Below are positions 1 through 64,000 of a stretch of 64,000 nt of DNA, piece after piece. The notes below the pieces were generated by a model. That model made no database searches, was not told the DNA's origin, and worked only from the letters and a program-made list of their open reading frames with translations. The stretch comes from Deltaproteobacteria bacterium (GTDB taxonomy: Bacteria; Desulfobacterota; Deferrimicrobia; Deferrimicrobiales; Deferrimicrobiaceae). The DNA lies in assembly GCA_016218975.1 (NCBI GenBank), contig JACRCO010000037.1, positions 62,001 through 126,000 on the forward strand, written 5' to 3'. Every line of letters starts with the position of its first letter. The first letter of the stretch is position 1. Both the position numbers and the translations under genes were made by a program.

Positions 1-1
1 G

Positions 2-40
2 GGCGTTTACAAGGAACGCAAACAGGCGGACTTCCTGTGA
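2..40 (+). CDS. C-terminal end of an upstream gene, probably 2-oxoacid:ferredoxin oxidoreductase beta subunit (partial)
   Basis: Only the last twelve codons and a TGA are inside the window, in the frame starting at base 2 (ending ...QADFL). The stop overlaps the GTG start of the next gene in a GTGA arrangement, so the two genes are translationally coupled. Because the next gene is the gamma subunit of a 2-oxoacid:acceptor oxidoreductase, this is most likely the thiamine-pyrophosphate beta subunit. The residues visible here cannot prove that. Confidence 0.45.
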   Translation, partial: GVYKERKQADFL

Positions 41-588
41 ACACGGACGTCATCATGGCCGGTTTCGGCGGCCAGGGGATACTTATGATCGGGAACCTCC
101 TTTCGATCGCCGCGATGGGGGAGGGAAGGCACGTAACCTATTTCCCCGCATACGGAGTAGAGATGCGCGGAGGGACCGCGAATTGCACCGTCGTCATCTC
201 CGACGAGGAAATCGGGTCGCCCGTGGTGGGAGAACCGAGGGCCTGCGTCATCATGAACGGTCCGTCTCTCGAGAAGTACCTCCCATCGATCCGGAAAGGC
301 GGGGACCTCGTCATCAACAGTTCCCTCGTCGATCCCGCGAAAGCCGGACGGGCGGATATCCGGCTTCTTTCCATTCCCGCGAACGACATCGCCCGGGAGG
401 CCGTCGGAAGCCAGCAGCTTGCTTCGATGGTGGCGCTCGGCGCCTACGTTACGCGGACGGGCGTCGTCCGGCTCCAGTCCCTTTTCGACTGCCTTCCCAA
501 GGTAATATCGAAGAAATACGAAAAGTTCATCCCGCTGAACGTGAACGCCCTGAAGGAGGGGGAATCCTTTGCCAGAAATCACGCGTGA
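37..588 (+). CDS. korC: 2-oxoacid:acceptor oxidoreductase gamma subunit (KorC-like)
   Basis: A 183-residue protein of the pyruvate/2-ketoacid ferredoxin oxidoreductase gamma family. The N-terminus carries the family's glycine-rich signature (GFGGQGI near residue 9), followed by a MRGGTANC segment. The subunit works with the thiamine-pyrophosphate and ferredoxin-type subunits to decarboxylate a 2-oxoacid oxidatively to its acyl-CoA with reduced ferredoxin. The GTG start overlaps the stop of the preceding gene. The substrate cannot be told from this subunit: 2-oxoglutarate and branched 2-oxoacids are both possible. Its position before a branched/short-chain acyl-CoA island makes a branched-chain 2-oxoacid worth considering. 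Confidence 0.85.
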   Translation: MNTDVIMAGFGGQGILMIGNLLSIAAMGEGRHVTYFPAYGVEMRGGTANCTVVISDEEIGSPVVGEPRACVIMNGPSLEKYLPSIRKGGDLVINSSLVDPAKAGRADIRLLSIPANDIAREAVGSQQLASMVALGAYVTRTGVVRLQSLFDCLPKVISKKYEKFIPLNVNALKEGESFARNHA

Positions 589-1222
589 CGAATCGCTGGA
601 CGACCTGCTTTCAAAGATAGCCGAAGAGTCGGGGGACTGGGGGCCGGCCGCCGGAGACCCGGAAGTCCAGGTCGGGGACCACATCAGGAAATTCCGGGAA
701 TCCAGGGGCGTGACTCTCCAGCAACTAGCCGAGAAGACCGGGTTCTCGGCGGCTCTCCTGTCGCAGATCGAGAACCGGATGACGTCCCCGCCTCTTGGAA
801 CACTTGTAAAAATCGCCAATGCGCTCGACACCTACGTTTCCTCATTCATCGGCAAGGAGGAGAGGGAATTCTCGATCGTTCGGAAGCAAGACCGGACGAC
901 CATTTCCCGTGTGGGATTGAAGGATGGCGGACAGTCGGCCTACACCTACGAGGCGTTGGGCGCGGGAAAGGCGGGACGAAAGATGGAGCCGTTTCTCGTA
1001 CGCCTTAAGCCGCTCATCGACCGGAATGTCGTGCGCAACTCGCACGAGGGGGAAGAGTTCATTTACGTATTGTCCGGCAGGGTAGAGGTATTTCTCGACA
1101 AGTATTCCGACCTGTTGGGCGAAGGGGACTGCATCTATTACAACTCCACGATCCCGCACCACGTCCATTCCGCGGAAGAGAAGGAGGCGCTGATCCTGGC
1201 GGTCCTGTACCAGGGAAAGTGA
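569..1222 (+). CDS. XRE-family transcriptional regulator with C-terminal cupin domain
   Basis: A 217-residue cytoplasmic regulator. Residues about 38-92 form a helix-turn-helix of the Cro/C1 type (REsrGVTLQQLAEKTGFS followed by LLSQIENR). Residues about 145-212 form a small-molecule-binding cupin barrel with HEGEEF and PHHVHS elements. The TTG start is chosen because an AAGGAGGGGG ribosome-binding site at 552-562 precedes it; it overlaps the end of korC by 20 bp, so the genes are probably cotranscribed. Regulators of this architecture often control small-acid or amine catabolism. The ligand here is unknown. Confidence 0.85.
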   Translation: MPEITRDESLDDLLSKIAEESGDWGPAAGDPEVQVGDHIRKFRESRGVTLQQLAEKTGFSAALLSQIENRMTSPPLGTLVKIANALDTYVSSFIGKEEREFSIVRKQDRTTISRVGLKDGGQSAYTYEALGAGKAGRKMEPFLVRLKPLIDRNVVRNSHEGEEFIYVLSGRVEVFLDKYSDLLGEGDCIYYNSTIPHHVHSAEEKEALILAVLYQGK

Positions 1223-1358
1223 CAAAATTAACAGGAATTTCCTTTCCGTATTAACGCCATAGCTTGCGGCATCGTGGGCGCGTGACCTGCCGGAATGGCG
1301 GCTACTTAAAAAAATTGTCGCCGAATTTGAAATGAAACATCCCTGAATAAAATACGGG

Positions 1359-1387
1359 TTGACAGTTTGCGGAAGGTTATGTACATT
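1359..1387 (+). promoter_or_regulatory. sigma70-type promoter of the merR gene
   Basis: A perfect TTGACA (1359-1364) is separated by 17 bp from TACATT (1382-1387). The expected start of transcription, near 1394, lies about 20 bp upstream of the MerR start codon. A TTAACGTAA-like half site sits at 1397-1405, between the start of transcription and the ribosome-binding site, where a bound regulator would block expression. The 17-bp spacer is not the 19-20 bp spacing of promoters that MerR proteins activate, so repression is more likely than activation. The 190-bp intergenic region shows nothing else clear. Confidence 0.7.
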
Positions 1388-1414
1388 CTCTGCCAGTTAA
1401 CGTAAGGTGGAATT

Positions 1415-1813
1415 ATGGGGTCCCCGGAGAACACTCGCACATACCCGATAGGCGAGCTTAGCCGCATGGTGAACCTCACCCAGAGGACAATCCGGTACTA
1501 CGAGGAAATCGGGCTTCTCCACAGCATCCGAAGGATCGAAAACGGAAAGCGCGTCTACACGGACGACGACGTCCGCCGCCTCAAGTTCATCAACCGGCTC
1601 AAGGTGCTTGGGCTGTCGCTTGCAGAAATGGTCGACCTGGAGAAGACCTACCGGCAGCAGCGCAACAACCGGGAAATAATCCCGAAACTCATCGTTATTC
1701 TCGACGAGCGCGCCGACCAGATCGACGATCGGATCCGGCAGCTCGCGATGCTCAAAAAGGAAATCCGGGAGTACCAGGTGAGGCTCCGCGGAAAGTTGCC
1801 GCAGGAAACGTAA
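1415..1813 (+). CDS. MerR-family transcriptional regulator
   Basis: A 132-residue DNA-binding regulator. The N-terminal winged helix-turn-helix is complete (YPIGELSRMVNLTQRTIRYY near residues 9-28, followed by EEIGLL and RVYTDDDVRRL). The C-terminal half is a dimerisation coiled coil without the cysteines of metal-sensing MerR proteins. It lies directly upstream of the beta-oxidation genes, which resembles the placement of LiuR/AtuR-type MerR regulators of branched-chain and fatty acid degradation. It probably controls this island in response to an acyl-CoA or acid, but the ligand is inference. Confidence 0.88.
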   Translation: MGSPENTRTYPIGELSRMVNLTQRTIRYYEEIGLLHSIRRIENGKRVYTDDDVRRLKFINRLKVLGLSLAEMVDLEKTYRQQRNNREIIPKLIVILDERADQIDDRIRQLAMLKKEIREYQVRLRGKLPQET

Positions 1814-1827
1814 CGCAATTCGCGTTA
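1811..1827. promoter_or_regulatory. Inverted repeat between merR and thiolase, candidate operator
   Basis: TAACGC and GCGTTA form a perfect 6-bp inverted repeat around a 5-bp centre (AATTC). It starts within the merR stop codon and ends just before the thiolase ribosome-binding site. The TAACG core resembles the TTAACGTAA half site in the merR leader at 1397-1405. It could be a second operator for the MerR protein or a small mRNA hairpin between coupled genes. There is no T-run, so it is not an intrinsic terminator. Confidence 0.4.
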
Positions 1828-1846
1828 GCGGAATAGGAGAATGGCC

Positions 1847-3025
1847 ATGAAGGAAGTCGTCATCACCGGGGCAGCCAGGACGGCGGTCGGAAGTTTCATG
1901 GGGACCCTTGCCGATATCCCGGCGCCGAAGCTCGGCGCGGTCGCCATCGCGGAAGCCGTCTCCCGCGGGGGGATCAAGAAGGAAGAGGTCGAGCAGGTCA
2001 TCATGGGGAACGTGCTCCCGGCCGGAATCGGCCAGGCGCCGGCCCGGCAGGCGGGCATCTTCGCGGGGATTCCCGTGTCCGCGGGGGCGCTGACCGTGAA
2101 CAAGATGTGCGGGTCGGGCCTGAAGGCCGTCATGCTCGGCGCGCAGTCTGTCGCCACCGGTGAGTTCGAGATCGTCGTGGCAGGCGGGATGGAATCCATG
2201 AGCCAGGCGCCTTACCTGCTTAAAAAGGCGCGAGGCGGTTACCGGCTCGGGAACGAGACGATCTTCGACCACATGATCATCGACGGGCTTCAGGACGCAT
2301 TCAACAACGTCCACATGGGAATCTGCGCGGAGCTGCTTTCGAAGGAGCACCGGATCACGCGGGAAGACCAGGACGCATTCGCCGCCTCCTCTTACGGCCG
2401 GGCGCTAGCTGCGATCAAGGACGGGAAATTCGAGAAAGAGATCGTAAGCGTTCAGATCCCGCAGAAGAAAGGGGACCCCGTGGCGTTCCGGGTGGACGAG
2501 GAGCCCGGGCGAGGAAACGTGGCCAAGCTCCAGGGTCTCAAGCCCGCGTTCCAGAAGGACGGGACCGTGACCGCGGGGAACGCCTCGACCATAAACGACG
2601 GCGGTGCTGCGGTGGTGCTGATGTCGTCGGAGAACGCGAAAAATCGCGGGATCAAGCCTCTCGCGAAAATTGCGGGCTACTCCACGGCATCGCTCGATCC
2701 GATGTGGTTCACCGTTGCGCCGATCGACGCCATCCGGAAGCTGCTGGAAAAAACCGGCGTGGACAAGGAGAAGGTGGGGCTGTACGAGATCAACGAGGCT
2801 TTCGCCGGCGTCGCGGTGGCGGCGATTCGAGGGCTTTCCCTCGACCCGTCGAGGGTCAACGTCAACGGCGGTGCTGTGGCGATCGGCCATCCTATCGGCG
2901 CTTCGGGAGCGCGCATTCTCACGACGCTCCTGTACGCGATGGAGGACAGGAACGAAAAATACGGCATCGCAACCCTCTGCATCGGCGGGGGCGAGGCGGT
3001 GGCGATGCTGGTCGAGCGCATCTGA
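1847..3025 (+). CDS. Acetyl-CoA C-acetyltransferase (thiolase)
   Basis: A 392-residue thiolase catalysing thiolytic cleavage of 3-ketoacyl-CoA (acetoacetyl-CoA) to acetyl-CoA, or the reverse condensation. The nucleophile is Cys88 (NKMCGSG), with His348 (GHPIGASG) and Cys378 (CIGGGEA) as the other catalytic residues, at the positions standard for biosynthetic/degradative thiolases. An in-frame ATG at 1841 lies only 1 nt after the AGGAG at 1835-1839. The ATG at 1847, 7 nt away, is the better start. It is the first enzyme gene of the island and would carry out the last step of butyryl-CoA oxidation. Confidence 0.93.
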   Translation: MKEVVITGAARTAVGSFMGTLADIPAPKLGAVAIAEAVSRGGIKKEEVEQVIMGNVLPAGIGQAPARQAGIFAGIPVSAGALTVNKMCGSGLKAVMLGAQSVATGEFEIVVAGGMESMSQAPYLLKKARGGYRLGNETIFDHMIIDGLQDAFNNVHMGICAELLSKEHRITREDQDAFAASSYGRALAAIKDGKFEKEIVSVQIPQKKGDPVAFRVDEEPGRGNVAKLQGLKPAFQKDGTVTAGNASTINDGGAAVVLMSSENAKNRGIKPLAKIAGYSTASLDPMWFTVAPIDAIRKLLEKTGVDKEKVGLYEINEAFAGVAVAAIRGLSLDPSRVNVNGGAVAIGHPIGASGARILTTLLYAMEDRNEKYGIATLCIGGGEAVAMLVERI

Positions 3026-3044
3026 ATCCACAAGGGGGGAATCC

Positions 3045-3902
3045 ATGGAGATCCGGACTATCGGGGTGATCGGCGCCGGCCAGATGGGCGGCGGCATCGC
3101 TCAGGTTTCGATCATGGGCGGCTTCAAGGTGCTGCTGAACGACATATCCGAGGCGTACCTGGCCAAGGGGCGCGCGGGCATAGAGAAAGGACTGGATATA
3201 CTGGTCCGAAAGGAGAAGATCCAGGCGGCGGACAAGGAGAAGATGCTCGGGAACCTCGTCACGACGACCAACCTCTCCGATTTCTCCCTCTGCGATTTCG
3301 CCATCGAAGCGGCGACGGAACGGCTGGAGCTCAAGCACGAGCTGTTCCGGAAACTGGACGGCATCGTCCCTGCAGGAAAGATCCTGGCCACGAACACTTC
3401 TTCCATTTCCATCACCGGGATCGCCGCAGTGACCAGACGTCCGGAAAAGATCATCGGGATGCACTTCATGAATCCCGTCCCCCTGATGAAGCTTGTAGAG
3501 GTAATCCGGGGGCTCCAGACTTCGCAGGAAACATTCGACGCCACGATGGATCTCTCCCGCCGTCTCGGAAAGGAGCCGGTCCCCGCGAACGACGCGCCGG
3601 GGTTCATCGCCAACCGCGTTCTTATGCCCATGATCAACGAGGCGGCCTACGCGTTGATGGAAGGCGTGGGAAAAGCCGAAGACATCGACGCCATCATGCG
3701 TATGGGCGCCAACCACCCGATGGGGCCGCTGGCGCTTGCGGACCTGATCGGGCTTGATACGTGCCTCGAAATCCTCAAGGTCCTCCAGGAAGGGCTCGGG
3801 GATCCGAAATACCGCCCCTGCCCGCTGTTGAGGAAATACGTCGAGGCCGGCTACCTCGGGAAGAAGTCGGGCCGCGGCTTCTACGACTACCGGAAAGCGT
3901 AA
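3045..3902 (+). CDS. 3-hydroxybutyryl-CoA dehydrogenase
   Basis: A 285-residue NAD-dependent 3-hydroxyacyl-CoA dehydrogenase of the stand-alone short type. The Rossmann nucleotide-binding motif GAGQMGGGIA is at residues 10-19. The family signature HFMNPVPLMKLVEVI with its catalytic His lies near residue 138, and a GFIANRVLMP segment begins the C-terminal helical domain. It oxidises 3-hydroxybutyryl-CoA to acetoacetyl-CoA, supplying the thiolase upstream. The start at 3045 follows a GGGGGGA ribosome-binding site, and the gap to the thiolase is 19 bp. Confidence 0.93.
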   Translation: MEIRTIGVIGAGQMGGGIAQVSIMGGFKVLLNDISEAYLAKGRAGIEKGLDILVRKEKIQAADKEKMLGNLVTTTNLSDFSLCDFAIEAATERLELKHELFRKLDGIVPAGKILATNTSSISITGIAAVTRRPEKIIGMHFMNPVPLMKLVEVIRGLQTSQETFDATMDLSRRLGKEPVPANDAPGFIANRVLMPMINEAAYALMEGVGKAEDIDAIMRMGANHPMGPLALADLIGLDTCLEILKVLQEGLGDPKYRPCPLLRKYVEAGYLGKKSGRGFYDYRKA

Positions 3903-3912
3903 GGAGCGGGCG

Positions 3913-4695
3913 ATGGAATACGCGAACCTTATCGTCTCGGTTTCCGAAAAGATCGCGACGGTCACGATCAACCGCCCAAAATCCCTCAATGCCCTGAATC
4001 CCGCCACGATCCGGGAGCTCTCCTCCGCATTCGAAGAGCTGGGAACCAGGGAGGATGCGGGGGTCGTGATCCTTACCGGCGCCGGGGAAAAGGCTTTCGT
4101 TGCGGGCGCCGACATATCCGAAATGAAGAACTTCAATGCCGTCCAGGCGCTTGATTTCGCGCTGTTCGGGCAAGGAGTCCTCGAGCGGATCGAGCGGCTT
4201 CCGCAACCTGTGATCGGGGCGATCAACGGGTTCGCCCTGGGCGGGGGGTGCGAACTGGCGATGGCATGCGACATCCTCATCGCCGCCGACACCGCGAAAC
4301 TCGGGCAGCCGGAAGTGAACCTCGGCATCATACCGGGATACGGCGGGACCCAGCGGTTGCCGCGGCTCGTGGGACGCAACATCGCCAAGGAACTCGTCCT
4401 CACGGGCGAAATGATCACCGCGCAGCGGGCGTACGAAATCGGACTCGTGAACAAGGTAGTCCCGCTGGCCGACCTGTCGAACGCCGCGCGCGAGATGGCG
4501 ATGAAAATCCTGGCAAAGGGTCCGGTGGCGGTTCGGACGGCGAAGATGGCGATGAACCGGGGGCTGGACCTCGACCTGTCGAATGCCTGCGCGCTGGAAG
4601 CGAACGCGTTCGCGGTCGGTTTTTCCACCGCCGATCGGGCCGAAGGCATGGCGGCGTTTCTTGAAAAAAGGAAGCCCGTATTCACGGGAAAATAG
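3913..4695 (+). CDS. Enoyl-CoA hydratase (crotonase family)
   Basis: A 260-residue crotonase-fold hydratase of normal length. Both catalytic glutamates are present, in GGGCELAMACD (near residue 114) and in QPEVNLGIIPGYGGTQR (near residue 134), as is the oxyanion-hole segment AFVAGADI. It adds water to crotonyl-type enoyl-CoA, producing the substrate of the neighbouring dehydrogenase. An AAGGAGCGGG ribosome-binding site precedes the ATG, and the gene is 10 bp after the previous stop. Confidence 0.93.
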   Translation: MEYANLIVSVSEKIATVTINRPKSLNALNPATIRELSSAFEELGTREDAGVVILTGAGEKAFVAGADISEMKNFNAVQALDFALFGQGVLERIERLPQPVIGAINGFALGGGCELAMACDILIAADTAKLGQPEVNLGIIPGYGGTQRLPRLVGRNIAKELVLTGEMITAQRAYEIGLVNKVVPLADLSNAAREMAMKILAKGPVAVRTAKMAMNRGLDLDLSNACALEANAFAVGFSTADRAEGMAAFLEKRKPVFTGK

Positions 4696-4735
4696 GATAA
4701 CGACGGAAGAACACACTTCACGGGGGACGAGAGCG

Positions 4736-5878
4736 ATGGTTTTCGATCTTACCGAAGAACAGCGGATGATCCAGGAGATGGCGCGGAATTTCGCGCAGAA
4801 GGAGGTTCTCCCGGCTGCCGCGGATCTGGACGAGTCCGGGCGCTACCCGGAGGAGTTGGTGAAGCAGATGTCGGATCTCGGCCTCATGGGAGTCGCGGTG
4901 CCGGAGGAGTACGGCGGCGCCGGGATGGACAACATCTGCTACGCGATAGCCATGGAGGAGATCGCCCGCGCCTGCGCCTCCACGGCGGTCATCATGTCGG
5001 TAAACAATTCGCTTGTCTGCGACCCGTTGCTCAAGTTCGGAACGGAGGAGCAGAAGAAGAGATATCTCGTCCCGCTCGCTTCCGGCAAAAAGCTGGGCTG
5101 CTTCGGATTGACCGAGCCGGGCGCGGGCTCCGACGCGGGCTCCCAGAAGACCACGGCTGTGAATAAAGACGGATACTACCTGATAAACGGGACGAAGAAT
5201 TTCATCACCAACGCCCCGGTGGCCGACTATTGCATCCTGTTCACGATGACGGACAGGGAGAAGAAGCAAAAGGGGATCACAGCCTTCATCCTCGACATGA
5301 AGTCCGATGGGGTATCGGTCGGTAAACCCGAACATAAAATGGGGATAAAGGCTTCCCCAACCGCTTCCATAATCCTGGAGGATGTAAAGATCCCGGCGGA
5401 AAACCGGTTGGTGAACGAGGGGGACGGATTCAAGGTCGCGATGCACACGCTGGACGGCGGCCGGATCGGCATCGCTGCGCAGGCGGTCGGTATCGCGCGG
5501 GCCTCGCTCGAGGACGCGCTGGCATATTCCAGGGAGCGGAAACAATTCGGCCAGGCGATCGCGGAGTTCCAGGCGATCCAGTGGATGTTGGCCGACATGG
5601 CGACCGAAATAGACGCTGCGAGGCTTTTGATCTACCGCGCAGCGTGGCTGAAGGACAGAAAGGCAAGGCACTCCAAGGAATCCGCAATGGCGAAGCTGTA
5701 CGCCTCGGAAACCGCCATGCGCGCCGGGGTGAAGGGTATCCAGATCCACGGCGGGTACGGTTATATAAAGGAATACCCGGCGGAGCGGCATTTCCGGGAT
5801 GCCAAAATCACGGAAATCTACGAAGGGACCTCCGAGATCCAGAGGCTGGTCATCGCCTCCGCGGTCCTGAAGGGCTGA
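4736..5878 (+). CDS. Acyl-CoA dehydrogenase 1 (short-chain/butyryl-CoA type)
   Basis: A 380-residue FAD-dependent acyl-CoA dehydrogenase. The FAD/substrate motif [16 protein letters not shown] lies near residue 130 and [15 protein letters not shown] near 265. The catalytic base is the Glu in [11 protein letters not shown] near the C-terminus, the position used by short- and medium-chain enzymes rather than isovaleryl-CoA dehydrogenase. It introduces the 2,3 double bond and passes electrons to electron-transfer flavoprotein, whose genes are not in the window. An in-frame extension reaches upstream into the crotonase gene, but the ATG at 4736 begins the conserved [10 protein letters not shown]-terminus. 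Confidence 0.92.
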
Positions 5879-5885
5879 TTAAAGC

Positions 5886-7019
5886 GTGCGTTTCGAACTG
5901 ACGGAAGAGCAGCTGCAAATCGAGGACATGGTACGGTCCCTCGCACGGAAGTCTTTCGCGCCGAAGGCGGCGGAGATCGATGAGAAGGGCCGGTACCCCG
6001 AGGAGAACATGCGTCTTCTGGCCGAACTCGGCCTCCTGGGGATGTTGTACCCGGCTTCCTTCGGCGGTTCGGAAGCCGGCGCCGTTTCGTACAACATCGC
6101 ATTGAGGGAAGTGGCATCCGCATGCGCTTCCACCGCCGTAGGCATGGCGGTGACCAACATGGTGGGGGAGACGATCTTCCGCTTCGGTACCGATGAGCAG
6201 CGCAAAAAATACCTGCCGGGGCTCGCGTCGGGCGCGATCGGGTCAGGCGCGTTCGCCCTGACGGAACCGTCTGCAGGCTCGGACGCGGGCGGCATGAAGA
6301 CGTTCGCGGCGGAAGACGGGGACGGGTACGTCCTCACGGGGAGCAAGTGTTTCATCACCAACGGGCCTTCCGCCGGAGTCACTATCGTGATGGCGGTGAC
6401 GCAGAGGGAACCGCGGAAAATCAGCGCATTTCTCGTGGAGCCGGGGACCCCCGGGTTCTCCATCGGCAAGGCGGAGCACAAGATGGGGCTGAAGGGGTCC
6501 GCCACGGTTTCCCTTTCGTTCGACGAGTGCCGCGTACCGACGCGAAACCTGCTGGGGAGACCGGGGGAAGGATTCAAGATCGCGTTGTCCGCGCTGGACG
6601 GCGGACGGATCGGCATAGCCTCCCAGGCAATCGGGATCGGGAGGGCAGCCCTCGATACTGCCGTTTCCTACGCCAGGGACAGGAAGCAGTTCGGGCAGGC
6701 TATCGCGGAATTCCAGGCGATCCAGTGGATGCTTGCCGATGCGGCTACGGAACTGGATGCGGCGCAACTTCTCGTTTACCGGGCGGCATGCCTGAAGGAC
6801 GGCGGGAAGCCCTACACCCGCGAGGCCTCCATGGCGAAGGTGTTCGCGACCGAAGCGGCGAACCGGGTGTGCCACAAGGCCGTGCAGATCCTGGGGGGAT
6901 ACGGATACATCAGGGAGTATCCCGTGGAACGGCACCTGCGCGATGTCCGGGTGACGACCATCTACGAAGGGACGTCCGAGGTGCAGCGTCTCGTGATTTC
7001 CCGGTTGCTGACGAGGTAG
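5886..7019 (+). CDS. Acyl-CoA dehydrogenase 2
   Basis: A 377-residue acyl-CoA dehydrogenase starting at GTG, 7 bp after the previous stop. It is clearly paralogous to its neighbour: both have the FELTEEQ/FDLTEEQ start, an almost identical [18 protein letters not shown] stretch, and the IYEGTSE catalytic Glu. FALTEPSAGSDAGG is its FAD-site motif. Two adjacent paralogues suggest either a heteromeric partner or a separate substrate, such as a branched acyl-CoA beside the straight-chain one. The sequence alone does not fix the substrate. Confidence 0.92.
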   Translation: MRFELTEEQLQIEDMVRSLARKSFAPKAAEIDEKGRYPEENMRLLAELGLLGMLYPASFGGSEAGAVSYNIALREVASACASTAVGMAVTNMVGETIFRFGTDEQRKKYLPGLASGAIGSGAFALTEPSAGSDAGGMKTFAAEDGDGYVLTGSKCFITNGPSAGVTIVMAVTQREPRKISAFLVEPGTPGFSIGKAEHKMGLKGSATVSLSFDECRVPTRNLLGRPGEGFKIALSALDGGRIGIASQAIGIGRAALDTAVSYARDRKQFGQAIAEFQAIQWMLADAATELDAAQLLVYRAACLKDGGKPYTREASMAKVFATEAANRVCHKAVQILGGYGYIREYPVERHLRDVRVTTIYEGTSEVQRLVISRLLTR

Positions 7020-7027
7020 ATGCCTTG

Positions 7028-7564
7028 ATGCAAGGAAACATGGGCCGGGGATACATACAGGTCTACACGGGCAAGGGGAAGGGGAAGACCACGGCCGCGT
7101 TGGGGTTGGCGGTCCGCGCGTCGGGGCACGGCCTCCGGACCGTTATCATCCAATTCATGAAGGGATGGATCGATTACGGCGAACTCAAGGGGGTACGGAT
7201 GCTGGATCCGTACGTCGAGATCCACCAGGCCGGAAGGGACACGTTCGTGAACAGGAATAACCCGGACCCCGAGGACATCCGGCTTGCGATGGAGGGATGG
7301 GACCTTGCGAAGCGGCTCATCCGCGACGGGAAATGGGACATCGTGGTTCTCGACGAGATCAATTGCGCGATGGATTTCGGCCTGATCCCGGTTGAGGAAG
7401 TCCTTGCGGCGATGAAAGGCAAGCCGGAAGGCATGGAACTGATCCTGACCGGGAGAGGGGCGCCGGAGGCCGTGATCGAGGCCGCCGACCTGGTTACGGA
7501 GATGCGTGAAGTCAAACACTACTATGACAAGGGCGTCGACGCCCGCGTGGGCGTCGAACGGTAG
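7028..7564 (+). CDS. cobO: Cob(I)yrinic acid a,c-diamide / cob(I)alamin adenosyltransferase
   Basis: A 178-residue CobA/CobO/BtuR-type corrinoid adenosyltransferase. The P-loop is the lysine-rich TGKGKGKTTAA near residues 13-23, followed by IIQFMKG, and VLDEIN is the Walker B-like element. It makes adenosylcobalamin from cob(I)alamin and ATP in the cytoplasm. It sits immediately before the B12-dependent mutase, so its local job is to supply that coenzyme. Two in-frame ATGs (7028 and 7040) are possible starts; the conserved part begins after the second. Confidence 0.92.
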   Translation: MQGNMGRGYIQVYTGKGKGKTTAALGLAVRASGHGLRTVIIQFMKGWIDYGELKGVRMLDPYVEIHQAGRDTFVNRNNPDPEDIRLAMEGWDLAKRLIRDGKWDIVVLDEINCAMDFGLIPVEEVLAAMKGKPEGMELILTGRGAPEAVIEAADLVTEMREVKHYYDKGVDARVGVER

Positions 7565-7582
7565 ATTAGGGGAGGGGCAGCA

Positions 7583-9262
7583 GTGTACGACAGGAAGAAA
7601 GGCAGCAGGATTGCAGCAGACAGGAAACGTTGGGAGGAGGGCAGCCTCGCGAAAGTCCTCCGCCGTTCCCCCGAAAGGTCATCACGGTTCTCCACGGTCT
7701 CGGACGAAGAGATCGCGGCATTGTATACCCCGGACATCCTGGGGGGGTTCGATTACGGAAAGGAGCTGTCTTTTCCGGGAGACTACCCGTACACCCGCGG
7801 CGTCCAGCCGTCGATGTACCGCGGAAGATTGTGGACGATGAGGCAGTTCGCGGGATACGGAACCGCCGAGGACACGAACCGCCGCTTCAAATACCTGCTC
7901 GAGCAGGGCCAGACGGGCCTGTCGACCGCATTCCATTTCCCGACACTTATGGGCTACGACTCCGATTCCCAGCGAGCCAGGGGAGAAGTGGGGAAGTGCG
8001 GCGTGGCGATCGACTCGCTGAAGGACATGGAAATCCTTTTCGACGGAATCCCGCTCGACAAGGTGACGACTTCGATGACCATCAACGGCCCTGCCGCGAT
8101 GGTGTTCGCCATGTACCTGGGGGTAGCCGAGAAACAGGGCGTCTCCTTCGATAAACTCGGCGGCACGATACAGAACGACATCCTGAAGGAATACATCGCG
8201 CAGCACGCCTGGATCTTTCCGCCCGAGCCTTCGATGAGGATCATCACGGACATTTTGGGTTACTGCTCCGATTACGTTCCGAAGTGGAACACGATCAGCA
8301 TCAGCGGATACCACATAAGGGAGGCAGGATCGACCGCCGTCCAGGAGCTCGCGTTCACTCTCGCCGACGGGATCGCCTATGTGAAGGCCGGGGTGGAGGC
8401 GGGGATCCCAGTGGACAAGTTCGCCCCGCGCCTTTCATATTTCTTCAACGCTCACATGGATTTTTTCGAGGAAGTCGCCAAGTTCAGGGCGGCCCGCCGG
8501 ATGTGGGCCAGGATCATGAAGGAAAGGTTCAAGGCGAAGGACGAAAACTCCTGGAAACTCAGGTTTCATACACAGACGGCCGGCTGCACATTGACTGCGC
8601 AGCAGCCGCTGAACAACGTGGCCCGTGTCGCTCTCCAGGCGCTTTCCGCCGTGCTCGGTGGAACGCAATCCCTGCACACGAATTCCATGGACGAGACGCT
8701 GGCGCTTCCGACAGAGCAGGCGGCCACGGTGGCGTTGCGCACACAGCAGATCATAGCTGAGGAATCCGGGGCCGCAAACACGATCGACCCGCTGGGAGGG
8801 TCGTTCTTCGTCGAGAAAATGACGGAAGACATGGAAGCGAAAGCGATGGAGTACATACGGAAAATCGACGACATGGGGGGGATGGTCGCCGCTATAAAGC
8901 GCGGATATCCCCAGCGCGAGATCGCCGACGCGGCATTCCACTACCAGAGGCTGGTGGATGCGGCTGAAAAGAAGATCGTCGGCGTCAACTGCTACAAGAT
9001 GGATGAAGATCTTCCTATACCGATCCTGAAGATAGACGAGAACGTGGAAAAGAAGCAGGTCGAGCGGACGCGGGAAGTCCGTCGTAAGAGGAACACGAAG
9101 CTTGTCAAGGCGCGCATCGAGGCGTTGAAGGACGCATCGCTGTCGGGAGCTAACCTCATGCCCGTGCTGCTCGACGCATTCCGCGAATATGCGACCCTGG
9201 GCGAGGTCTGCGACGCCCTGAGGGAGACTTTGGGAACCTATACCGACCCGGCGATGTTTTAA
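7583..9262 (+). CDS. Acyl-CoA mutase large subunit, isobutyryl-CoA-mutase-type specificity residues
   Basis: A 559-residue catalytic (TIM-barrel) subunit of the methylmalonyl-CoA mutase superfamily, with no fused B12-binding domain. Numbering coincides with the Propionibacterium methylmalonyl-CoA mutase: the catalytic His244 ([11 protein letters not shown]) and Gln197 (TIQND) are kept. Position 89, Tyr in methylmalonyl-CoA mutases, is Phe ([10 protein letters not shown]). Position 207, the carboxylate-binding Arg, is Gln (EYIAQHAW). Phe/Gln is the known isobutyryl-CoA mutase signature. Ala116 argues against a 2-hydroxyisobutyryl-CoA mutase. His118 replaces the usual Asp. GTG start with a GGGGAGGGG ribosome-binding site. 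Automated annotation would probably say methylmalonyl-CoA mutase, which I think is wrong here. Confidence 0.88.
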
Positions 9263-9283
9263 GCCGGTACCAGGGGGAACGAA

Positions 9284-9730
9284 ATGGCAAGTGCGGCGAA
9301 AAGGCAGGTTGCGGGGAAGAACGGCAAGCCCGACCGAAAGGTGCGGATACTGATCGGGAAGCCCGGGCTGGACGGGCACGACCGGGGCGCCAAGATCATC
9401 GCGCGCGCGCTGCGGGACGCCGGTTTCGAGATCATCTACACGGGGCTTCACCAGACGCCCGAGATGATCGTGAACGCCGCAGCCCAGGAGGACGTGGACG
9501 GAATCGGGCTCTCCATACTTTCGGGGGCGCACAACTACCTTCTGCCGAGGATCGTCTCCATGCTCAAGGAGAAGAAGATGAACGACGTGGTGGTCTTCGG
9601 AGGCGGCATCATCCCGGACGAGGACATTCCGAAGCTGCGCAAGAAGGGAGTCGACCGCGTGTTCACACCCGGAACGCCCCTCCAGGAAATCGTCACGTAC
9701 GTGCGCGAGAGGGTCCGGCCGAGGAAGTAG
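9284..9730 (+). CDS. Cobalamin-binding small subunit of the acyl-CoA mutase
   Basis: A 148-residue B12-binding domain protein. It has the complete base-off/His-on signature: DGHDRG with the cobalt-ligating His32, SILSGAHN near residue 77, and GGGIIP near residue 107. After a roughly 18-residue basic leader it is just one Rossmann-like domain, so it must pair with the large subunit encoded 21 bp upstream. The two-polypeptide layout is the same as in isobutyryl- and hydroxyisobutyryl-CoA mutases and in many archaeal and bacterial methylmalonyl-CoA mutases. Confidence 0.93.
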
Positions 9731-9783
9731 AAGGGGATCGGGAAAACAACGAAACGGAAAATTACCGTGCGGGAGGAGAAGAC

Positions 9784-11070
9784 GTGAGACCTGTCTACAT
9801 GGTTTCGGGGGGCGTCAGCAAGTTCGAGAAGGCCCGGCCCGACGCGACGTTCCAGAAGATGGTGAAGGAAGCGTTCGATTACACGATGGGTGACGTTCCC
9901 CGGCTGAAGCCGTCGATGATCGACGGATCGGTCGGTTCCTATTTCTCTGACCACTTCACCCGGCAGCTAATGGCGGGGATCATGGCCACGGACTACCTTG
10001 GCCTTTGCCCCAAGCCGAACAAGCGGATCGAAGGCGGCGGCGCCACCGGGGGGCTCTGCTTCCAGGGCGCGTGGGAGGCGGTCGCTTCCGGAAGGATGGA
10101 CGTCTGCGTAGCGTTCGGCTTCGAGACGATGTCCCACGTCCAGACGTGGAAGGGGAACGAGTTCATCGCGCTCGCGTCCGACGTGAATTTCGATTACCCC
10201 GTAGGCGGCTTCTACTCCGGCTACTACGCCATGATGGTGAACCGCCACATGCACGAGTTCGGCACCACCGTCGAGCAGCTCGCGATGGTGTCGGTGAAGA
10301 ACCACATGAACGCCTACGCCAACCCGTACGCGCAGAAACGGAAGAAACTGACGATCCAGGACGTCCGCAATTCGACGATGGTGGCCTATCCGCTGACGCT
10401 GCTCGACATCTGTGTCATGTCGGACGGAGCGGCGGTCTGCATCCTGGCGAGCGAGGAGATGGCCCGCAAGCTCACGGACCGGCCTGTGAAGATCACCGGC
10501 GTGGGGACCGGGACTGACATGATGCGGATGGCGGACCGCCCCCACGGGGATGTCATCCTTGCGCCGAACGAAAAGAAGAGCGACTACAAGAACCTGAAGT
10601 ATCCGGGGGTACACTCCTTCCGGGCAGGAAGGTCCGCAGGGCTACAGGCCTACCGGATGGCGGGCATCACGGACCCGAAAAAGGAGATCGACTTCGTCGA
10701 GCTGCATGACGCCTATACTTCCTCGGAGATCCAGACCTACGAGGACCTGGCCCTCTGCAAATACGGAGAGGGCGGGAAGTTCGTCGAGGAGGGACATCCC
10801 TTCATGCCCCAGATCGACTACGGGCTGAAGCTGAAGAAAAAAGGGACTATCCCCGTCAATCCCTCGGGCGGCCTGATCGCCTGCGGCCACCCGGTCGGCG
10901 CGACGGGACTCATGCAGGCCGTCTTCGCGTTCTGGCAGATCCAGGGGACCATAAAAAAGCATTACGGATTCCCGGACCTCCAGTTGAAGAAAGCGAACCG
11001 GGGACTCATCCACAGCCACGCCGGCACGGGCACCTATGTCACCGTGTCGATCATGGAACGGGGGTGGTAA
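9784..11070 (+). CDS. Thiolase-superfamily acyltransferase (SCP2/BbsB-like), partner of an OB-fold protein
   Basis: A 428-residue thiolase-fold protein of the non-decarboxylating SCP2-like group, distinct from the classical thiolase at 1847. The likely nucleophile is Cys92 (ATGGLCFQG). VELHDAY and His369 (CGHPVGATG) are conserved. The C-terminal Cys-x-Gly loop of classical thiolases is replaced by HSHAGTG. GTG start after a GGGAGGAG ribosome-binding site. The next gene encodes a zinc-ribbon/OB-fold protein and overlaps or abuts it, as for BbsB/BbsA (benzoylsuccinyl-CoA thiolase) and archaeal acetoacetyl-CoA thiolase complexes. The substrate is unknown. Confidence 0.85.
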   Translation: MRPVYMVSGGVSKFEKARPDATFQKMVKEAFDYTMGDVPRLKPSMIDGSVGSYFSDHFTRQLMAGIMATDYLGLCPKPNKRIEGGGATGGLCFQGAWEAVASGRMDVCVAFGFETMSHVQTWKGNEFIALASDVNFDYPVGGFYSGYYAMMVNRHMHEFGTTVEQLAMVSVKNHMNAYANPYAQKRKKLTIQDVRNSTMVAYPLTLLDICVMSDGAAVCILASEEMARKLTDRPVKITGVGTGTDMMRMADRPHGDVILAPNEKKSDYKNLKYPGVHSFRAGRSAGLQAYRMAGITDPKKEIDFVELHDAYTSSEIQTYEDLALCKYGEGGKFVEEGHPFMPQIDYGLKLKKKGTIPVNPSGGLIACGHPVGATGLMQAVFAFWQIQGTIKKHYGFPDLQLKKANRGLIHSHAGTGTYVTVSIMERGW

Positions 11071-11072
11071 TC

Positions 11073-11633
11073 ATGGCGAAGATCTTCAACAAGGCGAAAA
11101 AGGCTCCGCGCTACAATCCGGCGGCCAAACTCGAAGAGGTGATGACCGGGACAACGGTGTTCAACGTCCCCTTCCCGAAGGACCTGGACGCGCTGAAAGA
11201 CATGTCTCCCATAGTCATCAAGCACCCGTACTACGTCGAATACCTCCACTCCTACGGGCAGGATTCCCCGTTCTTCGCGGGCCTTGCGAACAGGAAGATC
11301 CTGGGTACCCGCTGCCCGAAATGCGACTACACGTACGCTACGCCAAGGATGCACTGCACTCACTGCGGCGAGGAAACGAACTGGGTGGAAATTCCACAGG
11401 AAGGCCGCGTCCACACGTTCACGACGTGCTACTTCGGCAGCGAGGAATTCCTGAAGGAAACCCCGTTCCACCTGGTGCTCGTGGAGTTCGACGGCGTGGA
11501 CACGCTTCTCCTCGCACGGCTCATCGGCGTCGATGGACCTGAAGACATCAGGATCGGGATGAAGATACGTGCGAAATTCCGCCGGAACTCGCAGTTGAAA
11601 CCGACGGACGTCTATTTCGTCCCGGTGGCGTAG
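11073..11633 (+). CDS. Zinc-ribbon OB-fold protein (DUF35 family), thiolase partner
   Basis: A 186-residue protein. A rubredoxin-like zinc ribbon (CPKCDYTYATPRMHCTHCGEE) lies at about residues 74-94, and an OB-fold follows to the C-terminus (HTFTTCYF...LLLARLIGVD). Such proteins bind CoA and bridge or activate thiolase-like partners, as BbsA does for BbsB. The ATG at 11073 is 2 bp after the thiolase stop; a GTG at 11064 inside the thiolase is a less likely alternative start. Its tight linkage to the SCP2-like thiolase makes a stable complex the most probable function. Confidence 0.85.
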   Translation: MAKIFNKAKKAPRYNPAAKLEEVMTGTTVFNVPFPKDLDALKDMSPIVIKHPYYVEYLHSYGQDSPFFAGLANRKILGTRCPKCDYTYATPRMHCTHCGEETNWVEIPQEGRVHTFTTCYFGSEEFLKETPFHLVLVEFDGVDTLLLARLIGVDGPEDIRIGMKIRAKFRRNSQLKPTDVYFVPVA

Positions 11634-11639
11634 GCCGTA

Positions 11640-12785
11640 ATGGACTTCGAGCTGTCGCAGGAGCACGTAACCTTGAGGGACATGGTCCGCTCCTTCGTCG
11701 AGAAGGAAGTGCGTCCATTCGCAGGAAAGTGGGACGAAGAAGGGAAGTTCCCCCACGGAGCCGTACGCACCCTCGGCGACCTCGGGCTCATGGGGGCGAT
11801 GGTCCCCGAGGAATACGGCGGATCGGGGATGGACACCGTCGGATATGCCATCATCGTCGAGGAACTGGCGAAGGGGGACGGCTCGCTGGCGCTCACCGTG
11901 GCTTCCCACAACTCCCTCTGCACCGCGCACATCCTCGCTTTCGGCTCGGAGTCGATGCGGAGGAAATATCTCCCGCTGCTCGCATCCGGCAAGGCGCTCG
12001 GCGCCTGGGCGCTCACGGAACCCGGATCGGGCTCCGATTCGTTGAACATGCGGACAAAGGCGGAGTGGAAGGGAGACCGCTGGGTAATCAACGGGAGCAA
12101 GATGTTCATCACGCAGGGAAGCGTAGGGTCGGTTTACGTCATCCTGGCCGTGACGGACAAGTCGAAAGGTCGGGACGGCGTGACCGCCTTTATGGTGGAG
12201 GGCGGCGCAAAGGGTCTTGTCGTCGGAAAGAAACTGAACAAGCTCGGGATGCGCGCTTCCGACACGGCGGAACTGGTGTTCGAGGACCTGGAGGTGCGTC
12301 CGGGGAATGTGATAGGAGAGGTGAACTCCGGATTCCGCGACACGATGCGGAACCTTGCCGGGGGAAGGATCTCCATCGCCGCCCTTTCCGCGGGGATCGG
12401 CCTCGGCGCGTTGGCGGAGGCGGTCGCGTACGTAAAGGAAAGGAAACAGTTCGACCGTCCGATCTCCGAGTTCCAGGCGATTCAATGGATGGCCGCGGAC
12501 ATGGCGACGGAGCTGGAGGCATCCGAGCTGTTGACCTTCCGCGCCGCATATCTGAAGGACGCGGGCAAGCCGTACGTCCAGGAAGCCGCCATCGCCAAGC
12601 TGTTCGCCTCGGAGGCAGCGATGCGCGCTACGATAAAGGCGGTCCAGATGCTTGGCGGATACGGCTACATCCGCGAATATCCCGTGGAGCGTTTCATGCG
12701 CGACGCGAAGCTCTGCGAAATCGGCGAGGGGACGTCAGAGGTCCAGCGGCTTATCATCGCCCGGCGCCTGATCAGAGGCATGTAA
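11640..12785 (+). CDS. Acyl-CoA dehydrogenase 3
   Basis: A 381-residue acyl-CoA dehydrogenase, more divergent than the pair at 4736 and 5886. The FAD motif reads [14 protein letters not shown]. The catalytic Glu is present, but its context is [11 protein letters not shown], with Gly replacing the usual Tyr before Glu, which hints at a different acyl pocket. It lies between the thiolase/OB-fold pair and meaB, so it is embedded in the mutase module and may act on the rearranged acyl-CoA or its precursor. The gap to the previous gene is 6 bp. Confidence 0.9.
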
Positions 12786-12789
12786 CCTT

Positions 12790-13785
12790 ATGGCATTCTC
12801 CATCAAGGACATCCTTGCCGGAGACGTCCGGGCCGCGGCGCGGCTAATGCGCGACCTGGACGACGAGATTCCGGCGGCGCACCGGGCGCTGAAGCAACTG
12901 TACAAGCACACGGGGAAGGCGTTCATCCTCGGCATCACCGGGGCGCCCGGCTCAGGAAAATCGACGCTCGTTGACGGCCTCGCGGAACTCCTGCGCAAAC
13001 AGGGGAAGACGGTGGGGATCGTCTGCATCGACCCGACAAGCCCCTTTACGGGCGGGGCGATCCTGGGCGACCGCATCCGTATGCAGAAGCATGCTCTCGA
13101 CGAAGATGTGTTCATCCGCAGCCTCGCCACACGGGGACACCTCGGAGGGCTGTCCAAGTCAACGATCGACATCGTCAACGTCATGGATGCAATGGGGAAG
13201 GACGTTATCCTGATCGAAACCGTCGGGGTGGGTCAGGACGAAGTGGAGATCGTGAAGGTTGCGCACACCAACCTGGTCGTAGTCGTTCCGGGCTTGGGCG
13301 ACGACATCCAGGCGATCAAGGCGGGGATCCTCGAAATCGCCGACATATTCGTCGTGAACAAGTCGGACCGCGAGGGCGCGGATAAAACGAGGCGCGAACT
13401 GGAAACGATGGTGTCCATGAACGAATATAACGAAGGGAAGTGGGTCCCGCCGGTTCTTCAGACGGTCGCTCCCGCCGGAACGGGGCTTCCCGAACTGATG
13501 GAGGAAATCGGCCGGCACAGGCAGTACGTCTTCCAGGAAGAAAACCTGGGGCGCTACATGGCGGGAAAAGCACGCGTCGAATTGCTTGAAATCCTCAAGA
13601 AAAAGCTGGTCGAAAAGGCCGTCGACGACCTGGCGCGATCCAACCTGCTCGATCCGCTCCTCGGAGAAATCGCTGCGAAGAAGAAAGACCCTTATTCCAT
13701 AGTGGAAAAGATGATCGACCACAGTTTCGCCTTCCACCTCCTCGAAAAAACGCGGCGGAACGCCTCCAAGGGGAAAAAAACGTGA
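12790..13785 (+). CDS. meaB: MeaB/ArgK-type GTPase chaperone of the B12-dependent mutase
   Basis: A 331-residue G3E-family P-loop GTPase. The Walker A is GAPGSGKST (near residues 54-62). DPTSPFTGGAILGDR, the ETVGVGQDE switch region and the NKSD guanine-specificity motif are all present. MeaB proteins gate adenosylcobalamin delivery and rescue inactivated mutases. Finding the gene in the same run as the adenosyltransferase and both mutase subunits confirms that the mutase is a true adenosylcobalamin enzyme. The start is 4 bp after the preceding stop. Confidence 0.93.
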   Translation: MAFSIKDILAGDVRAAARLMRDLDDEIPAAHRALKQLYKHTGKAFILGITGAPGSGKSTLVDGLAELLRKQGKTVGIVCIDPTSPFTGGAILGDRIRMQKHALDEDVFIRSLATRGHLGGLSKSTIDIVNVMDAMGKDVILIETVGVGQDEVEIVKVAHTNLVVVVPGLGDDIQAIKAGILEIADIFVVNKSDREGADKTRRELETMVSMNEYNEGKWVPPVLQTVAPAGTGLPELMEEIGRHRQYVFQEENLGRYMAGKARVELLEILKKKLVEKAVDDLARSNLLDPLLGEIAAKKKDPYSIVEKMIDHSFAFHLLEKTRRNASKGKKT

Positions 13786-14753
13786 GCAGTATACGGAAGG
13801 AAGGAAACGTAGAGTATCGTTTCGAGCACCCGGACGATTTCCGCGCGTTCGTGCGGGACCGGAAAAGCCGCAAGCCGGCGGACAAGACATGCGCCTCCAG
13901 GGACGCGGTGTCGAAGTTCGTCTCCGACGGGGACTATATCGTATACGACTTTTCCAGCCTGACACGCGGCCCGCAGTCCCTCATTCGGGAGGTCATCAGG
14001 CAGAAAAAGCAGGACCTGTGGATCGGCGCCGAGTTCACCCTGCACGAATCCGCGCTGCTTGCGGGCGCAGGGTGCGCCACGAGGATCGACGTCGGTTTCC
14101 TCGGCTACGGCAATTACATCGGACAAGCCGTGTGCGACGGCCGCGTGAAGGTATACGAATGGACCAACGGCGGGCTGGCGCTGCGGATATTAGCCGGCGC
14201 CCGGGGGGTGCCTTTCCTGCCGACGAGAGACCTGTTGGGGTCGGACAACATGAAGGTCTCCGCCGCGAAGACGATCGAAGATCCGTACACCGGGCTGCCG
14301 GTTTGCCTCGTTCCCGCGCTGAACCCGGACGTGGCGTTCATACATGTCCACCAGGCGGACATTTACGGCAACGCACGCATCTTCGGCACGAACCTCTTCG
14401 CACTGGAAGCGGCGATGGCTTCGCACAGGGTGATCGTCTCGGCGGAGGAGATCATCGAGCCGGATGAATTCCGCAAGGACCCGATGCGCACGACGATCCC
14501 GTATTTCCTGGTCGACGCCGTGGTCCACGCCCCGTTCGGAGCCTACCCCGGCGCGATGCCGGCAAGGTACGAGATCGACCTCGAACACGTGGACAGGCTG
14601 AACGCGATCAGGAACGACGAACAGATGAGGAAATACCTCGACGAAAACATCTACGGCGTCGCGGACCACGAGGATTTCCTCGACAAGCGCGTCGGGTTCG
14701 CACGTATGAGAGAACTCCGCCGACGGGCAACGATTATAGAAGGATACAGATGA
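13782..14753 (+). CDS. Glutaconate-type CoA-transferase, subunit A
   Basis: A 323-residue family I CoA-transferase alpha subunit related to glutaconate CoA-transferase GctA and to IpdA of steroid degradation. The family elements GAGCATRIDVGFLGYGNYIG, PTRDLLGSD and HVHQADIYGN are visible. The GTG start overlaps the meaB stop in a GTGA arrangement, tying it to the mutase operon. With subunit B it would exchange CoA between acyl-CoA and a free acid, the obvious entry reaction for this catabolic island. A ring-hydrolase role like IpdAB is the alternative. Confidence 0.85.
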   Translation: MSSIRKEGNVEYRFEHPDDFRAFVRDRKSRKPADKTCASRDAVSKFVSDGDYIVYDFSSLTRGPQSLIREVIRQKKQDLWIGAEFTLHESALLAGAGCATRIDVGFLGYGNYIGQAVCDGRVKVYEWTNGGLALRILAGARGVPFLPTRDLLGSDNMKVSAAKTIEDPYTGLPVCLVPALNPDVAFIHVHQADIYGNARIFGTNLFALEAAMASHRVIVSAEEIIEPDEFRKDPMRTTIPYFLVDAVVHAPFGAYPGAMPARYEIDLEHVDRLNAIRNDEQMRKYLDENIYGVADHEDFLDKRVGFARMRELRRRATIIEGYR

Positions 14754-14762
14754 AACGAAACC

Positions 14763-14783
14763 GGAAGGCTACGCACGCCTTCC
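14763..14783 (+). repeat. Intercistronic hairpin between CoA-transferase subunit genes
   Basis: GGAAGGC and GCCTTCC form a perfect 7-bp stem around a 7-nt loop in the 58-bp gap between the two CoA-transferase genes. There is no following T-run, so it is probably not an intrinsic terminator. It may stabilise the upstream message or tune expression of the downstream subunit, which has its own good GGAGGT ribosome-binding site. Confidence 0.45.
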
Positions 14784-14811
14784 TGAACCTTGTTGAAACG
14801 GAGGTTACGAT

Positions 14812-15618
14812 TTGTCGCGCACGGTAGAGTTCACGGATACGGAGTTCATGATCGCGCAGGGCGCCCGGCTGCTCGAAGACGGCAAGACGTTCTTCGTCGG
14901 CTGGGGCATCCCGCAGATCGTGGCGATCCTGGCGCAGAAGCTCTACGTGCCGAATGTCGTGCAGCTCTTCGAGTTCGGCGCCGTCGGCCCGCAATCGGTC
15001 CTCCCTTTCGTACGCGGGACGATGGGCGGACCGCAGAACACCTTCCGATCGCTCCAATGGCTCAACATGAACTGGGCCTTTTCCTATTCGGCGTCCGGAT
15101 ACATGGACTACGGGATGCTCGGAGCGTTGCAGGTCGATCCTTACGGGAACATCAATTCCACGTATCTGGGCGGCACTTTCGAAAAGCCGGAGCGCAGGTT
15201 CGCCGGCAGCGGCGGCGGCAACCAGGTCGCATCCCATTGCTGGAGAACGGTGATCATCATCAAGCACGAAGGCCGCCGGTTCGTCCCCAAGGTGGAGTTC
15301 GCGACCTCCCCGGGATACCTGACCGGCCCCGGCGCGCGAGAGAAGGCCGGGTTGCCGAAAGATACCGGACCTTACCGGGTCGTCACGTCGAAAGCGCTTT
15401 TTGGTTTCGACGAACGGACCAAGGAGATGACGCTTTTGTCCGTCCTGCGGGGATTGTCTCCCGCCGAAGTGATCAAGGACATGGCGTTCCGGCCCAGGCT
15501 CGCCGAAAACATTGCGGAGATCGGTCCGCCTACCGAAGACGAGCTTCGCCTGCTGCGCGAAGAGATCGACCCCTCCCGGATCATCATCCGGGGCGAAAAG
15601 ATGTCCGCTGCCGTTTGA
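14812..15618 (+). CDS. Glutaconate-type CoA-transferase, subunit B
   Basis: A 268-residue family I CoA-transferase beta subunit. TTG start at 14812, supported by GGAGGT six bases upstream. Glu54 (LFEFGAVG) aligns with the catalytic Glu54 of Acidaminococcus glutaconate CoA-transferase beta, which forms the covalent CoA thioester. A glycine-rich GSGGGNQVA segment lies near residue 135. Keeping the Glu favours a real CoA-transferase over a hydrolase. It is the last gene of the island; the next gene, miaB, has its own promoter. Confidence 0.85.
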   Translation: MSRTVEFTDTEFMIAQGARLLEDGKTFFVGWGIPQIVAILAQKLYVPNVVQLFEFGAVGPQSVLPFVRGTMGGPQNTFRSLQWLNMNWAFSYSASGYMDYGMLGALQVDPYGNINSTYLGGTFEKPERRFAGSGGGNQVASHCWRTVIIIKHEGRRFVPKVEFATSPGYLTGPGAREKAGLPKDTGPYRVVTSKALFGFDERTKEMTLLSVLRGLSPAEVIKDMAFRPRLAENIAEIGPPTEDELRLLREEIDPSRIIIRGEKMSAAV

Positions 15619-15633
15619 TCCACCCCCCCCCGT

Positions 15634-15661
15634 TTGTCGCGTCATCCCCTGGTGCTATAAT
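15634..15661 (+). promoter_or_regulatory. Promoter of miaB giving a leaderless or near-leaderless transcript
   Basis: TTGTCG (15634-15639) and a perfect TATAAT (15656-15661) are 16 bp apart. Transcription starting 6-8 bp after the -10 box would begin at about 15668, only about three bases before the miaB ATG at 15671. No Shine-Dalgarno sequence precedes that ATG. A run of nine C residues lies at 15623-15631, just upstream of the -35. Confidence 0.6.
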
Positions 15662-15670
15662 CAAAAAATT

Positions 15671-16984
15671 ATGTCGAGACGGGTGTACATAGAAACGTTC
15701 GGCTGCCAGATGAACGAGGTCGACTCCGCGCGAATGCTATCGCTGCTGGAAAAGGTGGATTACACCACCGCCTCCTCCGTCGCGGAGGCCGATCTCGTCC
15801 TGCTGAACACTTGCAGCATACGGGAAAAAGCCGACCAGAAGATCTACAGCGCGCTCGGCAGATTGCGAAGGTGGAAAAGGGCGCGGCACGGCAGGATCGT
15901 CGCGGTGGGAGGGTGCCTGGCGCAGCAGGAGGGAGCGGCGCTCACGGTGAGGGCTCCCTACGTGGACATCGTCTTCGGGACACACAACATCTCACGGCTT
16001 CCGGAACTTGTACGGAAGGCGGAAAATGCGATCCCTTCCATGGAAACCGATTTCACGGAAAACACTGCCCATTGGGATGTCCTGCCGTACCTTCCCGAAG
16101 GGGCGTCCAGCGCCATGGTGACCATAATGCAGGGATGCGAGAACTATTGCGCCTATTGCATCGTCCCATATGTGAGAGGGAAGGAGATCAGCCGGCCGGC
16201 GTCCGGGGTTCTGGAAGATGTCCGGAAACTCGCCGATCGCGGCGTGGCGGAAGTCGTGCTGCTGGGGCAGAATGTGAACTCGTACGGTAAAAGAGAAGGG
16301 GAGATCGGTTTCTCCGAACTGGTGCGCCGGATGTCCGAAGTGCCCGGAATCGAGAGAATCCGTTTCATCACTTCGCATCCGCGCGATCTCGGCGCGGATA
16401 CGATCGCCCTTTTTTCGGAAATCGAGGCGGTCTGCCCGCACCTGCATCTGCCGGTGCAATCGGGCTCCGACCGGATCCTCGCGGACATGGGGAGAGGATA
16501 CACACGGAACGGGTATCTGAAAAAGATCGATGCGCTGCGCAGGGCAAGGCCCGGACTCGCATTCTCTTCCGATTTCATTGTCGGTTTCCCGGGCGAAACG
16601 GAAAAGGATTTCGAGGACACTATCGATCTGATGGAAGAAGTCCGGTTCGACTCCGCATTCTCTTTCCGGTTCTCCCCGCGGGCCGGGACCCGGGCGGCCT
16701 CGATGCCGGGCGCAGTTCCGGCGGAAACGGCGGGGAACCGGCTCCGCAGGCTGCAACAGCTCCAGTCACGGCACACATGCGAACAGCTGTCGGAATGCGT
16801 AGGCAGGGAGATGGATGTCCTTGTCGAGGGTCCGAGCCTGAAGGATGAAACGATGCTCTGCGGTCGAACGGAATGCTACAAGATGGTCAACTTTTCACCA
16901 ATGGAATCCCGGCCGGGACCGATCCGGCGCGTACGGATCCGGACAGCCGGAGCCCATTCCCTTTCGGGAGTGGAAGGAGCCTGA
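15671..16984 (+). CDS. miaB: tRNA-2-methylthio-N6-dimethylallyladenosine synthase
   Basis: A 437-residue radical SAM methylthiotransferase that adds the 2-methylthio group to i6A37 of tRNA. The N-terminal domain has the three cysteines of the auxiliary [4Fe-4S] cluster (Cys12, Cys48, Cys82). The radical SAM cysteines are Cys156, Cys160 and Cys163 (CENYCAYC). A TRAM domain ends the protein. The start at ATG 15671 begins the family-typical N-terminus, and in-frame sequence upstream belongs to the CoA-transferase region. It heads a run of plus-strand genes ending with the GH57 gene. Confidence 0.95.
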   Translation: MSRRVYIETFGCQMNEVDSARMLSLLEKVDYTTASSVAEADLVLLNTCSIREKADQKIYSALGRLRRWKRARHGRIVAVGGCLAQQEGAALTVRAPYVDIVFGTHNISRLPELVRKAENAIPSMETDFTENTAHWDVLPYLPEGASSAMVTIMQGCENYCAYCIVPYVRGKEISRPASGVLEDVRKLADRGVAEVVLLGQNVNSYGKREGEIGFSELVRRMSEVPGIERIRFITSHPRDLGADTIALFSEIEAVCPHLHLPVQSGSDRILADMGRGYTRNGYLKKIDALRRARPGLAFSSDFIVGFPGETEKDFEDTIDLMEEVRFDSAFSFRFSPRAGTRAASMPGAVPAETAGNRLRRLQQLQSRHTCEQLSECVGREMDVLVEGPSLKDETMLCGRTECYKMVNFSPMESRPGPIRRVRIRTAGAHSLSGVEGA

Positions 16985-16985
16985 C

Positions 16986-17471
16986 ATGGCCAAGGAAATG
17001 CAGGTCGTCGGAATAACGGTCGATCCCGCCACGCAGTCGCCGATCGTAATATTGCGGGATGCGGAAAACAATCACATACTCCCCATCTGGATCGGCATCC
17101 TGGAAGCGAATGCGATCGCCGTCGGGCTGGAAAAGGTGAGGCTTCCAAGGCCCATGACCCACGACCTCTTCAAAAACGTGCTGGACACGCTTGAAATCCG
17201 TCTCGTGAAAGTGGAGGTGACCGACATCAAGGACAACACCTACTACGCGGAGCTTCACCTCGACGCCGGGGGGAAGCCCATGGTGGTGGACTCCCGTCCC
17301 AGCGACGCGATCGCGATAGCGTTGCGCCTCGGATGTCCTATCCTCGTCCACGATACGGTCATCGATAAAGCGGTGCGAATCGACGCCTCCGTTTCGAGCG
17401 CCGACAAGGACAAGTGGACGGAGCTTCTCGAAAAGATGGACCCGGAAGACTTCAGCAAGTACAAGATGTAG
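16986..17471 (+). CDS. Bifunctional nuclease-family protein (DUF151)
   Basis: A 161-residue protein of the bifunctional nuclease (BFN/DUF151) family. The family core is visible: LPIWIGILEANAIA near residue 35 and SRPSDAIAIALRLGCPILV near residue 100. A UVR-like tail is missing, so this is the short form. It begins one base after the miaB stop with an AGGAG site inside the end of miaB. This gene is commonly found beside miaB in deltaproteobacteria. Its physiological role is not established. Confidence 0.85.
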   Translation: MAKEMQVVGITVDPATQSPIVILRDAENNHILPIWIGILEANAIAVGLEKVRLPRPMTHDLFKNVLDTLEIRLVKVEVTDIKDNTYYAELHLDAGGKPMVVDSRPSDAIAIALRLGCPILVHDTVIDKAVRIDASVSSADKDKWTELLEKMDPEDFSKYKM

Positions 17472-17481
17472 CCGCCCCGGA

Positions 17482-18480
17482 ATGACTGAGGTACGGATAC
17501 AGGCAGTGCGGGATCCCGAATCCCGAGCCTATTCCGCGGCGTACCTTGCGGAAGCCTTCGAAAGGGAGCGGGGAAAGGCGGTCCGCTTCCGCCGTCCTCT
17601 CTCGCTCGTGTTCCTCGCGATCGACGGAGGCGGATTCCCGCCGGAAACCGTGCGGGACCACCGGGCCCCGGAAACGCTGGCTTGCATGGTGGAGGAACTC
17701 CGGAAAACGTTTCGAGGTTCCGACTTCATCGCCCGATTCGCACACGACCGCTTCTGCGTCGTGCTGCCGGAGACGGACCGCTTCGGCTCGGTGCTCGCGA
17801 TCAGGCGATTGAGAAAGACGGTCCGGGAAATGGAGATCTTCCGGTTTCCGGGCAGGAAGCTGGATCTCGATCCCGTATTTGCTCCGGCCACCTGGCCCTT
17901 GGAAGGGGAAAGCTTCGCGGACCTGTATAGATCGGCCGAAAACAAGCTCCTGCGCAGGCGGGAAAGCCCGCTTCACAGGCTTCGTCTCGAAGGGAAAACG
18001 TTTTGGGAAGCCTGCCGCCTCCTTGCGAGCGGAGCGGATGTGTCCCCGGCACAGGGGAGAAGCGGGCGATTTTCGCTGCACAGGAGAGCCTACCTTCGCC
18101 TGGTGGAGGCCATCGCCCAGGATGTTTGCGCCATAGGGGACTCCAGGGCTATCGTGATCGCCGCCGGTCCACGGCCTGAAATCTTCAAGCAGATCTGCCT
18201 CTCCTTCAATCCCGGCGGACCGGAACGATGCGCGATCCGGATCGTGGGGAGGTCCTGCGAAACACCTCCGGATGACGGGAACATGACTCATTTTTACATC
18301 GACGACGAAGCGCTCGAGGAAAATGAATTTCTCCTGTACCGGAGAGAAAACGGGGCATACGGAATTTTCGCTGCGGTACAAGGTGAAGAAGTGCGCGGAT
18401 TTCATTCCGCGGATGAGTGGCTGGTGGATGCCATGACGGAGAAGCTGCAGGAAACCTACCCGTCCCTGGGAACCCATTAG
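17482..18480 (+). CDS. Degenerate GGDEF-domain protein of unknown function
   Basis: A 332-residue soluble protein. Residues about 20-165 follow the order of a GGDEF domain (PLSLVFLAIDGG, GSDFIARFAHDRFCVVLPET). The catalytic GG[D/E]EF is replaced by AHDRF, and the metal-binding Asp of the first loop lies in an altered context, so it should not make cyclic di-GMP. Residues about 190-332 form a second globular domain that I do not recognise, ending in FHSADEWLVDAM. It sits directly before a degenerate receiver protein, suggesting the two work together without classical signalling chemistry. Confidence 0.65.
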   Translation: MTEVRIQAVRDPESRAYSAAYLAEAFERERGKAVRFRRPLSLVFLAIDGGGFPPETVRDHRAPETLACMVEELRKTFRGSDFIARFAHDRFCVVLPETDRFGSVLAIRRLRKTVREMEIFRFPGRKLDLDPVFAPATWPLEGESFADLYRSAENKLLRRRESPLHRLRLEGKTFWEACRLLASGADVSPAQGRSGRFSLHRRAYLRLVEAIAQDVCAIGDSRAIVIAAGPRPEIFKQICLSFNPGGPERCAIRIVGRSCETPPDDGNMTHFYIDDEALEENEFLLYRRENGAYGIFAAVQGEEVRGFHSADEWLVDAMTEKLQETYPSLGTH

Positions 18481-18492
18481 GGAGCCGCCGCG

Positions 18493-19479
18493 ATGAGCGC
18501 TTCCGCTGCGGCGAAAAAAATCCTCGTCGCCGATCCCTCCGGCGATTCGAGGCGGTCTCTATCCGTTTTCCTGCGAGGCAAAGGATTGGAAATCATCGAA
18601 GCGCAGGACGGCGGCATGGCCCTTTCCGTCGTGCTTCAAAACCTTCCCGACATGTTGATCCTCGACCTTTCCCTGGGTGTCCTGCCGCCCGACCGGCTTG
18701 TCCGGATCCTCCGGGCCAACCCGAACACGGACGGCATCCCGGTCTTTTATCTCGGCGACCGGAACGAGGGCATCGCCGGATTCCGGCCGGAACTCGACGG
18801 ATTCCTTCGCAGGCCATTCGAGGAGGAGGACCTTTTCGCGAGGATGCGCCGCGTACTTTTTCCGGCCATGCCGGCCGAGCGGGAGCTGGTCTCCCTCGAA
18901 GACCTTGCGCGCCTGCGCGCCCGCAGGGAGGAACGATCCGAATACGGCGACGGATCGATCGAACGCATCGTCTATTTCTTTCCCGATCCTCCGTATCTGG
19001 AAGCGTGTGTCAAGGCGCTCGCCGCGTTTCGCGAATTCGAGCCGGAAATCTCCTATTTCGCGCTGCGGCGTGACGGGGATTTCCCCCTCGGCGCATTCGG
19101 ACGGATACGGGACGGCGAGGAGACCGCGTTGCTGCTCTACGCGTTTCCCTGCATGCGGTACGCTTCGCCGGTCTGGCATGCGGTCGCCGCCCGTCCCATC
19201 GGAGTGGTCGGCTTTTTCAGGGAGGAAGCGGCCGATTCGCTCGATGAGTTGATGGCGGTTTCCGAATACGCGGGGGATTCCGGGGCGGGCTGCATGCTGG
19301 CGGCGATCGAGCGCACAGGCGCCGGGATCGGGCTGGGAAGGAACACGATCAGCCTGTTCCGGAACCACGTCGAAAAACGGGGGGGGATCCTCAAGGTGCA
19401 GGAGATGGAGCGGCTGTCCTCCGAAGAAATCCGGCGCGCGACCGCGTCCGTCGTCCGCCACCACTTCAGGGAGAGATGA
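18493..19479 (+). CDS. Response-regulator-like protein with degenerate receiver and an unusual C-terminal domain
   Basis: A 328-residue protein. Residues 8-120 form a receiver fold with the phosphoacceptor-position Asp58 (LILDLS). Only one acidic residue (Asp14) is clear in the first loop, the switch Thr/Ser is lost (FYLGD), and the conserved Lys is Arg (FLRRPF), so phosphotransfer is doubtful. Residues about 160-328 have a layout reminiscent of a small Ras-like GTPase core without a P-loop (ALLLYAFPCMRYASPVWHA in the region of a G3 loop); this is a weak inference. It has a GGGAG ribosome-binding site, and the gap to the previous gene is 12 bp. Confidence 0.65.
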   Translation: MSASAAAKKILVADPSGDSRRSLSVFLRGKGLEIIEAQDGGMALSVVLQNLPDMLILDLSLGVLPPDRLVRILRANPNTDGIPVFYLGDRNEGIAGFRPELDGFLRRPFEEEDLFARMRRVLFPAMPAERELVSLEDLARLRARREERSEYGDGSIERIVYFFPDPPYLEACVKALAAFREFEPEISYFALRRDGDFPLGAFGRIRDGEETALLLYAFPCMRYASPVWHAVAARPIGVVGFFREEAADSLDELMAVSEYAGDSGAGCMLAAIERTGAGIGLGRNTISLFRNHVEKRGGILKVQEMERLSSEEIRRATASVVRHHFRER

Positions 19480-19480
19480 A

Positions 19481-20128
19481 ATGATAGACCTTCACATGCA
19501 TTCCACCTTCAGCGACGGGGAGCTAATTCCGTCCGAAGTGGTATCCAGGGCGTTGCATGCGGGTTACACCCATCTTGCCATCACGGACCACGCGGACCCA
19601 TCCAACATGGAACATGTGCTGAACGGCATGCTGCTCGTATGCGCCGAACTCCAGGGGAAGGTGGGCGCCAAGGTATATCCCGGAGTGGAGATAACCCACG
19701 TGCCCCCCCGGCTGATCGCGCCTCTCGTCGGACTGGCTCGGCGGAAAGGCGCAAAGGTCGTGATCGTGCACGGTGAAACGATCGTGGAGCCGGTCCCGAA
19801 AGGGACCAACCTGGCCGCGATACGGGCGGGAGCCGACATCCTGGCCCATCCCGGGCTGATAACGGAGAAAGAGGTCGTGCTGGCCGGGAAAAACGGCGTC
19901 CTGCTCGAGATCACCGCACGCCGCGGGCACTCGTTGACGAACGGACACGTCGCACGATTGGCGGCGAAACACGGAGCCCGCATGGTGTACAATACCGATT
20001 CGCATTCCCCGGGCGACTTCACCCCGTGGGAAACGGCCTTGAGGATCGTCAGGGGCGCGGGTCTCACAGCGGCGGATGCCGGGCGAATGCAGAAAAACGC
20101 GCTGGAACTCCTGGAAGGAAAAAGATAA
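19481..20128 (+). CDS. PHP-domain phosphoesterase
   Basis: A 215-residue protein of the polymerase and histidinol phosphatase (PHP) superfamily. The N-terminal metal-binding HMHSTFSDGE and the ITDHAD motif are present, as are later metal ligands in VIVHGE, ILAHPG and NTDSHS. It is histidinol-phosphatase-like in length but could be any small phosphoester hydrolase. A GGGAGAG site precedes the ATG, one base after the previous stop, so it is tightly coupled to the receiver-like gene. Confidence 0.85.
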   Translation: MIDLHMHSTFSDGELIPSEVVSRALHAGYTHLAITDHADPSNMEHVLNGMLLVCAELQGKVGAKVYPGVEITHVPPRLIAPLVGLARRKGAKVVIVHGETIVEPVPKGTNLAAIRAGADILAHPGLITEKEVVLAGKNGVLLEITARRGHSLTNGHVARLAAKHGARMVYNTDSHSPGDFTPWETALRIVRGAGLTAADAGRMQKNALELLEGKR

Positions 20129-20140
20129 AGGGGACATCGG

Positions 20141-20839
20141 ATGGCGGAGAAAATAAAGTACACCCGCAAGGACCTTAAAAGTCCCGACGAATTCCTGTCG
20201 GCGTTCAGCCGCGCGGTCGAATGGACGAGGGAAAACCGCACGAAAGTGCTGGCGGGCGTACTCGGCATTCTACTCGCGGTCGGGGGGGTCTTCGGCGCCC
20301 AGGCGTATTATCGCTGGGAGGAGAACAAGGCTACCCGCGCCCTTTGGCCGCACCTCAACCGCGCACGTGAATTCCTGCAGGCTCCCCAGGCTGTAGACGC
20401 GGAGAAATTGATGCGGCTGGAGCAGTTCCTGACCGCGCACGTCAACTCGCATCCCGGGACCGCTGCGGCCGTCTATGCGCGGTATTACCTCGGAAGCATC
20501 GCTTTCCTGCGGGGCGATTACAGCCTGAGCGAGGCGCATTACCGCGCGGCGATCCGGACGGGCAAGGCGAAGGAAATCATGCCGTATCTCCTTGGAACCG
20601 GGCTGGCGCATGCCCTGGAGGCCAAGGGAGATTATGCCGCAGCCGCGGCCGCCTACCGGGACGCCGCGGGGATGGCCGGGGGAGCGCTGAAGACGCAGGC
20701 GCAGATCGGCCAGGCGCGGTCGACGGAGCTTGCCGGCAAAAAGCAGGAGGCGGTCGCGTTGTACCGCCAGATCCTTTCGGAAGCAGCCGATCCGCAGATC
20801 AAGGAGTTCGTCGAACTCAAGCTTGCCCGGGCGGAATAG
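20141..20839 (+). CDS. Membrane-anchored tetratricopeptide-like protein (YfgM-type)
   Basis: A 232-residue protein with a short basic cytoplasmic N-terminus and a single membrane helix at about residues 37-56. The helical extracytoplasmic part resembles TPR repeats (YYLGSIAFLRGDYSLSEAHYRAAI, then AHALEAKGDYAAAAAAYRDAA). YfgM-type proteins act as periplasmic scaffolds or chaperone partners at the translocon or at BamB. No enzymatic motif is seen. It lies between the PHP and GH57 genes with short gaps. Confidence 0.75.
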   Translation: MAEKIKYTRKDLKSPDEFLSAFSRAVEWTRENRTKVLAGVLGILLAVGGVFGAQAYYRWEENKATRALWPHLNRAREFLQAPQAVDAEKLMRLEQFLTAHVNSHPGTAAAVYARYYLGSIAFLRGDYSLSEAHYRAAIRTGKAKEIMPYLLGTGLAHALEAKGDYAAAAAAYRDAAGMAGGALKTQAQIGQARSTELAGKKQEAVALYRQILSEAADPQIKEFVELKLARAE

Positions 20840-20860
20840 GCCGGGGGGAGCGGGCGCCGG

Positions 20861-23119
20861 ATGAAAGTCTACGTCTGCTTTCTCTGGCACATGCACCAGC
20901 CGTATTACAAGGACCCGGAAACCGGGACCTATATCCTTCCATGGGTCCGCCTCCACGCGATAAAGGACTACGTGGCGCTCCCCAGGATCTTCCGGCAATC
21001 CCCCGACATCCACCACACGATGAACCTCGTCCCGTCCCTGCTCGTGCAGTTGCGCGATTACGTGGAGAACGGGGCGGAGGACATCTTCCTTTCCGTATCG
21101 CGAAAGAACGCACTGGACCTTTCCCGGGAGGAAGAGGAATTCCTGCTGAAAAATTTCTTTTCGGCCTTCCCTCCCACGATGATCCTCCCGCAGCCCCGTT
21201 ACGCCGACCTGTACCAGCGCCAGGAAGACGCGCGCCGGGCCGTCAGGAAGCCGGGCGCGCCGGGAGGATTCGGGGCGTCCGAATATACCGATCTCATGAC
21301 GCTGTTCAACCTGACGTGGTTCCATCCGATGTTGCGGGAAGAGGACGCGGAGCTCACCAGGCTGTGGGCGAAAGGAAGGGGATACACCGAGCGGGAAAAG
21401 GAGTATGTCCTCGACAAGCAGATCGAGGTCATGTCCACGGTGATCCCCGAGTACCGCAAACTCGCGGAAGAAAGCGGAGGAGAACTGTCCTCCACGCCGA
21501 TGTACCATCCGATCCTGCCGCTTGTCATCGATACGAATTCCGCGAGGGATGCAAGGCCTGACGCTCCGCTTCCCAAATTGCCGTTCGCCTATCCCGAAGA
21601 TGCCTTGGGACAGTTGAAAGAAGGACGTGAAGCATTCCGGTCGATGTTCGGAGGGTACCCGGCAGGGTTGTGGCCTTCGGAAGGGTCTATAAGTCCGGCC
21701 GCGCTGGAGCTCGCCGCCCGCGCGGGTTTCCGATGGGCCGCCACCGACGAGGGGCTCCTCGCGAAATCCTTGAAGAAAGCCATACACAGGGACCATGAAG
21801 GCATACCTGCGGAACCCGAATGGCTGTACCGTCCGTACCGTGCGAACACGCCCGCCGGCCCCCTGCAGCTTTTCTTCCGCGACCACCGGCTTTCCGATCT
21901 TATCGGATTCGAGTATTCGCGCTGGGGGTCTTACGAAGCGGTGGGAGATTTCGTTCGGAAGATCCAGTCGATCTGCCGCAAACTCGCAACCCTCCCATCG
22001 GATAAAAGAAGGGATGCATACACGATCCCGGTGATCCTGGACGGCGAAAATGCCTGGGAATATTATTACGACTCGGGGCGCCTTTTCCTGCGGACTCTCA
22101 TGGACCGGCTCGGGAAGATGGCTCCGGAGGTCAAATGCATCACCTTTAATGAAGCGATGCAAGGAACCGATAACATAGACGATCTTCACCACATTCCGAC
22201 GGGATCCTGGATCGACGGGACGTTCAATATATGGATCGGCCACGAGGAAGACCGGAAAGCCTGGGAATTGCTGGCGCGCGCAAGGGCGTTGTGGGAAATC
22301 CGGCAGGAGCCGTACCGGCGCTCCGGCCGTGAACTTACGCCGCAGTTGGCGAAAGCGCGGGAGCACCTTTTCGTAGCGGAAGGGTCGGATTGGTGCTGGT
22401 GGTACGGAGACGAGCACTTCACTCCGCACGGACCCGAATTCGACCGGCTCTTCCGGAACCATCTGAAAGCGGCATACCGCGAGATGGGGGAGACCTCTCC
22501 CGACGCGCTCGACATTCCCATCATCCACGCGGAGAGGCTTCCGGCGAAAACCAGCTACCTGCAAAGCCCAATGACTTACCTGCAACCGCGGATCAACGGA
22601 ATCATCGACTCCTACTTCGAGTGGAGCGGGGCCACGCGTTACGTTCCCAATCCGGGCTTCGGCGCCATGCACAGGGCCGGCCACGGGATCCTCGCCTGCC
22701 TGTATTACGGTTTCGACAAGACCAGCCTTTATTTCCGGGCCGATTTCATCCCTTCCGCGCTCGAATCCGAGTCGCCGATCGAGGTCGAATTCCTGTTCCC
22801 GAAGAAAGACAGGAAAATATCGCTGGTCGTCGGACCGTCCGATTTTACGCTTGGCCTGTCTGCCGGAACGATCGAGGAAGTCCCGGCGGAAAAGGAAAAG
22901 GTTACCGGACTCCGGCCGGAAACCATCACCGCAGCTTTCCAGAAGGTCCTCGAGCTGGGAATACCGTTCCTCCTGCTTCGCTCGGACGGAGACGAAAAGA
23001 TCGAATTCTTCATTACGCTTTCAGGGCTGGGATTGATAGGGGAGCGTTGGCCTATGTACGGCACCTTCACGGCCGAGCTCCCCGGCGAGGATTTCGAAGA
23101 GAGGATGTGGGAAGTTTAA
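20861..23119 (+). CDS. Glycoside hydrolase family 57 protein
   Basis: A 752-residue cytoplasmic GH57 enzyme (alpha-glucan hydrolase or transferase). The N-terminus FLWHMHQPYY is the first conserved GH57 motif. Glu274 in GLWPSEGS is the expected nucleophile, and VILDGENAWEYY near residue 390 carries the acid/base Asp. The C-terminal third is an additional beta-rich domain common in deltaproteobacterial members. There is no signal peptide, so it acts on intracellular glycogen-like polymers. It ends exactly where the convergent outer-membrane gene ends, with no bases between the two stop codons. Confidence 0.9.
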   Translation: MKVYVCFLWHMHQPYYKDPETGTYILPWVRLHAIKDYVALPRIFRQSPDIHHTMNLVPSLLVQLRDYVENGAEDIFLSVSRKNALDLSREEEEFLLKNFFSAFPPTMILPQPRYADLYQRQEDARRAVRKPGAPGGFGASEYTDLMTLFNLTWFHPMLREEDAELTRLWAKGRGYTEREKEYVLDKQIEVMSTVIPEYRKLAEESGGELSSTPMYHPILPLVIDTNSARDARPDAPLPKLPFAYPEDALGQLKEGREAFRSMFGGYPAGLWPSEGSISPAALELAARAGFRWAATDEGLLAKSLKKAIHRDHEGIPAEPEWLYRPYRANTPAGPLQLFFRDHRLSDLIGFEYSRWGSYEAVGDFVRKIQSICRKLATLPSDKRRDAYTIPVILDGENAWEYYYDSGRLFLRTLMDRLGKMAPEVKCITFNEAMQGTDNIDDLHHIPTGSWIDGTFNIWIGHEEDRKAWELLARARALWEIRQEPYRRSGRELTPQLAKAREHLFVAEGSDWCWWYGDEHFTPHGPEFDRLFRNHLKAAYREMGETSPDALDIPIIHAERLPAKTSYLQSPMTYLQPRINGIIDSYFEWSGATRYVPNPGFGAMHRAGHGILACLYYGFDKTSLYFRADFIPSALESESPIEVEFLFPKKDRKISLVVGPSDFTLGLSAGTIEEVPAEKEKVTGLRPETITAAFQKVLELGIPFLLLRSDGDEKIEFFITLSGLGLIGERWPMYGTFTAELPGEDFEERMWEV

Positions 23120-23941
23120 CTAATACTTGAACCCCAGAACAAAACCTACTTCCGTGGAAGTGTTTTTAGGTTCCCACAATCTGTAGGTCACCCCGCTGAT
23201 TTCCCGGATTTCATTGTCCGAATCCTTGATATGCCAATATCTGATGAATGCGGTGCCTTTCAGGGAGATCCTCGATAGTTTCTTCTCGACCGAAACGCTG
23301 CCTCTCATTCCGTACCCGTCATGCTGTGAATTTGAAACGTCCGGTAGATCGGGTGAGGCGTTGCTAAGGTAGCTTTTCTGCTCCCCCCGCCAGAAAATAT
23401 CCAATTCGGCCGTCTCCCCGACAGACCAGTCGTTTCCCAGGTTGGTCATCAGCGTAAAGCCTACGGGGCTGTAGAAATAGTTTGCTTCCCTTTTATAACC
23501 GCCGACAAAAGCATGGCTGTCGTCGTTCAGGTATCGATACCCGATTCCGGCGAAATACGTGAGAACGGTGGTTTTCCAGACCGGAAAATCGTATCCGATC
23601 AATCCCCTGGCCTCCAGCATGTAGTCGGGGATGCCGTACAGGTTCACGGGTGTTCCGTCGGAATACGATCCGCTGTAATCTACTTCGCCGAAATTGGCGA
23701 TTCCCTCGAATTTCAGCATCTTCCTGTCGTGGTATGCATATGAGCCGTTAAAACCGTACATCCATCCCTTGTCGCGCATCACACCGGGCTCACGGTAGTT
23801 CCTGTGAGAAATTTCGGCTCCCAATTCAAAAGAATGCTTGTCGTAGGCATAACGAGGAATTTCTTCCGCTACGGCGGCAAGCGGCGCCGCGATCAGGAGA
23901 GTGATTGCGAGCGACAGGAACATCCGTGGCGACCGTTTCAA
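23120..23941 (-). CDS. Outer-membrane beta-barrel protein of unknown function
   Basis: A 273-residue exported protein. The best start is TTG at 23941, 7 nt after a GGGAGGT ribosome-binding site. It gives a basic N-region (KRSPR), a hydrophobic core and an AVAEE cleavage region. An internal ATG at 23923 would lose the basic residues, and longer starts upstream are not credible. The mature part is rich in alternating aromatic/polar strands and ends in GFVLGFKY, a terminal aromatic typical of barrels recognised by BamA. No family is recognised. Composition is less GC-rich than the neighbours, and it is convergent with the GH57 gene. Confidence 0.75.
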   Translation of the reverse strand: MKRSPRMFLSLAITLLIAAPLAAVAEEIPRYAYDKHSFELGAEISHRNYREPGVMRDKGWMYGFNGSYAYHDRKMLKFEGIANFGEVDYSGSYSDGTPVNLYGIPDYMLEARGLIGYDFPVWKTTVLTYFAGIGYRYLNDDSHAFVGGYKREANYFYSPVGFTLMTNLGNDWSVGETAELDIFWRGEQKSYLSNASPDLPDVSNSQHDGYGMRGSVSVEKKLSRISLKGTAFIRYWHIKDSDNEIREISGVTYRLWEPKNTSTEVGFVLGFKY

Positions 23942-23992
23942 AAATACCTCCCGTTGAATGTAGTCGAATATGTTTCTTTGTACGTATCGGGC

Positions 23993-24022
23993 AACATTCG
24001 CATAACCTTTAGAACGTGTCAA
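23993..24022 (-). promoter_or_regulatory. Candidate promoter of the outer-membrane barrel gene
   Basis: On the minus strand a perfect TTGACA (plus 24017-24022) is followed after 18 bp by AATGTT (plus 23993-23998), a weak -10. A second TTGACA (plus 24170-24175) with a 17-bp spacer to CATTGT lies further upstream. The 250-bp region 23942-24191 has no gene and is AT-richer than the surroundings. Confidence 0.35.
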
Positions 24023-24119
24023 GAAATTGCGGCCGCGCATGAATCGATATTCCAGCGCAATTCCAGACGCCGGGACCCCGGTTGATGCCAAGTCGAGCCC
24101 CGACATCGTGGGCGCAAGG

Positions 24120-24137
24120 TGCGCCGTAGCCGGCGCA
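24120..24137. repeat. Short perfect inverted repeat upstream of the barrel gene
   Basis: TGCGCCG and CGGCGCA are separated by four bases (TAGC), giving a strong 7-bp GC-rich stem. It lies in the gene-free region 23942-24191, just downstream of the distal TTGACA element on the minus strand. It could be an operator or a leader hairpin. No T-run follows on either side. Confidence 0.4.
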
Positions 24138-24191
24138 AACACAATGTCTGGTAATGTATATTATGTCAAATTGGGGAGAGTCGAAAAAATT

Positions 24192-24992
24192 CTACCGCTT
24201 CCGGGATATCACGAACTTCCATCCCATGAAAAGCGGACTCACCTGCTCCGCAAGGCGGTCGCAGAAATCGCGCACCATCGGTATTCTTTGCAGGTATGGA
24301 ATCTTCGGAAAAAGGCCGGCGGATTGGGCCGGGATGCTCAGGAAATCGAAAAGGAATTCCCGGCCGACTTCGAAGTGGTAATCGACTTCCGTGGTCCTGA
24401 AATCCGGCTGCGATGAAAGGCAATCCAGGAGATCCGGAAAGGAAACCGCGCCGTACTGGTATTTCATATCCGGGAAAACGCGTGATACGGTTTCCTCCTG
24501 GCGTTCGTCGAACAATCCAGCATAGAAACTGATCGCTATTACACCTCCCGGCACGATAAGGCTGCAAGCCTGTCTTATCGAATCGGCGTACTTCGGAAGC
24601 AAAAATATCGAAGCGGTGTAAAAAACGGCGTCGAAATTCTCGTGGAAGTAATTCGAAAGACGTTCAGCATCGCCGCGCACGAAATATATTCCCGGGAGCC
24701 CCTTGCAACGCTCCCGGGCCCTCAGAAGCATGGGCTCCGATATATCGATGGCATAAACGACGGGCGGCCGCGGAAAAGACTTGTAAAGCGCAATCGTGGA
24801 GATGCCGGTTCCGCATCCGACGTCAAGGATCCGTTCGGGAACGTCGGGCTCGATCAGTTCACAGAGACGGCGCGAAAGGCTTTCGAAGAGGTTGTGCCTT
24901 TCCTCGAAGGAATCGTAAATCCCCGCGCTTTCGTCGAAATTTCTCTCTACGGCCTTCTTGAAACGGCCGTTGCGGTCGTTTATTTCATTCAT
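24192..24992 (-). CDS. Class I SAM-dependent methyltransferase
   Basis: A 266-residue methyltransferase. Motif I is ILDVGCGTGIST near residue 56, and the acidic post-I loop is YAIDISEPML. The N-terminal AGIYDSFEERHNLFESL resembles the BioC/UbiE-type start, but the acceptor is not identifiable. It lies 7 bp after the dGTPase-like gene in the direction of transcription, so it is the third gene of the minus-strand set beginning with the GGDEF protein. Confidence 0.8.
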   Translation of the reverse strand: MNEINDRNGRFKKAVERNFDESAGIYDSFEERHNLFESLSRRLCELIEPDVPERILDVGCGTGISTIALYKSFPRPPVVYAIDISEPMLLRARERCKGLPGIYFVRGDAERLSNYFHENFDAVFYTASIFLLPKYADSIRQACSLIVPGGVIAISFYAGLFDERQEETVSRVFPDMKYQYGAVSFPDLLDCLSSQPDFRTTEVDYHFEVGREFLFDFLSIPAQSAGLFPKIPYLQRIPMVRDFCDRLAEQVSPLFMGWKFVISRKR

Positions 24993-24999
24993 TGCCTGC

Positions 25000-26151
25000 T
25001 CAAACCCTCACGAGAGGATCGAAGAGTTTCCGGTATTCTTCCATGGCGTAGCGGTCGGTCATCCCCGCGATGTAATCGCACGCCACCCTTCGCACCCCGT
25101 CCGATTTCACGCGTGAATATATGTGCGGCGGCAACTGCTCGGGCCGCTCGCAATAGGAGCGGAACAGGTCTCCGATGACGCGGCGCGCCTTCTGCTCCAT
25201 CCTGATCACGCGGTAATTTCCGTACATCTCCTTGAGGAGAAAGCCCTTCAACTCGGCTTTCCTGGCCGAGAATCGAGCGTCGAATGCGAGGCAGCGGCTC
25301 CTGCAATTTCGGCCGTCGTCGGGCGTCCTGATGCCGTTCTTCTCCAGTAGACCGAAACTCGTTCTGATCAGGTTTTGTGTGAGCATGGATATCATTTGCG
25401 ATATCGAGCGGGACCACAATATTTCTTCATCCATCGCTTCATGTTCCCTGACGGCCGCAACCGCTTCCCGCCACAACTCCACCGATTCCAGGGAGGCAGG
25501 CGTCAACATCCCCGACCGCAACCCGTCTTCCACGTCGTGGTTGCAATATGCGATCTCGTCGGAGATATCGGCGACCTGGGCTTCGAGGCATGGAAACCCC
25601 GGCGATTCGAAACCCGGGACCGGAGGCGGATTGTCGTATTCCGAACTGTGCTTGCAGATGCCTTCGCGAACCTCGTACGTCAGGTTCAGGCCGTCGAAAT
25701 GCGGATACCTCTTTTCCAGAACGTCGACGACACGCAGGCTCTGCAGGTTGTGTTCGAATCCGCCCTCCCCTTCCATCAGGGCGTCCATGACACGCTCTCC
25801 GGCGTGCCCGAAAGGGGTATGCCCAAGGTCGTGCGCCAGCACGATCGCTTCCGTCAGGTCCTCGTTGAGACGAAGCGCGCGTGAAACGGAGCGGGCGATC
25901 TGCGAAACTTCGATCGTGTGCGTCAGGCGCGTGCGGTAGTGGTCGCCTTCGTGGTTAACGAATACCTGTGTCTTGTATTCGAGACGGCGGAAGGCCGCGG
26001 AATGGATAACCCGGTCGCGATCCCTCTGGAAGACGGACCTGAACGGATCTTCCTGCTCCGCATGCTTCCTGCCTCGCGACAGGCCGCTTTTCACGGCATA
26101 CGTCGCGAGACGCTCCGATTCCAGCCGCTCCAGTTCCTCCCTGTCAAACAT
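25000..26151 (-). CDS. Deoxyguanosinetriphosphate triphosphohydrolase-like protein
   Basis: A 383-residue HD-superfamily dNTP triphosphohydrolase. The metal-binding set is visible: His in RLTHTIEV, His-Asp in LAHDLGHTPFGH, and a later Asp in ISDEIAYCNHD. It converts dNTPs to nucleosides plus tripolyphosphate and so affects dNTP pools. The N-terminal DPFRSVFQRDRDRVIHSAAFRRL is family-typical. The start overlaps the end of the GGDEF gene by 8 bp, showing cotranscription. Confidence 0.88.
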   Translation of the reverse strand: MFDREELERLESERLATYAVKSGLSRGRKHAEQEDPFRSVFQRDRDRVIHSAAFRRLEYKTQVFVNHEGDHYRTRLTHTIEVSQIARSVSRALRLNEDLTEAIVLAHDLGHTPFGHAGERVMDALMEGEGGFEHNLQSLRVVDVLEKRYPHFDGLNLTYEVREGICKHSSEYDNPPPVPGFESPGFPCLEAQVADISDEIAYCNHDVEDGLRSGMLTPASLESVELWREAVAAVREHEAMDEEILWSRSISQMISMLTQNLIRTSFGLLEKNGIRTPDDGRNCRSRCLAFDARFSARKAELKGFLLKEMYGNYRVIRMEQKARRVIGDLFRSYCERPEQLPPHIYSRVKSDGVRRVACDYIAGMTDRYAMEEYRKLFDPLVRV

Positions 26152-27682
26152 GGGCCTTGACGACCACGCGGTTTTTCCCGGCGCTCTTCGCGCTGTAGGC
26201 GGCCTCGTCGGCGTACCGGACGAGCTGGTCTTCCGTGGCCGCTCCCTCTTCCGCAGTGTATATTCCGATGCTTACCGTGAGATGCACCTCTCCCGGCACC
26301 TGGGGAAGGAAATCATGCCTGGCCACTTCCGTCTTGATGCGCTCCGCCAGCATGAGCGCCCCGGCGGATGTCGACTCCGGAAGGATGACCGCGAATTCTT
26401 CCCCTCCGTAACGGGCGACGATGTCCGTGGCCCGCGCGCAATTCCTGAGCAGGTCGGATATCTTCCGAAGGGCAAGGTCCCCAGCGAGATGGCCGAAGCT
26501 GTCGTTGAACCTCTTGAAGTCGTCGACGTCGATAATCAGCAGGGAAACGGAATGCCGGTACCGGCGCGCTCTCTCCAGTTCCCGGCGAAGCTGCTGGTAG
26601 AACTCTCGGTGATTGTAGAGGCCGGTCAATCCGTCCGTTATGGACATCTTTCGCATGTTTTCGTGCAGCTCCACCACTTCGAGCGCCATGGAGGCCTCGT
26701 TGGCGAGTGTGACGATCGGGACGACCGTTTCCCTCGACACCTTCCTCGACTCCTCCCGCGTGCGCACCGCCAGCACCGCCGTCTGCGAAAACATTTCGCA
26801 CAGTGCGCAGGCTTTTCGCCGTTCCGGAACGGGGATGGAGGCGTTGGAAACGCAATCCGCGGAGTGCTCCACCCAGCACCGTCCGCTCCTGGAAAGGTAC
26901 GCCGTGCAATCGACGTTTCCGCAGTTTTTCACCTCCGAGCATCTCGCGCCGGTCTTCCTGGAAACGGGAAGAATGAAAAACGCCCCCTCGCCGACGACGA
27001 TCCCGTCCTCGCGGCAATGCGGATTATCCGCGAGCGACCCGGAAAGAATGGAGTTCCCCGACCAGACAGCGCCCGCGAGCAGGGATTCCTCGCTCCATAC
27101 GGGAACCTTGACCACCGACGGACCGGTGGCGATATCGAATTCCTCGTGAAACGCAAGGTATCCGTCCCTGTCTACCACCCCGAGCGTCGCTCCCTGGAAT
27201 CCGAGCCCTTCACGTATTCCTTTCTGCAGTGCGTCGAATACCTCTTCCATCCGGAAAGAGCCGAGCATCTTCTTCGTGCACCGGTGGTGCGTGAGCAGAT
27301 CCTGGTGCATCTTCGCCAGCTCGATAAGACGCTGGTCCTTCATCTGCTGGCGTTCCTGCTTTAGAAGGGCGACTTCAGCCGATAATTGCTCGATCTTGTC
27401 CTTTACCGAATCGGCGAGCCCCATAGGATCGTTCCGGCATGGAATTTCCTCCCCGTGCTCCTTCAATGCATCCGAAAGGAGATCGACGGAATAATCGGCG
27501 GGTTTCAGATACCGCAGGTACATGAGGATGAAGCCGAATGCGGTCATGATGTGCTTTACGGTTTCAGTCGAAGAACGGTCGGAAAATACGAACGAGATGA
27601 ATATCAGTATCAGGACGACCGCCAGGAGAAGGTCGCTTTTTCGACCGGGCGCCGAAAGTTTTTTCCAGACCGGGTTCTTCAC
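26144..27682 (-). CDS. Membrane diguanylate cyclase with GAF domain and Cys/Trp-rich insert
   Basis: A 512-residue GTG-initiated protein. Two hydrophobic segments (about 18-34 and 43-58) anchor it, and a coiled coil follows at about 90-130. A GAF-like sensor at about 140-340 contains an insert with seven cysteines (248, 254, 259, 269, 277, 292, 295), spaced C-x5-C-x4-C, then CW, and ending in CALC. The C-terminal GGDEF domain is intact: GGEEF at 426-430, with the RxxD inhibitory site at 417-420. It should make cyclic di-GMP under feedback control. The cysteine cluster looks like a metal or redox sensor. Confidence 0.88.
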   Translation of the reverse strand: MKNPVWKKLSAPGRKSDLLLAVVLILIFISFVFSDRSSTETVKHIMTAFGFILMYLRYLKPADYSVDLLSDALKEHGEEIPCRNDPMGLADSVKDKIEQLSAEVALLKQERQQMKDQRLIELAKMHQDLLTHHRCTKKMLGSFRMEEVFDALQKGIREGLGFQGATLGVVDRDGYLAFHEEFDIATGPSVVKVPVWSEESLLAGAVWSGNSILSGSLADNPHCREDGIVVGEGAFFILPVSRKTGARCSEVKNCGNVDCTAYLSRSGRCWVEHSADCVSNASIPVPERRKACALCEMFSQTAVLAVRTREESRKVSRETVVPIVTLANEASMALEVVELHENMRKMSITDGLTGLYNHREFYQQLRRELERARRYRHSVSLLIIDVDDFKRFNDSFGHLAGDLALRKISDLLRNCARATDIVARYGGEEFAVILPESTSAGALMLAERIKTEVARHDFLPQVPGEVHLTVSIGIYTAEEGAATEDQLVRYADEAAYSAKSAGKNRVVVKAHV

Positions 27683-27708
27683 GTTTGGCGATTCTCCATT
27701 ACATTCTG

Positions 27709-27742
27709 GTAAATTTTACGCCAAAACGGCCGAAAAGTTTAA
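27709..27742 (-). promoter_or_regulatory. Candidate promoter of the GGDEF operon, overlapping a palindrome
   Basis: On the minus strand TTAAAC (plus 27737-27742) and TAAAAT (plus 27713-27718) are 18 bp apart, pointing at the GTG at 27682. The palindrome GTAAATTTTAC (27709-27719) overlaps the -10 box. The -35 match is weak, so this is tentative. Confidence 0.35.
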
Positions 27743-27746
27743 GAAG

Positions 27747-27763
27747 GCAGGAAAAAATCCTGC
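27747..27763 (+). repeat. Hairpin in the leader of the cytochrome cluster
   Basis: GCAGGA and TCCTGC form a perfect 6-bp stem with an all-A loop of five bases, about 30 bp before the first gene of the plus-strand cytochrome cluster. It may act as an operator or as a 5' mRNA stem. It is not followed by a T-run. Confidence 0.35.
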
Positions 27764-27795
27764 AAATATCCGATCGTCCGTTCCCGGAGGCGTCG

Positions 27796-28395
27796 ATGGG
27801 CAGCGCGAACCGCAGAAAATACCTGATCGATATTCGAACTCAGGGACCGTTCCTGTTGAAGGCCGGCTCCATCTGCGCCGCGGGGACCCTGCTCCTTTGC
27901 GTCCTCCTTTATTACCTTGCTGACGAGGAAATCGCCCGCAATTTTTACAGCGTCCATCTGCGGATCCGCAACACCTGGCAGATCCTTTTACCCGCGGTGC
28001 TGATCAGCGGCGGGATCTCCTTCTTCCTGACGATCGCAGCAATCCTGTATCTCGCGCTCAGGGAATCGCACCGCCTCGGCGGACCGATATACAAGTTCAA
28101 CATCCTGTTCGCCCGCCTCGAGTCGGGGAATTTCGCCGCCGATTTCCATTTTCGCCGCGGGGATCTGCTTTATGCAATGGGGGAATCTTACCGGGCTGCG
28201 CTTCAGGCGAACCGGGACCGCATCGCCGCCGTTCAGGAGCTTGCCGATTCGGCGGATTCCCTTGCGCACGATCTTCGATCCAAGTTCCTCCTGATCCCGC
28301 TTCCTCCGGAGGAAAGGTCGGTTCTCGACAAAACCGCGGAAACGATCTTACGTCTCAGGGAAGCTTCACTTGCCTTCGACAAGGGAACCGCGTGA
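27796..28395 (+). CDS. Two-helix membrane protein with HAMP-like segment
   Basis: A 199-residue inner-membrane protein. Membrane helices lie at about residues 18-41 and 64-88. After the second helix comes a HAMP-like linker (RLGGPIYKFNILFARLESGNF), then a cytoplasmic helical region. The layout is that of a truncated chemoreceptor or sensor kinase, with no output domain and almost no periplasmic sensor (about 20 residues). Start ATG 27796 has a CGGAGG site. The stop overlaps the GTG start of the multihaem cytochrome, so the two are coupled and probably act together at the membrane. Confidence 0.75.
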   Translation: MGSANRRKYLIDIRTQGPFLLKAGSICAAGTLLLCVLLYYLADEEIARNFYSVHLRIRNTWQILLPAVLISGGISFFLTIAAILYLALRESHRLGGPIYKFNILFARLESGNFAADFHFRRGDLLYAMGESYRAALQANRDRIAAVQELADSADSLAHDLRSKFLLIPLPPEERSVLDKTAETILRLREASLAFDKGTA

Positions 28396-29942
28396 TCAAG
28401 AAAGCCCTGCCGCTTGTTGCCGCCCTTGCGGCGTATGCGGCCATTTACGCCGCGTTCTCGTGGTGGCGCACCGGCGCCGCATCCGCGAACCCGCACGCTT
28501 TCATGAAGGACCCCGCGCATTGCGCGGATTGCCACATGGAAGCCCGCCCGGAACCCGGCAGGCCTTATGCCACGATGAATTTCCGGAAGGACATCTACAG
28601 CCTGTGCGTTTCCTGCCATCCGATGCATACATACCATCCGGTCGAAATCGCTCCGGGGCGAGAGCGAGGCAAGGCGCTTCCGCTCGATATCGACGGCGCC
28701 ATGACGTGCATCACGTGCCACGCTCCCCACGCTCCCGCCCACGGAGACACGCTATACACGGGAAGGACGCTGTTCGAGAAGTTGAGGGACGTCGCATTCC
28801 CGTATCTCCCAGGCAAGTACCGCACGTATTTCCTGAGGATGCCGACGTCCGCCGGCGAGCTCTGCGAATCCTGCCACAGCATCCGTAACATGAAGGAGCG
28901 GATAGACGTCGTTCGCGTGGACCCCGCGAAATATGCGGGCGCAAGGGCATGCGCCGGTTGCCATCCCGGACAGTTCCGCATGTGGGAAAAGACGCCGCAC
29001 GCGCGGATGATGCGGAATCCCCGCCTGTCTCCGGATGCGGTGCTCGCGAAATTTTCCGATTCGCCGCCCCTTCTCTCGTCCGAAATCGCCTACGTGCTGG
29101 GAAGCCGGAACGTGCAGCGGTTCATCAGCCGCAAGGGGAACGATCTTGTGGTGCGCACCCCGATCTGGCTTGTGCGCTCGAAACAGTGGAATCTGAAATA
29201 CTGGCGTGAGATGAACTGGTTGAAGTCGTGCGCAGGATGCCATACCACCGGTTTCGATCCCAATCTCGGCACGTTCGCGGAGAAAGGGATATCCTGCGAG
29301 GCGTGCCACGGTCCGGGTAAACGCCACGCCGCAACGGGAAATTCCGGGGACATCGTTCATCCCGGCAAGATCCCCGAGGCGCGCCGCGCCATGATATGCG
29401 AATCCTGCCACACGGCCGGACACGACATGACGGGGGAATTCAGCTATCCCGTCGGGTTCGTCCCGGGAGCGGATCTGCGGCAGTACTTCCAGGGATTGAC
29501 CCCCAGGCCCGGCCAGGACGACAGGTCGTTCAAGGGAGACGGAAGTTACACGGACCGCCACTCGCAGTATCTCTTCTGGCGGTCACGGATGCTTCTCATG
29601 GAAGGTGAAACCTGCGACCTCTGCCGGAATTTCCGGGTCGGGAGAACGGAGGCGTCCGGAAACGGAACGAAGACGATGACCGCGCAGGAATTCTGCCTCT
29701 CCTGCCACGACGGCACGATCGTTCCGCTTCCCCGGGAACATTCGTCGAAAGCCATGGGCGGCGCCGCTTGCCTGTCCTGCCATCCCCCGGCGCGAACCGT
29801 GAACGGGGAAACCACCGTCCACGACCATCGCTACATCCCGGCGGAAGCGCTTGCGAAAAACGACTATCTTCCCGCGCCTGATTTCCGTAGCATCTGCTTC
29901 AGATGCCATCCATCGCCAGGAAAGGAAACCGAACGATCATGA
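28392..29942 (+). CDS. Undecahaem c-type cytochrome with one degenerate haem site
   Basis: A 516-residue exported multihaem cytochrome with an N-terminal signal/anchor helix (about residues 4-24). Eleven CxxCH motifs begin at residues 44, 72, 106, 158, 187, 280, 302, 336, 435, 460 and 502. A twelfth site, CDLCR at 408-412, has lost its proximal His. Segments such as CAGCHTTGFDP and CEACHGPGKRH are typical of cytochrome c554-like electron-transfer proteins of anaerobes. It acts in the periplasm or on the outer face of the inner membrane. GTG start overlaps the previous stop; the next gene overlaps by ATGA. Confidence 0.92.
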   Translation: MIKKALPLVAALAAYAAIYAAFSWWRTGAASANPHAFMKDPAHCADCHMEARPEPGRPYATMNFRKDIYSLCVSCHPMHTYHPVEIAPGRERGKALPLDIDGAMTCITCHAPHAPAHGDTLYTGRTLFEKLRDVAFPYLPGKYRTYFLRMPTSAGELCESCHSIRNMKERIDVVRVDPAKYAGARACAGCHPGQFRMWEKTPHARMMRNPRLSPDAVLAKFSDSPPLLSSEIAYVLGSRNVQRFISRKGNDLVVRTPIWLVRSKQWNLKYWREMNWLKSCAGCHTTGFDPNLGTFAEKGISCEACHGPGKRHAATGNSGDIVHPGKIPEARRAMICESCHTAGHDMTGEFSYPVGFVPGADLRQYFQGLTPRPGQDDRSFKGDGSYTDRHSQYLFWRSRMLLMEGETCDLCRNFRVGRTEASGNGTKTMTAQEFCLSCHDGTIVPLPREHSSKAMGGAACLSCHPPARTVNGETTVHDHRYIPAEALAKNDYLPAPDFRSICFRCHPSPGKETERS

Positions 29943-30457
29943 AACGAATCGCGGCGTCTCTCGCCTGCACCCTCGTTCTTGCCTTTTTCGCCGTGCCCGC
30001 ACAGGCCCTCTGCGTGGAGGTGGGAAAGAACGTTCCCGACATCAGCCTGCCGAAACTCGAAGGGGGGACGCTTTCGCTTTCCTCGTTGCGCGGAAAGATA
30101 GTGCTTCTCGCCTTCTGGGCTTCGTGGTGCCCCCGATGCGAAGAGGAGCTCACGTTCCTCCAGGGGGTCTACAAGACGAGCCCGGATATCGTCGTCGTCG
30201 CGATCAACCAGGAAAGCCAGAACATCTCACAGGCCCACATCGAGCGGATCCGCAAAACGCTGAAGGAGTGGAAGATCGATTTCCCGGTCCTCGTCGACCG
30301 CAACCTCGAAGCGTGGAACGCGTTCTGCATTAACGCGCTTCCGACCAGCATCATCCTGGACAAAAAAGGGGTCGTGAGGTTCGCGGAACCGAACTATTAC
30401 TGGGCGTCGCAGGAAAAGATAGCCGACGTGATCACGGCCATCCGTTTGGGAAAATAG
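29939..30457 (+). CDS. Periplasmic thioredoxin-like protein (TlpA/ResA type) 1
   Basis: A 172-residue exported thioredoxin. The signal peptide (about residues 1-23, ending PAQA) is followed by an AhpC/TSA-Redoxin-type thioredoxin fold with active site Cys64-Pro-Arg-Cys67 in WASWCPRCEEE. TlpA/ResA proteins keep apocytochrome cysteines reduced for haem attachment, which suits its place directly after an 11-haem cytochrome with an ATGA overlap. The start is ATG 29939; sequence upstream in frame is inside the cytochrome gene. Confidence 0.9.
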   Translation: MKRIAASLACTLVLAFFAVPAQALCVEVGKNVPDISLPKLEGGTLSLSSLRGKIVLLAFWASWCPRCEEELTFLQGVYKTSPDIVVVAINQESQNISQAHIERIRKTLKEWKIDFPVLVDRNLEAWNAFCINALPTSIILDKKGVVRFAEPNYYWASQEKIADVITAIRLGK

Positions 30458-30459
30458 GC

Positions 30460-31035
30460 GTGGCGCCTTTTCCGGCGCGGATATCCGCCCCGTTTCTCGC
30501 CGCCGTGTTTCTGGTTGCCGTCGCATCGGCGGGCGCAAGCCGTGCGGGCGAACCGGCCTCCTTGAGGCCTCTCATCCGTTCGGGAGAAAAAGCCCCCGCT
30601 TTCACCCTTTCCGATCTCAAGGGAAAACGCGTCGCATACCGTCCCGAAGGCGGGAAACCCTCGCTGGTCGTCTTCTGGTCCGCGTTCTGCCCGCTCTGCC
30701 GGGAATTGACTCCTTCCCTGAACGATATCGCCCGCCGATACGGGTCTTCCGTCCGGATCGTCAGCGTGAACCTCGATGGAAAACGTTTTTCCAATGCCGT
30801 TCAGTCGTTCGTCCGTGAATCGGGCGTATCCTACCCGGTTCTTTACGACGATATACGCGGCGATCTGTTCATCGCATCGGATCCGTACGGAATAGAAAAG
30901 ACGCCCACGGCCGTGCTGGTGGACGCGGCGGGCACGGTGCGAGCGACGTTCGTGGCGGAAGGCGTACGAGGGCTTTCCTCCGAATTCGAAAGGATCGTCG
31001 GCGGATTAAAAAAGGGAACGGGCGTAAAGAAGTAG
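30460..31035 (+). CDS. Periplasmic thioredoxin-like protein (TlpA type) 2
   Basis: A 191-residue exported thioredoxin-fold protein with GTG start, 2 bp after its paralogue. The signal peptide covers about residues 1-30. The active site is Cys77-Pro-Leu-Cys80 in FWSAFCPLCREL, followed by the conserved cis-Pro segment KTPTAVLVD. It has a longer linker than its neighbour and a different CxxC dipeptide, so the two probably have different redox potentials. Its last 30 bp overlap the convergent gene on the other strand. Confidence 0.88.
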   Translation: MAPFPARISAPFLAAVFLVAVASAGASRAGEPASLRPLIRSGEKAPAFTLSDLKGKRVAYRPEGGKPSLVVFWSAFCPLCRELTPSLNDIARRYGSSVRIVSVNLDGKRFSNAVQSFVRESGVSYPVLYDDIRGDLFIASDPYGIEKTPTAVLVDAAGTVRATFVAEGVRGLSSEFERIVGGLKKGTGVKK

Positions 31036-31671
31036 CTTCCGCGCGTCGTTACCCGATGCGTACATCCATTTCCTGTAGACCGAAGCGGCTCCCTTCCAGC
31101 CCGCGGCGGTACCGGGCGCAAGAAGGCAGGGAATCCACAACAACAGGAACAGAAATACCACGGCCCCCGAGAACAGGCGGCCGCTTCGTTTCACATCCGG
31201 CTGTCCCCTGAAAAACCCTTCCACGGAAAAAACCAGGTGCATCGAAAAAAGGAAGGAGGCCGTCGCAAGGTAAACGTCAGGCACCCACGGCGAAGCGGAA
31301 CGGAGGATCAACGCGGCGCACGCGGCTGCGATGCTGTACAGGGGAAAAACATAAGGCGCAAGATCGATCGCAAAGTTCGTCCGATCGATCACGACTTTTC
31401 CGCCGTCGCGGGACGTGATGTGAAACGAATGGACCTTTCGGAAAAAAAGTTTCGCCGCGAGAAGGTGGGAGAACTCGTGGCTCCAGAGGTACATCCTTTC
31501 GGGTTTCCGTATGAAAAAATGCGCAGCAAGATACAGCGCCGCTCCGCCGGCAAGTATCCAGCCTTCCTCTCTTGTGTACATGCCGGCCGCCTGCGCCGGG
31601 AAACCGTAAAGAAGAATCCCGAATACGACCAGCAAGGGTATGCCCGCGAGCGAAAAGAGAAAAATCCTCAT
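31006..31671 (-). CDS. Multi-pass membrane protein with HEXXH motif (site-2-protease-like)
   Basis: A 221-residue hydrophobic protein with about five membrane segments (roughly 4-22, 38-53, 107-125, 133-152, 163-184). A zinc-metalloprotease-type HEFSH sits at residues 65-69, right after a membrane segment (MYLWSHEFSHLLAAKL), as in M50-type intramembrane proteases. I do not see a clear second metal-ligand motif of the NPDG type, so protease activity is uncertain. It is convergent with the thioredoxin gene and overlaps it by 30 bp. Confidence 0.7.
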   Translation of the reverse strand: MRIFLFSLAGIPLLVVFGILLYGFPAQAAGMYTREEGWILAGGAALYLAAHFFIRKPERMYLWSHEFSHLLAAKLFFRKVHSFHITSRDGGKVVIDRTNFAIDLAPYVFPLYSIAAACAALILRSASPWVPDVYLATASFLFSMHLVFSVEGFFRGQPDVKRSGRLFSGAVVFLFLLLWIPCLLAPGTAAGWKGAASVYRKWMYASGNDARKLLLYARSLF

Positions 31672-31750
31672 AGGCCTTTTCGTATTCCCGAATGGAAACC
31701 GTATTTCACCGTACGGATAAAACGAATATTTATTATGGCTATCTGTCCTG

Positions 31751-31779
31751 TTTACATATTTATAACATTATGTTATTTA
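31751..31779 (+). promoter_or_regulatory. AT-rich promoter region with a palindrome before the small HTH gene
   Basis: TTTACA (31751-31756) and TATTTA (31774-31779) are 17 bp apart. Between them lies a perfect palindrome, ATAACA-TTA-TGTTAT (31762-31776), ideally placed for a repressor. The region 31672-31813 is the most AT-rich in this part of the window and lies between divergent genes. The small HTH protein encoded just downstream is an obvious candidate ligand, which is inference. Confidence 0.45.
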
Positions 31780-31813
31780 TTACCTAATTCAATCCGCAGG
31801 AGAAATTCACCGT

Positions 31814-32008
31814 TTGGACGCGTTTCCCAGCATTCTCAAGACCCGCGACCTGGCGATCATCCTCGACATGAGTCCTGATGCGGTGAACGACATGGCCCGC
31901 AAAGGCATCCTGAAGGGTTTCAAGAGCGGTAACCAGTGGCGTTTTCGCCGCAAGGACATCGAGAGGTTCCTCGGAAAAGAACAGAGGAAGATGGCGCCCC
32001 CGGGGTGA
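31814..32008 (+). CDS. Small excisionase/MerR-type helix-turn-helix protein
   Basis: A 64-residue DNA-binding protein consisting of a single helix-turn-helix of the excisionase/MerR superfamily (RDLAIILDMSPDAVNDMARK, then GNQWRFRRKDIERFL). TTG start with AGGAGA about ten bases upstream. The last five codons and the stop lie inside the tRNA-Arg gene on the opposite strand, so its C-terminus (KMAPPG) comes partly from tRNA sequence. No integrase or phage gene is nearby. It could be a remnant of an integrated element or simply a small regulator. Confidence 0.7.
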   Translation: MDAFPSILKTRDLAIILDMSPDAVNDMARKGILKGFKSGNQWRFRRKDIERFLGKEQRKMAPPG

Positions 32009-32068
32009 CTCGAACACCCGGCAAACGGTTTAGGAAACCGCTGCTCTATCCGCCTGAGCTACGGGGGC
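31992..32068 (-). tRNA. tRNA-Arg (CCT anticodon)
   Basis: A complete 77-nt tRNA with the CCA end encoded. The acceptor stem pairs GCCCCCG with CGGGGGC. The D-loop (TAGCTCAGGCGGATAGAGCA) and T-loop (GTTCGAGTC) are standard. The anticodon loop TTCCTAA gives CCT, reading AGG arginine codons. It is the last gene of the surE-pcm-apt run, about 27 bp downstream of apt. Its 3' end overlaps the small HTH gene on the other strand. Confidence 0.96.
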
Positions 32069-32095
32069 GTGTTTCGGCTCCAACGACCCGTTTCC

Positions 32096-32617
32096 CTACC
32101 CGTTGAACTTCAGCAGGGAAAACACCTTCCGTCCTTTCAGCTTTTCCCTTCCTTTCAGATCCGTCAACTCGGCAAGGAAACAGCATTCCACAATTTCCGC
32201 CCCCAGCTTGTCCAGCAACCCGGTCACGGCCGCCATCGTTCCGCCCGTCGCGAGCACGTCGTCCGCCACGATCACCCGCATTCCGGGACGAATGGCGTCT
32301 TCGTGGATCTCCAGCCGGTCCTTCCCGTATTCGAGGTCGTAGGCCGCGGACACGGTGCGATAAGGAAGTTTTCCGGGCTTTCTCACCAGGAGGACTCCCG
32401 TTCCCAGCTTGTACGCCAGCGCGGCGCCCATGATGAAACCCCTCGCCTCCACTCCGACGACCGCATCGATCCCCGCATTGAAATGCCTGTGCGCCATGAG
32501 GTCGATCGCGCGCTGAAACGAGGAAGAGTCGGACAGAAGCGTCGTTATGTCCTTGAACTGGATCCCCTTCTTCGGAAAATCGGGAATGTTCCGTATCCTT
32601 TTTTTTAGTTCCCTCAT
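32096..32617 (-). CDS. apt: Adenine phosphoribosyltransferase
   Basis: A 173-residue type I phosphoribosyltransferase for adenine salvage, making AMP from adenine and PRPP. The N-terminal [18 protein letters not shown] is the family's adenine-binding hood, VGVEARGFI is next, and [13 protein letters not shown] (near residue 117) is the PRPP loop. The start overlaps the stop of the M23 lipoprotein gene by 4 bp, so it is translationally coupled. Length is standard. Confidence 0.96.
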
Positions 32618-33105
32618 CGAGTCGGTTCCAACTCCTTGATGTATTCCCGGGGGTCCACTGCGCCATCACCAACCCTGATTTCGAAATGAAGGTGTGGAGT
32701 GGTGGCGTTCCCGGTTTTTCCCACGGTCCCGATCATGGCTCCGGCCGGCACCGCATCACCGGATTTTACATGAATTTCCCGTAAATGTCCGTAAAGCGAT
32801 GTGATCGTTCCTCCGTGGTCGAGAGCGACCGCATTCCCGTATCCCTTCCACTTGTCCCCGGCGTAGAAGACGAATCCGGATTCAGCCGCGCAGACCGGCG
32901 TGCCTTCCGGCGCGGACATGTCGACGCCTTTATGCTGCCGGTCTCCCCGGCCTCCGAAGCCGGAGACGATCCTTCCGTCCACGGGGCGCCGGAACCGCCG
33001 CAGGGCGGCATCGACGGATTCTCCGGGGCTGCGGAGTCCCGTCACCGCCGCGCACCCGTTCAGCACGACGGCGAAAACCAACAGCGGCAATATCAGCCGA
33101 CTCAT
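32614..33105 (-). CDS. M23-family peptidase lipoprotein (NlpD-like)
   Basis: A 163-residue lipoprotein. The lipobox LNGC gives lipidation at Cys18. The remainder is one LytM/M23 zinc peptidase domain with the first ligand pair in HKGVDMS and the HLHFEIR motif holding the catalytic His pair. It lacks the LysM domain of E. coli NlpD, yet its place after surE and pcm matches the surE-pcm-nlpD order. It probably cleaves or activates cleavage of peptidoglycan cross-links in the periplasm. Overlaps with pcm and apt are 4 bp each. Confidence 0.88.
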
Positions 33106-33752
33106 TCCGGAAATCCGAACCTGCCGATGAGCGGGACGAACCGGCACCCTCCGAGGAATTCCTTCCTGGCCTTGCCCGAGTCCTTGGTCACACGTATCAG
33201 ATCCTGCTCCCACCGTCCCCCGATGGGAATAACCGCAATGCCGCCATCCGCAAGTTGTTCGAACAGCGGCTCCGGGACGCGTGGTGCGGCCGCCGTGACG
33301 AGAATCCTGTCGAACGGAGCCTCCCCGGGACATCCCATGGTGCCGTCTCCGGCCAGGAAGCGGATGTTCCCGATTCCAAGTTCCTTGAGGACTTTTTCAG
33401 CGGTCTCCTGAAGGGAGCCTATCCTCTCCATTGTGACCACTTCCTTCGCAAGCCGGCATAATACGGCTGTCTGGTAGCCGGAACCGGTGCCGATTTCCAG
33501 CACCTTCTCTTCGCCCGACAGGGAGAGGGCCCTGGTCATTTCCGCGACGATGTACGGCTGGGAGATCGTCTGCCCTTCACCTATTGGAAGCGGCCCGTCG
33601 TCGTAGGCACGCTCGGACAGGTGCGGCGGCACGAAGAAGTGACGGGGGATTTCCATCAAGGCGTCGAGGAGACGCTCGTCATGGATACCCCGGGAGCGGA
33701 TCTGCTCCGCAACCATGCGCCGCCTGATCGCGTAGAACCGGTCGTTCACCAT
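33102..33752 (-). CDS. pcm: Protein-L-isoaspartate O-methyltransferase
   Basis: A 216-residue SAM methyltransferase that repairs isoaspartyl residues in damaged proteins. The SAM-binding motif VLEIGTGSGYQTAVL lies near residue 80, preceded by the family segment GEGQTISQPYIVA; ILVTAAAPRVPEPL follows. Start ATG at 33752, overlapping the surE stop by 7 bp. Longer in-frame extensions run through surE and are not real. Confidence 0.95.
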   Translation of the reverse strand: MVNDRFYAIRRRMVAEQIRSRGIHDERLLDALMEIPRHFFVPPHLSERAYDDGPLPIGEGQTISQPYIVAEMTRALSLSGEEKVLEIGTGSGYQTAVLCRLAKEVVTMERIGSLQETAEKVLKELGIGNIRFLAGDGTMGCPGEAPFDRILVTAAAPRVPEPLFEQLADGGIAVIPIGGRWEQDLIRVTKDSGKARKEFLGGCRFVPLIGRFGFPE

Positions 33753-34504
33753 TTCCAGCGGCGAAGCGCGCGCATGGAAGCGTAGTTGGTGAGATCGAGG
33801 TGGATCGGCGTAACCGAGATGCAATTTTTCTCCACGGCCTCGAGGTCGGAGCCCGGAATGTCTTCCCGGTCCGGTATGTCGCCGCCGATCCAGTAATATT
33901 TTCTCCCCCGCGGGTCTTTCTTCTCGACGATGGAATTGCCGTAGATCCGCTTTCCCTGGCGGGTGATCCGAATCCCTCGAACCTCGGCGGCCGGCACATT
34001 GGGCAGGTTGACGTTCAGGAAGGTGTCCTTCGGAAGCCCGTGACGCAGCACTTTTCGCGCGACTCGAAGCGCGAAATCGGCGGCCTCCGCGAAACGGAAC
34101 CTGCTGCGGGCGGCAAGCGACACGGCGATCGACGGGATTCCCAGGAGAGTACCCTCCATCGCTGCTGACACCGTCCCGGAATACGTTATGTCGTCCCCCA
34201 TGTTCGCCCCCTTGTTTATGCCGGAGGCCACGAGCGCGATCTTTTTTTGTCGAAGGATCCGGTTCACGCCGAGGTTCACGCAATCGGTGGGAGTTCCGTC
34301 CACTGCGAAAACGCGGTTTTCCAGTTTTTCGATACGAAGGGGGTGCGCCAGCGTCAATGCATGGCTTGCGGCGCTTCTCTCCCGGTCGGGTGCGACTACG
34401 TAGACGGTTCCGATGGAGCGCAGAGCATCCGCGAGCGCGGCGATGCCCTCCGACCTTACTCCGTCGTCGTTGCACACAAGGATTATGGGCTGAATTCGTT
34501 TCAA
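33746..34504 (-). CDS. surE: 5'/3'-nucleotidase SurE
   Basis: A 252-residue metal-dependent survival-protein nucleotidase. The N-terminal VCNDDGVRSEGI carries the metal-binding Asp pair, SGINKGANMGDDITYSGTVSAA is the signature core, and VAPDRERSAASHALT is the dimer-loop region. The TTG start at 34504 is inferred, since no better in-frame start precedes the conserved block and no strong ribosome-binding site is visible. It follows tRNA-Pro by 31 bp on the same strand and likely shares its transcript. Confidence 0.94.
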   Translation of the reverse strand: MKRIQPIILVCNDDGVRSEGIAALADALRSIGTVYVVAPDRERSAASHALTLAHPLRIEKLENRVFAVDGTPTDCVNLGVNRILRQKKIALVASGINKGANMGDDITYSGTVSAAMEGTLLGIPSIAVSLAARSRFRFAEAADFALRVARKVLRHGLPKDTFLNVNLPNVPAAEVRGIRITRQGKRIYGNSIVEKKDPRGRKYYWIGGDIPDREDIPGSDLEAVEKNCISVTPIHLDLTNYASMRALRRWKW

Positions 34505-34535
34505 GACCGGGGGATCGTGTTAAGGGAATGTAAAA

Positions 34536-34613
<78 letters not shown>

Positions 34614-34625
34614 CCCAGGGAAAGC

Positions 34626-34654
34626 ATATTACCTGTCCATACCGGATATGTCAC
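34626..34654 (-). promoter_or_regulatory. Promoter of tRNA-Pro and the surE run
   Basis: On the minus strand GTGACA (plus 34649-34654) and TAATAT (plus 34626-34631) are 17 bp apart. Transcription would start about 7 bp before the mature tRNA 5' end at 34612. A 10-bp palindrome, ATGTTAACAT (34674-34683), lies just upstream, immediately after the stop codon of the cupin gene. Confidence 0.6.
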
Positions 34655-34683
34655 GCCCAATCTGCTCATCAATAATGTTAACA

Positions 34684-35061
34684 TCATGCCCGGCCGAAAT
34701 CGTCCTCGATCCGCTCGATGTCGTCCTCGCCGAAGTATTCCCCCCGCTGCACCTCTATTATGACCAGGTCGCCGGTTCCGGTATTCATTACGCGGTGAAA
34801 CGTCCCCGCCGGTATGTCGACGGATACGCCCGGCTCTACGCGGATTTCCTTCTTCCCCTTCGTCACCGTGCCTTCACCGAAAAGCACGTGCCAATGCTCC
34901 GTGCGGAACCTGTGTCTCTGCAGGCTAAGCCGCTTGCCGGGCAGCACGACGAGCCGCTTCACCTTGTGATCTTTTTCGTCGGCGAGCACTGCGAAGGACC
35001 CCCACGGGCGCCTTTCCGCCCCGGGCGTTTCGACTTTTCGCGGACGGATTGAAGGATGCAC
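34684..35061 (-). CDS. Cupin protein, mannose-6-phosphate isomerase type II-like
   Basis: A 125-residue single-domain cupin matching the C-terminal domain of bifunctional phosphomannose isomerase/GDP-mannose pyrophosphorylases. It has [10 protein letters not shown] at the start, [16 protein letters not shown] with the metal-binding histidines, and [10 protein letters not shown]. Members interconvert mannose-6-phosphate and fructose-6-phosphate or only bind sugar phosphates. GTG start 4 bp after the merR-like gene. A separate pyrophosphorylase is not in the window. Confidence 0.85.
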
Positions 35062-35065
35062 GGGC

Positions 35066-35422
35066 TTAATTTTTCAGTATCTCCCTGATCTTGACGAGGT
35101 CTTTCTTAACGCGTTGAAGCAGGGCGCCGCGCTTTTTCTCTTCCAGTCCCAAATCGAGCTGTTTCGTCTTTCTCTTCAACGCATCCTTTAACTTCCTGCG
35201 CGCACCTTCGATCGTGAACCTCTCTTCGTAGAGAAGGCGCTTGATCTCGATAAGCGTATCCAGCTCCTGCCTGTTGTAGACGCGGTGCTTCGAGCGGTTT
35301 TTTGAGGGAGTGAGGCGGAATTCCGATTCCCAGAAACGCACTACATAAGGCTCTACACCGAGGATTTCGCTGACCTCTCCGATTTTGAAGTAAAACTTGT
35401 CCGGAATCGCGGGCCTCGTCAC
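35066..35422 (-). CDS. MerR-family regulator linked to ihfA-pheT
   Basis: A 118-residue MerR-type protein. The N-terminal winged helix (YFKIGEVSEILGVEPYVVRFWE, then HRVYNRQELDTL) is complete. The C-terminal half is a very basic coiled coil with no metal-binding cysteines. This gene regularly follows ihfA in deltaproteobacteria, but its target is not known. GTG start 20 bp after ihfA. Confidence 0.87.
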   Translation of the reverse strand: MTRPAIPDKFYFKIGEVSEILGVEPYVVRFWESEFRLTPSKNRSKHRVYNRQELDTLIEIKRLLYEERFTIEGARRKLKDALKRKTKQLDLGLEEKKRGALLQRVKKDLVKIREILKN

Positions 35423-35442
35423 GCATGCCCCTGACTGTCGCT

Positions 35443-35730
35443 TCAGGACTTCTGGTCGTTTATGTGCGCTTTCAGGATCTGGCTGGGCCGGAACGTGAGG
35501 ACCCGTCGTGCCGTGATCTGTATGTCGTCTCCGGTCTGCGGATTGCGTCCCTTGCGCGGGCGCTTGTCGCGCAGGATGAAGTTGCCGAAACCGGATATCT
35601 TTATTTTCTCCCCGGTTTTCAGGCTGTTCTTCATCGTATCGAAAATCGCTTCCACGATATCCTGCGACTCCTTCTTCGACAGCCCGCCCACCTTCTCGTA
35701 GACGATCTCGACCAGTTCGGCCTTCGTCAT
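35443..35730 (-). CDS. ihfA: Integration host factor subunit alpha
   Basis: A 95-residue HU/IHF-family DNA-bending protein. It has GFGNFILRDKRPRKGRNPQTG, the conserved beta-arm containing the Pro that intercalates into DNA. Length and placement right after pheT match ihfA of gamma- and deltaproteobacteria, which distinguishes it from HU. A beta partner is not in the window. Confidence 0.92.
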   Translation of the reverse strand: MTKAELVEIVYEKVGGLSKKESQDIVEAIFDTMKNSLKTGEKIKISGFGNFILRDKRPRKGRNPQTGDDIQITARRVLTFRPSQILKAHINDQKS

Positions 35731-35754
35731 GTATCCCCTCCCTCCCGGCGCGTT

Positions 35755-38163
35755 TTATGACGTGCGAATTTTGCCGCCGAAGCGATTCTCCAATAATTTT
35801 ACTATCTTGGTATGTATACTATTAACGTCGGCGTCCGTCAAGGTTCTGTCCGTGGGCTGGATTTTCACCCGGATCGCGACGCTCTTCAAGCCCTCGCCGA
35901 TTTTTTCCCCCGTAAACACATCGAAAACCGTCGCCGATTCCACTTCCTCTGCAGCGGAAGAAACCATCGCAAGGACGTCGCCGACGGGAACCCCGTCCGA
36001 AAGGACGCAAGCGATATCGCGGATAACGGGTGGAAATTTCGGCACCGCACGGAATTGCGCATCCCGCTTCGCTGAGCGAGTAGCGGCTTCAATCCTGATT
36101 TCGCCGTAATAAACCGTACCGGGGATTTCGAGCGCCGACGAAAGCTCCCGGCGGACGGCCCCCAGCCAGCCGATCGTATCCCCATCCTTCAATATTTCCG
36201 CCGCCTTTCCGGCTGCGAGAAACGGCTTCGCCGCCGTGGGCACGAAATGGAAGGGAGCGGTATCGAGGAACGAAAGAAGCGATTCGGCGACGGCCTTCGC
36301 ATCGAAGAAATCCACGGCGCTCTGCCCGCCGCTCCAGTTTTCCGGAAGCCGCTTCCCGTACATCACGAAGCCGAGCCTCGGCTCTTCGAAGTGGCCTTCC
36401 GAGAGGCTCTTCCCGTAAGCCTTTCCGGTTTCGAACAGGCGCACGTCTTCGACGAAACGCCGCAGGTTCGACGCGACATTGTGCAGCATCCCCATCAGCA
36501 GGTGAGGGCGCATCATGGTCATGTCGTCCGAGATGGGGTTGGCGAGCCGCATCGCATCCGGTGGTTCGAATCCCAACAGGGCAGCGTGCTGCGTCCATTC
36601 CTTTTCCGGCACGAAGGCGAAGTTGATCGCCTGGGTGAATCCCGATCCCCTCAGGAATTCGGAAGCGTCCTCCGCCATCTTCACGAACCGGTCGTCCGCG
36701 GAGAACTCCGGCGCGCCGGATTCCGGATACGTCGTGGGAATCCTGTCGTACCCGGTTATGCGGGCCACTTCCTCCACGAGGTCGATCTCACGCTCGACGT
36801 CGAACCTGTGCGGAGGGACGGATACGAGCCATCTCCCCTCCCCTTCGTCCTTCACGGGAAAATCGAGCCTTCTGAATACGTCGGCGCATTCTTCCACGGA
36901 GCACTCCGTTCCGAGTATCCGCCCCGCCCTGGCCGGGCGAAAACGCACCGACCGCGAAAAGTCCTTTTCACCTCCGAAGTCGTACGTGCCTTTCGCGGCG
37001 GTAAACGTCGCGAAGCGGGAAAGTAGGCAAACCGCCCTGTCGGCGGCGTACATCGTTCCTCCCGGGTCGACGCCGCGCTCGAACCGGTAAGAGGATTCCG
37101 TCGACAACCCGAGACGCCTCGAGGTCCAACGTACGGACGCGGGCTCGAAATGCGCGCTTTCGAAGAGCACCCTCTTCGTCGAGTCCAGCACCTCGGTGTT
37201 TTGCCCTCCCATCACTCCTGCAACAGCCACCGGCCCCTCGCCGTCCCAGATCAGCAGCATTTCGGGCCGGATCTCCCTCGCGGCGCCGTCAAGCGTGACG
37301 TAGGAGCGGGGGATTCCCGACCGCTTGACGTCGATCGTGCGCCCCGCCAGCCGGTCCAGATCGAACGCGTGCATCGGCTGTCCCAGCTCGAGGAATATGT
37401 AGTTCGTGATGTCCACGATGTTGTTGATCGGCCGCACGCCGCACAGCGAGAGGCGGCGCTGCATCCAGCCGGGTGACGGCGCTATCGTCACATCGGCGAT
37501 AACACGCGCCGAATAGCGGGGGCAGAGATCGGCGTCCGTCACGCCCACGGTGGCGAAATCCGCGATGGAAGGTCCGTTCTCCACGACGTCCGCAGCCGGC
37601 ACCGCGACCTTTTCGCCTGTGATCGCTGCGACTTCCCGCGCCACGCCGAGGACGCTCAGGCAATCCCCGCGGTTCGGTGTAATCTCGACTTCCAGCAGCC
37701 AGTCAGAAAGACCGATGGCTTCGGCGATGGGCTTCCCGAGCTCCGATTCCGGCGGAAGGATCATGATCCCCGCCGCTTCCTCGGAGATCCGCAGCTCCAT
37801 CTCGGAGCAGAGCATGCCCTCGGAAACTTCCCCCCGGATTTTCGCCTTCCTTATCTCCATTCCGTTCGGGAGCTTCGCTCCTACGCGGGCAAGCGCGACG
37901 ACGTCGCCCTGCTTCATGTTTTTCGCGCCGCAGACGATGGGATATTCCTTCGCACCGTCGGTGACGCGGCAAACCGAGAGCTTGTCGGCGTCGGGATGTT
38001 TACCCTGCGCCAGTATTTTCGCCGTAACGACGTTTTCCAGCCCTTCCCCGAGGAAACGGCAGGATGAAACTTCCACGCCGGCCATAGTCAGGGCTTCCGC
38101 GATTTCGGCGGGAGACAACCGGGTATCGACGAACTCCTTCAACCATTTGTACAGGATCTTCAC
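35755..38163 (-). CDS. pheT: Phenylalanine-tRNA ligase beta subunit
   Basis: An 802-residue beta chain of normal length. The N-terminal tRNA-binding EMAP domain (VVTAKILAQGKHPDADKLSV) is at about residues 45-65. B3/B4 editing-domain and B5 segments follow, and the C-terminal anticodon-binding FDX-ACB domain (FPPVIRDIACVL) is near residue 715. It works with PheS as an alpha2-beta2 enzyme. The gap to pheS is 31 bp. Confidence 0.97.
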   Translation of the reverse strand: MKILYKWLKEFVDTRLSPAEIAEALTMAGVEVSSCRFLGEGLENVVTAKILAQGKHPDADKLSVCRVTDGAKEYPIVCGAKNMKQGDVVALARVGAKLPNGMEIRKAKIRGEVSEGMLCSEMELRISEEAAGIMILPPESELGKPIAEAIGLSDWLLEVEITPNRGDCLSVLGVAREVAAITGEKVAVPAADVVENGPSIADFATVGVTDADLCPRYSARVIADVTIAPSPGWMQRRLSLCGVRPINNIVDITNYIFLELGQPMHAFDLDRLAGRTIDVKRSGIPRSYVTLDGAAREIRPEMLLIWDGEGPVAVAGVMGGQNTEVLDSTKRVLFESAHFEPASVRWTSRRLGLSTESSYRFERGVDPGGTMYAADRAVCLLSRFATFTAAKGTYDFGGEKDFSRSVRFRPARAGRILGTECSVEECADVFRRLDFPVKDEGEGRWLVSVPPHRFDVEREIDLVEEVARITGYDRIPTTYPESGAPEFSADDRFVKMAEDASEFLRGSGFTQAINFAFVPEKEWTQHAALLGFEPPDAMRLANPISDDMTMMRPHLLMGMLHNVASNLRRFVEDVRLFETGKAYGKSLSEGHFEEPRLGFVMYGKRLPENWSGGQSAVDFFDAKAVAESLLSFLDTAPFHFVPTAAKPFLAAGKAAEILKDGDTIGWLGAVRRELSSALEIPGTVYYGEIRIEAATRSAKRDAQFRAVPKFPPVIRDIACVLSDGVPVGDVLAMVSSAAEEVESATVFDVFTGEKIGEGLKSVAIRVKIQPTDRTLTDADVNSIHTKIVKLLENRFGGKIRTS

Positions 38164-38194
38164 TTGCGCGTTCCTCTTGAGTAGTTGCGTGCGG

Positions 38195-39229
38195 CTAAAA
38201 CTGCGAAATGAAGCGGATGTCGTTCTCGAAAAACAGCCGTATGTCGTTTACGCCGTGCCGCAGCATCGCGATGCGCTCCACGCCCATCCCGAATGCGAAC
38301 CCGGTGTATTCTTCCGGGTCGTACCCCACGAATCCGAAGACGGCGGGATCGATCATCCCGCAGCCGAGTATTTCGAGCCATCCCGTGTCCTTGCAGACCC
38401 GGCAGCCGTTTCCCCTGCAGATTACGCAACGGATATCGACTTCCGCCGACGGCTCGGTGAACGGGAAAAAGCTCGGGCGGAACCGCAACGGCAGCCCCGC
38501 ACCGAACACCATCCGGCAGAACTCCGTGAGCAGGCCCTTCAGGTCCGCCATCGTGATGCTGCGGTCGACCGCGAAGCCTTCCACCTGATGGAACATCGGG
38601 CTGTGTGTGACGTCGGAATCGCACCGGTACACCGCCCCCGGCGCGATCACGCGGACGGGAGGTTTCATCGCTTCCATCGTCCTGATCTGGATGGGGGAGG
38701 TGTGCGTGCGAAGGACTAGGTCCATCTCCGGCCAATCCATGTAGAAGGTGTCCTGCATGTCCCTGGCCGGATGGTCCTTCGGGATGTTGAGCGCCTCGAA
38801 GTTGTAGTAGTCCTTTTCGATGTCCGGCCCGCCCCGGACGGAAAACCCCAGCCGCTGGAACACGGAAACGATATCGAACAGCGTCCGGGATATCGGGTGG
38901 CGATGGCCGACGGCCGGGGTTCTGCCCGGCAGCGTCACGTCCAGCCGCCCGCTTCCTTCCTTCGCGATGCGTTCCTTCTCGCGGATCGCTTCGAGGCGCG
39001 TCTCGAACGCAGATTCCAGCGCTTTTCGCGTCTCGTTTGCGGCGGCGCCTATCCGTTTCTTTTCATCCGCCGGGAGGTAGGCTACGGTCTTGAGTATCTC
39101 GGAGACCGCACCCTTCTTGCCGAAGTATTTCCCCTTCGCTTCGAGAAGGACGCTCTCGTTTCCGGCGGCGGAAATCGCGCGCAGGCCCTCTTCCAGCAGC
39201 TCCTTCAAACGGCCGGATTCGTCAGCCAA
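38195..39229 (-). CDS. pheS: Phenylalanine-tRNA ligase alpha subunit
   Basis: A 344-residue class II catalytic alpha chain. The N-terminal coiled coil is followed by motif 2 (GAVYRCDSDVTHSPMFHQVEG) and motif 3 (GFAFGMGVERIAML). A CVICRGNGCRVCKDTGW stretch with four cysteines, typical of many bacterial PheS proteins, lies near residue 270. It charges tRNA-Phe together with PheT. The gap after rplT is 15 bp. Confidence 0.97.
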   Translation of the reverse strand: MADESGRLKELLEEGLRAISAAGNESVLLEAKGKYFGKKGAVSEILKTVAYLPADEKKRIGAAANETRKALESAFETRLEAIREKERIAKEGSGRLDVTLPGRTPAVGHRHPISRTLFDIVSVFQRLGFSVRGGPDIEKDYYNFEALNIPKDHPARDMQDTFYMDWPEMDLVLRTHTSPIQIRTMEAMKPPVRVIAPGAVYRCDSDVTHSPMFHQVEGFAVDRSITMADLKGLLTEFCRMVFGAGLPLRFRPSFFPFTEPSAEVDIRCVICRGNGCRVCKDTGWLEILGCGMIDPAVFGFVGYDPEEYTGFAFGMGVERIAMLRHGVNDIRLFFENDIRFISQF

Positions 39230-39244
39230 CCGGTATCAGCCTCC

Positions 39245-39601
39245 TCACGCGATGGCGGCCTTCGCCGCGTCGGCAAGGGCCCGGAACCCGGCAGAGTCGT
39301 TCACCGCCAGGTCGGCAAGGATCTTCCGGTCGACCTCGATCCCCGCTTTTTTGAGGCCGAAAAGGAATTGGCTGTATGAAAGCCCGTTTTCGCGGGCCGC
39401 GGCGTTGACGCGTACTATCCAAAGGGACCGGATTTCCCGCTTCTTCGTCCTGCGGTCCCGGTAGGCGTATCGCAGCGCCCGGGCGATCGACTCCTTCGCC
39501 GAGCGGAGAAGGCGCCCTCCACCCCCGCGGAATCCCTTCACCATCTTGAAAACCTTGCGGCGCTTCTTATGCGAGTGTACGGATCTTTTTACGCGTGGCA
39601 T
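39245..39601 (-). CDS. rplT: 50S ribosomal protein L20
   Basis: A 118-residue L20 of standard length: MPRVKRSV start, the basic [16 protein letters not shown] helix, and [15 protein letters not shown]. It is an early 23S rRNA-binding assembly protein. In many bacteria L20 represses the infC-rpmI-rplT transcript, and the same order is kept here. One difference from E. coli L20 is the KGFRGGGG stretch, richer in glycine than usual. Confidence 0.97.
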
Positions 39602-39625
39602 TTTCGGTCTTCCTCTCTCTTTTTC

Positions 39626-39823
39626 CTAAAGATAGGGCAGCAGGCGGCGGATCGACTTCTCGTTCGCCGAACCGACAAGCGCGCCCTTTCGCAGTCCCCG
39701 CTTCCTCTTCCGGCTCTTGGTGCTAAGGATGTGGCTCTTGCCGGCCTTCGCGTGCTTGATCCCGCCTCTTCCGGTGGCGCTGAAGCGCTTCTTCGCGCCG
39801 CGGTTCGATTTCATCTTGGGCAT
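39626..39823 (-). CDS. rpmI: 50S ribosomal protein L35
   Basis: A 65-residue basic ribosomal protein. MPKMKSNRGAKKRF and the AGKSHILSTKSRKRKR stretch are diagnostic. The ATG overlaps the TGA of infC by 4 bp, so translation is coupled, as expected for this autoregulated ribosomal operon. Confidence 0.97.
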   Translation of the reverse strand: MPKMKSNRGAKKRFSATGRGGIKHAKAGKSHILSTKSRKRKRGLRKGALVGSANEKSIRRLLPYL

Positions 39824-40461
39824 CAGTTCCCCTCCTGTTTTTCCGCCGGGTTCGCGGGAGTTGCCGATTGCTGCTTCGCAGCCCCGCCTCCCGCCTCCGG
39901 CGGCTTCTGCCCCGCCGCCGGGGGCGGCGCGCCTGCCGGCTTTTTCTTGTGCGCCGTCGGGGCGACGACCATCATCATCGTCTTCCCCTCCATCTTGGGC
40001 GTCGACTCTACCTTGGAAAGGTCGCCGATCGAATCCAGGATGTGTTTCAGAACCTCGAAACCGCTCTGGGATGCGTATGCCAGTTCCCTTCCCCTGAACC
40101 GCACGGTTACCTTGACCTTGTCGCCTTCCTCAAGGAACCTGCGGATGTGTTTGATCTTGACGTTCAGATCGTGATCGTCGGTCTTCGGCCTTACCTTGAT
40201 CTCCTTGACCTGGATCACGGTCTGTTTCTTTCGTGCTTCCTGTTCACGCTTGCTCTGCACGTACTTGAACTTGCCGTAATCCATGATCCGGCAGACCGGG
40301 GGAACGGCGCCGGGCGCCACCTCCACCAGGTCGAGGTCCAGGACCCGGGCCCTCTGCAAGGCATCGTGGATCGAAACCACCCCCAACTGCTCGTTGTTCG
40401 CGCCCACCAGGCGCACCTCGGAAACATGGATCTGCTCGTTGATTCTCGATTCCTTGCTGAT
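39823..40461 (-). CDS. infC: Translation initiation factor IF-3, with ATC start codon
   Basis: A 212-residue IF-3. The conserved start (ISKESRINEQI) begins at an ATC codon at 40461, placed 5 nt after a strong AAAGGAGGG. No ATG, GTG or TTG gives the normal N-terminus. Non-canonical ATT/ATC/ATA starts are a hallmark of infC and let IF-3 limit its own synthesis. The N- and C-terminal domains are complete (VCRIMDYGKFKY, VKVTVRFRGREL). A 45-residue Pro/Ala/Gly/Lys-rich tail follows the usual end. The stop overlaps rpmI. Confidence 0.94.
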   Translation of the reverse strand: MSKESRINEQIHVSEVRLVGANNEQLGVVSIHDALQRARVLDLDLVEVAPGAVPPVCRIMDYGKFKYVQSKREQEARKKQTVIQVKEIKVRPKTDDHDLNVKIKHIRRFLEEGDKVKVTVRFRGRELAYASQSGFEVLKHILDSIGDLSKVESTPKMEGKTMMMVVAPTAHKKKPAGAPPPAAGQKPPEAGGGAAKQQSATPANPAEKQEGN

Positions 40462-40472
40462 GGCTCCCTCCT

Positions 40473-42323
40473 TTAGTTTGCGGTTGATTCCGTCTCGTCC
40501 CTGAGTATGCCCAGAAATTCCTCGATGGACATGGGGGAAAGCTGCTGCCCGCCCCGTTTCCTCGGCGACACCTGCCGCTGTGACTCTTCCTTGTCGCCCA
40601 CGACCAGCGCATAGGGGACTTTCCCCAGCTGCGATTCGCGGATCTTGTAACCCAGTTTCTCGTTTCGGAAATCCCCTTCCGCGCGGAATCCCTGCGCGCG
40701 CATCCGGTCCACAAGTTCTCCCGCGTACCCGTTCTGCCGGTCGGTGACTGGCAACACGTCCACCTGCACCGGTGCGAGCCAAACCGGGAACGCGCCTGCG
40801 TAATGCTCCACCAGCACGCCGAAGAATCTCTCGAGCGAGCCCATCAATGCACGGTGGATCATTATCGCCTGCCGCGTCGTCCCGTCCTCTGCGGCGAACC
40901 CGACGTCGAACCGCTCCGGGTTGTTGAAATCCACCTGGATCGTCGAGCACTGCCAGGATCTTCCGAGCATGTCCTTGATCTTGATGTCGATCTTGGGACC
41001 GTAGAACACCCCTTCGCCCGGGTCGACCTCGAACGGAAGCCCTTTCCTCTCAAGGGCCTTTTTCAGCGCAGCTTCAGCCTTTGCCCAATTGTCCAGCGTT
41101 CCTGCGTATTTATCCGGACGAGTCGAAAGAAATACATCGTATCTATCGAAGCCGAACCTGCGCAGCACGAACAGCGTGAAATCGAGGAGCGAATAGATCT
41201 CCTCGTCAAGCTGGTCAGGCCGAAGGAAGATGTGGGCGTCGTCCTGGGTGAATCCGCGGACCCTCAAAAGGCCGTGAAGAGTTCCGGACGGCTCATACCT
41301 GTACACAGTGCCCAGCTCCGCATAGCGAACGGGCAGCTCGCGGTAGGACCTGGGCCTCGATTTGTATATTTGTATGTGGAACGGGCAGTTCATGGGTTTC
41401 AGCTGGTAATCCTGCCCCTCGACCTCTATCGCTCCGAACATGCTCTGTTTGTAGAAGTCGAGATGCCCGCTCACCCGCCACAGGTCGAGCCTGGCGATGT
41501 GCGGGGAGAACACAAGGTCGTATCCGGCTCGCGCATGCTCGTTCCGCCAGAAATCTTCCATTATCCGGCGGACGACGGACCCCTTGGGATGCCACAGGAT
41601 CAGGCCGGGGCCGATATCTTCGTTCACGCTGAAAAGGTCGAGCTCCCTGCCGAGCCTGCGGTGGTCGCGCTTCTTGATCTCTTCGAGCAGCGCAAGGTGG
41701 GCGTCGAGCTCCTTCTTCGACGCGAATGCGCATCCGTAAATACGGGTGAGCATTCGGTTCTTCGAATCCCCCCGCCAATACGCTCCCGCCGTGTTCATGA
41801 GCTTGAACGCGCCGATCCTGCCGCTGCTGGGCACGTGCGGTCCCCTGCAAAGGTCGAGGAAATTCCCGACGCGATACAATGTCACGGTGCTGTCGGGGAT
41901 GTCCGCGAGGAGTTCCTCCTTGTACGGTTCCCCGGGGAACCTCAGGCGCGCATCCTCCTTCGTTACGACCTCACGAGTGAAAGGATAGTCCGCCTTGACG
42001 ATCTCACGCATCTTCTCCTCGATGCGGGAAAGGTCCTCCGGAGTGAACGGGGACGGCACGTCGAAATCATAGTAGAAGCCGTTTTCTATCGAAGGCCCGA
42101 TCGTGATCCGCGCGTCCGGGAACAGTTCCTTTACCGCGGCGGCCATGACGTGCGCGGTGCTGTGCCGCACGATGCCGATGCCGTCGTCATCGACCGGAGT
42201 TATCCAGTCGACCTCTTCCCCATCGGGAGCCTGGCGGGAAAGGTCCACGAGCACGCCGCCGACGCGCGCGGCTACAGCAACCTTGGCCTTTCCTTTCGTT
42301 TTCGCAAGCTCCAGCAGCGTCAT
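40473..42323 (-). CDS. thrS: Threonine-tRNA ligase
   Basis: A 616-residue class II synthetase. Zinc-site and catalytic elements are present: MNCPFHIQIYKS, RYEPSGTLHGLLRVRGFTQDDAH (motif 2), and QAIMIHRALMGSLERF (motif 3). The editing domain has RHSTAHVM and DLCRGPHVPSSG. The N-terminal TGS domain is short: it begins where residue 20 or so of E. coli ThrS lies, so the first strand (usually ending LPDG) is missing. No in-frame start codon exists between it and tRNA-Val. The ribosome-binding site is GAAGGAAGG. Confidence 0.97.
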   Translation of the reverse strand: MTLLELAKTKGKAKVAVAARVGGVLVDLSRQAPDGEEVDWITPVDDDGIGIVRHSTAHVMAAAVKELFPDARITIGPSIENGFYYDFDVPSPFTPEDLSRIEEKMREIVKADYPFTREVVTKEDARLRFPGEPYKEELLADIPDSTVTLYRVGNFLDLCRGPHVPSSGRIGAFKLMNTAGAYWRGDSKNRMLTRIYGCAFASKKELDAHLALLEEIKKRDHRRLGRELDLFSVNEDIGPGLILWHPKGSVVRRIMEDFWRNEHARAGYDLVFSPHIARLDLWRVSGHLDFYKQSMFGAIEVEGQDYQLKPMNCPFHIQIYKSRPRSYRELPVRYAELGTVYRYEPSGTLHGLLRVRGFTQDDAHIFLRPDQLDEEIYSLLDFTLFVLRRFGFDRYDVFLSTRPDKYAGTLDNWAKAEAALKKALERKGLPFEVDPGEGVFYGPKIDIKIKDMLGRSWQCSTIQVDFNNPERFDVGFAAEDGTTRQAIMIHRALMGSLERFFGVLVEHYAGAFPVWLAPVQVDVLPVTDRQNGYAGELVDRMRAQGFRAEGDFRNEKLGYKIRESQLGKVPYALVVGDKEESQRQVSPRKRGGQQLSPMSIEEFLGILRDETESTAN

Positions 42324-42414
42324 TCGCCTTCCTTCGTCATTGCGGCAATCTCCCGGCGCACCGACGGTCCGGCGCCTTGCTTATCGACGATCCACCGTGC
42401 CGGGAAGAGAAAAT

Positions 42415-42490
42415 GGTGGGCGATACTGGACTTGAACCAGTGACCCCCTGCATGTCAAGCAGGTACTCTAACCATCTGAGCTAATCGCCC
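42415..42490 (-). tRNA. tRNA-Val (GAC anticodon)
   Basis: A complete 76-nt tRNA with encoded CCA. The acceptor stem pairs GGGCGAT with ATCGCCC. The anticodon loop TTGACAT gives GAC, reading GTC/GTT valine codons, and the T-loop is GTTCAAGTC. It lies 91 bp ahead of thrS on the same strand. That gap contains nested inverted repeats (GGCGC...GCGCC around ACCGACGGT) but no clear terminator. Confidence 0.96.
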
Positions 42491-42510
42491 CCGTAGACAT
42501 CGAACAAGTA

Positions 42511-42540
42511 TTAGTAACAAAACTAACCGTAAGATGTCAA
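42511..42540 (-). promoter_or_regulatory. Promoter of tRNA-Val and the thrS-infC-pheST run
   Basis: On the minus strand a perfect TTGACA (plus 42535-42540) is followed after 18 bp by TACTAA (plus 42511-42516), which would start transcription about 15 bp before the mature tRNA. The sequence upstream of the -35 is A/T-rich (ACAATATAA), like an UP element. It is in the 101-bp gap after the DUF512 gene, and no other promoter is obvious before thrS. Confidence 0.6.
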
Positions 42541-42591
42541 TTATATTGTAAATGTTTCCCGGCCCGCATTCCCGCGACGATAACCGATGAG

Positions 42592-43893
42592 CTATCCGTA
42601 GACGGCTTCGATAAAGCCCCTGGGCGTCGGATCGAAAACACGGATCTCCGCCCCCGTTTCCCTCGCAAGGTCTTTCGGGGAAAGGTTGTCGAGAAAGCGA
42701 TCTCCGGCGTCCCGCAAGATCACGGATGGGAGATAGACACGCCCGGCTCCCCCCTTCCGCTTCAGCGCCTCCAGGATATCCCGCCCTCCCAACAGCCCGG
42801 TCACATTTACGCTTTTCCCCATGAGGCGGTTTTCCACCGATACCGCCTCGAACCGCGCGCTTGCCCGCCTGGAAAATTCCGCGAGGAACGGCCTCACGTA
42901 ATCCCTGGGAGAAAGCCCCGTCACGACTGCGCCTCCCGCGTCCGCGGCAGGCCATCGTTTTCTGCGGAAGAGGGCTTTGGCCTCGTCCACGAACCTGCGC
43001 AGGAGGCCCACTCCGTTCCCGATCTGCGCGAAGGACCCGTATGCACTGCCCTCGGGAATCTCCTTCCCGGCCTTCAGGTAATATTCGTCGGCGGCGACGG
43101 CGAACGATTCTCCGTCTATTTTACCCGCAGCACGCGAGATCCTCTCCAGCATGGCGAGGGTCTCCTCAGCTTCCCGCCTGTCGACCGGACGAAGCGGGGG
43201 AAGCCCCTCACGGTGCGCAGTGAGACCGACGGGAACCACCGCGACGGTGGCAAGCCCCGGGCGCAGAGGAAAGAGCGAGCGAAGCGTCCGCTCCAGCTCC
43301 GCCCCGTCGTTGATGCCGGGGCAGACTACGATCTGCCCGTGAAGCACGATCCCGCCTTCCACAAGCCTTTTCATCACGTCCATGATATCGGCTATCGCGG
43401 GATTCCCTAGCATCTTGCGGCGAAGGGAAAGATCGGTCGTGTGGATCGACACATAGAGCGGCGACAGGCGGTATTCCAGAATCTTGCGGAGTTCGTCCCC
43501 TGAAATGTCGGAAAAGGTGACGTACTGCCCGTGGAGGAAGGAAAGGCGGATGTCCTCGTCCTTTACGTAAAGACTGCGGCGCAGGCCGCGCGGAAGCTGG
43601 TGCACGAAACAGAAGATGCACCGGTTCCTGCAGCGCTTCACACGTATGGGCTCGGGGAAAATTCCCAGCGCCTCTCCCCCGGGGCGGATCGTCTTTTCGT
43701 TCGTAATACCCTCCGGGCTCACCCATCGCAGCCTGAAGGACTTCCGGCTCGTGTGGAAATGCAGGTCGAGCAGGTCGCAGATCGGCTCCTCCGAAACGGA
43801 CACTATCCGGTCCCCGCATCCGATTCCAGCGCGGTCGGCCGGGCTTCCGGCGGCGACGGACTCGACGCGTACTCCGGTTACGGGTTCATGCAT
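42592..43893 (-). CDS. Radical SAM protein with PDZ-like and DUF512 domains
   Basis: A 433-residue protein of the uncharacterised radical SAM/DUF512 family. Residues about 5-60 are PDZ-like (GSPADRAGIGCGDRI). Cys88, Cys92 and Cys95 (CRNRCIFC) form the radical SAM cluster site. The C-terminal half is DUF512, with GLSPRDYV and VTGLLGGRDI. The reaction is unknown. It overlaps the pgsA stop by 8 bp, so it is the last gene of that run. Confidence 0.88.
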   Translation of the reverse strand: MHEPVTGVRVESVAAGSPADRAGIGCGDRIVSVSEEPICDLLDLHFHTSRKSFRLRWVSPEGITNEKTIRPGGEALGIFPEPIRVKRCRNRCIFCFVHQLPRGLRRSLYVKDEDIRLSFLHGQYVTFSDISGDELRKILEYRLSPLYVSIHTTDLSLRRKMLGNPAIADIMDVMKRLVEGGIVLHGQIVVCPGINDGAELERTLRSLFPLRPGLATVAVVPVGLTAHREGLPPLRPVDRREAEETLAMLERISRAAGKIDGESFAVAADEYYLKAGKEIPEGSAYGSFAQIGNGVGLLRRFVDEAKALFRRKRWPAADAGGAVVTGLSPRDYVRPFLAEFSRRASARFEAVSVENRLMGKSVNVTGLLGGRDILEALKRKGGAGRVYLPSVILRDAGDRFLDNLSPKDLARETGAEIRVFDPTPRGFIEAVYG

Positions 43894-44488
43894 TGGAGAT
43901 CTGCCGCATTCCGATGAACAGATAATGTAGTCCCGATACCGCGGTGGTCAGCGCGCAGAGTCCGACCACCACCAGGGTCGCCGTCGCCTCCGAGCCCATG
44001 GGGACGAATTCCCAGATGCGCGGGTACGCCCGAACGACCAGGAAATAGATCACCGTAAAAATCTGTACGACCGTGTTCGCCTTGCTCGCGATCGTCGTCC
44101 GGATCCTTCCCACCCCGTGAAGGAGGAGAATGAGCACGCTTCCTGCAAGAATGAACAGGTCGCGGCTGATCACGAGCACCGCCAGCCACACGGGAAGGAT
44201 TTTCACGTAGGCGAGCACGATGAAGGCGGTAGCCATCAGCAGCTTGTCGGCGATCGGATCGAGGTAGAAGCCGACGACGGTCCTTTGTTTGAGCTTTCTC
44301 GCGAGGAGTCCGTCAAGCCCGTCGCTCAACCCGCAGACGGCGAATACGAGAAGCGAGCGCCTTATCCTTCCCGTGATGAGGAAATGAGCGAACAGGGGGA
44401 CAAGGAGCACCCGGACAGCCGTGAGGGCGTTCGCGATGTTGATCAGGCGGGCTTCGTCAAACCGTTCCCGCCCCATCGGGACGTGCAT
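43886..44488 (-). CDS. pgsA: CDP-diacylglycerol-glycerol-3-phosphate 3-phosphatidyltransferase
   Basis: A 200-residue integral membrane CDP-alcohol phosphatidyltransferase making phosphatidylglycerol phosphate. The catalytic motif is complete: Asp56, Asp59, then AR, Gly73, Asp77 and Asp81. Start at 44488 is supported by an AAGGAG site 4 nt upstream. This makes a 46-bp overlap with hflX in another frame. Several membrane helices follow the motif. Confidence 0.94.
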   Translation of the reverse strand: MHVPMGRERFDEARLINIANALTAVRVLLVPLFAHFLITGRIRRSLLVFAVCGLSDGLDGLLARKLKQRTVVGFYLDPIADKLLMATAFIVLAYVKILPVWLAVLVISRDLFILAGSVLILLLHGVGRIRTTIASKANTVVQIFTVIYFLVVRAYPRIWEFVPMGSEATATLVVVGLCALTTAVSGLHYLFIGMRQISNA

Positions 44489-45567
44489 ATTTCTCCTTCC
44501 GCCGCGCGCATCAAATGTTCGAGTCCCTCCCCGGTCTTCGCGGAAATACCGTACTCGCCTTCGATCAGGCGAGGGCCGGGGGCGAATAGGTCCGACTTGT
44601 TGACGGCCAGCAGGATCGGTTTCCCCAGAAAATCGAGCGTGCCGAGGATCCTGTTGACGGCTTCCATGTTGTCCTCCATCCCCTCCGTACTTCCGTCCAC
44701 CACGTGGATCAGAAGGTCCGCCTCTCCGATCCCTTCCAGCGTCGCGATGAAAGCTTCCCGCAACTCGTCCGGAAGATCGTGGATGAATCCCACCGTATCC
44801 ACCAGGATCGCTTCCTTTCCTCCCGGAAGGACGAGCTTGCGCGCCGTCGGATCGAGGGTGGCGAACAACTGGTCGGCGACGAAAACCTGCGCCCCCGTCA
44901 GGCGGTTGAAAAGGGTCGATTTCCCCGCGTTCGTATATCCCACCAGCGCCAGTACCGGAAAGCCGATCTCCCTGCGCCTCCGGTAATGCAGCTTCCTCGT
45001 TCGCCGTACCTCAGCCAGCTCCTTTCCGATCTGGCGCAACTGGGTCCGGATCTTCCGGCGGTCCTCTTCCAGTTTCTTTTCACCCGGCCCCCGCGTCCCG
45101 ATGCCGCCGCCGAGTCGGGACAGCTCCCTGCGACCGCCCGTCAGCCTGCCCAGCCGAAAAGACATCTGCGCCAACTCCACCTGGAGTTTCCCTTCGCGCG
45201 TGCGTGCGCGCTGCGCGAAAATGTCCAGGATCACCTCCCTGCGGTCGAGCACCTTGACCTCGAGCTCCTGCTCGAGCAGGAGCTGCTGCCTGGGTTTAAG
45301 AAGGTTCTGGAAGACGACCAGGTCGACGCCGTTTTCCCTTACCGTTTCCTTCAGGCGTTCCAGGGTCCCCTTGCCGATCAGGGTCGCCGGATTTTCGGAA
45401 GCCGTCGCCTGCGCCTGTCCGCCCTTGACTATCCCGCCGGCAGCCTCGACCAGGCTTTTCAGCTCCGCGAGCAGATCGGCGGGCGCCTGCGGCGGGCGGG
45501 TCGGCCTGTGCTTCCTCTGCACCCACACAAGCCATGCTTTTTCCTGCGTTCCCGAACTCCGACGCAT
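44443..45567 (-). CDS. hflX: GTPase HflX
   Basis: A 374-residue ribosome-associated GTPase that splits stalled ribosomes. The N-terminal domain has FQNLLKPRQQLLLE and the LSRLGGGIGTRGPGEKKLE glycine-rich linker. The G-domain begins near residue 200 with GYTNAGKSTLFNRL, then DTVGFIHDLP and NKSD. It lacks the long acidic C-terminal tail of some homologues. ATG overlaps the dnaE stop by 4 bp. Confidence 0.95.
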   Translation of the reverse strand: MRRSSGTQEKAWLVWVQRKHRPTRPPQAPADLLAELKSLVEAAGGIVKGGQAQATASENPATLIGKGTLERLKETVRENGVDLVVFQNLLKPRQQLLLEQELEVKVLDRREVILDIFAQRARTREGKLQVELAQMSFRLGRLTGGRRELSRLGGGIGTRGPGEKKLEEDRRKIRTQLRQIGKELAEVRRTRKLHYRRRREIGFPVLALVGYTNAGKSTLFNRLTGAQVFVADQLFATLDPTARKLVLPGGKEAILVDTVGFIHDLPDELREAFIATLEGIGEADLLIHVVDGSTEGMEDNMEAVNRILGTLDFLGKPILLAVNKSDLFAPGPRLIEGEYGISAKTGEGLEHLMRAAEGEICTSRWGGNGLTKPA

Positions 45568-48500
45568 CAGTGCAGATGAAGCATGTCGTACCCGAATCTC
45601 GAACGGAGCTCCCTCGCGAGCTCCAGGGTGGGCGCGACTCCGATTCCATCCGGAAGGGAAACCATGGCTTCGAATTCTCCCTCCCTCGACAGGTGCAGGT
45701 AGCCCTTCTTCCCTCCCCTGAATCGTTCGACGATGCGGCGCAGCTCGTAGATGTCTGCGGGCGTCATACGGTCCAGGTTAACCTGGAAATGGACCGATTT
45801 CGCCAGCCGCTCGCGGACGTTCTTCATGAGGAAAATCTCTTCTGCGATCAGCTTGGTCGTATTTTCGTCCGACTCCACTCTCCCAAGCAAAAAGATCGGT
45901 TCCTCCGAAGAGAGAGCGTCCAGGCTGGCCCGGTACGCTTCCGGAAAAACGACCACCTCGACGATACCCTCGAGGTCCTCGAGCCTTAAGATCGCCATCG
46001 TCTCGCCTCGTTTAGTCGTCTTTTTTTTCAGGTCGCTGACCACTCCTCCTATCTTGATCTCGGTGCCGGCTTTGAGCGAGCCTATGCGCGAAGATGTGAC
46101 GTTGGCGAACAGGGACATTTCCCCCGTGAAAGCGTCCAGGGGGTGCCCTGTGATGTAGAAGCCGAGCGTCTCCTTTTCGGCGTCGAGCCGCTCCCGGCGG
46201 GTCCACACCGTCGTCGCCGCTCCATCCGATATCCTCCCGGCGGGTTCCTGTTTCCTTGCGGGCTCGCCGCCGAACAGCGCGAACTGCCCGGACTCCTTGC
46301 GGCGCGTCTCTTCCTGCGCTCCTTCCATCATCGACGGCAACGACGAAAACAGCCTTCCCCTGTCCGGATCGAGCGAATCGAAGGCGCCCGCCTTTACGAG
46401 GCTCTCGAGCGCACGCTTGTTCACCTTCCTTAGATCGACCCGGGACAGGAAGTCCCCCGCGGAAACGAACGGCTCGTCCCCCCTGGCCTCGCGGATCGAC
46501 TGGATCGCCGATTCGCCGATCCCCTTGATCGCCGAAAGGCCGAACCGGATCGATTTCCCCGAAGGGTAGAAGGCGAACCGCGACTCGTTGACGTCCGGGG
46601 GGAGAATCGGTATGCCCTTTTCACGGCAATGGTTGATGTAACGGATGATCTTGGCCGTATCGCCCGACTCCGACGTCATCAATGCGCAGAAGTATTCCAC
46701 CGGGTTGTGCGCCTTGAGATACGCGGTCTGGTAAGCGACCATCGCGTAGGCCGCACTGTGCGACTTGTTGAACCCGTATTCGCCGAACTGCGCGATCTGT
46801 TCGAAGAGCGCCTGCGCCTTGTTCGAAGGGATACCGTTTTTCTCCGCCCCCTTGAGGAACCGCGCCTTCTGTTTCTCCATGAGGACGGTGTCCTTCTTGC
46901 CCATGGCCTTCCTGAGCACGTCCGCCTCTCCCATGGAAAAGCCTGCGAGAGTCACCGCGATCTGCATGACCTGCTCCTGGTACACCATGACGCCGCAGGT
47001 GTCCCGCAGGATCGGCTCGAGCTGCGGGAACGGGTACTCTATCGACTTTCTGCCGTGCCTCCGCGCGATGAAGTCTTCGACCATGCCGCTCTGAAGAGGC
47101 CCTGGACGATACAGGGCGACGGCATGGATAAGGTGCGCGAACTCATCGGGCTTGAGGCGGGTAAGGAGGTCCGTGAATCCCCCGCTTTCGCACTGGAAGA
47201 CCCCCGGCGTGTCCCCCCGCGAAAGCATCGCGTAGGTTTCGGCGTCGTCCAGCGGGATCGTCGAGAGGTCCACTTCCTCTCCCCGTTCTTTTAGAAGTTC
47301 CAGCGTATCGTGGATCGCCGTCAGCGTCCGCAGGCCCAGCACGTCGAACTTGACGAGCCCCACCTTCTCGATGTCCTTCATGGAAAACTGCGTCGTGATG
47401 TCGCCGTTGGAGTTCCGGTAGAGGGGGACGTATTCCGTTATAGGCTTGTTCGCTATCACCACTCCCGCCGCATGCGTGGATGCATGCCGTGAGAGCCCCT
47501 CGATCGATCGCGCGTATTCGAACAACTCCCCTACTTTCGGGTTTTCCTGGATGCTCTCTTTCAGCCTCGGCTCCACCTGGAGCGCCTTCTCTATCGTCAT
47601 CCCGAGATCGGGCGGTATGAGCTTTGCGATCCGATCGACGTCCGCATACGGCATCTCGAGGACCCTTCCCACGTCCCGCACCGCCGCGCGGGCCTTCATG
47701 GTCCCGAAAGTGATGATCTGCGTTACGTTCTCCTCCCCGTACCGCTCCTTTATGTACCGGATGACCTCGTCCCTGCGGTCCTTGCAGAAATCGCAGTCCA
47801 CGTCGGGAAGGCTTATCCGTTCGGGGTTGAGGAACCGCTCGAACAGCAGCCCGTAGGGTATCGGATCGATTTCGGTTATCCGCAGGGCGTACGCGACGAG
47901 ACTTCCTGCGGCGCTCCCCCTGCCCGGCCCGACCGGTATCCCCGCTTCCTTGGCGTGCCTTATGAAGTCCCATACGATCAGGAAATAGCCGGAGAAGCCG
48001 CTCTGGTCGATCACCGAAAGCTCGTAATCCAGGCGTTTCGCGTACGCCGATTCCTCCGCGGCCGCGATCTTCTCGCCGCGTTTACGCTTCTCCATGAAGC
48101 GGCGGTCCATGCCTTCCACGCTCAGGCGCCTGAGATATTCCTCGGACGTCATCCCTTCCGGGACCTTGAATTCCGGGATCTTGTTGCGCCCGAGGTCGAG
48201 GGTCACCTTGCAACGTTCCGCAATGGCCATCGTGTTCTTGACGGCATCGGGTGCGATGTGCCCGAACGCCTTTTCGAACGCCTCCGCAGGCTTGACGTAG
48301 AACTGGTCGCTTCCGAACCTCATCCGGTCGGGCGCGCTTATGGTTTTCCCCGTCTGCAGGCACAGAAGAACGTCGTGGACGCGAGCGTCCTGCTTTTCGA
48401 GGTAGTGGCAGTCGTTTGTCGCGACCAGCGGCGTACCGGTCCTGCGGGCGAGGCCGACCAGTTCCACGTTGGCCTTGTTCTGCGCCTCGAGCCCGTTGTC

Positions 48501-49031
48501 CTGGATCTCGACGAAGAACCTTCCGTCCGGAAATATCTCCTTGTATGTTTCCAGCATCTCCTCGGCCGCCTTCGCGCCGCCCGCCGCCAGTGTGCGGGGG
48601 ATCTCCCCCTGAAGGCAGGCAGAGGTGGCGATCAGCCCCTCCGAATATCGCCGCAGCAGTTCGTGGTCCACGCGAGGCTTGTAATAGAACCCTTCGACGT
48701 GCGCCGAGGATACCAGCCGGATCAGGTTTTGATATCCATCGCCGGTCTCCGCCAGCAGGATAAGGTGATACGCCTTTTCGTCCCCCGAAACCTGCTTTTT
48801 CTCGTGCCTCGACCCCGGGGCGACGTACACTTCGCATCCGATGATGGGACGTATCCCCGCCTGGTTCGCCTTCTCGTAGAAATCGACCGTGCCCATCATC
48901 CCGCCGTGGTCGGTAACGGCGACGGCGGGCATCCGCAGTTCGGCGACCTTCCGCACGAGGTCCTTGATCTTTATCGTCCCGTCGAGGAGGCTGTACTGCG
49001 AGTGCAGGTGAAGGTGTACGAACTCTTTCAT
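45567..49031 (-). CDS. dnaE: DNA polymerase III subunit alpha
   Basis: A 1154-residue DnaE1-type replicative polymerase. The N-terminal PHP domain starts [13 protein letters not shown] with TDHGGM next. The catalytic aspartates lie in [13 protein letters not shown], and the helix-hairpin-helix and OB-fold ([20 protein letters not shown]) are towards the C-terminus. ATG 49031 overlaps the guaA stop by 4 bp and begins the conserved N-terminus. In-frame sequence upstream belongs to guaA. Confidence 0.97.
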
Positions 49032-50581
49032 TCCCATTCGATCGTGCTCGGCGGCTTCGACGAAACATCGTAGACGACGCGGTTCACGCCCTTCACTTCG
49101 TTTATGATCCGGGTTGAGATGCGCTGGAGAAGATCGTAAGGGAGCCGCACCCAATCGGCGGTCATGCCGTCCTGGCTCTGCACCGCCCGTATGGCGGCCA
49201 CGTTCTCGTAGGTCCGAAGGTCTCCCATGACCCCTACGGTCTTGATGGGAAGGAGCACGGCGAACGACTGCCAGATGGACTCGTACAGTCCCGCGGCGCG
49301 GACTTCCTCGTCAACGATCGCGTCGGCGTTCTGCAGGATGCGCACCCGCTCCGCTGTTACCGGGCCTATGATCCGAACGGCGAGTCCCGGACCCGGGAAC
49401 GGCTGCCGGTAGAGGATGTGATCGGGAACTTCGAGCTCCTTTCCCAATTCCCTCACCTCGTCCTTGAACAGCTCACGGAGCGGCTCGATGATCTTCATGT
49501 GCATCTTCTCGGGGAGCCCCCCGACATTATGGTGCGACTTGATCGTTGCGGACGGCCCCTTGAAGGAGACGCTTTCGATGACGTCGGGGTAAAGTGTCCC
49601 CTGTCCCAGGAATCCCACATGCCCCGGGATATGCCTCGCCGCGTCCTCGAAGACCCGTATGAAAATCTCTCCGATGATCTTCCGTTTCCGCTCGGGGTCA
49701 TCGACATCCTCGAGGGCGGTGAGAAACCGGTCGGCGGCGTCGACGTATTCCAGGTGCAGCCCGATTCCGCTGCGGAACGTCGCCAGGACGTCATCGACCT
49801 CCCCTTTCCGCAGCAGGCCGTTGTTGACGAAAATGCAGGTCAGCCGGTCGCCGAGGGCGCGATGCAGCAGCACGGCCGCCACCGAAGAATCCACGCCGCC
49901 GGACAGCCCAAGGACGACCCGTTCCCCCCCCACCGTTTCCCGGATCTTGCGAACGCTCGTCTCCACGAACGAATGCATCGTCCATGCAGGCGACAGCCCG
50001 CAGATGCGGAACAGGAAGTTCGCAAGGATCTCCTTCCCCTTCGGCGTATGCGCGACTTCCGGATGGAACTGGACCCCATAGATCGTGTTCTTTTCGTTGC
50101 TGATCGCAGCGACGGGCGAATTTTCCGAACGGGCGATGGACAGGAACCCCTTTGGAAGCTCGTCGATCCTGTCCCCGTGGCTCATCCACACCTGGATGGT
50201 CATGTTGTGCCTGAATTCCTCGATGCCGAGGAACAGCGGATCTCCCCATTCCCCCCGGATGTTCGCCGTTCCGTATTCCCGCTCTGCCGACCGTCCGACC
50301 TTCCCCCCGGCAAGAAGGGCGATGAGCTGCATCCCGTAGCAGATCCCAAGCACGGGTACGCCCAACGACAGGATCTCACCGGGAACGATCGGAGCTCCAT
50401 CTTCGTAAACGCTGGACGGCCCGCCGGAGAGTATGATCCCGTCCGGCTTGAAATCCCTGATGAACGAGACGGGAACGTTGAAAGGATGGATCTCGCTGTA
50501 GACCTTCAGTTCGCGGACGCGCCGCGCGATCAGCATGGTGTACTGGGAGCCGAAGTCGAGGATGAGGATTTTCCCCTGCAA
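49028..50581 (-). CDS. guaA: GMP synthase (glutamine-hydrolysing)
   Basis: A 517-residue two-domain enzyme turning XMP into GMP. The class I glutamine amidotransferase has catalytic Cys in LGICYGMQL and the His-Glu pair in [11 protein letters not shown]. The ATP-pyrophosphatase domain has the [10 protein letters not shown] loop near residue 232, and the C-terminal dimerisation domain is complete, ending PPSTIEWE. It follows guaB by 4 bp, so the two last steps of GMP synthesis are encoded together. Confidence 0.97.
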
Positions 50582-50585
50582 AGGA

Positions 50586-52070
50586 CTACTCCACCCTGTA
50601 ATTCGGGGCTTCCTTGGTGATGATCACGTCGTGGACGTGGCTCTCACGCAGGCCCGCCGGGGTGATCTTGATGAAGACCGACCGTTTCTTGAGTTCCCCG
50701 ATGTTCTTCGCGCCGACGTAGCCCATCCCCGATTTCAGTCCCCCGATCAACTGGAACACTACAGCGGCGAGCGGCCCGCGATATGGAACCCGACCCTCGA
50801 TGCCCTCCGGAACGAGCTTGCTCTCCGCTTCGACGTGCGACTGGAAGTACCTGTCCTTGCTCCCGTGTTTCATCGCTTCGAGGGAGCCCATCCCCCTGTA
50901 AACCTTGTAGGAACGCCCCTGGTACAGGACGAGTTCGCCCGGGCTTTCGTCGGTGCCGGCGAACAGCCCGCCGATCATCACCGCGGAGGCCCCGGCGGCC
51001 ATGGCCTTGGTGATGTCGCCCGAATACTTTATGCCGCCGTCGGCGATTACCGGAATTCCCTTCTTCGCCGCCGCCTCGGCGCATTTCATGACCGCCGTCA
51101 CCTGGGGTACCCCGACCCCGGCGATTACCCGGGTAGTGCAGATCGACCCCGGCCCCACTCCCACCTTCACGCAATCCACGCCCGCTTTTATGAGCGCTTC
51201 CGCGCCTTCCCCCGTGGCCACGTTCCCGGCGATCAGCTGCGCACGGGGATATCCTTTCCGGAGAGCCCTTACCGTATCGGCGACATCCCGGTGATGGCCG
51301 TGCGCAGTGTCCACGCACAGAAGGTCCGCGCCGGCCTTGAGCAGTTTCTCCACCCTTGTTTCCCAACCCGGCCCTACGCCGACGGCGGCTCCTACCCGCA
51401 GCCTGCCTTTTCCGTCCTTGCATGCGAACGGGTATTTCTTGATTTTCAGGATGTCCTTGATCGTGATCAGTCCGCGCAGGTTGTTCTTTTCGTCGACGAC
51501 AAGCAGCTTCTCGATCCGGTTCTTGTGAAGCAGATCCTTGGCCTGCTCCAGCGTGGTGCCGACGGGGACCGTTATCAGGTCTTCCTTCGTCATCACGTTC
51601 GAAATAGGCTGATCGAAGTTCGTTTCGAACCGGAGGTCGCGGTTGGTGAGTATGCCGACGAGCTTGCCGTTCCGGGTCACCGGCAGCCCGGATATCCGGT
51701 ACTTCTTCATCACATCGAGGGCCTCGGAAACTTTCTGGTCCGGGTCCACCGTGATGGGATCGATGATCATCCCGCTTTCCGACTTCTTCACACGGTCGAC
51801 TTCCGCCGCCTGCTCCTCCGCCGTGTTGTTCCTGTGTATGATTCCGATCCCTCCCTCGCGCGCAACGGCGATAGCCGTGTCGGCTTCCGTGACCGTGTCC
51901 ATAGCCGCGGTCAGCAGCGGAATGTTCAGCCGGATTTCGGGGGTCAACGCCACCGATACGTCCACGTCTTTAGGAAGGATTCTCGATTCGCCCGGGAGCA
52001 GAAGGACGTCGTCGAACGTCAACCCTTCCCTCAACCCGTTCCCCTCGAAATAATCGCCGCCGACACTCAT
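50586..52070 (-). CDS. guaB: IMP dehydrogenase
   Basis: A 494-residue enzyme oxidising IMP to XMP with NAD. The catalytic Cys loop is [15 protein letters not shown] near residue 310. Two CBS domains are inserted in the barrel at about 100-220 ([18 protein letters not shown] and [18 protein letters not shown]). The flap contains [10 protein letters not shown]. Its start overlaps the ppx stop by 4 bp. Confidence 0.97.
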
Positions 52071-52990
52071 CCCTTCTCTCCTTTTCCGGCGCCGAGACCC
52101 AGGAGGATGCCCTCCAGCAGGCCCGCGTCGCTGACCGTGAGTTTCCCTATGCCGAATCTCTCCATGGCGGAGACCGCCTGGCAGACCCCCGGCACGATGT
52201 ATTTTTCGCGTCCCTTCTCCATTCCCGGAAGGCGGAGGCGGTCCTTTTCCCTCATGCGGCCCAGCCGATCCTCCCAGTATCGCAGCCTTTCGACGGACAT
52301 GGAGAATCCGTCGATATTTTCCGGCCTGTACACTTTCATCCGCTGCTCAAGCGCCGCGAGGGTCGTGAAGGTCCCGGCGGTGCCTACCAGCCTGCGGAAT
52401 CGCCGTCTCTCCCACGATGCGGTGCCCGCCCTGATCCGTTCCGAGAAAAAGAGCCGCATGTTTCGGATCTGCCAGTTTTCCGGAGGATCGGAAATCCGAA
52501 ACAGGCTGCATGCCACGACCACGCCTATCGGCAAGCTGACCGAACGGCCCTTGCCGGGCCCCGCGATGAACTCCGTGCTTCCCCCGCCGATATCCATTAC
52601 GACGGTTTTGCCCGCGTCACGGATGCGTCCGCTTATCCCGTCCCAGGTCCGCATCGCTTCCTCGTCGGCGGTGATTATTTCCACCGTCACCCCCGCGGCG
52701 GCGGCGGCAGCGAGAAAAGCGTCCCGGTTCGCCGCTTCCCGAAGCGCTGCGGTTCCGCATGCCCGGTAATGTACCACGCCGAGCGCGTCCATCCTTCGCC
52801 GCAATTCCCGGAGCGCGGATATGGATTCCGCGAATTCCTTTTTCCCGATATTGCCGGTGTCCCGCAGCTCCTTTCCCATGCCGGTGATCCGCCGCATCCG
52901 CTCCACCGGCCGCAACGACCCGGGCCCCCTCGAAGCCACGAGCATCCGTATCGTGTTCGTCCCTATGTCAATCGCCGACAGAAGGTTCAT
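52067..52990 (-). CDS. Ppx/GppA-family phosphatase
   Basis: A 307-residue exopolyphosphatase/guanosine pentaphosphatase-family protein of the short, single-module form, without the C-terminal HD domain of E. coli Ppx. [13 protein letters not shown] near the start and [10 protein letters not shown] near residue 140 form the phosphate-binding ASKHA fold. ATG 52990 gives the normal N-terminus; a TTG at 53011 is possible. It overlaps the yihY-like gene end by 23 bp. Confidence 0.9.
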
Positions 52991-53828
52991 CGTTGCCTGT
53001 GGTTTTCTCAAGTGTTCCGATAATGCTGGCGCAGAAGAGATATGCGGCAGAAAACAGGTATGCCACGATTATAAAGCAAACGATGCTGAACAGGGAACCG
53101 TAAATTATATTCAACTTGCTGAATTTCTTGACATAAAAGGTAAATCCGAACCGTATTCCGTAGAGAAACAGGAGGAACGCAAGGCTTCCTGCCATGGCGT
53201 TTTCCAGTTTGATCCTCCGTGGGGAAAGATACATGTAGCTCAAGACTCCGGCCGTGAAAAGGATTCCCGCGAGCACGGCGTCGGCTATCCCGCCAAGGAG
53301 CAGGTGAAACGCGGTGTCCCATCCGGCCGACAAACCCCGCGTCAGGAGCGAGAGCCCTTTCCAGAATGGGGGGATGACGATGGCCGCGGATGCGAAGACG
53401 GTCAGCACCAGGACAAGCGCCACGTGATATGCCGCGGTTCGCCAGATCCTTTTGTCCCTGGGACTCCCCATCATCACGGCGAGCGAGGTGTGAACCGCGT
53501 CGGTAGCCGAATACGAGGTCACGAGAAGCAACAGCGTCCCGAGGTAGCCGAACGTGGCGCCCGATGCGAACAGCTTCCTCAAATTCGGCACAAGTACCTG
53601 CGCTCCGTAGGGAAATGTATCTTTCAATATGGAAGCGAGCACCGAAAACGGCAGGTCGTCGCGGCCGATCAGCAGCGAGGCGGCGGAGAACGCCAGAAAA
53701 AGAACCGGAATCGAAGCCAGGAGCAGGTTGAAGGCGATCGCGGCGCTATAGACGAAACCGTGGCTCCGGATGAAGTGGGCGGCGCCCTCCGTGACGGCCC
53801 GCAGGGCCTGCCGGCCGGAAGGAATCAT
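52968..53828 (-). CDS. YihY/BrkB-family inner-membrane protein
   Basis: A 286-residue multi-pass membrane protein with six predicted hydrophobic segments. The family features YSAAIAFNLLLASIPVLFL at the N-terminus and TLLLLVTSYSATDAVHTSL in the middle are visible. It was formerly mislabelled as ribonuclease BN. The transport role is unproven. The start overlaps the der stop by 4 bp. Confidence 0.9.
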   Translation of the reverse strand: MIPSGRQALRAVTEGAAHFIRSHGFVYSAAIAFNLLLASIPVLFLAFSAASLLIGRDDLPFSVLASILKDTFPYGAQVLVPNLRKLFASGATFGYLGTLLLLVTSYSATDAVHTSLAVMMGSPRDKRIWRTAAYHVALVLVLTVFASAAIVIPPFWKGLSLLTRGLSAGWDTAFHLLLGGIADAVLAGILFTAGVLSYMYLSPRRIKLENAMAGSLAFLLFLYGIRFGFTFYVKKFSKLNIIYGSLFSIVCFIIVAYLFSAAYLFCASIIGTLEKTTGNDEPSVGD

Positions 53829-55150
53829 CGCTCCCGGTACACAATGCGGAGGGGTGACCCGTTGAAGCCGAAGTTGTCGCGGATCTTGTTCTGAAGGTAG
53901 CGGGTGAACGACTCCGGGATGCCGCTCTTGTCCTTCACGAAAACCGCGAACGACGGAGGCATCACTCCGATCTGGGTCATGTAGAACGCCCGGTTTCTCC
54001 CCTCCTTCGAGGGGATGGGGACGGTGTAAACGAAAGCCTCCGCCATCCGGTTGAGGACGGCGGTGGGAACGCGGTGCCGGAAGGACCCGAACGCCTCCTC
54101 GATCTTTTTGAACAGAAGCGGGAACCCTTTTCCGGTCAGCGCCGCGGACGGGACCACCGAGGCGAATGCGGCGTACCCGAGCCCTTCGTGGATCTTCCGC
54201 ATTTCCGCGCGGCGTTCCTCCTCGCCTTTCCACCTGTCGGCCTTGTTCGCGGCGATCACCACGGCGCGCTCTTCGTTGAGGATATATCGGAGAATCTGCT
54301 GGTCCTGGTGGGTCAGGCCCTCGGGGCCGTCCATCATGAGGACTGCGACGTCGCATCGTTTCAGCGAGTCGAGGCTTTTGAGCACCGAAAACTTCTCGAG
54401 AACGTTTTCCGTTTTCCGCTTCGCCCGGATTCCCGCCGTGTCGATGAACAGGTATCGTTCACCGTCGTATTTCACAAGGACGTCGACCGAGTCGCGGGTC
54501 GTCCCCGGCACCTCGGAGGCGATGACCCGCTCGTAACCCACAAGGGTGTTGATCAGCGTGGACTTTCCGACGTTCGGACGGCCCACCACCGCGACACGGG
54601 AAACGGCGTCGTCCTGCGCCGCCGCTTCCGCCTCGCCGGATTCGGGGATAAGCGCGATGATGTCCCGAAGGAGTTCTTCCACACCCCTGCCGTGTTCCGC
54701 GGAGACGGGGTATATCCGGTCCGGTGCCAATTCGTGGAACTGGTCGACTCCTTCGGCGCCCGCGCGCGCGTCGACCTTGTTGGCGGCAAGGAAGAAGCGC
54801 TTCTCCCTTTCCCGGAGCATCTGCACGATCTCCTTGTCCAGCGGCAGGAGGCCGTCGCGGGCGTCCACCATGAAGATGACGGCGTCCGATTCGTAGATCG
54901 CCCGCAGGACCTGGCTCCGCACCTTGGAGAGGAGGTCGTCCTCTTCCTTGCCCGCCGGCAGGTAGCCGCCGGTGTCTATCAACTGGAAACGCCGGCCGTC
55001 CCACTCGACGGGAAGGGATACCCGGTCTCGCGTTACGCCCGGCTGTCCGAAAGTGATCGCCCGCCGCTTCCCGGAGATCCGGTTGAACAGCGTCGATTTT
55101 CCGACGTTCGGCCGCCCGACCAGCGAAACGGTGAAACCCGTCTTAGACAT
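53825..55150 (-). CDS. der: GTPase Der (ribosome biogenesis)
   Basis: A 441-residue protein with two tandem GTPase domains (GRPNVGKSTLFNRISG at residue 12 and GRPNVGKSTLINTLVG near 190). Each has its own DTGG/DTAG and NK.D motifs, and a C-terminal KH-like domain follows. It helps 50S subunit assembly. It lies directly after era and rnc, an RNA/ribosome-maturation cluster. Its start overlaps the era stop by 8 bp. Confidence 0.96.
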   Translation of the reverse strand: MSKTGFTVSLVGRPNVGKSTLFNRISGKRRAITFGQPGVTRDRVSLPVEWDGRRFQLIDTGGYLPAGKEEDDLLSKVRSQVLRAIYESDAVIFMVDARDGLLPLDKEIVQMLREREKRFFLAANKVDARAGAEGVDQFHELAPDRIYPVSAEHGRGVEELLRDIIALIPESGEAEAAAQDDAVSRVAVVGRPNVGKSTLINTLVGYERVIASEVPGTTRDSVDVLVKYDGERYLFIDTAGIRAKRKTENVLEKFSVLKSLDSLKRCDVAVLMMDGPEGLTHQDQQILRYILNEERAVVIAANKADRWKGEEERRAEMRKIHEGLGYAAFASVVPSAALTGKGFPLLFKKIEEAFGSFRHRVPTAVLNRMAEAFVYTVPIPSKEGRNRAFYMTQIGVMPPSFAVFVKDKSGIPESFTRYLQNKIRDNFGFNGSPLRIVYRER

Positions 55151-56039
55151 ACCCCAGCCGCCTGAGCATGGTTTCGTTCCTGCTCCAGTCCCTTTCCACC
55201 TTCACGAACAGTTCCAAGTATACCCGCTCCCCGGTTTCTTTCTCCAGTTCCAGGCGCGCCTCCGTGCCGATTTTCTTGAGCATCCTTCCGCCGCGTCCGA
55301 TGATTATCCCCTTCTGGGAATCCCGTTCCACGCAGATCTCCCCGCGTATGCGCACCAGGCGCTGGTCGGTATCCTCCTTGTATTCCTCTATCGTCACCGC
55401 CACGCTGTACGGAAGTTCCTCCGAAAGCGACTCGAAGAGTTTCTCGCGCACGATCTCCTTTGCGATGAAACGCATCGGAAGGTCGGTCAGGTCCTCTTCC
55501 GGATAGTAGGCGGGTCCCTCGGGAAGATCGGAATACAGGCAGTCGAGAAATTCCGCCACACCTTTTCCCGTAACCGCCGAGACGAGGAATCCTTCCTTGT
55601 ACATCCCTCCGGCCATCAATGAATCCAGGCGGCGGCTCCCCTCGTCCCCCCGCATGCGGTCCGCCTTGTTCAACGCAAGAAAACGGGGGACGCAGACGTT
55701 GGAGACGATGCCGCGGACCAGGGACTCCTCCTCCCCTCCTACCGATTGCCGGTCATCGACCACGTGCACCGCGATGTCGGCTTCTTCCGCGATCCGCTGA
55801 GCCGTCCGCACCATGTATGCGTTAAGTGCCTTGCGCGGGCGGTGGATCCCCGGACCGTCCAGAAATACGATCTGGCCGCGATCCCCCGTCAGTATCCCGG
55901 CGATCCGGTCTCTTGTCGTCTGGGGCTTTCTGCTGACAATGGCTATCTTGGCCCCGAGGATGCGGTTCAACAGCGTGGATTTCCCGACGTTAGGCCGTCC
56001 TATAAGCGCTACGAACCCAGATTTCTTCCGGCCGGTCAT
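55143..56039 (-). CDS. era: GTPase Era
   Basis: A 298-residue GTPase for 16S rRNA maturation. GRPNVGKSTLLNRILG is the P-loop, TTRDRIAGI is switch I, and NKAD gives guanine specificity. The C-terminal KH domain has GIIIGRGGRMLKKIG. ATG 56039 overlaps the rnc stop by 4 bp. The final residues Tyr-Val are typical of the short C-terminus. Confidence 0.96.
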   Translation of the reverse strand: MTGRKKSGFVALIGRPNVGKSTLLNRILGAKIAIVSRKPQTTRDRIAGILTGDRGQIVFLDGPGIHRPRKALNAYMVRTAQRIAEEADIAVHVVDDRQSVGGEEESLVRGIVSNVCVPRFLALNKADRMRGDEGSRRLDSLMAGGMYKEGFLVSAVTGKGVAEFLDCLYSDLPEGPAYYPEEDLTDLPMRFIAKEIVREKLFESLSEELPYSVAVTIEEYKEDTDQRLVRIRGEICVERDSQKGIIIGRGGRMLKKIGTEARLELEKETGERVYLELFVKVERDWSRNETMLRRLGYV

Positions 56040-56716
56040 TCCCGCGCCGCCTCGGGCTCTATTATAAGCAGCAGCTTCGAAGCCGCCTCCATTTCCGCCT
56101 CTTTCTTGGTAGAACCGCTCCCCTTGGCTTCCGTCCCGTCCGCAAGGCGCGCCGCCACCGAGAAGACGTGCGAATGGGGGGGGCCCGAAACTTCGAGAAG
56201 CCGGTACCGGGGAAGCGATACGTGCCGTTTCTGGCACCACTCCTGGAGGCGGCTCTTGGCGTCGAATCCGGCGACCGCTTCATGCGCCCGGTCTTCCACG
56301 AAGTGCGTGAGGATGAACTCGCATGCCTTTTCGAACCCGCCGTCCAGGAAGATCGCGCCGGCGATCGCTTCGACCGCATCGGCCACCATCTTCCGGGTCA
56401 CCCCCCCGCCTTTCTCGCGCAGGGAAGGATCGGTCCGCAGCGACTCGGGCACCCCGATGCGTTCCCCTACGCGGACGAGGCTCCGGTTGTTTATCAATGC
56501 GGCGCGGGCCTTGGACAGTTCACCTTCTCCCGCATCGGGCATCCTCCGGAACATCTCCTGTGCAACGCACAGGTTCAGGACGGCGTCGCCGAGGAATTCC
56601 AGCCGCTGGTAGGACTTTTCGCCGTTACCGCCGCCGAGAGAAGCGTGGCGCAGCGCCTGCTCCAGGTAAACGGGAGATGAAAACCGGTACCCGATCCGCA
56701 GTTCCATGTCAGTCAT
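56036..56716 (-). CDS. rnc: Ribonuclease III
   Basis: A 226-residue double-stranded RNA endonuclease. The catalytic signature YQRLEFLGDAVLNL is near residue 37, the second metal site is in ADAVEAIAGAIFLDGG, and the C-terminal double-strand RNA-binding domain starts at about residue 150 (KSRLQEWCQKRH). ATG 56716 overlaps the mtaB stop by 4 bp. Confidence 0.96.
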   Translation of the reverse strand: MTDMELRIGYRFSSPVYLEQALRHASLGGGNGEKSYQRLEFLGDAVLNLCVAQEMFRRMPDAGEGELSKARAALINNRSLVRVGERIGVPESLRTDPSLREKGGGVTRKMVADAVEAIAGAIFLDGGFEKACEFILTHFVEDRAHEAVAGFDAKSRLQEWCQKRHVSLPRYRLLEVSGPPHSHVFSVAARLADGTEAKGSGSTKKEAEMEAASKLLLIIEPEAARE

Positions 56717-58089
56717 TCCGGCCCTCGCCTTAAAACTTTCCCGCTGCGTGCCTGCATGGGATGCAAGGGGTCGCTTGTCATGTCCATTCGTTCCCCGATA
56801 AGGCATTTTCCTCGAATGCGCCCCGCCCTGACACGGAACAATCCTCCGATCCCGCTTCGATCTCCCGGGAATGCCACCTCCAGGTAATTGCCCGAATAGC
56901 CGGAAAGCTCCCCGCGTCCGGGATGGGCCGTTTCCGCAAGGACCTCCAGTTCTTTTCCCGCCTGCGCCTTCAGAAAGCCGGCACGTTTCTCCGCATCCAC
57001 CCTCAGGAGTTCGGCAACCCGCTCCTTCTTCTCCCGAGGCGATACGTCATCCTTCCATTTTGCGCTTTCCGTGCCCGCGCGCTGCGAGTAGGGGAAGACG
57101 TGCAGGTAGTTTACCGGAACCCCGGACAGGAATCGAACCGTCTCATCGAAATCTTCCCTCGTCTCCCCGGGGAAGCCGGCGATCACGTCGGCCCCTATCC
57201 GGACGCCGGGCAGAATCCCGGCGGCGCGGGCGGCTGTTTCGGAGAACCGGCTTGCGTCGTAAGGCCTGCGCATCCGCGATAGGATCCTGTCGCATCCGCT
57301 TTGCAGCGGTATGTGAAGATGGCGGCAGATCCTCGGACTCCCGGCGATAGCCGATATCAACGAATCCGTCACTTCCATCGGCTCGACGGAACTCAACCGG
57401 AGGCGGGCAAGCGAGGTTTCCCGCAGAAGGAGCCGCACGAGGTCCGCGAGCCCGTCCCGCTCGCCCCGGTCGGCGCCGTACAGCCCGATGTGGATTCCGG
57501 TCAGCACGAGCTCCCGCGCGCCGTCCCGCTCGGCCGCCGCAGCTTTTTCGACGATCTCGTTTTCCGGAAGGGAGCGGTTTCCTCCGCGAACGAGCGGAAC
57601 GATGCAGTAGGCGCATGCGAAATCGCATCCGTCCTGGATTTTGAGGAAAGTTCGCCGGTGTCCAAGGAGAAGGTCCGCCGCGAATTCCGAGAGCCGGGGT
57701 TTCCCCGCCGCATAATCTCCACCCGGTTCATTCAGGCGGCATTCCCCGGATATTTCTTCAAGCAGGGATTTGAGGGCGCCCGGGTTTCCGGCGCCTATCC
57801 AGTGGTCGGCTTCCGGGATCGATGCCTTCGCTTCAGGGGCGCTCTCCGCGTAGCAGCCGGTCATGACGATCGATGCATCCGGGTGGTCCCGCCTCGCCCG
57901 CCGGACCAGCGCACGGCTGTCCCTGTCCGCCCTGTGGGTAACCGTGCAGCTGTTGACGATCACGACGTCGGCGGGTTCCGTGGGGGGCACGACGTCGAAC
58001 CCTGCGGAAACCGCCTCACGGGCGATGGAGGCGGAGTCGGCGAAATTCGCCTTGCACCCGACGGTAAGAACCTTTACACGACGGCGCAT
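56713..58089 (-). CDS. mtaB: tRNA (N6-L-threonylcarbamoyladenosine(37)-C2)-methylthiotransferase
   Basis: A 458-residue radical SAM methylthiotransferase that converts t6A37 to ms2t6A37. Auxiliary-cluster cysteines lie in TVGCKANFADS, VNSCTVTHRAD and TGCYAES; the radical SAM motif is CDFACAYC. The GCKANF/NSCTVT wording separates it from miaB elsewhere in the window. Start ATG 58089 overlaps the end of mnmA by 16 bp. Confidence 0.93.
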   Translation of the reverse strand: MRRRVKVLTVGCKANFADSASIAREAVSAGFDVVPPTEPADVVIVNSCTVTHRADRDSRALVRRARRDHPDASIVMTGCYAESAPEAKASIPEADHWIGAGNPGALKSLLEEISGECRLNEPGGDYAAGKPRLSEFAADLLLGHRRTFLKIQDGCDFACAYCIVPLVRGGNRSLPENEIVEKAAAAERDGARELVLTGIHIGLYGADRGERDGLADLVRLLLRETSLARLRLSSVEPMEVTDSLISAIAGSPRICRHLHIPLQSGCDRILSRMRRPYDASRFSETAARAAGILPGVRIGADVIAGFPGETREDFDETVRFLSGVPVNYLHVFPYSQRAGTESAKWKDDVSPREKKERVAELLRVDAEKRAGFLKAQAGKELEVLAETAHPGRGELSGYSGNYLEVAFPGDRSGIGGLFRVRAGRIRGKCLIGERMDMTSDPLHPMQARSGKVLRRGPE

Positions 58090-59150
58090 TCGATCCAGCC
58101 GCCGCCCAGCACCTCGTTCCCTTCGTAAATGACAAGCGCCTGCCCGGGCGTAACGCTGCGCTGCGGGGCGTCGAAGCGGACCTCGATCTTTTCGCCATGG
58201 CATGCGACAGTGGCCGGGATTCCATGGTGCCGGAAACGGATTTTCACATTCGCGCGGAATTGCCGCGCCGGAGGTTCGCCTGCAACGAAGGTGCCGCAAG
58301 CGACGGACGCTCCACCGGAAAGGATCTCACCTTCGTTCCCCAGGATCACTTCGTTTTTTTCGGCGTCTATGGCGACCACGTAGAGCGGCTCCTTCGCGGC
58401 GATCCCGAGCCCCTTGCGCTGGCCGACCGTATACCGGAGTATCCCCCTGTGTGCGCCCAGGATGTTCCCGTCCCGGTCGATGAAGTGTCCTTCCTTCTCC
58501 TCTATCCCTTTCCTGCTCAGGAATTCGGGATATGTATCGTCGGTCACGAAGCAGATGTCCTGGCTTTCCTTCTTTTCCGACACGGAAAGCCCCGCTCCTT
58601 GAGCGATGCGCCGGACCTCGGATTTCATCATGCCCCCGACGGGGAAGCGGATCCTTTCGAGCCTCTTGTGGTCCAGCGGGAACAGAAAATAGGATTGGTC
58701 CTTCGACGCGTCGGGCGCCGCGAAAAGCCGGCACTTGCCGCCGCCCTCCTTCCGGATTACGGCGTAGTGTCCGGTGGCGACCCCCTCGGCCCCCAGTTCG
58801 TCGGCCTTCCGCAGGAGAGCGCGGAATTTGAGGTGCTCGTTGCAGAGTATGCACGGGTTGGGCGTCCGGCCGCTGGAATATTCCTTTACGAACGGATCGA
58901 TGACCTCCCGGCGGAATTCTTCCCTTAAATTCAGGACGTAATAGGGAATCCCCATCCGGTCGCATACCCTTCTCGCGTCGTAAAGGTCGTCCAGCGAACA
59001 GCACGTGCCGGCGCGGTTCTTCGAGACTTCGGAGAAATCGTAGAGATCCATGGAGACGCCGATCACCTCGAACCCTTCCCGCTGAAGCAGGAATGCCGCG
59101 ACGGAAGAGTCCACGCCGCCGCTCATGGCCGCGAGTATGCGCCGCTTCAT
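58074..59150 (-). CDS. mnmA: tRNA-specific 2-thiouridylase
   Basis: A 358-residue enzyme making 2-thiouridine at tRNA wobble position 34. The ATP loop [14 protein letters not shown] is at residues 7-20. Catalytic Cys100 (PNPCILC) and the partner Cys200 (SQDICFV) are both present, so it uses the persulfide-transfer mechanism. It overlaps the cysteine desulfurase by 4 bp (ATGA), pointing to direct sulfur supply. Confidence 0.96.
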   Translation of the reverse strand: MKRRILAAMSGGVDSSVAAFLLQREGFEVIGVSMDLYDFSEVSKNRAGTCCSLDDLYDARRVCDRMGIPYYVLNLREEFRREVIDPFVKEYSSGRTPNPCILCNEHLKFRALLRKADELGAEGVATGHYAVIRKEGGGKCRLFAAPDASKDQSYFLFPLDHKRLERIRFPVGGMMKSEVRRIAQGAGLSVSEKKESQDICFVTDDTYPEFLSRKGIEEKEGHFIDRDGNILGAHRGILRYTVGQRKGLGIAAKEPLYVVAIDAEKNEVILGNEGEILSGGASVACGTFVAGEPPARQFRANVKIRFRHHGIPATVACHGEKIEVRFDAPQRSVTPGQALVIYEGNEVLGGGWIECAVV

Positions 59151-60322
59151 CGGATCTTCGCCGCCCGCGTGAAGAGGGGCGACATGGCCCTCAGTTTCTC
59201 GACGACCGCCTCTATCGAGTCCACCGCGTATTCCACGTCCGCGTCGTCGTTCCCCATGCCGAAGCTGAACCTCAGCGCTCCCTGGGCGTCCACCGGATCT
59301 CCCCCCATCGCCATCAGGATCGGAGAGGCCTCGAGCGAGCCGGAGGTGCAGGCCGATCCGGACGAGCAGGCGACTCCCATCATGTCCAGGTTCAGGAGGA
59401 GCGCCTCCCCCTCCACGAACCGGAATGAAATATTGACGGTGTTCGGCAGCCGATCCGTGGGATGTCCGTTCAGCACAAGGTCCGGAATGCGCTCGAATAT
59501 CGTCTTCTCGAAACGGTCGCGCAGCCTGCGTATTTCCCCGACTTCCTCCTCCATGTTCACGCGCAACTGCGAAAACGCCTTTCCCATCGCAACGATTCCC
59601 ACGACGTTTTCGGTGCCGCCGCGCCGCCCGCGCTCCTGGTGCCCCCCGTGCAGGACCGGCGTCAGCTCCATCCCCTTTCGCACGATAAGTCCGCCTGCGC
59701 CCTTGAGTCCGTTTATCTTGTGGCCGGAGAAGGTGAGCATGTCGACCGGCAGTTCCTTCCAGTCGAAATTTATCTTTCCCGCCGCCTGCACCGCGTCGGT
59801 GTGCATGGGCACCCCGGCCTCGCGGGCGATTTCGCCTATCTCCGCTATGGGCATGATGCATCCGGTTTCGTTGTTCGCATACATAATCGAAACGAGAACC
59901 GTATCCTTCGCGATCGCGGCGCGTACGGCATCAGGCTCCACGATACCCTGCCGGTTCACGGGAACGTAGGTCACCCTGAAACCCTGTGTTTCGAGAAACT
60001 TGCACGTGTTTATGACGGCCGGGTGCTCCACCGCTGAAGTGACGATGTTCTTCCCCGCGTTACCCTTCCGGAACGCGATCCCCTTTATCGCCAGGTTGTC
60101 GCCTTCCGTGCCGGATCCCGTGAAAACTATCTCCAGCGGCTGGCAACCGAAGAACGCCGCCGTTTCCTGGCGGGCGTCCTCCACCGCCTTCCTGACGTCC
60201 CGTCCCGCCCAGTGGATGCTTGACGGGTTTCCGAAAAACCCGGCAAGAAACGGGGCCACCGCGTCCTTTACTTCCGGGTGGACCGGAGTCGTAGCGTTAT
60301 GGTCGAGGTAGACCTTCCTCAC
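59147..60322 (-). CDS. nifS: Cysteine desulfurase (NifS/IscS family)
   Basis: A 391-residue pyridoxal-phosphate enzyme releasing sulfur from cysteine as a persulfide. The cofactor Lys202 is in FSGHKINGLKG, and the persulfide loop Cys325 is in SSGSACTSG. GTG 60322 overlaps the Rrf2 stop (GTGA) and gives the canonical [13 protein letters not shown] start. No iscU scaffold follows; the next gene is mnmA, so tRNA thiolation is its most obvious local client. Fe-S assembly is the alternative. Confidence 0.95.
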   Translation of the reverse strand: MRKVYLDHNATTPVHPEVKDAVAPFLAGFFGNPSSIHWAGRDVRKAVEDARQETAAFFGCQPLEIVFTGSGTEGDNLAIKGIAFRKGNAGKNIVTSAVEHPAVINTCKFLETQGFRVTYVPVNRQGIVEPDAVRAAIAKDTVLVSIMYANNETGCIMPIAEIGEIAREAGVPMHTDAVQAAGKINFDWKELPVDMLTFSGHKINGLKGAGGLIVRKGMELTPVLHGGHQERGRRGGTENVVGIVAMGKAFSQLRVNMEEEVGEIRRLRDRFEKTIFERIPDLVLNGHPTDRLPNTVNISFRFVEGEALLLNLDMMGVACSSGSACTSGSLEASPILMAMGGDPVDAQGALRFSFGMGNDDADVEYAVDSIEAVVEKLRAMSPLFTRAAKIR

Positions 60323-60759
60323 GCCCTGACCTCCCTGTGGATCTCTTCCGGGGTTTCCCTGAAAAGATCCTCTATGGATATGGAGTCCAGGAATTCCTCC
60401 ATCCGGGACTCCAGGGCATCCCACATGCCCTGCGTCTTGCAGCGCTCTATCCTTCCGCATTTACGACCGGACCTGCGGCAGCCTATGCGGAGCTCTCCGT
60501 TACGCCCCTCCGCCGTCCGTATGATTTCCCCGATGGTAATACGTGAGGGATGACGCGCGAGCAGGAATCCTCCCCCGGGGCCCCTGATGCTCTTAACGAG
60601 GTTTTGCCTTCTAAGGCGTGAGAAAAGCTGCTGGAGATACGGCTCCGGAATATCTTCCTGGCGGGCGATGTCCTTGAGGGATACCGGATTCCCGCGGGAA
60701 GCGGCGGCGAGGCTTACAAGCGCCATTACCGCGTAACGGCCGCGCGTTGTGATTTTCAA
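60319..60759 (-). CDS. Rrf2-family (IscR-like) transcriptional regulator
   Basis: A 146-residue winged-helix regulator. The N-terminal [14 protein letters not shown] and [18 protein letters not shown] are Rrf2-typical. Cys94, Cys101 and Cys107 match the cluster-binding triad of IscR, but the spacing is x6 and x5 rather than x5 and x5. The position of the fourth ligand His is Gln110. It may hold an Fe-S cluster and control cysE and nifS, with which it overlaps by 4 bp on both sides. Confidence 0.9.
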
Positions 60760-61439
60760 CGGATCGACTCCACCTGGGGAGCGATCTCTTCCGATTTATC
60801 CAGCCGGTTTTTCAATTCCTCCATCTGTTTTTCCAGCGCCATGACCTGTTCGGTAAGGCACTTGATGGCCTTTCCTTCGGGGTCCGGCGTTCCCGCGACT
60901 CCCGTAGGATCGCTGTAGACGTTCCCCTCCCGGTACACGATCCTGCCCGGGATACCGACAACCGTCGAATTGGGGGGGACTTCCCGGTTTACCACGGAAC
61001 CCGAACCGATCTTGGAGTTTTCCCCGATCCGTATGGCGCCAAGGATGGCGGCTCCCGCCCCGATTATTACGTTGTCTTCGAGCGTCGGGTGCCTTTTCCC
61101 CTTGTTCCAGCTCGTGCCGCCGAGGGTCACGCCGTGATACATGGTCACGTTCCTTCCGATCTCGGCCGTTTCACCGATCACCACGCCCATCCCGTGGTCG
61201 ATGAAGAACCCTTCTCCGATCGTCGCGCCCGGGTGGATCTCGATCCCGGTCAGGCATCTCGATATATGCGATACGAATCGGGCCAGCAGGCGGAAGTTGT
61301 GCGTCCACAGCCAGTGCCCGACGTGATGGAAACGCATGGCGTGGAAACCGGGATAACACAGGAAGATCTCCAGGACGCTCTGCGCCGCCGGGTCGCGTTC
61401 GAAGATCACCTTGATGTCATTGCGTATCCCCTCGAACAT
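60756..61439 (-). CDS. cysE: Serine O-acetyltransferase
   Basis: A 227-residue hexapeptide-repeat acetyltransferase making O-acetylserine for cysteine synthesis. Catalytic His residues lie in [14 protein letters not shown] and [11 protein letters not shown]. It is the short (EpsC-type) form lacking the long N-terminal domain of E. coli CysE, and has a C-terminal coiled-coil tail (about 195-220). A GGGGAGGG site precedes the ATG. It heads the sulfur-supply run cysE-rrf2-nifS-mnmA. Confidence 0.95.
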
Positions 61440-61506
61440 ATCCCCTCCCTTCAGCCGGCGGTTGAAACTCTCCTGCCATGCTGCGGCCGCTCGGCGATAA
61501 AAATGC

Positions 61507-61525
61507 GATCTGAAATTTTCGGATC
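61507..61525. promoter_or_regulatory. Inverted repeat upstream of cysE
   Basis: GATCTGAAA and TTTCGGATC form a 9-bp inverted repeat with a one-base centre and one G-T mismatch, in the 181-bp gap between comEA-like and cysE. On the plus strand it is followed by CTTTTT, but no plus-strand gene ends here. It is more likely an operator for the minus-strand cysE promoter. No convincing -35/-10 pair was found in this gap. Confidence 0.35.
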
Positions 61526-61620
61526 ATCTTTTTATTTGCCTCTCCTGTTATGCTGCCGGCGCTCAATGATTATGATGCGACGGCCAGCATCAACGGAGAG
61601 GATTTAGCTGACCAATTATG

Positions 61621-62070
61621 TCAATTATTGGGGAAACGCGCAAGAAATGGAAGGATTTTTTTCAGGCGTTTCTCCTTTATCCCCCTGGCCAGCAACAGGT
61701 CTTCCGGCTTACGAAACCCCCCGATCGAATTCCTTGTCTCCACCACGGCCCTCGCGACGCTTTCGGAAATTCCCGGCAGGTCCGATATTTCGCGCACATC
61801 CGCCCTGTTGATGTCTATTTTTCGACCGAGCAGCAGTCTCTGCCTTGCAGTCGGCTTTCCCGGCATGCCGTAAACGGCGCAATCGGCCGCCGGATTCGAC
61901 ATGGGCGTTGCCGTGCGGTTTCCGACGGTTTCCCATGGAACCGGTTTCAACGATGGATTTCCGGAAAGAAAATGGCGCCCGAAGGCGCCGATATTCCAGA
62001 CAAGAAGAATCAGGGATACGAGAAGGCAGGCCCGCTTTCCGTCAGTCTCCTTCCCCTTTGAGTTTTCCAC
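61621..62070 (-). CDS. ComEA-like helix-hairpin-helix protein
   Basis: A 149-residue protein with GTG start after a GGAGGT site. One membrane helix lies at about residues 13-30, a variable linker follows, and the C-terminal helix-hairpin-helix pair is ComEA-like ([28 protein letters not shown], then [14 protein letters not shown]). Such proteins bind DNA outside the inner membrane during natural transformation. The gene overlaps the end of cimA by 29 bp. Confidence 0.82.
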
Positions 62071-63631
62071 GCCGCGACCTCCAGAGCTTGTACCGGATGC
62101 TGTCCACCAGCGCCTGCCACGAGGCCTCGATGATGTTGTGCGAAACCCCCACCGTGCCCCACACCGCATCCTTGTCTCCGGATTGAATCAAAACCCGTAC
62201 CGAGGAACCGGTCCCGCCGGCGTTTATAACCCGGACTTTGTAATCGAGCAGTTTCATCTCGGAAAGCTCCGGGTAGAACTTTTCCAGCGCCTTGCGTAGC
62301 GCGTTGTCCATCGCGTTCACGGGGCCGTTCCCCATCGCCGCTGTGTGCTCCACCCTTCCGTCCACATCTACCATGATGGTGGCTTCGGCTATGGGGTGCT
62401 GCTTCTCCGAACGCTTCTCGTCTATTACGCGGAAGCCCTTCAATTCGAAGAACTGCTCATGCTGCCCCATGGCTTTCAGGACCAGCAGTTCGAACGAAGC
62501 CTCGGCGCCCTCGAACTGGTATCCCTTGTGCTCCAGTTCCTTGATCTGCTCGAGGACCTGCTCCGCCGCGGGATCCCCCGCCTTGAATCTCAATCCCTTT
62601 TCCTGGACTTTCGAGAGGATGTTGCTTCTTCCCGAAAGGTCGGAAATGAGGACGCGGCGCCGGTTTCCCACGACCTCGGGCTCTATGTGCTCATACGTAC
62701 CGGGGTGCCGCCGTATCGCGGACACGTGCATGCCGCCCTTGTGAGCAAAGGCTGCGTTCCCCGTGAAAGGCTGGTGGAGGCGCGCGCCGACGTTGGCGAT
62801 TTCCGCGATGTAGCGCGAAAGCGCGGTCAGTTTCTTTAACTGCCCTTCCGGCAACGCCTCTTTCCCCATCTTCAATTGCAGGCACGGGATTATCGAGCAA
62901 AGATTCGCATTTCCGCACCGCTCCCCGTAGCCGTTGATCGTTCCCTGGACCTGGTTTGCGCCCCCTTCGACTGCGGCGAGCGTCGTGGCAACGGCCATCT
63001 CCGAGTCGTTATGGGTATGGATTCCGAGCGGAACGTGGGTCGTTTTCCGGACTTCGCGTACTATCCTCCCGACGTCCGAGGGGAGCGACCCGCCGTTCGT
63101 GTCGCACAGGACGATCCAGTCCGCCCCGCCGTCTTCCGCGGCGGCGATGGCCTTGAGCGCGTATTTCTGATTTCGCTGGTACCCGTCGAAGAAGTGCTCG
63201 GCGTCGAAGAAGACCTGCTCCGCGTGTTTCTTCAGGAACTCGACGGTCTCCCTGACGGCCTTGAGGTTTTCATCGAGGGTCGTGCGAAGCGCCTCGGTGA
63301 CGTGGAAGTCCCACGATTTTCCGACGACGGTTATGACAGGCGTCTCGGCGGCGACGAGGGCCTTCATGTTGGAGTCTTCCTCCGCTCTCTTCCCGACCCG
63401 CCGCGTCATGCCGAACGCGCAGAGCTTCGCGTTCTTCAGCGGGAGCCGCTTGGCGTACTCGAAGAACTCCTTGTCCTTCGGGTTGGAGCCGGGGTACCCT
63501 CCCTCGATGAAATCGATGCCGAAGTCGTCCAGCTTCTCCGTGATCGCAATCTTGTCGATCACGGACAGGGAGATTTCCTCCGACTGCGTCCCATCCCGAA
63601 GCGTCGTGTCGTACAGGTAGATCTTCTTCAT
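62042..63631 (-). CDS. cimA: (R)-citramalate synthase
   Basis: A 529-residue enzyme of the isopropylmalate synthase family that condenses pyruvate and acetyl-CoA into citramalate, a threonine-independent route to isoleucine. [16 protein letters not shown] at the start, [13 protein letters not shown] (metal-binding His pair) near residue 200, and [12 protein letters not shown] are family motifs. The C-terminal regulatory LeuA dimer domain is complete. The GTQSEE wording matches citramalate rather than isopropylmalate synthases. The gap to lysC is 50 bp. Confidence 0.93.
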
Positions 63632-63681
63632 CGCGCCTGCCCGCTTTCCCTTCCGAGTCTCGTTATACCGACTGCGCCGGC

Positions 63682-64000
63682 TTACGCTTCAACCGGCTTC
63701 CCGAGGTCGAACGCCTTGTGCAACACCCGAACCGCAAGTTCGGTGTACTTCTCCTCGATCAGGCAGGAGATCTTTATCTCCGAAGTGGTGATGCCGAGGA
63801 TATTGATCCCTTCGGCGGCAAGCGTGTCGAAGACTTTTGTGGCCACCCCGGAATGTGACCGCATGGCCATTCCGACGATGGAAACCTTTGCGATCTTGTC
63901 GTCGCCCACGACCTTCTCCGCCTTGACTTCTTTCGCCGTCTTCTCGGTGATAAGCATCGCCTTCTTGTAGTCGGAGCGCCCGACGGTGAATGTGAGGTCC
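63682..64000 (-). CDS. lysC: Aspartate kinase, C-terminal regulatory part (partial)
   Basis: The last 105 codons or so of an aspartate kinase; the 5' part lies beyond the window end. The visible part is the second ACT domain: [13 protein letters not shown], then [23 protein letters not shown] and [17 protein letters not shown]. It phosphorylates aspartate at the head of lysine, threonine and methionine synthesis and is feedback-regulated through these ACT domains. It lies directly upstream of cimA on the same strand. Confidence 0.92.

Follow-up and report, generated by a model that had tools for sequence, protein, structure and literature searches.

Two adjacent genes, here termed A and B, were analyzed in a 64,000-nucleotide stretch of a Deltaproteobacteria genome (referred to below as the window). 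They form an old pair, present in several lineages of the phylum, whose members are gained and lost as a unit. A encodes a protein with a degenerate GGDEF domain that has kept its I-site, and B a protein with an atypical receiver and a C-terminal domain related to Ras/MglA-type GTPases, from which the P-loop is absent. Tentatively, and with slightly less than even confidence, we propose that A is a c-di-GMP receptor and B its pseudo-GTPase output, and that the two constitute one module, perhaps acting on type IV pili. Each of the parts is known; as far as could be seen, the pairing, the receiver-PATAN-pseudo-GTPase architecture and the trimming of both proteins described below are new. A search of the literature (mostly open-access) on PATAN, DUF4388, bacterial pseudoGTPases and miaB neighbourhoods revealed, by title, no published description of the A-B pair.

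Genetic organization of the A-B locus

As shown in Table 1, A and B are head-to-tail ORFs separated by a 12-base gap, and the gene order in the window is miaB, BFN, A, B, PHP, TPR_21, GH57. The preliminary description of this DNA had recognized the two ORFs, the replacement of GGDEF by AHDRF in A, and a nuclease-like and a PHP gene on either side; all of this was confirmed, the flanking genes being the BFN_dom gene (upstream) and the PHP gene (downstream).

Table 1. Genes, domains and motifs of the A-B locus (window coordinates).
Feature	Position	Strand	Basis
miaB, conserved upstream neighbour	15668..16984	+	start assigned in this analysis
Gene with a bifunctional nuclease (BFN) domain, conserved upstream neighbour	16977..17471	+	start assigned in this analysis
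Gene A, protein of 332 aa with a pseudo-GGDEF domain; trimmed, the REC-like and GAF domains found N-terminally in relatives being absent	17482..18480	+	ORF call, Pfam
GGDEF-like domain of A, residues 21-160	17542..17961	+	Pfam GGDEF; PDB phmmer matches to diguanylate cyclases
I-site motif RGSD of A (R78, D81)	17713..17724	+	RxxD in 35/35 family members with readable GGDEF region
Degenerate GGDEF motif AHDRF of A, residues 87-91	17740..17754	+	
C-terminal domain of A, kept in all pair genomes, weakly DICT-like	17977..18477	+	alignment A3; 23/198 genomes
Gene B, atypical receiver and predicted pseudo-GTPase protein, 328 aa, trimmed (without DUF4388/PATAN)	18493..19479	+	ORF call, Pfam
Receiver domain of B, residues 10-118; Asp58 present, switch Ser -> Gly, Lys -> Arg	18520..18846	+	
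Junction where relatives hold DUF4388/PATAN and a helical tail	18847..18900	+	
C-terminal domain of B, predicted fold of Ras/MglA-type GTPases, P-loop absent	18865..19476 (aligned part about 18961-19458)	+	
Site of the absent P-loop in B; window reads IVYFFPDPPYLEACVKAL (FFPDPPYLE)	18967..19020	+	hhalign alignment
Site of the GTPGQ (G3) motif in B; window reads LLYAFPCMRYASPVW (AFPCMR)	19132..19176	+	hhalign alignment
PHP-domain phosphoesterase of the PRK06361 type, usually found downstream	19481..20128	+	
TPR_21-type protein, encoded downstream in the own and the sister family	20141..20839	+	
GH57 glycosyl hydrolase family gene, downstream neighbour	20861..23119	+	

The GGDEF-like domain of A was matched by Pfam GGDEF with 31.2 bits (cut-off 23.8), and the NCBIfam GGDEF model also scored above its cut-off. 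The receiver of B was matched by Pfam Response_reg with 31.4 bits (cut-off 30.2). No further Pfam match was obtained at E 1 in either window protein; the C-terminal domains, previously reported as unrecognized, therefore stay unmatched by Pfam, and their lengths are about 167 (A) and 204 aa (B), not the approximately 150 residues first given for both. Structure prediction of the two C-terminal domains from the single window sequence was uninformative (mean pLDDT 37.6 and 33.9).

Inspection of the receiver of B located Asp58 within ILDLS (residues 56-60) and the acidic pocket at ADP (13-15), which holds a single pocket acid. The Thr/Ser position is occupied by Gly, in FYLGDR (85-90), and the Lys of the Lys-Pro position by Arg, in FLRRPF (104-109); the absence of the switch Thr/Ser and of the Lys had been noted in the preliminary description. 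The residue set of a phosphorylatable receiver (Asp, acidic pair, switch Thr/Ser, Lys) is incomplete in B of the window.

Distribution, linkage and joint loss

The first survey consisted of whole-protein searches of 59 relatives, in which some copies run off contig ends. Both A and B were found in 20 of the 24 genomes of the window's own family and neither in the remaining four (G002, G015, G020, G023); both genomes of the sister family also contain A and B. Two profiles restricted to the C-terminal domains (A3 for A and A4 for B, built from 24 sequences each) were both run against one set of 198 phylum genomes, of which 23 contain A and 24 contain B, with 23 common to both (Fisher p 3.5e-29, not corrected for kinship). 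The 24th B match comes from G139 and is a true P-loop GTPase in its own right.

By the criterion set in the preliminary description, its reading would fail if the two genes were rarely neighbours elsewhere; the pair withstood this check. Examination of the loci of 11 genomes (window included) and of 12 more revealed that B comes immediately after A, with no change of strand, in 23/23 pair genomes. This invariable adjacency, together with the joint absence of the two genes, indicates that A and B come and go as a unit. A scan of viral contigs with the C-terminal profile of A revealed no relative, and a scan of genome contigs with B gave a single weak match, confined to the receiver part.

The surroundings of the pair are also conserved. 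Of the second group of 12 loci, 10 have miaB and BFN on the upstream side and 11 have PHP on the downstream side, the remainder stopping at contig edges. The order miaB-BFN-A-B-PHP, found in most loci whose contigs permit it, would be expected if the pair regulated the adjacent enzymes (the PHP phosphoesterase, the BFN nuclease and GH57), for example in nucleotide or glycan metabolism, and did not act on pili. The loss of PHP along with A and B in two genomes of the family, G015 and G023, points the same way: here miaB, BFN, TPR and GH57 are contiguous, A, B and PHP are jointly absent, and the BFN and TPR matches lie about 90 bases apart. PHP was sought elsewhere in both genomes and not found; the G015 assembly consists of one contig and is 96% complete. 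However, BFN and miaB persist in these genomes where A and B have vanished, and, conversely, other members of the family have kept A and B at loci from which PHP (six loci: L045, L047, L048, L049, L056, L060) or BFN (three loci: L044, L054, L057) is absent. Regulation of the neighbouring enzymes is therefore considered improbable.

The three loci without BFN belong to one genus, and in them miaB and A remain in place with the gene between them gone. The clean absences of A, B and PHP (L223 and L224; G015:C1 and G023:C70) likewise fall within one genus, whose sister species retain A and B, and represent a natural deletion for comparison.

Degenerate domains of A and B and their relatives

The canonical motif GG[DE]EF was found in none of the 35 A proteins with a readable GGDEF region (of 36 in total; L107 is incomplete and lacks this region). 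It is replaced by EPNRF, ESNRF, SEREI, EDKKI, AHDRF and other variants, which indicates that the loss of the motif is ancestral. The I-site RxxD has been kept in all of these proteins (24/24 and 11/11 in the two sets), and position 31 after the I-site Arg is occupied by Arg in 27 and by Lys in 8 of them. Residues E97, T98 and D99 of A are as invariant as RxxD. Judging from the lost motif and the retained I-site, A is probably unable to make c-di-GMP and may bind it via the I-site. For comparison, of the 29 intact GGDEF domains of these genomes that are readable, 27 also have RxxD (30 loci, chosen as the best-scoring ones and not drawn at random). Since the motif is usual in intact GGDEF domains, its retention alone is no proof of use and may reflect inherited structure.

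The C-terminal domain of A was presumed, by eye, to resemble the DICT sensory domain. A single one of 19 members was matched by the DICT model (PF10069), with E 0.094 and 13.1 bits (cut-off 23.8), over the last third of the profile, and no DICT domain was found in 59 phylum genomes and 8 plasmid records; the assignment is suggestive only. Profile searches of the PDB with the C-terminal domains of both A and B returned chance matches only.

Known c-di-GMP receptors offer a precedent for A. SgmT, a proven receptor with a degenerate A-site, uses R763, D766 and R794 (excerpts of PMC3509222), and BcsE and PelD bind c-di-GMP through RxxD of a degenerate GGDEF domain, to which BcsE adds a degenerate receiver (excerpts of PMC7439463). 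As described in these excerpts, SgmT, PopA, PelD and BcsE share with A the loss of the GGDEF motif and the RxxD I-site. In SgmT the second Arg (R794) lies at the same +31 spacing and a GAF domain is present, as in full-length A, while the joining of a degenerate receiver to a degenerate GGDEF domain in BcsE recalls the A proteins of relatives. Unlike the SgmT-type receptors, as far as the excerpts portray them, A lacks a kinase part, carries an additional C-terminal domain that is conserved, and is tied to a constant partner gene, B. Because A retains the I-site residues used by c-di-GMP receptors, the earlier suggestion of a nucleotide-sensing pair is plausible.

In the receiver of B, most relatives have Ser at the switch position and either Lys or Arg ahead of Pro, with Lys in about half of the relatives; the decay of these two positions in the window protein is therefore mostly recent. 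Asp58 has been lost in the three most remote B proteins, where it is replaced by G, E and E (L065, L066 and L067, respectively). The view that both proteins have had their chemistry removed thus holds for the window, but as a general statement it requires division: the decay of GGDEF is family-wide, whereas the receiver was not ancestrally dead.

Although no GTPase had been included in building it, the C-terminal profile of B recovered a small GTPase from G139 at E 5.9e-6. This protein (L091/L158, G139:C9:72147-72677) contains the P-loop GSMGAGKT and the G3 motif GTPGQ and is recognized by Pfam Ras, Arf and ATP_bind_1. In the reverse search, with the G139 GTPase as sole query against 118 genomes (any match in 35), the B proteins of G055 (5.5e-5) and G091 (4.0e-4) were recovered. 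Comparison by hhalign of the 36 B domains with GTPases gave 96.7% for a first set of three sequences (L159 and L160 being left out) and 95.6% for two GTPases that the B profile had not found, the alignment being collinear and beginning at the first strand and ending at the last helix, with a length of about 158 columns. Decoys (A domains, PHP, BFN, TPR, MiaB, GAF, GGDEF, receiver) scored 0.1-0.4% against the B profile, and the C-terminal domain of A scored 1.5-2.9% against the GTPases. A value of 60.8% was obtained for the C-terminal domain of B against the PATAN cut, and is taken as due to a linker common to both cuts. The P-loop, GTPGQ and [NT]KxD are absent from the aligned places in all 36 B domains; one P-loop-like string (L087) and one [NT]KxD (L089) occur near residue 50, away from the G1 and G4 places. 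On this evidence, the C-terminal domain of B is predicted to be a pseudo-GTPase of the MglA kind, with relatives carrying a GTPGQ-type G3 motif, which gives substance to the likeness to a Ras-type core without a P-loop perceived in the preliminary description.

The G139 GTPase stands alone, as a relative of the C-terminal domain of B. MglA of the group 1 type was considered as the nearest GTPase and rejected (hhalign 0.3%).

MglA proteins of groups 2-5 have the G3 motif GTPGQ, and some MglA genes have a PATAN gene in their vicinity (excerpts of PMC4316618). GTPases of these groups align end to end with the C-terminal domain of B (hhalign 95.6-96.7%). B differs from MglA, as presented in those excerpts, in having no P-loop, GTPGQ or [NT]KxD in any of the 36 proteins, in its fusion to a response regulator, and in that PATAN is fused to it rather than encoded nearby. 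A receiver combined with DUF4388/PATAN, as in full-length B, is also found in the PATAN regulators PixE, PixG and LsiR (excerpts of PMC7690835); with respect to these, B is distinguished by the order receiver-PATAN followed by a pseudo-GTPase, and B of the window by having no PATAN. FrzS of Myxococcus xanthus, whose receiver is without the critical phosphorylation residues and functions in pilus polarity by contacting other proteins (excerpts of PMC11580455), is comparable to B by description, but has, in the excerpted account, a coiled coil and no GTPase-like domain.

The losses described above also fit a pair that is a pure protein-protein scaffold, in which the GGDEF, receiver and GTPase folds serve as binding surfaces and no nucleotide is sensed: all three catalytic sites have been lost or have decayed, not even Asp58 remains in the most remote B proteins, and RxxD is ordinary GGDEF ancestry. 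What such a scaffold leaves unexplained is that RxxD has been kept throughout the A proteins while nearby active-site positions vary freely, and we regard this explanation as rather unlikely, though as one to be taken seriously.

Trimming of the pair and its proposed role

Both window proteins are trimmed versions of REC/GAF/pseudo-GGDEF and REC/PATAN/pseudo-GTPase forms, a feature missed by the preliminary description. The length in most own-family relatives is about 600-620 aa for A and about 515-527 aa for B. The extra N-terminal part of A comprises a region of approximately 100 aa and a GAF domain (GAF model matching 20/24 members of alignment A1), and a clear receiver is present at the N-terminus of A in some distant relatives (1 member of A1 and 4/12 in a second set). 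The extra part of B is DUF4388/PATAN, located between the receiver and the C-terminal domain and present in 33/36 proteins (21/24 and 12/12). The only B proteins without it are those of the window and of the other own-genus pair holders, G001 and G003, so that its absence is not an assembly error of one genome; all three own-genus copies lack both the GAF-bearing part of A and the PATAN of B.

Short A proteins (330-360 aa, no GAF) also occur in distant lineages (e.g. L066 and L108-L111), where B has kept PATAN. The input domains of A thus vary independently of B, and GAF has been lost, or gained in other lineages, more than once.

A and B sped up after the trimming. Between the window and G003, PHP is 90% and BFN 87% identical, compared with 50-60% for the four A/B domains; towards the own-genus copies in general, A/B identity per domain is 45-60%, where that of BFN is 83-87% and that of PHP 90%. 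In two other genera (L052, L053), with PHP at 85%, A and B still show 80-85% identity. The dN/dS values of own-genus A/B window pairs (0.21-0.36) exceed those of BFN, PHP and TPR (0.08-0.13). The change from Ser to Gly in the receiver of B falls within this fast phase. Such rates, and the clean loss of the A/B block from two other genomes, might mean that the pair is wearing away in the window's genus, left with little function after the loss of the input domains and PATAN and heading for disappearance. However, the A and B reading frames are intact in 3/3 own-genus pair genomes, dN/dS remains well below 1, indicating a constraint that is weaker but present, and the I-site has been retained; erosion is accordingly thought unlikely. 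If the proposed reading holds, the genus can be viewed as a natural experiment that reveals which domains the module is able to shed jointly, and hence which of the surfaces left behind would carry the core function.

Loss of pili as the cause of the loss of PATAN was considered and rejected, since the window's genome contains PilB above cut-off.

According to the reading proposed at the outset, the usual form of the pair would be a single signalling module composed of A (receiver/GAF/pseudo-GGDEF) and B (receiver/PATAN/pseudo-GTPase). A would make no c-di-GMP and would bind it through the I-site in the manner of PelD, BcsE and SgmT; binding would alter how A meets B, and B would relay this change, via PATAN and its nucleotide-free Ras-like domain, to a target that is most likely polar or the type IV pilus. 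In the window's genus, which has lost the PATAN of B as well as the input domains of A, the module would consist of a pseudo-GGDEF with its C-terminal domain and a receiver with a pseudo-GTPase. In total, 18 GGDEF matches were found in the window's genome, so that c-di-GMP is probably made there.

PATAN regulators target the pilus motor PilB in cyanobacteria (excerpts of PMC7690835), and PilB was detected above cut-off in 22 of the 23 pair genomes, compared to 100 of the 175 others (not corrected for kinship); a pilus or pole target is therefore a reasonable guess for full-length B. It is weaker for the short B of the window, because PATAN is gone while PilB remains. The miaB, BFN, PHP and GH57 neighbours give no information on pili.

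If this reading is correct, c-di-GMP I-site receptors, PATAN regulators and MglA-type GTPases would be linked in one conserved locus, and a bacterial pseudo-GTPase would be at hand together with its partner and with a ligand open to testing. In its most far-reaching version, to which we assign a low probability, the pair would be a phylum-wide switch: a diguanylate cyclase that is itself dead would sense c-di-GMP and control an equally dead Ras-like GTPase, whose state would be set by a bound partner and the messenger and not by GTP, one genus having cut this switch to its core.

An intact GGDEF domain is also encoded approximately 7 kb from the pair, at window positions 26168-26641 on the minus strand (C37:88168-88641, within a 523 aa frame).
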